Shown: one piece after another, positions 1-43,040 of the stretch
Layout of the letters: the number at the start of each line of letters is the position of its first letter
Position numbering within the stretch: position 1 is the stretch's first letter
Source: Dehalococcoidia bacterium
Lineage (GTDB): Bacteria > Chloroflexota > Dehalococcoidia > Dehalococcoidales > BS750m-G39
DNA length: 43,040 nt
Direction of reading: 5' to 3'
NCBI GenBank assembly: GCA_011176635.1
Contig: DUEC01000001.1
Location: forward strand, 1 to 43,040
The notes under the pieces: model-generated
Database searches by the model: none
Told to the model about the DNA's origin: nothing
Seen by the model: only the letters and a program-made list of their open reading frames with translations
Program-made: the position numbers and the translations under genes

Positions 1-164
1 CCGCGGCAGTAGCTATGGCGATGAGCCTGGTTGTTATCCTGGGGCTCCGCTTCTCCCAGAAGCGCAAGACCTTCTCTGTCATCAGCTGGTACGGCTTGGT
101 TTTAATCGGGCTCTATATTCTGGGCGCTTATGCCCTGTTCACCTCGGGCTTAGGCCTCGGCTAG
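1..164 (+). CDS. C-terminal fragment of a polytopic membrane protein (5' truncated; possibly cation exchanger-like)
   Basis: Open frame from base 3 to TAG 162-164: AAVAMAMSLVVILGLRFSQKRKTFSVISWYGLVLIGLYILGAYALFTSGLGLG; hydrophobic; family assignment weak. Confidence 0.45.
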   Translation, partial: AAVAMAMSLVVILGLRFSQKRKTFSVISWYGLVLIGLYILGAYALFTSGLGLG

Positions 165-191
165 AGCCTGAATTTTAAGGCGCTTTTTGCT

Positions 192-221
192 TTGACGGGC
201 TCTAGGCAGTTCGGCTATAAT
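192..221 (+). promoter_or_regulatory. Putative sigma-70 promoter for permease gene (TTGACG-N18-TATAAT)
   Basis: ttgacg at 192-197, tataat at 216-221, 18-nt spacer, upstream of ATG 259. Confidence 0.5.
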
Positions 222-258
222 AATTTAGCTTTCCTTGTTTTCGGTTAGGCTTAAGTAG

Positions 259-1617
259 ATGCTGATAAGCCAAATCCTTGCCGTCGCTATTTTTGTTATC
301 ATGTTTGTTGCCATCATTGTTGGCAAGGTGCACCGTTATATTCCTGCCCTGATTGGCGCCGGCCTTACCCTGACCATCGTCTTTCTGGCGACCATGAACA
401 GCCCGGAATCTATTACTAACGTTCTTAACCTGGGACAGCTGGGACAGCTTAATTTCTGGGTGCCGGGGCAGGAGCACATAGAGTCCTACGGCATAAACTG
501 GCAGACCATCGTCTTTATTGGCGGCATGATGACCATGGTGGAGGGACTGGGCGAGGTGGGCTTCTTCCGCTGGATATGTCTGCTCCTGGCCAAGATGGTC
601 AATTACAAAATCGTTCCCATTCTGATTGTCTTCATGCTGCTCTCAGGCTTCCTCTCCATGTTCATTGATAGCATCACCGTGCTTTTGTTCCTGGCTATGG
701 TTACCATTGAGCTGGCCCGCCTGCTTAAGTTCGACCCGGTGCCGGTGATAATCGCCGAGATTTTCGCCGCCAATACCGGAGGGGCGGCTACCATGTCCGG
801 TGACCCGCCCAACATAATTATCGGCACCGCCCTGGGCTACACCTTCACCGATTTCGCCGCCAACACCGGTGTAATCGCCTGGATAGGGATGCTTTTTACC
901 CTGGGCTTCTTCTACTTCGTCTTCCGCAAGAAGCTTACCTCATCTCAAGCCGGCGCGGGTACTCCTACCGCTCACTACCCCGAGCCCAGTGAAGCCATTA
1001 TCGACCGCCGCCACTTCCTGCTGAATGCGGCTATCTTCGTGGCGGTAGTAGCCTTGATAGTGACCCATGCCGAAACCGGCCTATCCATGGCCTTAATCGG
1101 TGTTATTGCCGCCCTTCTCGTTCTGCTGGCGGCCGGTAAGGGGGCGCTACATATCATTAAGAGGATAGACTGGCGCACCCTGCTCTTCTTTATCGGACTG
1201 TTTATTTGCGTCGGTGGGCTGGAGGAGACCGGGGTGTTGACCATGCTGGCCCAGTCTATCAGAGATATATCCGGCGGCAACCTGGTCCTGGTGATACCGC
1301 TTATCCTCTGGGTATCTGCCTTTGCCTCAGCCATTGTCGATAATATTCCCTTTGCCGCCACCATGGTCCCGGTAATTGTCAATCTTTCCCGGACGGCGGG
1401 GATAAGTCTACCGACAATGGCCTGGACTTTAGCCTTGGGGACGGATATTGGCGGCAATGCTACCCCCATTGGCGCCTCAGCCAATGTTGTCGGCACAGCC
1501 ATCGCCGAGAGGGAGGGCTATCCTATCAGCTGGGGGAAGTTCTGTAAATATGCTATCCCGGCTATGATTATGGTGGTCTCCCTGTGCTGGCTGTACCTGA
1601 TAGTAAGATACGCTTAA
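259..1617 (+). CDS. SLC13/ArsB/NhaD-type anion or Na+:H+ permease (citrate transporter-like)
   Basis: 452 aa, multi-TM; GGAATMSGDPPNIIIG and GGNATPIGASANVVG repeats typical of the ion transporter superfamily. Confidence 0.85.
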   Translation: MLISQILAVAIFVIMFVAIIVGKVHRYIPALIGAGLTLTIVFLATMNSPESITNVLNLGQLGQLNFWVPGQEHIESYGINWQTIVFIGGMMTMVEGLGEVGFFRWICLLLAKMVNYKIVPILIVFMLLSGFLSMFIDSITVLLFLAMVTIELARLLKFDPVPVIIAEIFAANTGGAATMSGDPPNIIIGTALGYTFTDFAANTGVIAWIGMLFTLGFFYFVFRKKLTSSQAGAGTPTAHYPEPSEAIIDRRHFLLNAAIFVAVVALIVTHAETGLSMALIGVIAALLVLLAAGKGALHIIKRIDWRTLLFFIGLFICVGGLEETGVLTMLAQSIRDISGGNLVLVIPLILWVSAFASAIVDNIPFAATMVPVIVNLSRTAGISLPTMAWTLALGTDIGGNATPIGASANVVGTAIAEREGYPISWGKFCKYAIPAMIMVVSLCWLYLIVRYA

Positions 1618-1632
1618 AAGGGGAGGAAGAAA

Positions 1633-2502
1633 ATGTGGAAGAAAATTCTGGTCCCGCTGGACGGCTCCGACCTGGCCGAGCTGGCTCTACCCTATGCCGA
1701 GGAGTTGGCCACTGCTTTCAAGTCCGAGCTTATCCTGCTCTATGTCGGCGAGTCCTCCGAGGAGCAATACCTCAATATGCATCGGCTCTACCTGGAGAAA
1801 ATGGCCGTGCAGACGAAGAAGGCGGTCGAGAGGGTCAGCCCGGTGGTCATATCGGGCAAGCCCTCCGAGGCAATTGTCAAATACACCGAGAAAAACGACA
1901 TCAGGCTCATCGTTATGGCCTCTCACGGCCATTCGAGCATAATACCCTGGGCTAAGGGGGGCATCGCCAGCAAGGTGATTGAGGGTGTCGGCGTGCCGCT
2001 GTTGCTCATCAAGGAGACTAAAAGGCGTAAGACCAAGGAAAAGCACCTGATAAGCCGTATCCTCCTGCCCCTGGACGGCTCCGAGGCCGGCGAAGCCGCC
2101 ATAACCAGGGTCAAGGAGCTTAAATCCCGACTGGAAGCCGAGGTCATTCTGCTGGAGGTGGTGTCGGAAGGCAGGCATCTCCACACCGTTGGCGGCCTGG
2201 ACTACATTCTCTACCCCGAAACAGAACTGGAAACTTTCAAGGCGGAAGCCAGGACATACCTGGAAAAGGTCTATAAGCGGCTGTATAGGGGCAAGGGCGA
2301 GCTCAGTGTTGAAATCAAGACGGGCGAGGTCGCCAAGGAGATACTCAACTTCGCCAAGCAGAAGAGTGTCAGCCTGATTGCCATATCCAGCCACGGGCAC
2401 TCGGGCATGACCAAGTGGGTCTTCGGCAGTACCGCCCAAAAAATTATATCTGACAGCCCGATTCCGGTGCTGGTGGTAAGAGCGCCGGCGGGGGCTGCCT
2501 AG
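1633..2502 (+). CDS. Tandem universal stress protein (two UspA domains)
   Basis: 289 aa; KILVPLDGSDLAELALPYA, RLIVMASHGHSSI and a second copy RILLPLDGSEAGEAA...LIAISSHGHSGMTKWVFGSTAQKI. Confidence 0.92.
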   Translation: MWKKILVPLDGSDLAELALPYAEELATAFKSELILLYVGESSEEQYLNMHRLYLEKMAVQTKKAVERVSPVVISGKPSEAIVKYTEKNDIRLIVMASHGHSSIIPWAKGGIASKVIEGVGVPLLLIKETKRRKTKEKHLISRILLPLDGSEAGEAAITRVKELKSRLEAEVILLEVVSEGRHLHTVGGLDYILYPETELETFKAEARTYLEKVYKRLYRGKGELSVEIKTGEVAKEILNFAKQKSVSLIAISSHGHSGMTKWVFGSTAQKIISDSPIPVLVVRAPAGAA

Positions 2503-2551
2503 CCGATTTGCATCAGCTCTCGGTTATGGGTTATTATAAAGAGTCGTACCC

Positions 2552-2624
2552 GCCCCTGTAGCTCAGTTGGATAGAGCACCAGCCCCCGGAGCTGGGTGCG
2601 AGCGTTCGAGTCGCTCCAGGGGCA
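2552..2624 (+). tRNA. tRNA-Arg (anticodon CCG), no encoded CCA, C33
   Basis: Full cloverleaf: GCCCCTG/CAGGGGC acceptor, GCTC/GAGC D stem, CCAGC-CCCCGGA-GCTGG anticodon arm, GAGCG-TTCGAGT-CGCTC T arm, A20, A73. Confidence 0.9.
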
Positions 2625-2654
2625 CTTTCTGTATTAACAGGGAGACGATTTAAG

Positions 2655-3224
2655 TTGATAAGTAAGAGCCGACTCATTGAGATTAGGTGGCACGGCCGCG
2701 GCGGGCAGGGCGCCGTTACCTCCGCCGAGCTGGTGGCACAGGCAGCAATCAGCGAGGGCAAGTACGCCCAGGCCTTCCCCAGCTTCGGCCCGGAGAGGAG
2801 AGGGGCACCGGTGCTGGCTTTCGTCAGAATAGACAGCCAGCAGCCTATCAAGATAAGGGCTGAGATAGCCCAACCTGATATAGTGGTGGTGCTCGACCCC
2901 GGCCTGCTCAGCATCGTCAATGTCGCCTCGGGCTTAAAGGAAAACGGTATTGTGATAATGAACACCAAGAAGTCGTTCCAGGATGTCGGCGCTACTCTCA
3001 AGGCTAAATGCCGGCTGGCCAAGGTAGATGCCACCACCATCGCCAGGGAGGTCTTAGGCGTGCCGATTACCAATACCACCATGGTGGGAGCCCTGATTAA
3101 AGCCAGCGGCGTGGTGGAACTGGAATCGCTTGTTGAGCCACTGCAGAACCGCTTTGGCCGCCTGGCGGAAAGAAACATCAACGCCATGAAAAAAGCCTAT
3201 GAAGATACCGAGGTAAAGGAGTAG
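2655..3224 (+). CDS. porG: 2-oxoacid:ferredoxin oxidoreductase, gamma subunit
   Basis: RWHGRGGQGAVTSAELVAQAA motif; TTG start; followed by delta/alpha/beta genes. Confidence 0.92.
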   Translation: MISKSRLIEIRWHGRGGQGAVTSAELVAQAAISEGKYAQAFPSFGPERRGAPVLAFVRIDSQQPIKIRAEIAQPDIVVVLDPGLLSIVNVASGLKENGIVIMNTKKSFQDVGATLKAKCRLAKVDATTIAREVLGVPITNTTMVGALIKASGVVELESLVEPLQNRFGRLAERNINAMKKAYEDTEVKE

Positions 3225-3228
3225 GGCA

Positions 3229-3522
3229 GTGACCAAGCCGGAGAGCGAGTTCACCTGGAAAGACCTGGAAATCGGCGGCATTGTTGCCGAGCCGGGGAAC
3301 GCCAGCCAGTACCAGACCGGCGACTGGAGGTCGCAGAGACCAATCCTGGATACCGATAAGTGTATAAAGTGTGGCCTTTGCTACATTTTCTGCCCTGAGG
3401 GATGCATTGAGCAGAATGCCGAAGGCTATTTTGAAGCCAATCTATTCTATTGCAAGGGGTGCGGCATCTGCGCCCGTGAGTGTTGGGTCAAGGCTATTAC
3501 CATGATACCGGAGGAAGAGTGA
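3229..3522 (+). CDS. porD: 2-oxoacid:ferredoxin oxidoreductase, delta subunit (2x[4Fe-4S] ferredoxin)
   Basis: CIKCGLCYIFCPEGC...CKGCGICARECWVKAI; GTG start. Confidence 0.92.
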   Translation: MTKPESEFTWKDLEIGGIVAEPGNASQYQTGDWRSQRPILDTDKCIKCGLCYIFCPEGCIEQNAEGYFEANLFYCKGCGICARECWVKAITMIPEEE

Positions 3523-4697
3523 TGGCCAAAAGGGTAGGTATCGAGGTCTCGCTGGCAATCGCCGAAGCCGCCAAGCTGGCTAATACCGACGTGGTGGCGG
3601 CCTATCCCATTACTCCCCAGACCCATATCGTGGAGCACCTGGCCAAGCTGGTAGCCGACGGCGAGCTGGATGCCGCCTATATCCCCGTTGAGTCTGAGCA
3701 CTCGGCGATGAGCGCCTGCCTGGGGGCATCGGCCACCGGGGCCAGGACCTTCACCGCCACCGCCGGTCAGGGGCTGGAGCTGATGCACGAGGTGCTCTAT
3801 GTCGCCTCTTCAATGCAGTTGCCCATAGTTATGGCGGTGGCTAACCGGGCATTGTCATCACCATTGAGCGTCTGGGGCGACCACTCCGACGTTATGGCCG
3901 TCCGTGACACCGGCTGGATTCAGATATTCGTCGAGAACGGGCAGGAGGCGGTGGATAACGTCCTCTGCGCCTTCCGCATCGGCGAAGACCCCAAGGTCCT
4001 GCTGCCGGTGATGGTCCACCTCGACGGTTTTTATCTATCGCACGTAATTGAACCAGTGCTCTTCCCGGAGCAGAGCCTGGTGGATAAATTCATCCCTCCC
4101 TATAAGTACCCCATGCCGCTGCACCCGGATAAACCGGTAACGATGGGGGCTTTCGGCCCGCCGATTATCTATACCGAGACCAAGAAAGCCCAGGAAGTAA
4201 ATTTAAGGGCCTCTAAAGAGGTCATCCTGCAGTGCTGGGCCGAATTCGGCAAGACCTTTAAGCGCCATTACTCTCCCATAGAAAGCTACCGCACCGAAGG
4301 TGCCAAGGTCTTGCTTTTGACCATGGGCAGTTTCAGCGAGACGGCGATGACGGCTATAGACAGGATGAGGGAGAAGGGCAAAGAGGTGGGGCTGGTCAGG
4401 ATTCGCCTCTGGCGGCCGTTTCCTTTCGAGGAGTTTCGCCAGGCAGTCAGTAATGCCGAGACTATCGTCGTCGTAGACAGGGCGCTCTCCTTCGGCGGCC
4501 CGGTGGGTCCGGTCTGCTCAGAGGTCAGGTCGGCCCTCTATGACGAGAAGCAGAAACCCAAGGTAGTCAGCTTCGTTGCCGGACTGGGAGGCAGGGATAT
4601 TACCCCCGCTGGATTTGAAGAGATAGTCAACCGGGGTATAGAAATCTCGCAGAAGGGCAGCGAGAACGAATTTGAAATATTCGGGGTGAGAGGCTAA
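3522..4697 (+). CDS. porA: 2-oxoacid:ferredoxin oxidoreductase, alpha subunit
   Basis: YPITPQTHIVEHLAKL, VESEHSAMSACLGASATGARTFTATAGQGLELMHE; ATG 3522 overlaps the porD stop (track ORF starts upstream at 3480). Confidence 0.93.
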   Translation: MAKRVGIEVSLAIAEAAKLANTDVVAAYPITPQTHIVEHLAKLVADGELDAAYIPVESEHSAMSACLGASATGARTFTATAGQGLELMHEVLYVASSMQLPIVMAVANRALSSPLSVWGDHSDVMAVRDTGWIQIFVENGQEAVDNVLCAFRIGEDPKVLLPVMVHLDGFYLSHVIEPVLFPEQSLVDKFIPPYKYPMPLHPDKPVTMGAFGPPIIYTETKKAQEVNLRASKEVILQCWAEFGKTFKRHYSPIESYRTEGAKVLLLTMGSFSETAMTAIDRMREKGKEVGLVRIRLWRPFPFEEFRQAVSNAETIVVVDRALSFGGPVGPVCSEVRSALYDEKQKPKVVSFVAGLGGRDITPAGFEEIVNRGIEISQKGSENEFEIFGVRG

Positions 4698-5629
4698 TGG
4701 AAAAGTATGCCGTCTACGTCCCTAAACTGGTAACCAAAAAGGAAAACTTTGCCCCCGGCCACCGGGCCTGCATCGGCTGCGGCGAGGCGCTGGCGGTAAG
4801 ACTAGCCTGCAAGGCGCTGGGGCAGAACGTCATCGTGGCTAATGCCACCGGCTGTATGGAGATAGTCTCTTCACAGCTTCCCTTTACCTCGTGGCGCGTT
4901 CCTTGGATTCACACCCTGTTTGAGAATACCGCCGCGGTGGCTTCGGGCGTAGAATCGGCGCTCAAGATGCTGATGAAGAAGGGCAGGATAGCCCAGCAGG
5001 ATATTGCGGTGGTAGCCATGGCTGGAGACGGCGGCACCAGCGATATCGGTCTCCAGGCGCTGTCCGGAGCCATGGAGAGGGGGCACAACTTCCTCTACCT
5101 CTGCTTTGACAATGAAGCCTACATGAACACCGGCATTCAGAGGTCTTCGGCTACCCCCTTCGGCGCTTCTACCACCACTTCACCGGCGGGCAAAATGAGC
5201 ATGGGGCAGTTTACCTGGAAGAAGAACATGCCGGCCATCGCCGCCGCCCATAATATCCCTTACGTGGCTACCGCCTGCCCCAGCTATCCCTTCGACCTGC
5301 TGGCTAAGGTGGAAAAGGGGGCCAAGACCCCGGGTCCCGCTTACGTCCACATCCTTTCGGTCTGTCCCACTGGCTGGAGATGCGCCACCGATTTAAGCAT
5401 CAAGATAGGGCGCCTGGCGGTAGAGACCGGCATATTCCCGCTCTACGAAATAGAAAACGGCAGGTACAAGCTAAGCCTCGACCCCCCAAAGCTCAGGCCG
5501 GTTACCGACTACATGAAGCTGCAGGGGAGGTTCCGCCACCTTTCCGAGGACTTAATAGCCAAGATTCAAAAGCGAGTGAGCGCCGAATACGCCGAAATTA
5601 AGGAGAAGGCGGTTGCCGACAAAGAGTAA
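4697..5629 (+). CDS. porB: 2-oxoacid:ferredoxin oxidoreductase, beta subunit (TPP-binding)
   Basis: PGHRACIGCGEALAVRLACKAL; GDGGTSDIGLQALSGAMERGHNFLYLCFDNEAYMNTG. Confidence 0.93.
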   Translation: MEKYAVYVPKLVTKKENFAPGHRACIGCGEALAVRLACKALGQNVIVANATGCMEIVSSQLPFTSWRVPWIHTLFENTAAVASGVESALKMLMKKGRIAQQDIAVVAMAGDGGTSDIGLQALSGAMERGHNFLYLCFDNEAYMNTGIQRSSATPFGASTTTSPAGKMSMGQFTWKKNMPAIAAAHNIPYVATACPSYPFDLLAKVEKGAKTPGPAYVHILSVCPTGWRCATDLSIKIGRLAVETGIFPLYEIENGRYKLSLDPPKLRPVTDYMKLQGRFRHLSEDLIAKIQKRVSAEYAEIKEKAVADKE

Positions 5630-6083
5630 GCCAGCCAAGCCGAAGGTAAAAGCGATACTGGACAGCTACCAGGGCGACCCGTCTATGCTGGTGTCCATCC
5701 TGCAGGATGTCCAGGCGGAGTACAACTACCTGCCCAAGGAAACCCTGACGCAGGTCAGCCAGGACTTAGATATACCGCTGACCCGTGTTTATAGCGTGGC
5801 CACCTTTTTCAAGGCTTTCAGCCTGAAACCGAGGGGGCGGCATATAATCAATGTCTGCCTGGGTACCGCCTGCCATGTCAGGGGAGCGGTTAGAATCCGC
5901 GACGAGATAGAGCGAGAGCTTGACATAAAACCAGGAGAGACAACCGAAGACTTTAAATTCACCCTGGAGACGGTCAACTGCGTCGGCGCCTGTGCCTTGG
6001 GGCCCATAGTCATCATTGACAGTAAGTATTCGGGGCAGATGAAGCCCGATAAAGTGAAAACCTTGCTGGAGAGTTACGACTAA
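5613..6083 (+). CDS. NADH dehydrogenase subunit E-like [2Fe-2S] protein (NuoE/HoxE/HndA-like)
   Basis: LVSILQDVQAEYNYLPKETL; INVCLGTACHVRGA; ETVNCVGACALGP; TTG start overlapping porB. Confidence 0.9.
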   Translation: MPTKSKPAKPKVKAILDSYQGDPSMLVSILQDVQAEYNYLPKETLTQVSQDLDIPLTRVYSVATFFKAFSLKPRGRHIINVCLGTACHVRGAVRIRDEIERELDIKPGETTEDFKFTLETVNCVGACALGPIVIIDSKYSGQMKPDKVKTLLESYD

Positions 6084-7952
6084 ATGGCCAAGACAAAGAC
6101 TAAGCGGCTGAGCTCGCCGCAGGAGCTAGAGGCTCTAAGAGAATTAATAGTCAAGGGCAGAGACCCTAACCAGAGCTGCATCGTTATCTGCGGCGGCACC
6201 GGCTGCCTGGCTCTGGGAGCCCAGGAGGTTATTAACGCCTTCAAGCAGGAGATAGAGAAGGGTAGCTTGAAGAACAAGCTGGCTCTGAGGGTAACCGGCT
6301 GCCCTGGTTTCTGCGAGAGAGGCCCGCTGGTGGTAATCAAGCCGAAAAACATCCTCTACCAGCAGGTGAAGAGCGAGGATATTTCTGAGATAGTCTCGGC
6401 GACAGTCAAAGGCAATATTGTTGATAGACTACTCTACACCGACCCCGATACCGGGCAGAAAATAACCTATGAGCATGAGGTGCCCTTCTATAAAAAGCAA
6501 AAGCGCCTCCTCCTTGGCGACAACAGCAACATTGACCCCACCATAATTGAGGACTATCTGGCTCTGGGGGGCTATGCCACACTAAGTAAGGTCCTTTTCA
6601 AAATGTCCCCGGATAAGGTAATTGATGAGGTCAAGAAAGCGGGCTTGCGGGGGCGGGGCGGCGGTGGCTTCCCCACTGGCGTCAAGTGGGAGAGTTGCCG
6701 TCAGGCACAGGGAGACACCAGGTATGTCATCTGCAACTGCGATGAGGGAGACCCCGGCGCCTTCATGGACCGGAGCCTGATGGAGGGCAACCCCCACAGC
6801 GTCCTGGAGGGAATGCTCATCGGCGCCTATGCTATCGGCAGCCACCAGGGCTATATCTATGTCCGCAACGAATACCCGCTGGCGGTAAGAAATGCCGGGA
6901 TAGCCATCAAGCAAGCTGGAGAACTGGGGCTCCTGGGCAAGAATATACTGGGCTCTGGTTTTGACTTCAGCGTCAAGATAAGCCGGGGAGGCGGGGCTTT
7001 CGTCTGCGGCGAATCGACGGCGCTGATGGCCTCGCTGGAAGGCAAGGTGGGCGAGCCCCGGGCCAAGTATGTCCACACCGTGGAGAAGGGCCTGTGGGAA
7101 CAGCCGACCAACCTGAATAACGTTGAGACCTGGGCGAACGTCCCCCTGATAATCAAAAACGGCGCCGACTGGTACGCCAAGGTAGGCACCGAAGGCAGCA
7201 AGGGGACCAAGATTTTCTCGCTGGTGGGCAAGATAAACAATACCGGCCTGGTGGAAGTCCCCATGGGCATCACCTTAAGGGAGATTATCTACGATGTCGG
7301 CGGCGGCATCCCCGATAATAAAAAATTCAAGGCGGTGCAGACCGGCGGTCCCTCCGGCGGCTGCATCCCGGAGAGTTCGCTTGACCTGCCGGTGGACTTT
7401 GACCAGCTGACCGACGTTGGCTCGATGATGGGTTCCGGCGGCATGATTGTCATGGACGAGAACAGCTGCATGGTGGACATAGCCAAGTACTTCATCAACT
7501 TCCTTGAGGGCGAGTCCTGCGGCAAGTGCGTCCCCTGCCGCGAGGGCTTAAAGAGGATGAGCCAGATACTGACCGACATCACCGAGGGGAGGGGGAAAGA
7601 GGGAGATATTGAACTGCTGGAACGCCTGTCGGCAACCCTCGCCGATAGCTCCCTCTGCGCTCTGGGCAGCACCGCCCCCAATCCGGTATTGACCACCATA
7701 CGTTATTTCAGGGATGAGTATGAAGCCCACATTAAAGATAAGCGATGTCCCGCCGGCGTCTGCCGGGAGCTGGTTACCTATCTCATTGACGAGGAAAATT
7801 GCCCCGGCTGCGGGCTTTGCGTTAAGGCCTGCCCGGTGGAGGCGATAACCGATATGGGCAAGAAGAAGCCGGTGGTATTGGACCAGGAGAAGTGCATAAA
7901 GTGCGGCGCCTGCTACGATGTCTGCAAGCTCGGGGCGATAATAAGGAAGTAA
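6084..7952 (+). CDS. NADH dehydrogenase subunit F-like flavoprotein with N-terminal [2Fe-2S] and C-terminal 2x[4Fe-4S] domains (NuoF/HndC-like)
   Basis: [17 protein letters not shown] (NADH/FMN), [17 protein letters not shown]-terminal [16 protein letters not shown]...[16 protein letters not shown]. Confidence 0.93.
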
Positions 7953-7964
7953 AAGCGGAGAGAA

Positions 7965-8684
7965 ATGGTTACACTGAAAATTGATGGCCGAGAGGTGCAA
8001 GCCGAAGAGGGGAAGACCATACTGGAGGTGGCCAGAGAGAATAACATCTACATACCCAGTCTCTGCTACCATGAGGAGGTAACCCCCTACGGCGCCTGCC
8101 GCCTCTGCCTGGTTGAGGTTACCGGCAACGGACGGGAAAGGCTGGTAGTCTCCTGCCTCTATGAGGTAGCGGATGGACTCAAGGTAAAGACCAACTCGGA
8201 GAGAATCGCCGCTAACCGCCAGATGATAATGGAGCTGCTCTTAGCTAGGTGCCCCAACAACCAGGCAATACAGGAGCTGGCCCGGCAGCTGGGCGTTGAA
8301 AAAACGAGCTTCAAACTGGACGATAACCAGTGCATGCTCTGCGCCTTATGCGTTCGGGTATGCCAGGAGGTTGTCGGCGTCTCTGCCATCAGCCTGGTCA
8401 ACAGGGGAGTCGACCGGGCGCTGGCTACCCCCTTCTACGAGCCTTCCGACGTCTGCATCGGCTGTGGTTCCTGCGCCTATGTCTGTCCGGTAGATGCCAT
8501 AAGGTTTGAGGATATCGGCGACACCAGGTATATCTACTGGCCCAACAATAAGATGGAGTTCAAGCTGAAGAAGTGTAAGACCTGCGGTAACTACTGGGCT
8601 CCAGAGAAAGAGCTAGAGTATATAAGAAAACAGGCAAACCTGCCCGCCGACGCCTTTGACAACTGCCCCGACTGCCGGGAATAA
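7965..8684 (+). CDS. NuoG N-terminal/HoxU-like iron-sulfur subunit (diaphorase small subunit) with C-terminal CxxC pairs
   Basis: ENNIYIPSLCYHEEVTPYGACRLCLVEV [2Fe-2S]; CMLCALCVRVC; CIGCGSCAYVCPVDAI; C-term CKTCGNYW...CPDC. Confidence 0.9.
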   Translation: MVTLKIDGREVQAEEGKTILEVARENNIYIPSLCYHEEVTPYGACRLCLVEVTGNGRERLVVSCLYEVADGLKVKTNSERIAANRQMIMELLLARCPNNQAIQELARQLGVEKTSFKLDDNQCMLCALCVRVCQEVVGVSAISLVNRGVDRALATPFYEPSDVCIGCGSCAYVCPVDAIRFEDIGDTRYIYWPNNKMEFKLKKCKTCGNYWAPEKELEYIRKQANLPADAFDNCPDCRE

Positions 8685-8740
8685 CCCGCTCTCCATCCTC
8701 GCATTGACCCCTAATCCCAGCCTTGCTATACTCTGTGATG

Positions 8741-8816
8741 CGGGGTGTAGCGCAGGGGGTAGCGCGCATGGTTTGGGACCATGAGGTCGGCGGTTCAAAT
8801 CCGCCCACCCCGACCA
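8741..8816 (+). tRNA. tRNA-Pro (anticodon TGG), CCA encoded
   Basis: CGGGGTG/CACCCCG acceptor, CATGG-TTTGGGA-CCATG anticodon arm, GGCGG-TTCAAAT-CCGCC T arm, ACCA 3' end. Confidence 0.95.
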
Positions 8817-8820
8817 TTAT

Positions 8821-9018
8821 TTAGTCAGCCAGTGTTACAATGGGAGCACCAGGGGTATTTTTCTTTACCGATTTAATGCCTTTTTTCGCGTTAGGCTTAG
8901 TGGTATAGCCCTGACCCGAATCGGCTATTATTCTCCCATTCCTGTGACGAAGCCGCCAGTAAAATTTCTTATCCTTCTTGCTTTTGTATAATACAAATTT
9001 TGCCTTAGATTCCGCCAT
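8821..9018 (-). CDS. DUF1508/YegP-family small protein
   Basis: MAESKAKFVLYKSKKDKKFYWRLRHRNGRIIADSGQGYTTKPNAKKGIKSVKKNTPGAPIVTLAD; ATG 9018 with GGAGGA SD; track ORF is over-extended upstream. Confidence 0.8.
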   Translation of the reverse strand: MAESKAKFVLYKSKKDKKFYWRLRHRNGRIIADSGQGYTTKPNAKKGIKSVKKNTPGAPIVTLAD

Positions 9019-9168
9019 GATGTTTCCTCCTTTTAACCCTGTTTTATATATCGGGAATTTGAGTCTAGCCCCCGTTTGTTTCATTGTCAATATCTTTGAT
9101 TTGACAGCCTGCACCTTTTCTGCTAATGAATACTGGTGTGGGCAATGCAACTGATGAGGTAAAAAACT

Positions 9169-9918
9169 ATGCTTAGCCAAGACGAACGGGAAAGGTATGA
9201 CCGGCAGATACTGATTAAGGGATTCGGGGAGGAGGGGCAAGCCAAGCTTAAAAAGGCCAAGGTCTTTATTGCCGGTGCCGGCGGGCTGGGTTCGGTGACA
9301 GCCACCTACCTGGCGGCAGCCGGGGTAGGGGTGATACGCCTGGTTGACCATGATAATGTAGAACTTAGCAATCTGAACCGGCAGGTCTTGCACTGGGACG
9401 AGGACATGGGCAAGAAGAAGGCTGATTCGGCGGCGGAGAAGCTGAAAAGGCTAAATCCAGGGCTGAAGGTGGAAGCGGTAAAAGAAAAGATAAGCCAAGC
9501 CAATATTTCTCAGCTGGTGGCTGGCTTTGACCTGATAGTTGATGCCATGGATAACCTGCCCACCAGATACCTGATGAATAAGGTAGCTATAGAGATGAAG
9601 ATACCCTTCTTTCATGGCGCCGTCCACGGCTTTGAGGGCAGGGCAATGACCATAATCCCCGGTGAAACAGCCTGCCTGGGGTGCGTCTACCGGGGGGCTA
9701 TTGCGGAGGGGAAGTTCCCGGTGCTCGGGGTTACCCCAGGGGTCATCGGCTGCATTCAGGTAACAGAGGTAATAAAGTATATCGTGGGCATCGGCCAGCT
9801 GTTGACCAACCGGCTGTTAGTCTACGACGGGCTGAACATGAAATTCTCCGAGTTTAAGGTCAAGAGAGACCCGAACTGCGAGTACTGCGGGCATTCGAGA
9901 GGTAAAGAGAGCCGTTGA
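9169..9918 (+). CDS. ThiF/MoeB/HesA-family adenylyltransferase
   Basis: GAGGLGSVTATYLAAAGVG, NLNRQVLHW, CLGC and CEYC zinc pairs. Confidence 0.9.
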   Translation: MLSQDERERYDRQILIKGFGEEGQAKLKKAKVFIAGAGGLGSVTATYLAAAGVGVIRLVDHDNVELSNLNRQVLHWDEDMGKKKADSAAEKLKRLNPGLKVEAVKEKISQANISQLVAGFDLIVDAMDNLPTRYLMNKVAIEMKIPFFHGAVHGFEGRAMTIIPGETACLGCVYRGAIAEGKFPVLGVTPGVIGCIQVTEVIKYIVGIGQLLTNRLLVYDGLNMKFSEFKVKRDPNCEYCGHSRGKESR

Positions 9919-10187
9919 GCGTTAAGATAAACCTTGCTTCCTCCCTCCACCACCTTACCAATGACCAGGCGGTAGTCGAGGTCAATGGCAATACCATCGG
10001 CCAGTGCCTTGAGCAATTGATTGCCCGCTTCCCCAGGACTCGAAAGAGGCTCTTGGAAAAGAACGGCGCGCTGAACCGCATCATTAATATCTATATTAAT
10101 GGAGAGAGCGTTTCTCCCGAGGGGCTGGCCACAGCGGTTAAAGACGGGGACGAGTTTCACATTGAGGTGATAATCTCCGGCGGGTAA
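9915..10187 (+). CDS. MoaD/ThiS ubiquitin-like sulfur carrier protein
   Basis: 90 aa with C-terminal VIISGG (GG); TTG start overlapping the ThiF-like gene. Confidence 0.85.
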   Translation: MSVKINLASSLHHLTNDQAVVEVNGNTIGQCLEQLIARFPRTRKRLLEKNGALNRIINIYINGESVSPEGLATAVKDGDEFHIEVIISGG

Positions 10188-10190
10188 GGC

Positions 10191-10964
10191 TTAAGCAGAG
10201 CGGCGAACCTTTATTATCTCGGCCAGAATGCTGACGGCTATCTCTTCCGGTGTCTGAGCGCCTATCTCCAGGCCGATGGGGGTATGGACTCTATCCAGCT
10301 GTTCCTGAGATATCCCTTTTTTAAGCAGGTGAGAGAATATAGCCTTGACCTTGGTCTGACTGCCAATCATGCCGACATACCTGGCTGGCGTAGTCACCGC
10401 CCACTCTAATACCAGCTCGTCGTGCTGATGCCCGCGGGTAATAATCACCAGGTAGCTGGACTTATCTATCTTAAGCCTGGGGAAGGCTTTGGTGAAATCG
10501 TCAGCGAGGAGAACCTCGGCTCCGGGAAATCTATCGGCGTTGGCAAATTCAGCCCGGTCGTCGATGACGGCAATCTCAAAGCCAGTAAGCTGGCCCATCT
10601 TAGCCAGGGGCAGAGAAACATGCCCGCCGCCGAAGAGGTAAAGGCGGGGTGGGGTCAGGATAGGCTCAATAAACACCTCCAGCTCCCCGCCGCAAATCAT
10701 GCCCGCTTCCTCGGCTTCTTTGGCGGTCAGGCTCATATGGAGCCGCTTTGGCTTGCCCTGTTTGGTCACCTTAACCGCCTCCTCGATTACCTGGGCTTCC
10801 AGGCTGCCGCCGCCGATGGTGCCCAGGATACTGCCGTCGGGCTTGACCAGCATCTTGGTCCCTTCCTCCCGGGGCGTGGAGCCGCTAGCCGAGACTATGG
10901 TTACCAGCGCCGCTTCCCCGCCCTCAGCCTTAATTCTGACGATTTCCTGATAGATATCGGTCAT
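10191..10964 (-). CDS. XdhC/CoxI-family molybdenum hydroxylase maturation protein
   Basis: VSASGSTPREEGTKMLV, GTIGGGSLEAQV, LYLFGGGHVSLPLAKM, YVGMIGSQTK; ATG at 10964 preferred over track start 10985. Confidence 0.9.
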   Translation of the reverse strand: MTDIYQEIVRIKAEGGEAALVTIVSASGSTPREEGTKMLVKPDGSILGTIGGGSLEAQVIEEAVKVTKQGKPKRLHMSLTAKEAEEAGMICGGELEVFIEPILTPPRLYLFGGGHVSLPLAKMGQLTGFEIAVIDDRAEFANADRFPGAEVLLADDFTKAFPRLKIDKSSYLVIITRGHQHDELVLEWAVTTPARYVGMIGSQTKVKAIFSHLLKKGISQEQLDRVHTPIGLEIGAQTPEEIAVSILAEIIKVRRSA

Positions 10965-10977
10965 CCTGCCCCCCCCC

Positions 10978-11778
10978 CTAAACATTGAGGTGCATCAGTA
11001 TCGCTTCTAAAACTCCGCCGGCAATCGTCCTCACCCGGGGCCTAATGCTGTAACCGACCTCTTTACCCCGGGAAGGCTCTATCTCACCCAGTTTCGTCCC
11101 CTTATCCACCTCTATCCCACTCCTGAGCAAGGCTCTAACCACGCCGGCTATCTTGGCTTTGACCGGCTGCCCGGCTACCGAGGCTACCACTTCGCCAGCG
11201 GCAACCTGCTCGCCTATGCCTTTCTCGGTCAGAAATAGCCCTTCGACGGGTGAATGCAGCACCCGCTTGAAGGTCAAGCCCCTGGCGGCGATGGGGACGG
11301 CGGTATTCTCTTCGGCTCCTCCCTTAAGGATTACCCTGCCCAGACTCTGGCTATTATTGGTCTCCACCACCATATCAACATCTTTCCCTGCCTGAAAACC
11401 GGGGCCGAGCCCAATTACCAGCGGGGCATCGCCGCTCCTTGTGCCCAGGTTTCTCTTGGCCATTATAGCGTCAATCAATACCTGAGGGTTAAGGATGTCC
11501 TTTAGCGATGCCTCGGGGTCGACCATAATGGGCAGTTTGTTGGCGCGCCATACCTCGGCAATCTCAATGGTAGACTCGACATGCCGAGCGACCACCCCTT
11601 CTACCTCTTTCTCGCCGTCATATATCGCCTCGGAGAAGGCGACTCCCCGGCTGACAGCCAGGGGTTGAGAGACCTCGGTCATGCAGACCCGGAAGTGGGC
11701 GCGAGCCAGCTTATGAGCCACCCCGCTGGCTACCTCCCCACCACTCCTGATGAGAACTACCAGATTGCTCAGTTCCAT
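10978..11778 (-). CDS. yqeB: EF2563/YqeB-family selenium-dependent molybdenum hydroxylase system protein
   Basis: VVLIRSGGEVASGVAHKLARAHFRVCMTE; VIGLGPGFQAGKDVDMVVETNNSQSLGRVI; paired with xdhC. Confidence 0.85.
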   Translation of the reverse strand: MELSNLVVLIRSGGEVASGVAHKLARAHFRVCMTEVSQPLAVSRGVAFSEAIYDGEKEVEGVVARHVESTIEIAEVWRANKLPIMVDPEASLKDILNPQVLIDAIMAKRNLGTRSGDAPLVIGLGPGFQAGKDVDMVVETNNSQSLGRVILKGGAEENTAVPIAARGLTFKRVLHSPVEGLFLTEKGIGEQVAAGEVVASVAGQPVKAKIAGVVRALLRSGIEVDKGTKLGEIEPSRGKEVGYSIRPRVRTIAGGVLEAILMHLNV

Positions 11779-11779
11779 T

Positions 11780-13000
11780 TTATTTCCTGGGTAACCCCAG
11801 TCCTTTCAGGGCGATTATGTTCTTCTGAATCTCCGATGTGCCGGCGGCGATAGTGGCGCCAAAAGAGACCAGATAAGAGTGTGCAATCCACCCCTGCCAG
11901 GGGGCTACAGCCTCCCTCCTGTCAAGCTGGCCGTACAGGCCCATTAACTGCATGGCTATGCCGGCGGCGCGCCTGAACAGGTCGGTGCTATACAGCTTGG
12001 TCATGGCAGCATGCCAGGCAGTGTTAATTCCCTTATCGTGCAACCAGGCCACCCGATAGTTAAGCAAGCGGCCTATCTCGGCATCTACCGCCAGTCTAGC
12101 CAGCAGGTCGCTGTTGGCTTTTGTCTGCCTTTCCGGGGTAGCCCTGATATATTCTATCATCTTTTCAATCATGGCCTGCACCATAGCCACGAATTCGATA
12201 GAAGTCCGCTCATAGCCCAGCAGTGCCTGGGCTACCTCCCAGCCTTCATTCTCCCGCCCGACCAGGTTTGCCTCCGGAACCTTCACCTCCTCAAAGAATA
12301 TCTGGCTGAAATGGACCTCTCCGGCCATATTCTCTATCGGGCTGAGGCTAATGCCGGGGGTGGATAAATCGACCAGGAGAAAGCTGAGTCCCTTGGCCCC
12401 CTTGGAATGGGGGTCAGACCTGGCCAGCAGACAGCACCAGTCCGAATATTCGGCAAAGGTGCTCCAGGTCTTCTGCCCGTTTACGATAAAGCTCCTGCCA
12501 TCTCTTAGCGCCCTGGTCTGGAGGGAAGCCAGGTCGGAGCCGGCTTCTGGCTCACTAAAACCCTCGCACCATAATTCCTGTCCCTTAGCAATCGGCTCTA
12601 GATGCCTCTCCTTCTGTTCCTCAGTGCCGTACTCAATAAGGGTAGGGGCCAGCATCTTCACGGAAACAGGGTTATAGCCGGGCGAACCCCGTCGTGCTAT
12701 CTCCTCGGAGAAGATAAGGTAATCTATATACGAACGTGATTGACCGCCGTACTCCTTAGGCCAGAACAGAGATAGCCACCCCTTTTCCCCTAACTTACGG
12801 GCTATATCCTTGAATACCTGCTCGCCATCCTGACTGCCGCCGGTATGGTCGCCGGTGGTAGGGGCTGGATAACCCACCCAGTCCGCTGGCAGTTCCGCAT
12901 CCAGAAAAGCGCGTATCTCCCGCCGAAATTCCTCCTGCTCTTTAGTAAAGCCGAAATCCACTCCGTTTACCTCAAGACCTATAATTATATCCTCTGTCAA
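11780..13000 (-). CDS. Acyl-CoA dehydrogenase
   Basis: 406 aa; LWCEGFSEPEAGSDLASLQTRA, NGQKTWSTFAEYSDWC, C-term GTSEIQKNIIALKGLGLPRK; exact start uncertain (internal GTG at 12970 possible). Confidence 0.92.
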   Translation of the reverse strand: MTEDIIIGLEVNGVDFGFTKEQEEFRREIRAFLDAELPADWVGYPAPTTGDHTGGSQDGEQVFKDIARKLGEKGWLSLFWPKEYGGQSRSYIDYLIFSEEIARRGSPGYNPVSVKMLAPTLIEYGTEEQKERHLEPIAKGQELWCEGFSEPEAGSDLASLQTRALRDGRSFIVNGQKTWSTFAEYSDWCCLLARSDPHSKGAKGLSFLLVDLSTPGISLSPIENMAGEVHFSQIFFEEVKVPEANLVGRENEGWEVAQALLGYERTSIEFVAMVQAMIEKMIEYIRATPERQTKANSDLLARLAVDAEIGRLLNYRVAWLHDKGINTAWHAAMTKLYSTDLFRRAAGIAMQLMGLYGQLDRREAVAPWQGWIAHSYLVSFGATIAAGTSEIQKNIIALKGLGLPRK

Positions 13001-13073
13001 ATTGTAGGGCTATCCATAGCTAGGCGTCAAGGGCTATAGCCCGGTGCGGGTTTGGCGTTACGGAGGAGAAACA

Positions 13074-13100
13074 AAAACCACCCCGATTAAGAGTGGTTTT
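13074..13100 (-). terminator. Putative Rho-independent terminator downstream of tRNA-Lys
   Basis: Minus strand AAAACCACTCTTAATCGGGGTGGTTTTTGTTT: AAAACCAC/GTGGTTTT stem followed by T-rich tail. Confidence 0.6.
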
Positions 13101-13127
13101 ATCAGATACGATTTAGCTATAAATTAG

Positions 13128-13200
13128 TAGGCCGTGCAGGTCTCGAACCTGCGACACCCTGATTAAAAGTCAGGTGCTCTGCCAACTGAGCTAACGGCCC
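13128..13200 (-). tRNA. tRNA-Lys (anticodon TTT)
   Basis: GGGCCGT/ACGGCCT acceptor (G1-U72), CCTGA-CTTTTAA-TCAGG anticodon arm, GCAGG-TTCGAGA-CCTGC T arm. Confidence 0.95.
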
Positions 13201-13311
13201 ACTACAACAAAGCCAGTTTAGCAAATCCCGCTTTCAAACGCAACCTGTTATTTTTAAAACCGCTCTGGACTCTTAGCCCCGCCCGCTATTATAATTACAG
13301 GGGTGTAAGAG

Positions 13312-13872
13312 ATGGAAAAGCCGAGCCAGGAAGTGACCGTCAATCAGGCCAGGTTAGCCATTATCCAGGGGGATATTACCCGCCAGGCTACCGAGGCTAT
13401 AGTGAACGCCGCCAACTCCGGGCTGATGGGGGGAGGGGGCGTCGATGGCGCCATTCACCGGGCGGGAGGAACGGCTATCCTGGAGGAGTGCAAGCGGATT
13501 GTAGCCAGGCAGGGGCGTCTGCCCACAGGCAAGGCGGTTATCACCACCGGGGGAAACCTGCCGGCAAGATACGTAATCCACACCGTCGGCCCTATCTGGC
13601 AGGGGGGAAATAAGGGTGAAGCCGCCCTCCTGGAGAGCGCCTACCGGGAAAGCCTGAAGCTGGCGGCGGCCAAGAAGCTGGCCAGTGTCTCCTTTCCCTC
13701 AATCAGCACCGGCGCCTATGGCTACCCCCTGGCTGAGGCGGCCAGAGTAGCTATAAAGACGGTGGCCTCTTTTCTCAAAGAGTCGGCTGGCTCGCTCAAG
13801 GAAGTGGTCTTCGTCCTCTTCGATTCCAGAAGCTATGAAGCCTACGCCTCCGCCCTTGAGGAGGCGGTATGA
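13312..13872 (+). CDS. Macro domain protein (ADP-ribose/O-acetyl-ADP-ribose binding)
   Basis: GDITRQATEAIVNAANSGLMGGGGVDGAIHRAGG; SVSFPSISTGAYGYPLAEAA. Confidence 0.95.
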   Translation: MEKPSQEVTVNQARLAIIQGDITRQATEAIVNAANSGLMGGGGVDGAIHRAGGTAILEECKRIVARQGRLPTGKAVITTGGNLPARYVIHTVGPIWQGGNKGEAALLESAYRESLKLAAAKKLASVSFPSISTGAYGYPLAEAARVAIKTVASFLKESAGSLKEVVFVLFDSRSYEAYASALEEAV

Positions 13873-14324
13873 AGATAGGGGTAGTCTCCGATAGCCACGT
13901 CACCTCACTGGCCGAGCTTCCTGACAGGCTATTACTGGCCCTGGCTGAGGTAGAGCTGATAATCCATGCCGGGGATTTCATAAGCAGAGACGTGCTTGAT
14001 GGCTTGAAGCGGCTGGGGGAGGTGAAAGCGGTGCAGGGCAATATGGACTCAGCCGAGCTTAAGCGGATTCTCCCCGAAAGAGAGCTGCTGGTAGTAGAAG
14101 GGAGAAGAATCGGGATTATCCACGGCTGGGGCAGCCCCTATGGCATCGACGATAGGGTAGGCAGGATGTTTAAAGACGTCGACGCTATTGTCTACGGTCA
14201 TTCCCACTACTCCCAGAACGAGGTAAAGCAGGGCATCCTTTTCTTCAATCCCGGTCAGGCCAGAAACTCATTCGGCATTCTAACCGTCGGCCAACGGATT
14301 AGCGGCCAGATAATAAAACTCTAA
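13869..14324 (+). CDS. YfcE/MJ0936-family metallophosphoesterase
   Basis: MKIGVVSDSHVTS, IHAGDFIS, VQGNMDS, GIIHGWGSPYG, YGHSHYSQNE, FFNPGQARNS. Confidence 0.92.
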   Translation: MKIGVVSDSHVTSLAELPDRLLLALAEVELIIHAGDFISRDVLDGLKRLGEVKAVQGNMDSAELKRILPERELLVVEGRRIGIIHGWGSPYGIDDRVGRMFKDVDAIVYGHSHYSQNEVKQGILFFNPGQARNSFGILTVGQRISGQIIKL

Positions 14325-14349
14325 AATAAGAGATAACGGGGGTAGAATA

Positions 14350-14919
14350 ATGGCATATCGAGGCTCCAATACAACCGTGGTGTGGGCACTAATAGCCGCA
14401 AACCTGGTGCTGTTTATCGCCACCCTTTTCGAGCAAGACCTCATTCGTATTCTTGGCCTGCAGCCAGCCAGCTTCGGGGATAGGCCCTGGACTCTGCTGA
14501 CCTCCATGTTTATGCACGCCAACGTTTGGCATATCCTGTTCAATATGGTAACCCTCTACTTCTTCGGCAGCTACCTGACTAGGCTGCTCGGAGCCAAAAG
14601 GTTCCTCATCGTTTACTTTGCCGGAGGCATACTGGGGAGTGCCTTATATCTGCTGCTGGGTTCGCCATATTCTACAGTTATTGGCGCCTCGGGAGCTATC
14701 TTTGCCCTGGGGGGAGCTCTCACTGTGATGAGGCCCAGGTTGAGGGTGCTTGTTTTCCCCATACCGGCCCCGCTTCCCCTCTGGGTGGCGGTTATCGGCA
14801 TCTTCGCTATCTTCTCCTTCCTCCCCAGCGTAGCCTGGCAGGCTCACCTCGGCGGGCTGGTCTTCGGTCTGGCCGCCGGCTACTTCTTCAGAAGGAGAGA
14901 GCGCTACTACTACTCTTGA
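14350..14919 (+). CDS. Rhomboid family intramembrane serine protease
   Basis: MFMHANVWHILFNMVTLYFFG; VIGASGAIFALGGAL (GxSG); WQAHLGGLVFGLAAGYFF. Confidence 0.92.
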   Translation: MAYRGSNTTVVWALIAANLVLFIATLFEQDLIRILGLQPASFGDRPWTLLTSMFMHANVWHILFNMVTLYFFGSYLTRLLGAKRFLIVYFAGGILGSALYLLLGSPYSTVIGASGAIFALGGALTVMRPRLRVLVFPIPAPLPLWVAVIGIFAIFSFLPSVAWQAHLGGLVFGLAAGYFFRRRERYYYS

Positions 14920-14974
14920 CGAAAAGCCAAAGATGGTCTATCCTAATGCCTAGATCGGCTAGGGTAGCGGAATA

Positions 14975-15598
14975 TTGGAATTATCTTATCTATCACTATC
15001 AATGTTGGCCGCTTTCGGTCTGGGTGCCTGCCCCTTCTCGGTGTGGATTGGGCGCTGGTTCTTAGGTAAAGACATAAGAGACTACGGGGACGGCAATCCC
15101 GGGGCAGCCAATGTCTTCCGCGCCGGAAGCAGCAAGCTGGGCCTCCTGGCAGTGATTTTAGATGTAGCCAAGGGGTTTCCCTTCGTCTTCCTGGCACACG
15201 CCTTTTTTGAGCTTCCCGATGCCGCCGTTCTGCTCGTAGCCATGAGTGCCATACTGGGCCATGCTTTCTCCCCACTGCTTCAGCTAAGAGGGGGAAAGGC
15301 GATAGCCGTTACCTTCGGCGCCCTCCTAGCCCTGCCCCAGCACGAGATAGTGGTTGTCTTTGCCGCTCTTACCCTGCTCGGTTTCCTCTTTATAGAAGTC
15401 AATGCCTGGGCGGTGATACTGGGCGCTGTTGGCTCGCTGGCTTTTATACTGGTCATCAGGGGAGGCTCCTGGGAGGCGCTGTTCCTGCTGGGCTTACTGG
15501 TGCTGATGGTGGTAAAACACTTTGAAGAGCTAAAGACAGCCCCCAGGATTAAGGTGAAAATCCGCGCCTGGCTGCAATCAAGGGGACGGGAACCCTAA
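14975..15598 (+). CDS. plsY: Glycerol-3-phosphate acyltransferase PlsY-like
   Basis: DYGDGNPGAANVFRAGSSKLGLLAVILDVAKG; GHAFSPLLQLRGGKAIAVTFG; TTG start. Confidence 0.85.
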   Translation: MELSYLSLSMLAAFGLGACPFSVWIGRWFLGKDIRDYGDGNPGAANVFRAGSSKLGLLAVILDVAKGFPFVFLAHAFFELPDAAVLLVAMSAILGHAFSPLLQLRGGKAIAVTFGALLALPQHEIVVVFAALTLLGFLFIEVNAWAVILGAVGSLAFILVIRGGSWEALFLLGLLVLMVVKHFEELKTAPRIKVKIRAWLQSRGREP

Positions 15599-15619
15599 GA
15601 CGAGGTTTCCCCCAACTAT

Positions 15620-15787
15620 CTAGACAATATCAAGCTTTTTGGGAAACGGAGGCAGCTTCTTCACGATATCCAGCGGCCATACCGCCCTGAGCCTCTTTTC
15701 AGTCCAGGCCTTTATCGAGATAACGTCAATGGGCAGACCCGCGGGCAAATTAGCGTGCACTTCGAAGGCGCCGTGGGAAGCACACCC
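15620..15787 (-). pseudogene. C-terminal remnant of an unidentified protein, disrupted upstream by in-frame stops
   Basis: Hand translation: GCASHGAFEVHANLPAGLPIDVISIKAWTEKRLRAVWPLDIVKKLPPFPKKLDIV*; TGA at 15788-15790 in frame; another frame upstream reads QDFSLYQVEWFRNEG, suggesting a frameshift. Confidence 0.5.
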
Positions 15788-16099
15788 TCATTACGGAACC
15801 ACTCGACTTGATATAGGCTGAAATCCTGTTGAGAAAAACGGTTTCCCCTTTCTTGACATGTGAGGGGGGAGTGTTGTAGATTTTTTAAGGCGGGCCGAAA
15901 AATTTCACTAACTTTTGAACGCGATCTTGGTTGGACAAGCGCCGCTTGAAAGTGATCTGGGGGAAGAAAGTCAGCTGGAATACTTGAGAGATTGTATGGT
16001 AAAGGCGCATGTGGTGTTTTGGTATATGTCAGAGACGGAAGTCTAGTGAAGATCTAAGACGACCTGGACCAAATCTTATTACAATGGGAGGGAACTGAG

Positions 16100-18091
16100 A
16101 TGACTGAATCCAAGTATACTCAGTCTACAGAATGGCCGTACCCGGTAAATTACGGCAAGGAGAATGAAGATGTTGCCGATGTCCTGATCCTTGGTGGTGG
16201 CATAGCTGGATGCCACGCGGCTATAACTGCCGCTAAACGGGGAGCAAAGGTCATTGTCGTTGACAAGGGAGCGGTGATAAGAAGCGGTCTTGGTGGTACC
16301 GGAGTTGACCACTGGCACCTTGCCTGCACCAACCCGTGCTCTAAGATTACTCCGGAAGAGATGGTGGGGCTACTTAAGAAATTTGGCGATTATTTCTACC
16401 TTGAATTTGGCAACGGGATTACCTGTTACATCACCTGCAAAGAAAGCTACGATGCCCTTCTTGATTGCGAGAAGACGGGGGTGAAGGTTAGAGATGTGGA
16501 TGACGAATTTGCCGGAGCCTCCTTTAGAGATGAAAAGACCAAATTAATGTTTGCCTATGATTACGAGAATAAGTATTGTATACGCGTTAATGGGGGGGCG
16601 AACATCAAGGTCGCCCTGTACAATGAGCTTAAACGTCTCGGTGCGAAAATCTACGACCATGTTATGGCGACCAGCCTGCTCACCGAAGGGGGCAAACAAG
16701 GAGCCAGGGTTGTCGGTGCAACCGGGGTAAACGCAAGAACCGGCGAATTCTATATCTTCAAGGCAAAGTCTACCCTGCTCTCTATGGGCGCACCCGCTGG
16801 GCTCTGGATATTCTCCACAGAATTGGCAGGTGCTACCCTATTCCAGGAGCCCAACCTCACCGGTGAAGGCACGGCTATGGCGTGGCAGGCTGGAGCAGAG
16901 TTAACCATGCTGGAGAGAAGCTCGGCGATGATAGCTTCCGGTGGTTTCAGCTATCCAATGTATGGCACCGGTAATGCTCATAACACCTGGTATGCTTGCA
17001 CCATAGTCGATGCCGATGGCAAGGAAGTCCCCTGGGTTGACCGGGACGGGAAAATACTGAAAACAGTATCAGAGCGATACCGCCCGGCACCCGGGCAGAA
17101 AACCTTTGTCTACGGTCGCATGTCTCCCTCCTATGAGCTCTGGGGACCAACTATTATCCCCGACCTGCCCGAACGCATTATGAAGGGTGAGTTCAAACTA
17201 CCGCTTTATGCCGACTTGCCCGGTATGCCTGAGCACGAGCGGAGAGCGATATGGGGCCTCATGGTAGGCAATGAAGGCAGGACACGCATCCCAATATACG
17301 ATAGGTACACAAAGGCCGGGTTTGACCCTGACAAGGATATGCTTCAGGCAAATATTATGCCTCCCGAACAATACGGCTTTGGCGCCTGGTGGGGGGCATA
17401 TGGGCCGCGCCAGTGGCGAACGGGAGGATTTGCTGCTGGCGGTGGGCTGGCGTTTGACTGGGACCTCAAGACCAGTCTTGAGGGTTTATACGTGGCGGGA
17501 ATGACAACATACGCTGGTGGAGACCACTCTGTAGCCGCCTGCTCCGGCAGATATGCGGCTAGAAAGGCGGTCAAGTATGCGCAAACAGCCCAGGAGCCCG
17601 TCATTGAAAGGAAGCAGGTGGACAAGGAGAAGGCTCGTGTCTACGCCCCCGTAACGCAAAAGGACGGAGTGGGGTGGAAAGAATTGCGGGCCGGGCTGTG
17701 CCGAATTATGCAGGACTATTGCGGCGAGTATAAGAGTGAGGAAACTCTGAAAACGGGGCTGGGATGGTTCAACAGCATTAGAGAGAGTGAAGCGGCCACA
17801 GCTTACGCCAGGAATCCGCATGAGTTAGAGCGTACCCTGGAATGCCTGACACACATTACCGTGGGAGAAATTATAATGCATGCTTCTTTAGCCCGGAAGG
17901 CGAGCAGCCTGCCCCTGGAATTCAAGAGGCTGGATTATCCCGAAATGGATCCACCGGAGTGGAACAAGTTTGTCACCATCAGGCTGGAGAACGGGGATGT
18001 CAAGGTGGGAGAGCTGCCTTTCAACTACTGGCTCCTGCCACCTAATGCTCCCAAGTATGAAGAGAATTACCAGAAGCATTGTGACCTATAA
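16100..18091 (+). CDS. FAD-dependent fumarate reductase/succinate dehydrogenase/AprA-like flavoprotein (paralog 1)
   Basis: DVLILGGGIAGCHAAITAAKRGAKVIVVDKG FAD motif; GTAMAWQAGAELT; C-terminal SDH/FRD-like domain; tight pairing with ferredoxin gene. Confidence 0.88.
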   Translation: MTESKYTQSTEWPYPVNYGKENEDVADVLILGGGIAGCHAAITAAKRGAKVIVVDKGAVIRSGLGGTGVDHWHLACTNPCSKITPEEMVGLLKKFGDYFYLEFGNGITCYITCKESYDALLDCEKTGVKVRDVDDEFAGASFRDEKTKLMFAYDYENKYCIRVNGGANIKVALYNELKRLGAKIYDHVMATSLLTEGGKQGARVVGATGVNARTGEFYIFKAKSTLLSMGAPAGLWIFSTELAGATLFQEPNLTGEGTAMAWQAGAELTMLERSSAMIASGGFSYPMYGTGNAHNTWYACTIVDADGKEVPWVDRDGKILKTVSERYRPAPGQKTFVYGRMSPSYELWGPTIIPDLPERIMKGEFKLPLYADLPGMPEHERRAIWGLMVGNEGRTRIPIYDRYTKAGFDPDKDMLQANIMPPEQYGFGAWWGAYGPRQWRTGGFAAGGGLAFDWDLKTSLEGLYVAGMTTYAGGDHSVAACSGRYAARKAVKYAQTAQEPVIERKQVDKEKARVYAPVTQKDGVGWKELRAGLCRIMQDYCGEYKSEETLKTGLGWFNSIRESEAATAYARNPHELERTLECLTHITVGEIIMHASLARKASSLPLEFKRLDYPEMDPPEWNKFVTIRLENGDVKVGELPFNYWLLPPNAPKYEENYQKHCDL

Positions 18092-18132
18092 AAATTTAAT
18101 GGGGCGGTGACTATCACACTAAAAGGGAGTAA

Positions 18133-18477
18133 GTGATTATGTATAACAAAGCCTATATGGTACCCAACCCGATGACACCAAACCAGGCAATATTTATTAG
18201 TCCCGAGTTCTGCAACGGCTGCAACACCTGTGTGGACGTGTGCCGGTCGGACGTACTGGTACCCAACCCAGAGAAAGGCAAGCCACCCATAGTAATGTAT
18301 CCCGATGAATGCTGGTTTGGTGGCTGTTGTGTTGCCCACTGCCCCGTGCCGGGAGCCATTAGAATGGAGCATCCCTTAAATCAACGAGCCGGCTGGAAGC
18401 GCAAGGAGACCGGTGAATACTTCCGCGTTGGAATGAAAAATCCACCACCTCCTAATACCAGGCCGCCGGTTGGCTGA
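18133..18477 (+). CDS. Small ferredoxin, AprB-like partner of flavoprotein 1
   Basis: FCNGCNTCVDVCRSDVL...DECWFGGCCVAHCPVPGAI. Confidence 0.85.
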   Translation: MIMYNKAYMVPNPMTPNQAIFISPEFCNGCNTCVDVCRSDVLVPNPEKGKPPIVMYPDECWFGGCCVAHCPVPGAIRMEHPLNQRAGWKRKETGEYFRVGMKNPPPPNTRPPVG

Positions 18478-18565
18478 CAGCCTAAGGAACTAGACAATGA
18501 TGAGCATGTAAAAAGGGCCTATCTATATGGTAAGAACGAATCCAAATGAAAGTGGCAGAACCTGA

Positions 18566-18673
18566 CTTATGATTGGTGGTGGCCAGATTGACGATGAAGT
18601 CAGGAAATATGCATATGCCGATGCCTACGGTAAAGACGCCATGGTGGCAGTGTCACTAGAAAAGGATGGGTAG
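18566..18673 (+). pseudogene. C-terminal fragment of a corrinoid (B12-binding) methyltransferase-type protein
   Basis: Hand translation: LMIGGGQIDDEVRKYAYADAYGKDAMVAVSLEKDG*; matches the typical GGG...GADAYGxDA C-terminus of MtaC/MtbC-like corrinoid proteins; TGA immediately upstream in frame. Confidence 0.6.
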
Positions 18674-20012
18674 AAGCCAATTGACAGTAGAGAAGAAATG
18701 GGCTGAGTTATCTCCCGAGGAAAAGCGGGAAGAGCGATTCAAGAGATGGCTTTCGCCTGATGTTAAGTTCTCCAGCCCAGAAGCCGAGAAAGCCTACAAG
18801 GCAAGATTAACGAGGATAATCGAAGCTATTCGGCTGAGGGAACCTGACCGGGTACCGGTTAATCTGCCGTCGGGATATTTCCCGACTTATTATGCTGGGA
18901 TAACGCTCCGGACGGCCATGTATGATTATGATGAACTCTGCCAGGCGTGGCTGAAGTTTATGCAGGATTTTGATATGGATACGTTTGGAGGTCCCGGTCT
19001 TGTCTTTCCAGGTAGGGTAAGTGAGCTTCTTGATACGAGAATATCGAAATGGCCGGGCCACGGTCTTCCTGCTGATGTAAGATTTCATCAGTTTGTTGAA
19101 GGCGAATATATGAAGGCGGACGAATACGATGTCTTCCTGAATGACCCGTCGGATTTTTGCCTTAGATTCTATCTGCCCCGCACATTAGGAGCTCTGGAGC
19201 CTTTCCATAGGCTTTCTCCCTTCACACATGCATTGGGGATGCCGACCAATTTTTTAGCATCGTGCACAATGCCGGATGTTCAGGCGGCGTTTCAATCTAT
19301 TGTAGATGCTGGTAGAGAACTGGGGAAATGGTGGGAGGCTGTTGAGGACTGTAGCCAGAAGGTGATGTCAGAGGGATTCCCGTCTTTCTGGGGTGGCATG
19401 GCCATGGCGCCCTTTGATACCTTCGCCGATACATTAAGAGGAACTCGGGGGATAGTCATGGATATGTACCGGCAGCCGGATAAGTTACTAGAAGCCATGG
19501 AAAAAGTAACACCCCTGAATATTGAGGGGGCAGTGTCGGCTGCCAACGCCTCCGGAGGTCCAGTAATATTTATGCCGTTGCATAAAGGTGATGATTCTTT
19601 TATGTCCAACAAGCAGTACGAGACCTTCTACTGGCCCACCTTGGAAAAGGTTATTTTAGGCTTGGTTGATGAGGGCCTCGTGCCGCTGTTATTCGCTGAG
19701 GGAAGCTATAATAGGCGTTTGGAGATTATTAAAGATTTGCCCAGGGGCGTGGTGGTGTGGCATTTTGACCAGACGGATATGGCCAGAGCCAAAGAAGTCC
19801 TTGGTGACTCCGCCTGTATCGCCGGGAATGTACCTGCCTCGCTGATATGCACGGGTACGCCCCAGGCTGTTAAAGAATACTGCCGTCAGCTTATCGAGGT
19901 TTGTGGTAAGGGTGGCGGTTATATCTTAACCGGCGGGGCAGCTGTTGATAAGTGCAATCCCGATAATCTGCGTGCCATGATGACAGCCGCCAAAGAATAT
20001 GGCACCTACTAG
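18666..20012 (+). CDS. Uroporphyrinogen decarboxylase-family protein (methyltransferase-like, COG0407 type)
   Basis: 448 aa; EAIRLREPDRVPV, GDSACIAGNVPASLICTGTPQAVKEYCRQLIEVCGKGGGYILTGGAAVDKCNPDNLRAM. Confidence 0.85.
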   Translation: MGRSQLTVEKKWAELSPEEKREERFKRWLSPDVKFSSPEAEKAYKARLTRIIEAIRLREPDRVPVNLPSGYFPTYYAGITLRTAMYDYDELCQAWLKFMQDFDMDTFGGPGLVFPGRVSELLDTRISKWPGHGLPADVRFHQFVEGEYMKADEYDVFLNDPSDFCLRFYLPRTLGALEPFHRLSPFTHALGMPTNFLASCTMPDVQAAFQSIVDAGRELGKWWEAVEDCSQKVMSEGFPSFWGGMAMAPFDTFADTLRGTRGIVMDMYRQPDKLLEAMEKVTPLNIEGAVSAANASGGPVIFMPLHKGDDSFMSNKQYETFYWPTLEKVILGLVDEGLVPLLFAEGSYNRRLEIIKDLPRGVVVWHFDQTDMARAKEVLGDSACIAGNVPASLICTGTPQAVKEYCRQLIEVCGKGGGYILTGGAAVDKCNPDNLRAMMTAAKEYGTY

Positions 20013-20158
20013 ATAGAGGGAGGCCGTCTTCTGGCATAGTAAGCTCAAGGGTTTCACTTACCTCGTGTGGGCCAACCTCCATCCTTGTGGCGGTTCTTTC
20101 TTAGGTGAGCCCTCTCTATCTTCATATCTTTGTCACGCATCGCTTCCTGTTTGGAGTA

Positions 20159-20186
20159 TTGACAAGCATAATATGGAGAGTATAAT
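20159..20186 (+). promoter_or_regulatory. Putative sigma-70 promoter (TTGACA-N16-TATAAT) for ABC transporter operon
   Basis: ttgaca 20159-20164, tataat 20181-20186; both hexamers perfect. Confidence 0.7.
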
Positions 20187-20249
20187 TGCAGTTACTAGAA
20201 CGGAATAATTTCTAAACTAAAAAGTCTCGCTGAAGAAAGGAGGCAAACA

Positions 20250-20273
20250 ATGATTCAGGTAGGGGTGAAATAG
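20250..20273 (+). other. Possible leader mini-ORF MIQVGVK*
   Basis: ATG ATT CAG GTA GGG GTG AAA TAG preceded by AAAGGAGG SD; between promoter and SBP gene. Confidence 0.35.
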
Positions 20274-20309
20274 TTTCTGGAGAATTCACAAAGGAGGCAT
20301 GTTTTAACA

Positions 20310-21908
20310 ATGAATAAGTTACTTGTTTGTTTGTTAGTGTTAGCCCTGATAGCAGTGCCCTTATTTGCTGCCTGTGATGAAGATGGTGTAACAACCACAC
20401 CGCCGACCACACCGCCGACCACACCAGCCGAAGAAGAACCGGTATACGGTGGTGTCATGAGAGTCGTTGGGGGTACCTTTCCATCGGTTGTAGGATATCC
20501 ACCGGAATTCAGCCCCACTGACAGCATATACGCCCTGCCCTGCATAGAAAGACTATGCGAATGGGATGAAGATGGGGTTCAAATCCCAGTGTTAGCTACA
20601 GCCTGGGTAGTAGACCAGGATAACCTGACCATCACTTGGTACCTGAGGGAAGGCGTTACCTTTCATGATGGGACACCCTGGAATGCCGAGGCATGCCGGT
20701 GGAACTTCCAGCTACAATTGGACGGGGGCAGGTTACCTTATGGTCAATACGTAGAGTCCCTTGAAGTTGTTGATGAGTACATTTTCAGGATGCATCTTAC
20801 GGACTACACCTGGTACATGATCGAACAATATGGGTGGGTCATGATGATTTCGCCGACAGCATTTGAAAATGCCGGCGACACTCTTGAAGAGCGTATAGAT
20901 TGGGCTCGCTCAAACTCAGTAGGGACAGGTCCCTTCCAACTTGTTGATTTTCAGCGAGATGTCATCCTCGTATACGAGGGGAATGATGACTACTGGCGGG
21001 AAGGCATGCCATATCTCGATGGTATCGAAGCCAGTTTCATTCCAGACCCCGTGACAGCCGCAGCCAAGATGGAGGCGGGAGAGGCAGATATGTGGATATA
21101 CGCGCAATCCGTACAAAGCATTCTTGACTTAGAGGAAATGGGGCTTACGGTAAACCGGGGGACTGGCCTGTCTGGTATGTTCTGGTCGCTCTTGCCTAAT
21201 TCCAGCGACCCCGACTCACCACTTGCCATTCAGGAGGTACGCGAGGCAATAGAGTATGCCATTGACCGCCCGGCCATAGCCGAGATGCTGGGATTCGGCG
21301 AGTATGAACCTCTTCATCAGATAGCTTCCCAAGATTGGCCGGGTTATGTTGAGGGTTATGACCCCCGACCGTATGATCCGGCGATGGCCGAACAGTTGCT
21401 GGCTGATGCGGGTTACGCCGGTGGCTTCGAGATCTCGATAATGGCCACGGATGCAGCACGTGATGCTGTCTCCGCTTTACAGGCTTATCTGGGTGATGTA
21501 GGCATTGATGTTGAACCGGATATCGCCGACTTTGGCAGATACTTTACTGCTCTCTTTTTCACAGGCTGGGATGACCTAGTATTAGCTGCGTCTGGAATCA
21601 ACCCCGATGCCACTGACTTATTCGTCCATTTTGGCCCCACCCCGATGACCTTCATGACTGGTAACATCTATAAGTCACCCGAATACCTAGCTCTATGCGA
21701 TGAGGCGCTGGATCCCCAGTATGCAGATGCCTTTGAGGCAATGGATACGATAAGGGATGCAGTAATGCAGGCCGGTGAGGATGCTATGATTATCCCACTT
21801 TGGAGAGACCTCAGCGTGGCGGTGATGCAGTCCTATGTTCACAGCGATTATTTCATGATACACGGCGTCATCTGGACCCCGTATGACACTTGGATGGAAC
21901 CACATTAA
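20310..21908 (+). CDS. ABC transporter substrate-binding lipoprotein, family 5 (peptide/nickel/oligosaccharide type)
   Basis: Lipoprotein signal LIAVPLFAAC; TPPTTPPTTP linker; WYLREGVTFHDGTPWNAEACRWNFQ; VREAIEYAIDRPAIAEM. Confidence 0.92.
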   Translation: MNKLLVCLLVLALIAVPLFAACDEDGVTTTPPTTPPTTPAEEEPVYGGVMRVVGGTFPSVVGYPPEFSPTDSIYALPCIERLCEWDEDGVQIPVLATAWVVDQDNLTITWYLREGVTFHDGTPWNAEACRWNFQLQLDGGRLPYGQYVESLEVVDEYIFRMHLTDYTWYMIEQYGWVMMISPTAFENAGDTLEERIDWARSNSVGTGPFQLVDFQRDVILVYEGNDDYWREGMPYLDGIEASFIPDPVTAAAKMEAGEADMWIYAQSVQSILDLEEMGLTVNRGTGLSGMFWSLLPNSSDPDSPLAIQEVREAIEYAIDRPAIAEMLGFGEYEPLHQIASQDWPGYVEGYDPRPYDPAMAEQLLADAGYAGGFEISIMATDAARDAVSALQAYLGDVGIDVEPDIADFGRYFTALFFTGWDDLVLAASGINPDATDLFVHFGPTPMTFMTGNIYKSPEYLALCDEALDPQYADAFEAMDTIRDAVMQAGEDAMIIPLWRDLSVAVMQSYVHSDYFMIHGVIWTPYDTWMEPH

Positions 21909-21925
21909 GCAGTCTGAATAAGAAA

Positions 21926-21978
21926 GCCGGGTGATTCATTCTCATCCCTGGAATGGGGCCGGGGGTGAATCACCCGGC
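21926..21978. repeat. Perfect 13-bp inverted repeat (intercistronic hairpin)
   Basis: gccgggtgattca (21926-21938) / tgaatcacccggc (21966-21978), 27-nt loop, no adjacent T-run. Confidence 0.85.
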
Positions 21979-22107
21979 GCAAAGAAGAAAGTAGTAATTC
22001 TTTTTAGTAGCTAGCCTGCGGATTACTTAGACAAATCTTTGAGGTCTGGGCTGAGTACCGGTTTGTGCCTGACCAAGAAGATTTCTTAATGCCGACCGGG
22101 ATTTAAT

Positions 22108-23067
22108 ATGACAACATATATTGTCCGGCGACTGATACAGGCATTGGTCGTTCTTATCCTAGTGACCCTGATTGTTTTCTTTGTCATGCGACTACTGCCT
22201 GGCGACCCAATACTGATTTACGTGGCCCAGACTGCGGAATTAGAAGCTATGCCTCAGGAAAGGATTGATGAACTCCGGGCCGAGTTTGGTCTGGATAAGC
22301 CGATAATGGTGCAATACGCCAATTGGATGGCGGGCATTTTCCGGGGGGATTTCGGCACCTCAATATTCTACCGCGAGGATGTGGGCACGCTCATGCTTGA
22401 GCGTTTCCCCATAACCATTCACCTGACCTTGCTCTCCTTGATAGTTGGTGCCATTTTCGGCGTCCTGGCGGGGATGCTCACGGCTGTGAGGCGGGGCAAA
22501 TGGTTGGATAAAATAGTCACACCTCTGACATATGTCGGTCTAACCATCCCTGTGTTCTTGTTGGGGATATTGCTGATATACGCTTTTGGCGTCAAGCTCG
22601 GCTGGCTGCCCATATCGGGCTACACCTCGCCACTGGATGATTTCTGGTTGAGCACCAGGCAGGTGATTATGCCCGTCTTTTGTCTGGCTATTTTTGGTGT
22701 GGCGGCTAACGCGCGCCAGATGCGGTCAAGCATGCTTGAGGTTACCCGGCAGGACTATATTCGCACCGCCTGGTCCAAGGGCTTAGGAGAGCGCGCGGTA
22801 GTAATGAGGCATATGCTGAAAAACAGCCTCATCCCGGTTATTACCCTGATGGGTGTTAGTGTCAGCATCATCCTTGGCGGTTCGGTGCTCGTTGAGAGGG
22901 TGTTTGCCATTCCCGGTGTCGGCAGTTTGTTGGTCAGCAGCATTTTTGGCCAGGACTACGTAGTGGTACAGGCCATTACTTTGATCTTTGCCGTCATAAT
23001 CTTATTGGTCAATTTGATTGTTGATATATCTTATGCTTGGCTTGACCCCAGGATACGGTATGGCTAG
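22108..23067 (+). CDS. ABC transporter permease (DppB/OppB-like)
   Basis: MTTYIVRRLIQALVVLILVTLIVFFVMRLLPGDP; ARQMRSSMLEVTRQDYIRTAWSKGLGERAVVMRHMLKNSLIPVIT. Confidence 0.95.
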   Translation: MTTYIVRRLIQALVVLILVTLIVFFVMRLLPGDPILIYVAQTAELEAMPQERIDELRAEFGLDKPIMVQYANWMAGIFRGDFGTSIFYREDVGTLMLERFPITIHLTLLSLIVGAIFGVLAGMLTAVRRGKWLDKIVTPLTYVGLTIPVFLLGILLIYAFGVKLGWLPISGYTSPLDDFWLSTRQVIMPVFCLAIFGVAANARQMRSSMLEVTRQDYIRTAWSKGLGERAVVMRHMLKNSLIPVITLMGVSVSIILGGSVLVERVFAIPGVGSLLVSSIFGQDYVVVQAITLIFAVIILLVNLIVDISYAWLDPRIRYG

Positions 23068-23079
23068 CGAGCGTAGAAT

Positions 23080-23994
23080 ATGGTAGAAAAACATACCAGC
23101 GACATAGGTTTCTCAGAAGCTCCAGTCCGCGCCAGCGAGTGGCGGCGCTTTCGGCGGGTATTCTTTGAGCGCAAGCTGGTTACCTTCGGGCTGGTGGTAT
23201 TAGTGTTGATGGTGATTGCCGCCGCCTTTGCCCCGTTGCTGACACCCTACGACCCCTATGAGCTAGGAGACGCGGGTGAGTCGTTGCTTCAACCGGGCGG
23301 GGAGCACCTCCTGGGCACTGACCTTCTAGGTAGAGATACGCTAAGCCGGCTCATCTACGGCGCAAGGACGGCGCTGATGGTCGGCTTTATATCGGTTTTT
23401 ATTTCTGGCTTCATTGGTGTTCCGCTGGGGATAATTGCCGGATACTTTGGCGGCGTTATTAATATGGTCATCATGAGGGCTATGGACGCAATTATGTGCT
23501 TCCCGATGCTTTTACTGGCCCTTTTACTTGCCGCCGTGCTAAGAGAATACGATGTTATTAGTGGCATCTGGGTCGTTATCATCGCCCTGAGCATCGCCAT
23601 AATACCTGGATACGCTAGGGTAACACACGGAGTGACCTTGAGCATCAAGGAAAATGAATATATTATGGCCCAACGGGCTATGGGCTCCAGCAATATGCGC
23701 GTGATGTTTAGACATATCCTACCCAATGCCTTTCCGCCGCTGATAGTGCTGGTGACGATGCAGCTGGGGGCTTTAATCCTGGCCGAAGCCGGACTCAGCT
23801 TCTTGGGCATCGGCATTGACCCACCGGGCGCGGCCTGGGGAGCAATGGTTTGGGATGGCTATAGATATTTAGCCAACAATACGGCGCTTTGGCTGTCGCC
23901 TGGTATTGCCATTGCGCTGGTGGTATTTGCCTTCAATATGGTGGGGGACGGCTTAAGGGATGCCCTCGATCCCAGGCTCAGAGGCTTACTCTAG
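23080..23994 (+). CDS. ABC transporter permease (DppC/OppC-like)
   Basis: HLLGTDLLGRDTLSRLIYGARTALMVG; YARVTHGVTLSIKENEYIMAQRAMGSSNMRVMFRHILPN. Confidence 0.95.
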   Translation: MVEKHTSDIGFSEAPVRASEWRRFRRVFFERKLVTFGLVVLVLMVIAAAFAPLLTPYDPYELGDAGESLLQPGGEHLLGTDLLGRDTLSRLIYGARTALMVGFISVFISGFIGVPLGIIAGYFGGVINMVIMRAMDAIMCFPMLLLALLLAAVLREYDVISGIWVVIIALSIAIIPGYARVTHGVTLSIKENEYIMAQRAMGSSNMRVMFRHILPNAFPPLIVLVTMQLGALILAEAGLSFLGIGIDPPGAAWGAMVWDGYRYLANNTALWLSPGIAIALVVFAFNMVGDGLRDALDPRLRGLL

Positions 23995-24010
23995 TGATAA
24001 GGAAAAGAGC

Positions 24011-25015
24011 ATGGCGGAGTTATTGAAAGTAGAAAACCTGAAGACTCAGTTCCACACCGAGGGCGGTGTGGTCAAGGCGGTGGATGGCATTTCCTACCAC
24101 ATCGACGAGCGAGAAATAATTGGCCTGGTGGGGGAGAGTGGTTGTGGTAAATCAGTCAGCCAGCTTTCGGTGATGCAGTTAATATCCACGCCGGGTGAAA
24201 TTGTCGGCGGTGAGGTTATCTTCGAGGGACAGGACCTACTCAAGTATAAGACTCACGGACCGGAAATGCGTTCTGTTCGCGGTGCTAAGATAGCCATGAT
24301 ATTTCAGGAACCAATGACCTCGCTCAACCCGGTATTGACCATTAATCAGCAGTTAACGGAAATGCTAGAGCTACACCTGGGGATGAGCAAGAAGGTGGCT
24401 AGGGAAAGGGCAATCGAGCTACTCGGAATGGTGGGTATCCCCAGTGCCCATAACCGCATTGATGATTATCCCCATCAGTTCAGCGGCGGCATGCGGCAGA
24501 GGGTGATGATTGCTATGGCGCTTTCCTGCAGTCCAAAGATACTCATCGCCGATGAACCAACAACAGCTCTGGATGTGACCACCCAGGCACAGTTATTAGA
24601 GCTGATGAAGGATATGGTCGAGCGATTTAAAGCCTCGTTGGTTATCGTGACCCACAACCTAGGCGTTGTGGCCCGGTATGCACAGAGGATATATATTATG
24701 TATGCCGGGCGCATCGTGGAGGAAGGCACGATTAAGGATATATTCGGTAAGCCGCGCCATCCGTATACTATAGGATTGCTTAAATGCATACCCAGGCTGG
24801 ATGAGGAGGAGGGGAGGAAACTGGTCCCTATTGAGGGCCTACCGCCTAATCTGATTAACATGCCACCCACCTGTGCCTTTCTACCCAGGTGCTCTTACAA
24901 GGTCGAAAGGTGTTTTCAAGAGCCCTGGCCTCCACTCAAACGTCTGCATGACCGACACTACATCAGCTGCTATGCTAATACCGAGGAGAAGACAGGTGAA
25001 CCCACTGAAAGATGA
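24011..25015 (+). CDS. ABC transporter ATP-binding protein (DppD/OppD-like)
   Basis: [11 protein letters not shown] Walker [38 protein letters not shown] 24011 preferred over track start 23960. Confidence 0.94.
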
Positions 25016-25985
25016 GGCTATTTTAGACGTCAGAGACCTGAAAATGTACTTCCCGGTTACCAGGGGCCTCCTGCGGAGAAAGGTGGCTGATGTCAAAGCT
25101 GTTGACGGTGTCACCTTTAAGATCAGGAGGGGTGAAACGTTAGGATTGGTAGGGGAGAGCGGCTGCGGCAAAACCACCATTGGCCGCTGTGTTCTCAGGT
25201 TATATCAGCCCACCAGCGGCAGTATTTTCTTTGAAGGAGAAGAGCTCTCCTCTTTATCGGAGTCAAAGATGAGGCGAATCCGCTGCAACATGGCGCTCAT
25301 TTTTCAAGACCCCTATAGCTCGCTAGACCCCCGCCAGAGCGCGGGCAGTATCGTTGGCGAACCGTTAAAGGTTCACAACTGGGTTGGCAGTCAGTCTGAA
25401 TATAACGATAGAGTGGAGCAGCTGTTTCGCCTGGTTGGGCTGGACTCCAGCATGACTGACCGCTTCCCCCATGAGTTCAGCGGTGGCCAAAGACAACGCA
25501 TTGGTGTCGCCCGCGCCCTGGCTTGTGAACCCTCTCTGATAGTCTGCGACGAGCCCATTTCCGCTTTGGATGTTTCCATACAAGCCCAGATAATCAACCT
25601 GCTAGAGGAGTTGCAGGCAGGAATAAAGGGGCTGACCTATCTCTTCATCGCCCACGACCTTTCGGTGGTCAAGCACATAAGCGATCGGGTGGCGGTGATG
25701 TATCTTGGCCACATAGTGGAAATTACCAAATCAAGAACGCTGTACGAGAACCCCTTGCATCCGTACACCAAGTCGCTGCTTTCCGCAGTGCCCATAGCTG
25801 ACCCCTTTGTGGAGGAAAAGCGTGAGCGTATTATCCTTAAGGGAGAGGTGCCCACCCCGTTGAACCCACCGTCCGGCTGTAGTTTTCACCCCCGCTGCTT
25901 CATGGCCACACCAGAGTGCAGCCAAGCGGTACCACCACTGCGCGATGTCGGTGCTGGTCACCAGGTAGCCTGTATCAGGGTTTAA
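24996..25985 (+). CDS. ABC transporter ATP-binding protein (DppF/OppF-like)
   Basis: [57 protein letters not shown] 24996 with GAGGAG SD preferred over track start 24873. Confidence 0.93.
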
Positions 25986-26060
25986 CGAACATTTAATAAG
26001 TAGCCAACCAGTTATTGGCTGAGGCTAATGAACTGAATTTTTAATAAGGAGGACACACAA

Positions 26061-28016
26061 ATGAGTACATGGCATGATTATTTTAAGGAACAAGGTCACG
26101 CACCAGATTGGCCGTATCCTATCCGCTTCGACCAGGAGCAAGAAATCGACGCCGATGTCCTGGTGATTGGTGGTGGTATCGCCGGTTGCTGGGCAGCCAT
26201 CAGTGCCGCCAGGCAGGGACTGAACGTTGTCCTTGCCGAAAAAGGAGATACCGTCAGGAGTGGCGCCGGAGGCCCTGGCTGCGACCACTGGTGTGATGTT
26301 CCGGCAAACCCCCTATCCAACGTGGACCCGGATGAATGGGCACGGCACATGGCCGAGCGGCCATACTGCAACGGTATTGGCCTCCAGATACAGTGCCGTG
26401 AGAACTATGACACCCTGCTCGAACTGGAACAGATGGGAGGCAAAGTCAGGGACAGCGGTGATGAATACGTGGGCGCTCAGGGCCGGGATGAGAAGACCAA
26501 GTTCATGATTTCCCCGCGCTATACGAAAGTCCACAGTTATGTCCCGGTGGATGAAAAAACAGAGGGAAAAATCTTTGCCAGTAATCCGGAAGGAAAACTG
26601 AACAACGTGGTAATACGGGTCTGGGGGTCCACTTTTAAACCCGTATTAAAAAAGGAGTGTCAGCGCTTAGGGGTTAAAATCTTTGACCGCGTGATGATGA
26701 CCAGCCTGCTGACCGAGAACGGAGCCCAGGGCGCCCGGGTGGTCGGGGCCACCGGCCTCAACAGCCGCACCGGTGAATTCATGATTTTCAAATCCAAATC
26801 GACCATCCTGGCCACCTCCGGAGCCGGGTCGATATGGCTGATAAGCACCGAATTAGGCGGCTATTGCAACATGATGTCCCGAACCATTGCCGGCGACGGC
26901 ACCGCCATGGCCTGGAAAGCCGGGGCTGAACTGACCACGATGGAAAGCACCGGAATCGTGCGCATTGCTGTCGGCTATAAGCATAAGTGGTATACCGGGG
27001 CAGGTGACGCCAGTTATGAGAATGTTCCTATCGTAGATGCCAACGGTAAAAGAGTGCCTTTCCCGATACAGGGCTGGGTCGACGCAGGGTATATGGTCCC
27101 CAGCCCCGAAGTTGAGCAAGCCGTCCGGGAAGGGATACTCAAGGGCGAATACGCGCTGCCGTTCTACGGTGATTTTCCGGCCATGCCTGAGGTAGAGAGA
27201 AACGCTACCTGGAAGCTGATGCTGGGAGAAGAATCTACCACCAAAGTTATTACCAAAACCTTCAACGATGCCGGCTATGACCCCAGCCGGGACTTACTCC
27301 AGAGTTACCGGTATATTGAGGGTAACAGTTTAGCGCAATGGCGGGAGGCCAGTTACGGTGGTGGCATATTAGTCGACTGGGACTTGAAGACCTCTCTTGA
27401 GGGGCTGTATGCCGCCGGGACGCAGATGTTTTCCCCCGAGGACCATAGCTATGCGGCGGCTACCGGCAGGTATGCCGGCCGAAAAGCGGCCGCCTATGCC
27501 CGGCAGGTCGGTGAGCCCCAGATATCACGTGAACAGGCCGTCCTTGAGAAAGCCCGGGTTTATGCCCCGGTTAAGCGCAGCAGCGGCATGGAGTGGAAAG
27601 AGCTTCATGCCGGTATTGCCAGAGCCATGCAATATTACTGCAGTGAGTTTAAAACCGAGAGTCTTCTGAATATGGGTCTGGGCACCCTGCGAAAAATCGA
27701 AGAGGAATCAGTGCCTTTACTATTTGCTCTGGACCCACATAAGCTGATGCGCAGTCTGGAAGACCTCAGTCTTTTAACTTACGCTCAAATCGTTACCCAC
27801 GCTTCTCTGGCGCGCAAGGCCAGTAGCATCCCCCTTAATTTCCAGAGGATAGACTACCCGGCTCTGGACCCACCGGAGTGGAGGAAGTATCTTACGCTTA
27901 AGCTGGAAAACGGCAAGGTCAAAGCCGGCGAATTGCCGCTGGCCTTTTGGGGTGACATGAAAAATCAGTATGAAGCCCGTAATAAAGACTATACTGGCGT
28001 ATATAAGGGAAAATGA
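26061..28016 (+). CDS. FAD-dependent fumarate reductase/AprA-like flavoprotein (paralog 2)
   Basis: DVLVIGGGIAGCWAAISAARQGLNVVLAEKG; GTAMAWKAGAELT; C-term FQRIDYPALDPPEWRKYLTLKLENGKVKAGELPLAFW parallels paralog 1. Confidence 0.88.
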   Translation: MSTWHDYFKEQGHAPDWPYPIRFDQEQEIDADVLVIGGGIAGCWAAISAARQGLNVVLAEKGDTVRSGAGGPGCDHWCDVPANPLSNVDPDEWARHMAERPYCNGIGLQIQCRENYDTLLELEQMGGKVRDSGDEYVGAQGRDEKTKFMISPRYTKVHSYVPVDEKTEGKIFASNPEGKLNNVVIRVWGSTFKPVLKKECQRLGVKIFDRVMMTSLLTENGAQGARVVGATGLNSRTGEFMIFKSKSTILATSGAGSIWLISTELGGYCNMMSRTIAGDGTAMAWKAGAELTTMESTGIVRIAVGYKHKWYTGAGDASYENVPIVDANGKRVPFPIQGWVDAGYMVPSPEVEQAVREGILKGEYALPFYGDFPAMPEVERNATWKLMLGEESTTKVITKTFNDAGYDPSRDLLQSYRYIEGNSLAQWREASYGGGILVDWDLKTSLEGLYAAGTQMFSPEDHSYAAATGRYAGRKAAAYARQVGEPQISREQAVLEKARVYAPVKRSSGMEWKELHAGIARAMQYYCSEFKTESLLNMGLGTLRKIEEESVPLLFALDPHKLMRSLEDLSLLTYAQIVTHASLARKASSIPLNFQRIDYPALDPPEWRKYLTLKLENGKVKAGELPLAFWGDMKNQYEARNKDYTGVYKGK

Positions 28017-28038
28017 TAGTTTCAAAATCGAAACTATG
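28017..28038. repeat. 8-bp inverted repeat between flavoprotein 2 and ferredoxin 2
   Basis: atagtttc-aaaatc-gaaactat directly after the flavoprotein stop. Confidence 0.6.
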
Positions 28039-28071
28039 CCTTTTAAGTAAGTCGGATTTTTGGAGGAAAAG

Positions 28072-28368
28072 ATGTCTAGTCAAAAATTAAGCGCCATACC
28101 TAATGTGGTTACACCGAATGCCCCGGTGATTTTTAATCCTGATATCTGCAACGGGTGCAACATCTGTGTAGAGGTCTGCCAGATAGACGTATTCATACCC
28201 AATCCAGAGAAAGGCAAACCACCTATCATATTGCATCCCGATGAATGCTGGTATGGCGGCTGCTGTGTTAATGATTGTCCCCGACCCGGGGCTATCACCT
28301 TCAACTGGCCGCTTCAACAGCGAGGGTACTGGAAGAACAAAGCCACCGGGGAAATCCATCAAATCTAG
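28072..28368 (+). CDS. Small ferredoxin, AprB-like partner of flavoprotein 2
   Basis: ICNGCNICVEVCQIDVFIPNPEKGKPPIILHPDECWYGGCCVNDCPRPGAI; ATG 28072 with TGGAGGA SD. Confidence 0.85.
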   Translation: MSSQKLSAIPNVVTPNAPVIFNPDICNGCNICVEVCQIDVFIPNPEKGKPPIILHPDECWYGGCCVNDCPRPGAITFNWPLQQRGYWKNKATGEIHQI

Positions 28369-28753
28369 CCGCCTAGAATTCGGATGTATCGCCAGCGGGA
28401 AGGACGATAACCGGTATTAGAAACCCATATTCCCGGTTTGGCATGAAGAACTCGGGGCTAGATGGTAAGCCAGCATATCCATTATTGAACAATCTGAGTG
28501 ATTGTTGCAACAAACCGCACATTCAGGACAACGTCATCCCGGCAAACAGACAGGTAGTGGCTTAACCTGCTTACCATTAACACTATTTCAAGCTGTAACC
28601 TTTTACAGGTTAAGAGCAAGTCTTACAACCAGTGCTAGTATTTACTTAGTGGTCCGACTTGGGGAAGGCGCACCACAACGGTAATGGTATTACCACCGAT
28701 TGGCTAACTCTTATACTGAATGAGGCATCGATATTACGCATAATTTGACTCCG

Positions 28754-28912
28754 CTACATGCCATTGTGCCATGGGGGTTCTGGCTTATTGTATCGGTATC
28801 TACTGTAATCCTTCAAGAAGAAACGTGAAAAATTGTCTTTTATAGCTTGTTCCAAACGGTCAGCAATTCTTGGGCATGCTGTTTCAAAAAACGTCTTTTC
28901 GACCGGTTGAAT
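28754..28912 (-). CDS. Hypothetical small protein, possible ATT start
   Basis: Hand translation (I)QPVEKTFFETACPRIADRLEQAIKDNFSRFFLKDYSRYRYNKPEPPWHNGM*; AAGGAG upstream; no ATG/GTG/TTG at the 5' end so absent from track. Confidence 0.35.
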   Translation of the reverse strand: MQPVEKTFFETACPRIADRLEQAIKDNFSRFFLKDYSRYRYNKPEPPWHNGM

Positions 28913-28924
28913 GTTACTCCTTTC

Positions 28925-29178
28925 CTAGTTCTCCATGTCTTTCATAAAGCTGCTAAACACAAGATAATTCTGTAACAAAGCCCTTGCTGAATCTCGGCCT
29001 AGCTTTTGTTTTTCAACCTTTCTGATTCGTTTGAGTGCCTCAACAACACTTTGACCCACGTTGGTGGAGGGGAGCACATTCTCGAGGTACGGTAGCCTTG
29101 GATCAGGTTATCAAGGCGGGTGGCCCGGCTCTTAAATTCAACTATCTGGTTAACTTCTTCTTGAATATTGGCTGTCAT
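28925..29178 (-). pseudogene. Frameshifted small hypothetical gene
   Basis: ATG 29178 with GGAGGA SD: MTANIQEEVNQIVEFKSRATRLDNLIQ..., then second frame ...YLENVLPSTNVGQSVVEALKRIRKVEKQKLGRDSARALLQNYLVFSSFMKDMEN* ending 28925; both halves are protein-like. Confidence 0.5.
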
Positions 29179-29280
29179 TTTAATCCTCCGTTTTTGCCGA
29201 AGCAGCGGGTCTTTTAACAAAAAATCCCGGGATTTTGCCCAGGACCCGGAGGTTAAGACAGCCTCAATTTATAGCTGGAG

Positions 29281-29357
29281 TGGAGTCCCTGGTGGGATTC
29301 GAACCCACGACCCGCTGCTTAGAAGGCAGCCGCTCTGTCCAACTGAGCTACAGGGAC
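29281..29357 (-). tRNA. tRNA-Arg (anticodon TCT), CCA encoded, U73
   Basis: GTCCCTG/CAGGGAC acceptor, GCTGC-CTTCTAA-GCAGC anticodon arm, GTGGG-TTCGAAT-CCCAC T arm, 3' TCCA. Confidence 0.94.
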
Positions 29358-29409
29358 AAGCTTATCATTCAAATTTAGCACGGGGCGCCGGGCAAGGTCA
29401 AGACAGCCT

Positions 29410-29877
29410 TTATTCAAGCCTGAAGACAGTCCAGCCGAGAACAGTGGCGCAGGTCACCACTATTCCGGCAATAATTACCCCGATAACAATAGATAGCATA
29501 GCATGCTTGAACCTCAAGCCGAGGAGAACCGCCGCCAGCGCCCCCGTCCAGGCACCGGTGAAGGGTAGGGGAACAGCCACAAACAGGGCCAGCCCGATGC
29601 GCTCATACCTCTCGATGACTCTGCCCCGCCTCCTGGTGCGTTCAAAAAGCCACTCCAAAAACCGCTTTAAAAAACCCACCCTGCTTAAAAAACGGGTAAT
29701 GGCATCAAGGAAGAGCAGGATAAAGGGTACCGGCAGCAGATTGCCGATGACAGCCAGCAGCAGGGCGTAATGCCAGGGGAAGTCATACTGAATGATAGCC
29801 ACCGGTATGGCGGCGCGAAGTTCCGCTATCGGAGAAGCGGCAATGCCCAGTACTACCAGTATATTATAAATATCCAA
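29410..29877 (-). CDS. Putative small multidrug export (COG2426-like) membrane protein
   Basis: GIAASPIAELRAAIPVAIIQYDFPWHYALLLAVIGNLLPVPFILLFL; VAVPLPFTGAWTGALAAVLLGL. Confidence 0.85.
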   Translation of the reverse strand: MDIYNILVVLGIAASPIAELRAAIPVAIIQYDFPWHYALLLAVIGNLLPVPFILLFLDAITRFLSRVGFLKRFLEWLFERTRRRGRVIERYERIGLALFVAVPLPFTGAWTGALAAVLLGLRFKHAMLSIVIGVIIAGIVVTCATVLGWTVFRLE

Positions 29878-30021
29878 ACCGAGAAGCTCCTAAAAAAGTA
29901 GCTCTATACTAGAAACCATATTTACATAATGTAACCTATAGACAATGCCAGCGTCAAGCCAGATTGCTAGTTTTTGGCTACTTCTTCGAGCCCTCGTTGG
30001 GCATAGCCAAGCTGTGTCTTG

Positions 30022-30049
30022 TTGACAACTGTAAAAAGATGTGTATAAT
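30022..30049 (+). promoter_or_regulatory. Putative sigma-70 promoter (TTGACA-N16-TATAAT)
   Basis: ttgaca 30022-30027, tataat 30044-30049, upstream of the 30183 membrane protein. Confidence 0.65.
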
Positions 30050-30182
30050 TGCTATAGCCAAAAGGGCTTGGGTTTGGAGCAGGACGCTGGACAGAAGACA
30101 TATCTATGCTCCAATGGACATAAACAAAACGCTTTAGAGCGCATCGATGAAACGGCACTCTGGAACTGAACGCTCGCTCGCC

Positions 30183-30908
30183 ATGTCCTACCTCGGTCTG
30201 CGCCGGGCGATAGGACTCATCGGGGTCTTCCTGCCCTTTGTCCTGGTGGTAGGGAAGATTATCATTGAAGGCCCCGGCATGGAGGGCTCCATCAGCGCCT
30301 ATTACTATACGGTGATGCGCGGCGTCTTGGTGGGCAGTCTATGTGCGATTGGAGTATTCCTATTATCGTATAGATACCAGAAACACGACATCATTGCCGC
30401 CGTCCTCGCCGGCATTTTCGCCATCGGCGTCGCTCTTTTCCCGACTACGCCCTCTGTAGCCCCCACCCCCACAGACGAGGCAATCGGCGTAGTGCATGCT
30501 GTTTGCGCGGGCCTTTTCTTCCTGACGCTGGCATATATGTCCATCTTCCTGTTTACCAGAACCTATCCCTCCAAAATGCGGAGCCTCCGTAAGCCGCTGG
30601 AGTACCTCTCCCTCCTGGTAGCTACCAGAACCGTTTCCGGAAAACCACTGGAGCCCCGTAAGAAATGGAGAAACGTCATCTACAGGGTCTGCGGGTACGC
30701 GATTGTGCTCTGCGTAGTCCTCATCGGGATTGTGGCCATACCGTCTATTAACAACCTCGTTAAGCACCTGCATCCGGTTTTCTGGTTGGAGTCTATCGCC
30801 ATATTGGCCTTCGGTTTTTCCTGGCTGATAAAGGGAGATACGATTCTCAAAGACCGGAAACGCGGGAGGAAATCTGGCCTGCCCGCCACGGCACAGGTCA
30901 GGCCCTAG
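30183..30908 (+). CDS. Hypothetical multi-pass membrane protein (DUF998-like)
   Basis: MSYLGLRRAIGLIGVFLPFVLVVGKIIIEGPGMEGSISAYYYTVMRGVLVGSLCAIGVFLL; start uncertain (track start 30147). Confidence 0.65.
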   Translation: MSYLGLRRAIGLIGVFLPFVLVVGKIIIEGPGMEGSISAYYYTVMRGVLVGSLCAIGVFLLSYRYQKHDIIAAVLAGIFAIGVALFPTTPSVAPTPTDEAIGVVHAVCAGLFFLTLAYMSIFLFTRTYPSKMRSLRKPLEYLSLLVATRTVSGKPLEPRKKWRNVIYRVCGYAIVLCVVLIGIVAIPSINNLVKHLHPVFWLESIAILAFGFSWLIKGDTILKDRKRGRKSGLPATAQVRP

Positions 30909-31022
30909 CCGACCCCCTTGCCGATAAAAGGCTTTGGTGCGCTTGAATCCCTGCCCGACGGGAACAATACAGCCTCTAAAGACTACTCAAGTTAGTTGCG
31001 GAAAACTGGACAAAATGCTAGT

Positions 31023-32918
31023 ATGAGGTTGATTTCCCCAATCCGGTCCAAGCAGGTAACAGCGCTGAAACTATTAGATAGAATAGATAGCCCCGCCGAC
31101 CTGAAAAAGCTGAAGAAACGGGAACTCAAGCAGCTAGCCGCTGAGATAAGGCAGGAGCTGGTGGCCAGGGTAACTTCTAACGGAGGTCATCTGGCTTCCA
31201 ATCTGGGGGCGGTTGAGCTTACCATAGCCTTACACCGCGTATTTGATAGCCCGCGGGACAAGATTGTCTGGGATGTGGGCCATCAGAGCTATGTCCACAA
31301 ACTGCTCACCGGCCGAAGAAAGCGCTTTGCCTCTCTGCGCCAGTATGGTGGAATATCCGGTTTTACCAGCCGCAGTGAGAGCGAGCATGACCCCTTTGGC
31401 GCCGGCCATGCCAGTACCTCTGTTTCTGCCGCCCTCGGTATGGCTATCGCCCGCGACCTTGCCGGCGACGACTACCATGTAGTTGCTATTATCGGTGACG
31501 GGGCTATAACCGGAGGCATGGCCCTGGAGGCAATGAACCAGGCGGGACACCTGGGCTCCAGAATGTGCGTGGTTCTAAATGATAACGGGATGTCGATTTC
31601 ACCTACCGTTGGCGGTATAGCCAAACTGCTTAACCGGGTGCGGCTTGACTACCGTTACCAGTGGGCAGAAAAAAGGGGCGAACGGCTAATAGACGCTCTC
31701 CCCCTGGGTAAAAAGCTAGTGCAATTTGGCCAGTGGCTCCGGAGGGGATTCAAGGGACTGGTTATGCCCACCGTGCTCTGGGAAGAGCTCGGCCTCACCT
31801 ATATCGGCCCCATCGATGGGCACGATATTAGCGCTCTGGAGACAGCCCTTGCCCAAGCACGGGCCTACTCCAAACCGACCTTCGTTCATATTATCACCAC
31901 CAAGGGCAAAGGTTACCAGCCAGCCGAGGGTGACGCCGTCTACTTTCACGGCGTGCCCGTCAAGAGCGCCAGCACCAGGGTAGTGCCAAGCTACAGCGAG
32001 GTATTTGCCCAGACGGTGCTCAGGCTGGCCCGTGAAGAGCCCAGGCTGGTGGCAATCACCCCGGCTATGCCTGAGGGAAACTTTCTGAGCACGGTTGAGG
32101 CTGAGTTCCCGCAGCGGGTCTTTGATGTCGGCATTTGCGAGCAGCATGCGGTTACCTTTGCCGCCGGACTGGCGACACAGGGTTTCATACCTATCGTGGC
32201 CATTTATTCCACCTTCCTGCAGCGCGCTTTCGACCAGATAATACACGATGTCTGCCTCCAGGACCTGCCGGTTATCTTTGCCATCGACCGCAGCGGCATA
32301 GTCGGCGAAGACGGCAAGACGCACCAGGGGACCTTTGATATCTCCTACCTGAAATTTATTCCCAACCTGATAGTAGCCGCCCCCAAGGATGAGAACGAGC
32401 TCCAGCACCTGCTCTACACCGCTGTGAAGTCGAAGCACCCCATGGCGATACGATACCCCCGGGGCTCCGGGCTTGGCATAGAAATAGAGCCGGTGCTACA
32501 CGAGATTCCCATAGGCAAGGGGGAAATAATAAGGCAGGGCAAAGACGTCGCCATATTAGCCATAGGCACTATGGTGGCTCCGGCTGTTGAGGCCGCCCGG
32601 GAGCTGGCTTCAAGAGGGATTGAGGCGACGGTGGTCAACGCCCGTTTTGCCAAGCCGCTGGACGCTGAGCTTATAACCGACCTGGCCAGGCGTATTAAAC
32701 GCCTGGTTACCATTGAGGAAAACGCCCTCAGCGGCGGCTTCGGCAGTAGCGTCGTCGACCTTCTTCAGGAATCAGGCATCAACGATATTCGCCTAAAGAG
32801 CATCGGCATCCCCGATGAGTTCGTGGAGCAGGGCGCTCAAGCCGTTCTCCGTGCCAAGTACGGTCTCGACGCCCAAGGGATAGCTAAGCAGGCCTTAGAG
32901 TTATTCCCCGGCCACTAG
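31023..32918 (+). CDS. dxs: 1-deoxy-D-xylulose-5-phosphate synthase
   Basis: GGHLASNLGAVELTIALHRVFDSPRDKIVWDVGHQSYVHKLLTGR; GDGAITGGMALEAMN; GIVGEDGKTHQGTFD. Confidence 0.96.
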   Translation: MRLISPIRSKQVTALKLLDRIDSPADLKKLKKRELKQLAAEIRQELVARVTSNGGHLASNLGAVELTIALHRVFDSPRDKIVWDVGHQSYVHKLLTGRRKRFASLRQYGGISGFTSRSESEHDPFGAGHASTSVSAALGMAIARDLAGDDYHVVAIIGDGAITGGMALEAMNQAGHLGSRMCVVLNDNGMSISPTVGGIAKLLNRVRLDYRYQWAEKRGERLIDALPLGKKLVQFGQWLRRGFKGLVMPTVLWEELGLTYIGPIDGHDISALETALAQARAYSKPTFVHIITTKGKGYQPAEGDAVYFHGVPVKSASTRVVPSYSEVFAQTVLRLAREEPRLVAITPAMPEGNFLSTVEAEFPQRVFDVGICEQHAVTFAAGLATQGFIPIVAIYSTFLQRAFDQIIHDVCLQDLPVIFAIDRSGIVGEDGKTHQGTFDISYLKFIPNLIVAAPKDENELQHLLYTAVKSKHPMAIRYPRGSGLGIEIEPVLHEIPIGKGEIIRQGKDVAILAIGTMVAPAVEAARELASRGIEATVVNARFAKPLDAELITDLARRIKRLVTIEENALSGGFGSSVVDLLQESGINDIRLKSIGIPDEFVEQGAQAVLRAKYGLDAQGIAKQALELFPGH

Positions 32919-32927
32919 CCTAGCAAT

Positions 32928-32962
32928 ATCAGGTGCCAGCTTAAACGCCTGATTCTTGTTTT
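32928..32962 (+). terminator. Weak terminator/attenuator-like hairpin between dxs and pgk
   Basis: atcaggtg / cgcctgat (8 bp, one G-U) followed by tcttgtttt. Confidence 0.4.
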
Positions 32963-32982
32963 AAGATATACAGGGAGGAGGA

Positions 32983-34182
32983 GTGAATAAGCTGACCATC
33001 AGAGATATAGATGTTAGCGGCAAGAGAGTCCTGGTGAGGACTGACTTCAATGTCCCCTTGGATGAAAAGACCGGGGCCATCAACGATGACAGCCGTATCC
33101 GGGCAACCCTGCCTACCATCAAGTATCTTATCGGTCGGAGGGCCAGGGTTATTCTGTGCTCACATCTGGGCCGACCCAAGGGGAGGGTAGTAGCCAAACT
33201 AAGCCTGACCGTGGTCGCCCGGCGCCTTTCGCAGATTCTAGGGCAGACGGTGAAGGTTGCCAGCGATAGCCTCGGCGCCGAGGTTAAGCAGGCGGTGGAA
33301 GGTTTAAAGCCGGGTGACGTCATCCTCCTGGAAAACATCCGCTTTCACCCCGAGGAGGAGGCCAACGATGACTCTTTTGCCAGAGACCTGGCCCGCCTAG
33401 CCGATATCTACGTAAACGACGCCTTCGGCGCCAGTCACCGCTCCCATGCCTCTATAGTAGGCGTAGCCAATTACCTGCCGGCGGTGGCTGGCTTACTGGT
33501 AGAGAGGGAAATCAGTGTCCTGGAGGGTATTCTAGCCCACCCCCGTCACCCCTTCGCCGAGCTTGCCGGCGGCGCCAAGGTAAGCGATAAGCTGGGCATA
33601 ATGGCCAACACCATAGACAAGGTGGACTGCCTGCTGATTGGCGGCAGTATGGCGGCCACTTTCTTAAAGGCTAAATCCTATCAGGTAGGTACATCACTGG
33701 TAGAAAATGATAAAATAGAGCTGGCCACCGAGCTGATGAAAGAGGCAGACCAAAGAGGGGTTCGTTTGATGCTGCCGGTTGACGTGGTTGTTACCCCTGA
33801 AGTGACTGCCAAAGCCGAAGCCAAGGTAGTATCAATAGAGGAGATACCGCCGGAATGGGAAATTGCCGATATTGGTCCTCAGACTATCAAAGACTTCTCC
33901 GAGGAATTAAAGCGCTGCCGGACAATCTTCTGGAACGGGCCCATGGGCATATATGAGATAGCCCAATTTGCTAAAGGAACTCAAGCCATGGCCAGGCTTT
34001 TAGCCGGGCTCAAGGCTACCACTATCATTGGGGGAGGCTCATCGGCTGAGGTAATAACCGAGATGAAGCTGGCTGATAAGATGACCTTTGTCTCCACCGG
34101 CGGTGGGGCTTCGCTCCGTTTTTTAAGCGGCCAAAAGCTGCCCGGTGTGGAGGTATTGCTTAAGCAGGGAGGTTTGACATAA
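32983..34182 (+). CDS. pgk: Phosphoglycerate kinase
   Basis: VLVRTDFNVPLDEKTGAINDDSRIRATLPTI; LCSHLGRPKG; WNGPMGIYEIAQFAKGT; GTG start. Confidence 0.97.
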   Translation: MNKLTIRDIDVSGKRVLVRTDFNVPLDEKTGAINDDSRIRATLPTIKYLIGRRARVILCSHLGRPKGRVVAKLSLTVVARRLSQILGQTVKVASDSLGAEVKQAVEGLKPGDVILLENIRFHPEEEANDDSFARDLARLADIYVNDAFGASHRSHASIVGVANYLPAVAGLLVEREISVLEGILAHPRHPFAELAGGAKVSDKLGIMANTIDKVDCLLIGGSMAATFLKAKSYQVGTSLVENDKIELATELMKEADQRGVRLMLPVDVVVTPEVTAKAEAKVVSIEEIPPEWEIADIGPQTIKDFSEELKRCRTIFWNGPMGIYEIAQFAKGTQAMARLLAGLKATTIIGGGSSAEVITEMKLADKMTFVSTGGGASLRFLSGQKLPGVEVLLKQGGLT

Positions 34183-35387
34183 TGGATAGTCTAGAGCTAA
34201 TCAAGGGAATTTCCCGACCTTCCCCGAGCAAGATTGTTTTGGTGGTTATTGACGGCCTGGGCGGACTGCCTAGCCCCGAAACGGGCCAGACGGAGCTGGA
34301 GACGGCTAAAACGCCCAATCTTGACCAGCTAGCCAGTCAGGGTATATGCGGCCTTATCGACCCGGTGGGGCCGGGAATAACCCCGGGCAGTGCCCCGGGG
34401 CACCTGGCCCTATTCGGCTACGACCCTTTCAAGTTCGACATTGGGCGCGGGGTGCTGGAGGCAGTGGGCATTGATTTTGACTTAAATCCGGGAGATATAG
34501 CCGCCCGCGGCAACTTCTGCACTATAGACGAGGCCGGGCTGGTCACCGACCGCCGGGCAGGGCGCATCTCCAACGAGAAGTGCGCCGAGCTGTGCCAGCT
34601 GCTGGACGGAATGGTCATAGATGGGGTTAAGCTTTTTGTCCGCCCTGTCAGGGAGCACCGCTTTGTCACCGTCTTCCGGGGCAAGGGACTGCTTTCCGAG
34701 GTCAGCGATTTTGACCCCCAGCAGACAGGAGCCGCACCAAAAGTGGTTAGCGCCCTGAAGCCGCAGGCTAATACCATGGCGGCTATCGCCAATAAGTTCC
34801 TGGCCCGGGCCAAAATAGCCCTGGCCGAGCACCACCCAGCCAATATGGTGCTCCTGCGCGGCTTCTCCCAGCAGCCGCACCTCCCCACCATGGCCGAGGT
34901 CTATAAACTAAAACCGGCGGCTATCGCCGTTTATCCCATGTATCGCGGGCTAGCCAAACTGGTCGGGATGGAAGTCCTGGAGACCGGCACCACTATTGCC
35001 GAGGAGCTGGCTACCCTAAAACAGAGCTACGCCGATTACGACTTCTTCTTCCTGCACATAAAGGGAACTGATTCCGCCGGCGAAGACGGCGACTTTGAGG
35101 GCAAGGTCAGGATTATAGAAGAGGTCGATAAGGCTCTTCCCAACCTGACCAGCCTCAATCCGGAGGTCGTTGTAATTACTGGCGACCATTCAACACCGGC
35201 TTTGCTCAAAGGGCATAGCTGGCACCCCCTGCCAGTCATTATATACTCACAGTGGTGCCGCCCCGATAGGGTAAACGAATTTTCCGAACAGGCCTGCATC
35301 TCGGGCGGGCTGGGCAGGTTTGCCGCCACCCAGATTATGCCCTTAGCCATGGCTAACGCTCTGAAGCTTAACAAATTCGGCGCTTAA
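34182..35387 (+). CDS. apgM: Cofactor-independent phosphoglycerate mutase (archaeal/ApgM type)
   Basis: VLVVIDGLGGLPSPETGQTELETAKTPNLDQLAS; GSAPGHLALFGYDP; ITGDHSTPALLKGHSWHPLPVI. Confidence 0.94.
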   Translation: MDSLELIKGISRPSPSKIVLVVIDGLGGLPSPETGQTELETAKTPNLDQLASQGICGLIDPVGPGITPGSAPGHLALFGYDPFKFDIGRGVLEAVGIDFDLNPGDIAARGNFCTIDEAGLVTDRRAGRISNEKCAELCQLLDGMVIDGVKLFVRPVREHRFVTVFRGKGLLSEVSDFDPQQTGAAPKVVSALKPQANTMAAIANKFLARAKIALAEHHPANMVLLRGFSQQPHLPTMAEVYKLKPAAIAVYPMYRGLAKLVGMEVLETGTTIAEELATLKQSYADYDFFFLHIKGTDSAGEDGDFEGKVRIIEEVDKALPNLTSLNPEVVVITGDHSTPALLKGHSWHPLPVIIYSQWCRPDRVNEFSEQACISGGLGRFAATQIMPLAMANALKLNKFGA

Positions 35388-35397
35388 GGGGGTTAAA

Positions 35398-36153
35398 ATG
35401 CGCATCCCTTTGATTGCGGGTAACTGGAAAATGAACACCACCCTAAGCGAAGCTATAGAGCTGGTCAGCCAGATGCGCCCGGAGCTGGAAAAGATAGGCA
35501 ACGTGGACAGGGTAATATGTCCGCCCTTCGTTTCCTTAGCCGCCCTAAAGGAGCTGCTCGAGGGAAGCTCGATAAAACTGGGGGCGCAGAACCTGTACTT
35601 TGAGACCAGGGGGGCTTATACCGGAGAGATTTCACCGCTGATGCTGGCCGACCTCTGCGACTACGTCATTATCGGCCACTCCGAGCGCCGTCAGTACTTT
35701 AATGAGAGCGGAGAATTGATAAACAAGAAGGTCAAGGCGGCGCTGAAGGTGGGGCTAACCCCAGTTCTATGTATCGGAGAAGGATTAGCCGAAAACGAGG
35801 CCGGAAAGACTGAGGCGGTGCTGGCCGCACAGCTGGACTCGTCCTCGGAGCGGGAATATTACTCCGGCGGCCTGGTCTTAGCCTATGAGCCGGTCTGGGC
35901 TATCGGCACCGGCAAAGCCGCCAGCGGCGAGCAAGCCAATGAGACCATCGGCTTTATCCGCCAGCATATCTCCCGCCAGCACGGCCAGGGGACTGCTCAG
36001 CAGGTGCGCATCCTCTACGGCGGCAGTGTAACCGCCGATAATATCGCCGAGTTCATAAACCAGCCCGAGATAGACGGCGCCCTCGTCGGTGGAGCCAGCC
36101 TCAAAGCCGGCGATTTTTTGAGTATAGTGAAGCAGACCTCGGAGGTTAAGTAG
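35398..36153 (+). CDS. tpiA: Triosephosphate isomerase
   Basis: IAGNWKMNTT; IIGHSERRQYF; AYEPVWAIGTGKAAS; LYGGSVTADNI. Confidence 0.97.
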   Translation: MRIPLIAGNWKMNTTLSEAIELVSQMRPELEKIGNVDRVICPPFVSLAALKELLEGSSIKLGAQNLYFETRGAYTGEISPLMLADLCDYVIIGHSERRQYFNESGELINKKVKAALKVGLTPVLCIGEGLAENEAGKTEAVLAAQLDSSSEREYYSGGLVLAYEPVWAIGTGKAASGEQANETIGFIRQHISRQHGQGTAQQVRILYGGSVTADNIAEFINQPEIDGALVGGASLKAGDFLSIVKQTSEVK

Positions 36154-36158
36154 AAAAG

Positions 36159-37082
36159 ATGAACAAACTACTGGCTATAGTCGGTCCTACCGGCGTAGGC
36201 AAGAGCCGGATGGCTATCCAACTGGCCCAGGCGCTGGGCGGGGAGATAGTCAGTGCCGACAGCCGGCAGATTTACCGCTATATGGATATCGGCACGGCCA
36301 AGCCCACCCCCCAGGAGCGAGCCCTTGCCCCCCATCACCTCATCGATATCGCCAGCCCCAACGAAAACTTCAGCCTGGCCCAATACCAGCAGCTAGCCTT
36401 GAAAGCCATTGAGGACATCCAGCAGCGGGAGAAGCTGCCCATAGTGGTGGGTGGGAGCGGGCAGTATGTCTGGGCGGTGATGGAGGGGTGGGGAATACCG
36501 CAGGTAGCCCCTGACCCCGAATTCAGGCAGAGCCTGGAGGATAGGGCGGCCGGGGGAGGGGAGAATGAGCTCTACGACGAGCTCGCCAGCGTCGACCCGG
36601 AGGCGGCGCAGAGGATTGACCCCCGCAACGTGCGCCGCACCATAAGGGCGCTTGAGGTCTATAACGAGACGGAGACCCCCTTCTCCCAGCTTAAGGACAA
36701 AGTGGCGCCGCCGTTTAAGACCTTAATAATAGGTCTGACCGTAGACAGGGAGGAGCTGTACCGCCGCATCGACTTGAGGGTGGACGCGATGATAGAGATG
36801 GGCCTGGTTGACGAGGTTAAGCGGCTGATAAGCCGGGGCTTTGACTTCAATACGCCAGCCATGTCCAGCATTGGTTACCGGCAGATTGGGCTCTTCCTCA
36901 GCGGTGAGCTGACTATGCCCGCCGCCGTCCAGCAAATCAAGTTTGAGACCCACCGTCTCGCCCGCCAGCAATATACCTGGTTTCAGTTGCAAGACCCCAG
37001 AATAAAGTGGTTTGATATACTAAAGGCCTCGGATTATGAGATTATGGGACCTCTTAACAGGTTTCTGAAGAGCAGTCATTGA
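36159..37082 (+). CDS. miaA: tRNA dimethylallyltransferase
   Basis: AIVGPTGVGKSRMAIQLAQALGGEIVSADSRQIYRYMDIGTAKPT. Confidence 0.96.
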   Translation: MNKLLAIVGPTGVGKSRMAIQLAQALGGEIVSADSRQIYRYMDIGTAKPTPQERALAPHHLIDIASPNENFSLAQYQQLALKAIEDIQQREKLPIVVGGSGQYVWAVMEGWGIPQVAPDPEFRQSLEDRAAGGGENELYDELASVDPEAAQRIDPRNVRRTIRALEVYNETETPFSQLKDKVAPPFKTLIIGLTVDREELYRRIDLRVDAMIEMGLVDEVKRLISRGFDFNTPAMSSIGYRQIGLFLSGELTMPAAVQQIKFETHRLARQQYTWFQLQDPRIKWFDILKASDYEIMGPLNRFLKSSH

Positions 37083-37948
37083 TGAATTTCTCCAAGGCGC
37101 AGGGTGCGGGCAACGATTTCATACTGGTGGAGGGCGAGCAAGCGCCGCGTGATTGGTCGCGGCTGGCGATAGCCATGTGCAACCGCCACTTCGGTATCGG
37201 CGGCGACGGCCTGATAGTGATTTTACCCTCAAACAATGCCGACTTCCAGATGCGCATGTTCAACCCCGATGGCTCCGAGGCTGAGGCCTGCGGCAATGGC
37301 CTGAGGTGCCTGGTTAGATACGTCCTGGATAATGGGATGGCCGATGTCAAGGCTGCAGAAATATCGGTGGCAACGATGTCGGGGGTAAAAAAAGCCAGGC
37401 TTCACAGGGCAGGCGGCAGGGTAACCGCCATGCAGGTAGGCATGGGCGAACCAAAATTCAGCGCCGGGGATATACCGGTAGCCATAGAGCCAGAGAAAGC
37501 CCCAGAGCCAATACTGGACTATCCGCTTATGGTAGGCGATAAGGAGCTCCATTTGAGCTTCGTCTCCATAGGCAACCCGCACGCTGTCTATTTCGCACAA
37601 CAGGCGGTATCCGATTTCCCCTTATCACAGCTGGGGCCGAGGGTGGAAAGGCACCGGATATTCCCCAGCCGGACAAATTTTGAGGTAGCCAGGGTCTTAA
37701 GCCGCAAGCAGATAGAAGCCAGGGTGTGGGAGAGGGGAGCGGGAGAGACATTAGCCTGCGGCAGCGGCGCCTGCGCCATAGCCGTTTTAGCCCGACTACA
37801 TGACTATACCGATAATAAAGTCGATATAAAACTGCCCGGGGGCATTTTGAGCGTGGAGTGGGCCGGGAGTGGGGAGGTTCTTTTAAGCGGCCCGGCTGAA
37901 ACCGTATTTAGTGGAGAGTGGCCAGATGAAAATGTCGAGACGGATTGA
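37079..37948 (+). CDS. dapF: Diaminopimelate epimerase
   Basis: FSKAQGAGNDFILVEG; NPDGSEAEACGNGLRC; ERGAGETLACGSGACA. Confidence 0.96.
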   Translation: MMNFSKAQGAGNDFILVEGEQAPRDWSRLAIAMCNRHFGIGGDGLIVILPSNNADFQMRMFNPDGSEAEACGNGLRCLVRYVLDNGMADVKAAEISVATMSGVKKARLHRAGGRVTAMQVGMGEPKFSAGDIPVAIEPEKAPEPILDYPLMVGDKELHLSFVSIGNPHAVYFAQQAVSDFPLSQLGPRVERHRIFPSRTNFEVARVLSRKQIEARVWERGAGETLACGSGACAIAVLARLHDYTDNKVDIKLPGGILSVEWAGSGEVLLSGPAETVFSGEWPDENVETD

Positions 37949-39122
37949 GAACCTGCCGCCTTTTCTCTTCGTGGGAATCAATAAGAAGATTGCCCAGAAA
38001 AGGGCTAAGGGCGAAGAGGTAGTCAGCTTTGCCGTGGGCGACCCCGATATTCCCACGCCAAACCACATAATCGAGAGGCTGTGTCAGGCGGCCAAAGACC
38101 CGGCTAACCACCGCTACCCGGAGACCGAGGGCCTGCCCGAACTGCGTCAAGCTATAGCCGAGTGGTATAAAAAGCGCTTCGGTGTCTCCCTTGACGCTGA
38201 TAAAGAGGTACTGCCCCTCATTGGTTCTAAGGAAGGCATTTACCACATTACCTTCTGCTTTATTGACTACCGGGATATCGCCCTGATACCTGACCCGGCA
38301 TACCCCGTCTATTCAGTAAGTACCATGTTGGCCAGCGGCTCTGCTCACTATCTGCCCCTCACCGAAGAGAACGGTTTTCTGCCCGATTTGGACGCCGTAC
38401 CCGCCCACGTGCTCCAGAAAGCCAAGCTGCTCTGGCTCAACTACCCCAATAACCCGACCACTGCCGTGGCTGACCTCGACTTCTTCAACCGCGCCGCCGA
38501 ATTCGCCTCACATAACGGCCTGGCTGTCTGCCACGACGGGCCCTATTCAGAGGTCGCCTTTGACGGCTATCAGCCGGCCAGCTTTATGCAGGCCGACGGA
38601 GCTAAAGAAATAGGGGTGGAATTCAACTCCCTGTCTAAAATCTATAACATGACCGGGTGGCGCATAGGCATGGTGGTGGGCAACGCGGCCATGATAGATG
38701 CCTTGAAGAGGCTTAAATCCAATCTGGACTCAGGGATTCCCCAGGCTATTCAATACGCCGCTATCGAGGCCCTGAGCGGCCCTCAGGACTGCATCCAGGA
38801 GCACAATGCCGTCTACCAGAGGCGCCGCGACCTGGTTATCGAGGTGTTGAATAACATGGGGCTTAAAGCCCAAACGCCCAAGGCGACCCTCTACATATGG
38901 GCTAAGGTCCCCCAGAGCTACACCTCGGTGGACTTTGCCGCCGACCTGCTGGAGAGGGTAGGGGTGGTGGTTACCCCGGGGACAGGCTACGGCAAGCACG
39001 GCGAGGGCTATATACGATTGTCACTGACCGTCCCCGACGCCGCCCTGGTAAGGGGCCTGTCACAGCTGGCCAACTGGCGTGACTCCAGGAGGAAGCTGAG
39101 ACCGGGGATAGACTTTACATAA
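37926..39122 (+). CDS. dapL: LL-diaminopimelate aminotransferase
   Basis: VVSFAVGDPDIPTPNHII; WLNYPNNPTTAVADLDFF; EFNSLSKIYNMTGWRIGMVVGN; ATG 37926 likely start. Confidence 0.9.
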   Translation: MKMSRRIENLPPFLFVGINKKIAQKRAKGEEVVSFAVGDPDIPTPNHIIERLCQAAKDPANHRYPETEGLPELRQAIAEWYKKRFGVSLDADKEVLPLIGSKEGIYHITFCFIDYRDIALIPDPAYPVYSVSTMLASGSAHYLPLTEENGFLPDLDAVPAHVLQKAKLLWLNYPNNPTTAVADLDFFNRAAEFASHNGLAVCHDGPYSEVAFDGYQPASFMQADGAKEIGVEFNSLSKIYNMTGWRIGMVVGNAAMIDALKRLKSNLDSGIPQAIQYAAIEALSGPQDCIQEHNAVYQRRRDLVIEVLNNMGLKAQTPKATLYIWAKVPQSYTSVDFAADLLERVGVVVTPGTGYGKHGEGYIRLSLTVPDAALVRGLSQLANWRDSRRKLRPGIDFT

Positions 39123-39137
39123 TGCTGGAGGGCGATT

Positions 39138-40289
39138 ATTAAGGCGACAATCGTTACCCGTTCCTCGGAGAGGGCATTCCTGGTAGCTGTAGCCGCTAAA
39201 GGCAGCGCTGACAGCTGGTCGGCGGAGGACTCCATAGACGAGCTGACCCAGTTAGCCGGCACAGCCGGGGCAGAAGTAGTCGGTAAGCTTATACAAAAGC
39301 TGTCTAGGGCATCAAGGACCCACTATCTGGGCAGAGGCAAGCTGGCCGAGCTGGTATCCTTAAGAGAGAGCACCGGCTACAGCGTCGCTATCTTTGATGA
39401 TGAGCTCTCGCCGCTCCAGCAAAGAAACCTAGAAGAAGCCCTTCAGGTGAAGGTAATTGACCGGGTAGCCTTGATTCTGGATATATTTTCCCGCCGGGCC
39501 AGGACCCGCGAGGGGCAATTGCAGGTGGAGCTGGCCCAGCACCAGTACCTTTTACCGCGCCTTGCCGGGCAGTGGAGCCACTTAGAGAGGCTGGGCGGCG
39601 GCATCGGCACCAGAGGCCCCGGTGAAACCCAGCTGGAGACCGATAGGCGCCTCATCCAGCGGAAAATACACCGTTTGAAGGCACAGATAGATGACATAAG
39701 GAAGCACCGCCAGCTTTATCGTCAACAACGCAGGAAGAGCGGTATCCCCATTGTGGCTATAGTCGGCTACACCAATGCCGGCAAGAGCACCTTGCTCAAC
39801 GCCTTGAGCCACGCCGATGTCTTCGTCGAGGACAAGCTGTTCGCCACTCTGGACCCAACCACCAGGCGGCTGGCCCTGCCTGATAAGAGCACCATCTTAG
39901 TTTCCGATACCGTCGGCTTCATCAGGAAACTGCCGCCCACCATCGTCAGCGCCTTCACGGCAACCCTGGAAGAGCTGTCCGAAGCCAATATGCTCCTCCA
40001 TGTGGTCGATTTAACTCGTCATAACGCTTCAGCGCAGTGCCAGATTGTAGAGGATATCCTGGCTGAGCTTGACCTGATTGATAAGCCCCGGGTTACGGCG
40101 CTGAATAAGATTGATTTGCTGCTGGATGACAGCCGGATCTGGGACGAGGAGTCAGCGCTAAGCTATCTTTCCGGCCAGACCGAGGCCGATGAGAACACGG
40201 TGCTCATTTCGGCGGCTAAGAAATGGGGGCTGGGCAGCCTCTTAGAGCTAATCAGCCAGACTCTAAGCCGCACCAAGCAGCCAGTCTGA
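39138..40289 (+). CDS. hflX: GTPase HflX, probable ATT start
   Basis: Track ORF (39447) lacks the N-domain; same frame upstream reads IKATIVTRSSERAFLVAVAAKGS...RTHYLGRGKLAELVSL...IFDDELSPLQQRNLEEALQVKVIDRV; GTRGPGETQLETDRR, VGYTNAGKSTLLNAL. Confidence 0.9.
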   Translation: MKATIVTRSSERAFLVAVAAKGSADSWSAEDSIDELTQLAGTAGAEVVGKLIQKLSRASRTHYLGRGKLAELVSLRESTGYSVAIFDDELSPLQQRNLEEALQVKVIDRVALILDIFSRRARTREGQLQVELAQHQYLLPRLAGQWSHLERLGGGIGTRGPGETQLETDRRLIQRKIHRLKAQIDDIRKHRQLYRQQRRKSGIPIVAIVGYTNAGKSTLLNALSHADVFVEDKLFATLDPTTRRLALPDKSTILVSDTVGFIRKLPPTIVSAFTATLEELSEANMLLHVVDLTRHNASAQCQIVEDILAELDLIDKPRVTALNKIDLLLDDSRIWDEESALSYLSGQTEADENTVLISAAKKWGLGSLLELISQTLSRTKQPV

Positions 40290-40483
40290 TTAAGACGCGC
40301 TGAGAGCCAAATCTGGGCATCCATAAATTCTTCTGAGTGGTTTGATACCTTATAAGGATAAAGGAGCTCTGTTTCAGGGTCCCCAAAGACCCCCGGTTGT
40401 CCTTCTTCCCAGCCCATATATGAGGCCTTTGCCCCTCAGGCACACCACATAAGAGAGAGTAGTTTACATAATAGTAGGCAATT

Positions 40484-40906
40484 ATGTGGTATAATGAGGA
40501 TATGATAATACCGTGTTGGCTTTGGGTAGTATGTGGATTGTTGTGGCTTATAGCATTGGGGTTTACCGGATGGGGTATCTGGAAAATCTTTGTTAAAAGC
40601 CGTAGGTTATTGGCAAAGGCTGAGTTGAACGACCTGGTTAGCGTGGTTGAGGAATCCAAAATATTTGCCTTAGAAATGAGAAGTAAACTAAAAGACGGCG
40701 ATCCATTATTGCTTTTCATTGACACGGAACTCCAATTGATAGACAGGAACTTAAATGCTTTATATGAGCAAGGTGGCGAGAAAGGTGCACGTGGTACTAT
40801 ATATGGGATTAGAGCTACTAAGGAGATAGCACAAGCCGCAGCTTTCTTTGCACTCGCTAGTTTTTCAGTTGGCATTAGCGCTGCACTAATTGCTATATTC
40901 AACTGA
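40484..40906 (+). CDS. Hypothetical protein with N- and C-terminal TM segments
   Basis: WLWVVCGLLWLIALGFTGWGIWKIFVKSRRL... AAAFFALASFSVGISAALIAIF. Confidence 0.5.
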   Translation: MWYNEDMIIPCWLWVVCGLLWLIALGFTGWGIWKIFVKSRRLLAKAELNDLVSVVEESKIFALEMRSKLKDGDPLLLFIDTELQLIDRNLNALYEQGGEKGARGTIYGIRATKEIAQAAAFFALASFSVGISAALIAIFN

Positions 40907-41264
40907 AGCAATCCACTCCTAACCTCACTTGTTGCCCCTCATCCACCCCCTGTGTAATATTGGGACGCACTATATATGTTATGTAGGCTTTATCTCTGCG
41001 CAAGGCTGTTTTGGGCCCTGTAGAGGGGCTTCCCTCTCGCCTGCTTTCGCTCAAGAGCCCCCGGATTAACACCGGTATTTCTTATTCTTATTGATTCCCC
41101 AATAAAAACATCCAAAATTACAGGCATTTCCAGCATTATGTTCGGCAAAAGCGTCTCAGGGCCCCACGCCTGGCCTGAAGCTGTAGTTGACAATAAACTG
41201 GCTATATGATATAAATTAGCACTTTATGTCAAGTGTTATGCTGTTATGTGGGAGAAATAGACAG

Positions 41265-41336
<72 letters not shown>

Positions 41337-41402
41337 CCTAAAGGACAAGAGGATTATACAACTTCAATCTGGGGTAAACAAGCCAGTGTGGTAGCTTTAA
41401 AG

Positions 41403-43040
41403 CTAAATCTTCTCCACCCTGACGGCGCAGACCTTGTACTCGGGTATCTTAGCCACCGGGTCGATAGCGGGGTTGGTCAGCATATTAGCCGGGCTCTCAG
41501 CAAAGTGGAAGGCCATGAATACCACCCCCGGCGGCGAAACCCCGGTTATCCTGGCAGTGGCGGTTACCTCTCCCCGCCTTGAGACGACCTTTACCTTCTC
41601 ACCGTCAGCGATACCCAGCGCCGAGGCGTCTTTGGGGTTCATCTCCACCGCTTCCCCTTTAAGTATATTGAGTCCTTCTACCCTTCTGGTCAGGGTGCCG
41701 GTGTGAAAGTGGTAAAGGCTGCGTCCCGTGGTCAGGACCAGCGGATACTGCTTATCGGGGAGCTCCATCGGCGGCTTGTACTCCAGGGGGATAAACCGGC
41801 CCTTACCCCGGGTAAACTGCTGGGTGTGAAGAATAGGCGTCCCGGGGTGTTCTTTTGTCGGGCAGGGCCACTGCAGGCCGCCTTTCTCTAAGCGCTTATA
41901 GCTGATTCCCCCGTAGCTGGGGGTGAGGGAGGCAATTTCATCCATAATCTTAGAAGGACTGGCGAAATCGAAGCCGCCGTTGCCCATTTTCTTAGCTAGC
42001 TGGCAGGTAATCCACCAGTCGGGCCTGGAGTCGCCTATCGGCTCTATCGCCTTCCTTACCCTCTGTACCCGCCGCTCGGTGTTGGTGAAGGTGCCGTCCT
42101 TCTCGGCGAAGCTGGCTCCGGGCAGGACGACATCAGCCAGCCGTGCCGTCTCGGAGAGGAAGATGTCCTGGGCAACCAGAAAGTCCAACCTCTCCAGCGC
42201 TTCTCTGGCATGGCTGATATCGGGCTCGCTGAGCAGAGGGTTCTCCCCCATAAGGTAGATAGCCTTTATCTTTTTATCGTAGGCGGCATCAATCATCTCA
42301 GTGATGGTCAGCCCGGGCGAGGGGGGCAACGAGCCTCCCCAGGCGGCTTCAAACTTGCTCCTGATATCGCCGTCAGCCACCGCCTGGTAGCCGGGGTAGA
42401 CGTTAGGCAGGGCACCCACGTCACAGGCCCCCTGGACGTTATTCTGCCCCCTTAAAGGGTTTACCCCCGTGGCCGGCTTGCCCACGTTGCCGGTGAGCAT
42501 AGCCAGGTTGGCGGTAGCGATGACATTATCGGTGCCGTGAGAGTGCTGGGTGATGCCCATGGCGTAGAGGAGAGCGGAAGGTCTCTGGGTGGCGTATACC
42601 CTGGCCGCCTCGGCTACATCTTCCTTAGGCACGCCGGTGGTCAGCTCGACAAAATCAAGGTCAAAGCCCTTAAGCGACTTCTTGAAGGCGCTGAAGTTCT
42701 CACAGCGCTCTCTGATGAAGGCCTTATCAAGAAGCCCCTCGTCGACTATCACCTTCATCATTCCCATGAGCAGGGCGACATCCGAGCCCGGCTTGTGCCG
42801 AAGCCAGAGGTAAGACCAGCGCACCAGGTCAATCTCACGCGGGTTGGCTACAATCAGCCTGGCACCCCTGTCTACCGCCCGCTTTATCTCCAGAGCGATT
42901 ATGGGATGAGCCTCAGTGGTGTTGGTGCCAATGGCCAAGATACAGCCCGAGTCCCTGAACTCGTTGATGGAGTTGGTCATCGCCCCGCTGCCGAAGCTCT
43001 GCACCAGCCCGGTGACACTGGGGGCGTGGCAGAGGCGGGC
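41403..43040 (-). CDS. Formate dehydrogenase alpha subunit (molybdopterin oxidoreductase), N-terminus beyond window; Cys at catalytic position
   Basis: ARLCHAPSVTGLVQSFGSGAMTNSINEF...GTNTTEAHPI; NNVQGACDVGALPNVYPGYQ; LTTGRSLYHFHTGTLTRR; frame open to window end. Confidence 0.92.
   Translation of the reverse strand, partial: ARLCHAPSVTGLVQSFGSGAMTNSINEFRDSGCILAIGTNTTEAHPIIALEIKRAVDRGARLIVANPREIDLVRWSYLWLRHKPGSDVALLMGMMKVIVDEGLLDKAFIRERCENFSAFKKSLKGFDLDFVELTTGVPKEDVAEAARVYATQRPSALLYAMGITQHSHGTDNVIATANLAMLTGNVGKPATGVNPLRGQNNVQGACDVGALPNVYPGYQAVADGDIRSKFEAAWGGSLPPSPGLTITEMIDAAYDKKIKAIYLMGENPLLSEPDISHAREALERLDFLVAQDIFLSETARLADVVLPGASFAEKDGTFTNTERRVQRVRKAIEPIGDSRPDWWITCQLAKKMGNGGFDFASPSKIMDEIASLTPSYGGISYKRLEKGGLQWPCPTKEHPGTPILHTQQFTRGKGRFIPLEYKPPMELPDKQYPLVLTTGRSLYHFHTGTLTRRVEGLNILKGEAVEMNPKDASALGIADGEKVKVVSRRGEVTATARITGVSPPGVVFMAFHFAESPANMLTNPAIDPVAKIPEYKVCAVRVEKI

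Follow-up and report, generated by a model that had tools for sequence, protein, structure and literature searches.

Among proteins of known structure, the nearest relative of the putative methyltransferase considered here is CdmB, which binds the substrate in a chloromethane:corrinoid methyltransferase system akin to the O-demethylases and is without zinc (PMC13222342). It has been proposed that in Methermicoccus two such proteins, MtoB1 and MtoB2, share a single MtoC (PMC8630106). We have analyzed a stretch of 43,040 nucleotides from a Dehalococcoidia bacterium (contig DUEC01000001.1, positions 1 to 43,040; hereafter the window) in which a relative of CdmB is encoded. Like CdmB, this putative methyltransferase (hereafter the window UROD) appears to have a UroD fold and to lack the MtaA-type zinc site; it differs from CdmB and from the O-demethylases MtoB, MtvB, OdmB and VdmB in having no adjacent corrinoid gene, only a remnant of one, and in having as neighbours the genes of a flavoprotein, a ferredoxin and a transporter of the oligopeptide type (Table 1).

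Table 1. Coordinates of the features around the corrinoid remnant (positions in the window)
Feature	Position	Strand	Basis or detail
FAD-dependent fumarate-reductase/APS-reductase-like flavoprotein, 663 aa	16100..18091	+	ORF; FAD_binding_2, Succ_DH_flav_C
Dicluster 4Fe-4S ferredoxin, 112 aa	18139..18477	+	ORF; Fer4_7
Liv-type ABC transporter ATPase, probable C-terminal remnant (~22 codons and stop), QPKELDNDEHVKRAYLYGKNESK*	18478..18549	+	
Methyltransferase corrinoid protein (by homology), C-terminal remnant	18554..18673	+	Open part 18566-18670, stop 18671-18673
UroD-superfamily methyltransferase (putative, CdmB/MtoB-like MTI), intact, 448 aa	18666..20012	+	ORF; URO-D 1.1e-23
SBP gene promoter and leader	20121..20309	+	TTGACA-16-TATAAT at 20159-20186, 12/12 consensus match
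Oligopeptide/nickel-type ABC transporter substrate-binding protein (SBP)	20310..21908	+	

The preliminary description of this DNA had suggested that the window UROD might have lost or changed its function, and for this we find no support: its frame is open over all 448 codons, although translation may begin at TTG 18681 instead of ATG 18666, and none of 55 near-invariant positions (those conserved in at least 97% of 64 UROD relatives) is altered. Of the proteins with a solved structure, only CdmB of Acetobacterium dehalogenans (PDB 9RUI; 2.5e-45, and 2.5e-61 with a profile) matches it strongly. The predicted model has a UroD fold (pLDDT 84) whose best fold matches are UroD and MtaA structures (E 1e-11 to 1e-7), and the CdmB structure is not among the fold matches listed for it. 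The zinc motif of MtaA is HxC, where the window UROD has H306-K-G308. The protein falls outside both the MtaA/CmuA class (TIGR01463, 42 bits against a cut-off of 235) and the HemE class (TIGR01464, 24.9 bits against a cut-off of 303). On sequence and modelled structure, we regard it as a putative substrate:corrinoid methyltransferase (MTI) of the CdmB/MtoB-like kind.

Immediately upstream, the frame 18566-18673 encodes the peptide LMIGGGQIDDEVRKYAYADAYGKDAMVAVSLEKDG*; re-reading of the sequence agreed in every detail with what had been described, namely the frame itself, the TGA (18563-18565) directly 5' of it, the closing TAG and the overlap past ATG 18666. The resemblance of this peptide to the extreme C-terminus of corrinoid proteins, also proposed earlier, proved significant. 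The same genome encodes two small corrinoid proteins that are intact, on contigs C20 and C51; in tblastn the peptide matched their C-terminal ends with 79% (4e-14) and 73% (1e-12) identity over 33 aa, and an HMM built from 18 related proteins scored 48.8 bits (E 5e-14) at model positions 171-205 of 210. When this HMM was scanned over the entire window and 14 related loci, no frame of the window had any similarity outside 18563-18667, and nothing comparable occurred elsewhere in the window. The signature that ends the B12-binding fold, GGGQxxxEVRKYxxADAYGKDAM, is present in the remnant, while the DxHxxG cobalamin ligand, whose absence had been pointed out, and the N-terminal helical cap are not found near it in any frame. 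The homology has its 5' limit at ~18554-18566 and corresponds to the last ~35 codons of a corrinoid protein gene. At the DNA level, a profile aligns 18566-18741, from the corrinoid 3' end into the start of the UROD gene (E 1e-37), and the nearest kin among 156 genomes of the order, at 77% (contig C41 of genome G112), spans the same corrinoid-UROD junction.

The mode of divergence of this stretch is that of a coding sequence. Over 28 codons, the differences from the two closest intact tails number 1/1/14 and 1/3/10 at codon positions 1/2/3, and its similarity to the intact tails is about equal to that found among them (26-28 of 32 residues against the nearest). A chance resemblance, or a piece of conserved non-coding DNA, has practically negligible probability: it could appeal to the lack of any match of the 35-aa peptide in Pfam, for which the peptide is too short, or of the short spacer peptides in NCBIfam, and it is refuted by the HMM E value, by the third-position bias and by the placement of the stretch exactly before a UROD gene, since the relatives of the remnant likewise lie directly upstream of UROD-family methyltransferase genes and often overlap them. 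We read 18566-18670 as coding for the C-terminal end of a methyltransferase corrinoid protein. For most of its history this tail was part of a functional protein, and since the differences are mostly at third positions, its truncation is recent compared with the divergence of these genera.

It is nonetheless a remnant, and not a gene or a member of the family, because at least two frame breaks and the missing 5' part set it apart. The loss of one base at ~18654-18665 shifts its last codons, so that the frame now ends EKDG* where it formerly ended KKWxxxx*; the neighbouring frame still reads KGWVEAN* at the position where intact genes have KKWIGxx*. The other indel lies near 18560. Compared with the TIGR02370 family (MtbC/MtgC/CdmC/MtoC type), to which the two intact homologues of the genome align at 4e-43 and 5e-48 while remaining under the full-length cut-off, the remnant amounts to the last ~35 residues, a frameshifted tail whose helical cap and DxHxxG region are gone and which therefore cannot bind corrinoid as such.

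From the ferredoxin stop to the corrinoid tail there are ~70 bases, which in one frame read QPKELDNDEHVKRAYLYGKNESK*; this peptide is probably a second gene tail, that of a Liv-type ABC ATPase. The feature compared was the Liv C-terminal motif ExLxNDExVKxAYLG, which ends the reading frame. With blastn, 39 bp of the stretch aligned at 79% identity with the livF 3' end in locus L071 (KELINDEKVKKAYLG), and when the peptide was searched against the 156 genomes, three of its five non-self matches were the C-termini of LivG (G067 and G018) or LivF (G117). A shuffle test on the loci was biased, some of these having been picked with that very peptide, and the genome-wide search is the unbiased measure. 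The Walker motifs are absent because only the tail is left, and the LivF HMM alone gives 0.9 bits, below significance, on a tail of only 22 codons; the Liv identity is graded as probable for that reason. The alternative that the corrinoid gene began in this stretch (PKEL... compared with MPKDF...) was rejected: HMM, nhmmer and Smith-Waterman comparison against shuffles gave nothing, and the resemblance is to a Liv ATPase C-terminus rather than to a corrinoid N-terminus.

The order livG-livF-corrinoid-UROD recurs in five genomes of Dehalococcoidales (contig C51 of the window's own genome, G002:C2, G004:C26, G007:C21 and G033:C59), and G003:C110 has it with a gap of 3 kb. The neighbour most often seen immediately before an intact corrinoid gene encodes LivF, and a ferredoxin gene never occurs there. 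Given this recurrent order, the spacer between ferredoxin and UROD looks like two successive gene tails. It has the same order of gene identities as that operon, from which it differs in that two genes are cut to their tails and in that the window UROD belongs to a different clade from the UROD of C51. Elsewhere, a 263-aa protein without NCBIfam match, presumably a DUF169 protein, is encoded directly upstream of the corrinoid gene on contig C20 (L001, 2236-3027), and a copy 76% identical to it precedes the corrinoid gene in G004:C33.

The window UROD joins a clade (89/98) whose members are linked mostly to a flavoprotein-ferredoxin pair, to the same SBP-permease transporter, or to both. Of the ten other members, nine are without a neighbouring corrinoid gene in the locus DNA compared (one of them at a contig edge), and the tenth sits inside a corrinoid-UROD array; a missing corrinoid partner would thus not be unusual in this clade. 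Trees of UROD residues 1-125 and 126-448 broadly agree, and both place the window UROD in the flavoprotein-linked clade, which speaks against a mosaic gene with a 5' part from a corrinoid-linked paralogue, an origin at which sliding identities had hinted. With the corrinoid HMM we found no further corrinoid remnant before the other URODs of the clade. The window is not alone in having gene fragments ahead of such a UROD: in G120:C17 (L183, 2560-3200) a sister UROD is preceded by flavoprotein gene fragments, the N-terminus of an IclR regulator and the C-terminus of a ferredoxin.

The closest orthologous locus, G002:C62, begins inside the 3' end of its UROD gene, its upstream side lying off the contig. 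From there it is 82% identical to the window in the DNA of the SBP leader, 79% in the SBP, 92 and 91% in the two permeases and 92 and 89% in the two ATPases that follow in synteny (to 25985 in the window; 79-92% overall); the flavoprotein and ferredoxin are 87 and 88% identical. As UROD is followed by the SBP gene there too, this adjacency is older than the split. The SBP leader contains a short ORF with a Shine-Dalgarno sequence ahead of it (ATGATTCAGGTAGGGGTGAAATAG; in some relatives ATGACGTAG), is kept upstream of SBPs that share only 24-27% identity, and is without a match in Rfam at 20121-20309; it is possibly an attenuation-type leader. The pairing of flavoprotein and ferredoxin genes is seen in dozens of loci. 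The flavoprotein before the remnants has NCBIfam matches below cut-off only, and a second such pair ends the ABC transporter operon of the window, at 26061-28368.

We consider it probable that the two tails are what survives of the genes preceding UROD in a liv-corrinoid-UROD operon whose corrinoid gene was recently truncated, the methyltransferase now working in trans. Two deletions, or a recombination, would have cut both of these genes down to their tails and brought the ferredoxin next to UROD. The preliminary description had envisaged the deletion of a corrinoid partner at this place; the rest of the gene is indeed missing, but a deletion confined to that single gene is improbable in view of the second, probable Liv tail, and a loss in place draws no support from the relatives, in none of whose loci examined does an intact corrinoid gene lie between ferredoxin and UROD. 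The tail may instead have arrived truncated. A block of Liv tail, corrinoid tail and UROD would then have entered a ferredoxin/SBP junction when already 5'-truncated, and the corrinoid gene would never have been intact here. This we hold to be the less probable history, though one with a substantial chance. It fits that absence, the mostly corrinoid-free clade of the window UROD and the arrangement in G050 (L060), where the ferredoxin and SBP genes adjoin with nothing between them and UROD is further downstream; a block exchange is also hinted at by the likeness of the UROD-SBP leader to leaders behind UROD in corrinoid-UROD-SBP operons with such dissimilar SBPs. However, the arrangement in G002:C62 indicates that UROD already stood before the SBP gene in the common ancestor, and the trees built from its first 125 residues and from the rest of the protein agree, giving no sign of a breakpoint within UROD.

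Other accounts have lower probability. It is unlikely that the remnant has been kept because its 34-codon frame, from ATG 18569 to the TAG, couples translation to UROD as a full corrinoid gene would. Intact corrinoid genes do overlap the UROD start on contig C20 and in corrinoid-UROD arrays, and, the frame break notwithstanding, the micro-ORF still shares 8 bases with the UROD gene as read from ATG 18666, but no clear Shine-Dalgarno sequence is seen by eye before ATG 18569, and the low amino-acid divergence is equally well explained by a recent truncation. An assembly artefact, with an intact corrinoid gene hidden by a collapsed or misjoined repeat, is more improbable still: multi-copy UROD genes do break assemblies, as in G002:C62, which ends inside one, but neither tail is more than 79% identical to any other copy that the genome contains, so they are not pieces of other contigs, and the genes flanking them on both sides make up one recurrent locus type. 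In our preferred reading, then, the pair of remnants is ordinary operon decay.

Under this preferred reading the UROD protein would still work and would methylate a corrinoid protein from contig C20 or C51, and that carrier would be serviced by the corrinoid activator and pterin methyltransferase of the genome; an AcsV-like activator and a methyl-THF:corrinoid methyltransferase are encoded close together on contig C12. Use of a corrinoid protein encoded elsewhere, as had been suggested, is plausible given the two intact genes. In arrays of relatives one corrinoid gene precedes two to six UROD genes, and as a single such gene stands before up to six of them, the sharing of carriers is to be expected in this group. 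Three array loci of Dehalococcoidales relatives (L184, G121:C114; L186, G108:C113; L255, G117:C74) consist of one corrinoid gene followed by 4-6 tandem CdmB-like UROD-family genes. Since the genome (1.10 Mb in 76 contigs) is 83% complete, the assembly could lack another corrinoid gene that is intact. A wider proposal, which we regard as rather doubtful, is that the entire flavoprotein/ferredoxin-linked CdmB-like clade gave up its dedicated corrinoid partner, with a shared pool of carriers or a corrinoid-independent chemistry in its place, and that the window captures a recent loss of the partner gene.

In the corrinoid remnant, operon decay has left a clean fossil that shows the former partner of an uncharacterised methyltransferase. 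It warns, too, against annotating UroD-family proteins of this kind as HemE or as self-contained, which would be wrong. If the clade does work without a carrier of its own, those Dehalococcoidales genomes that combine many of these methyltransferases with few corrinoid proteins would offer a test bed for how methyltransferases share carriers.
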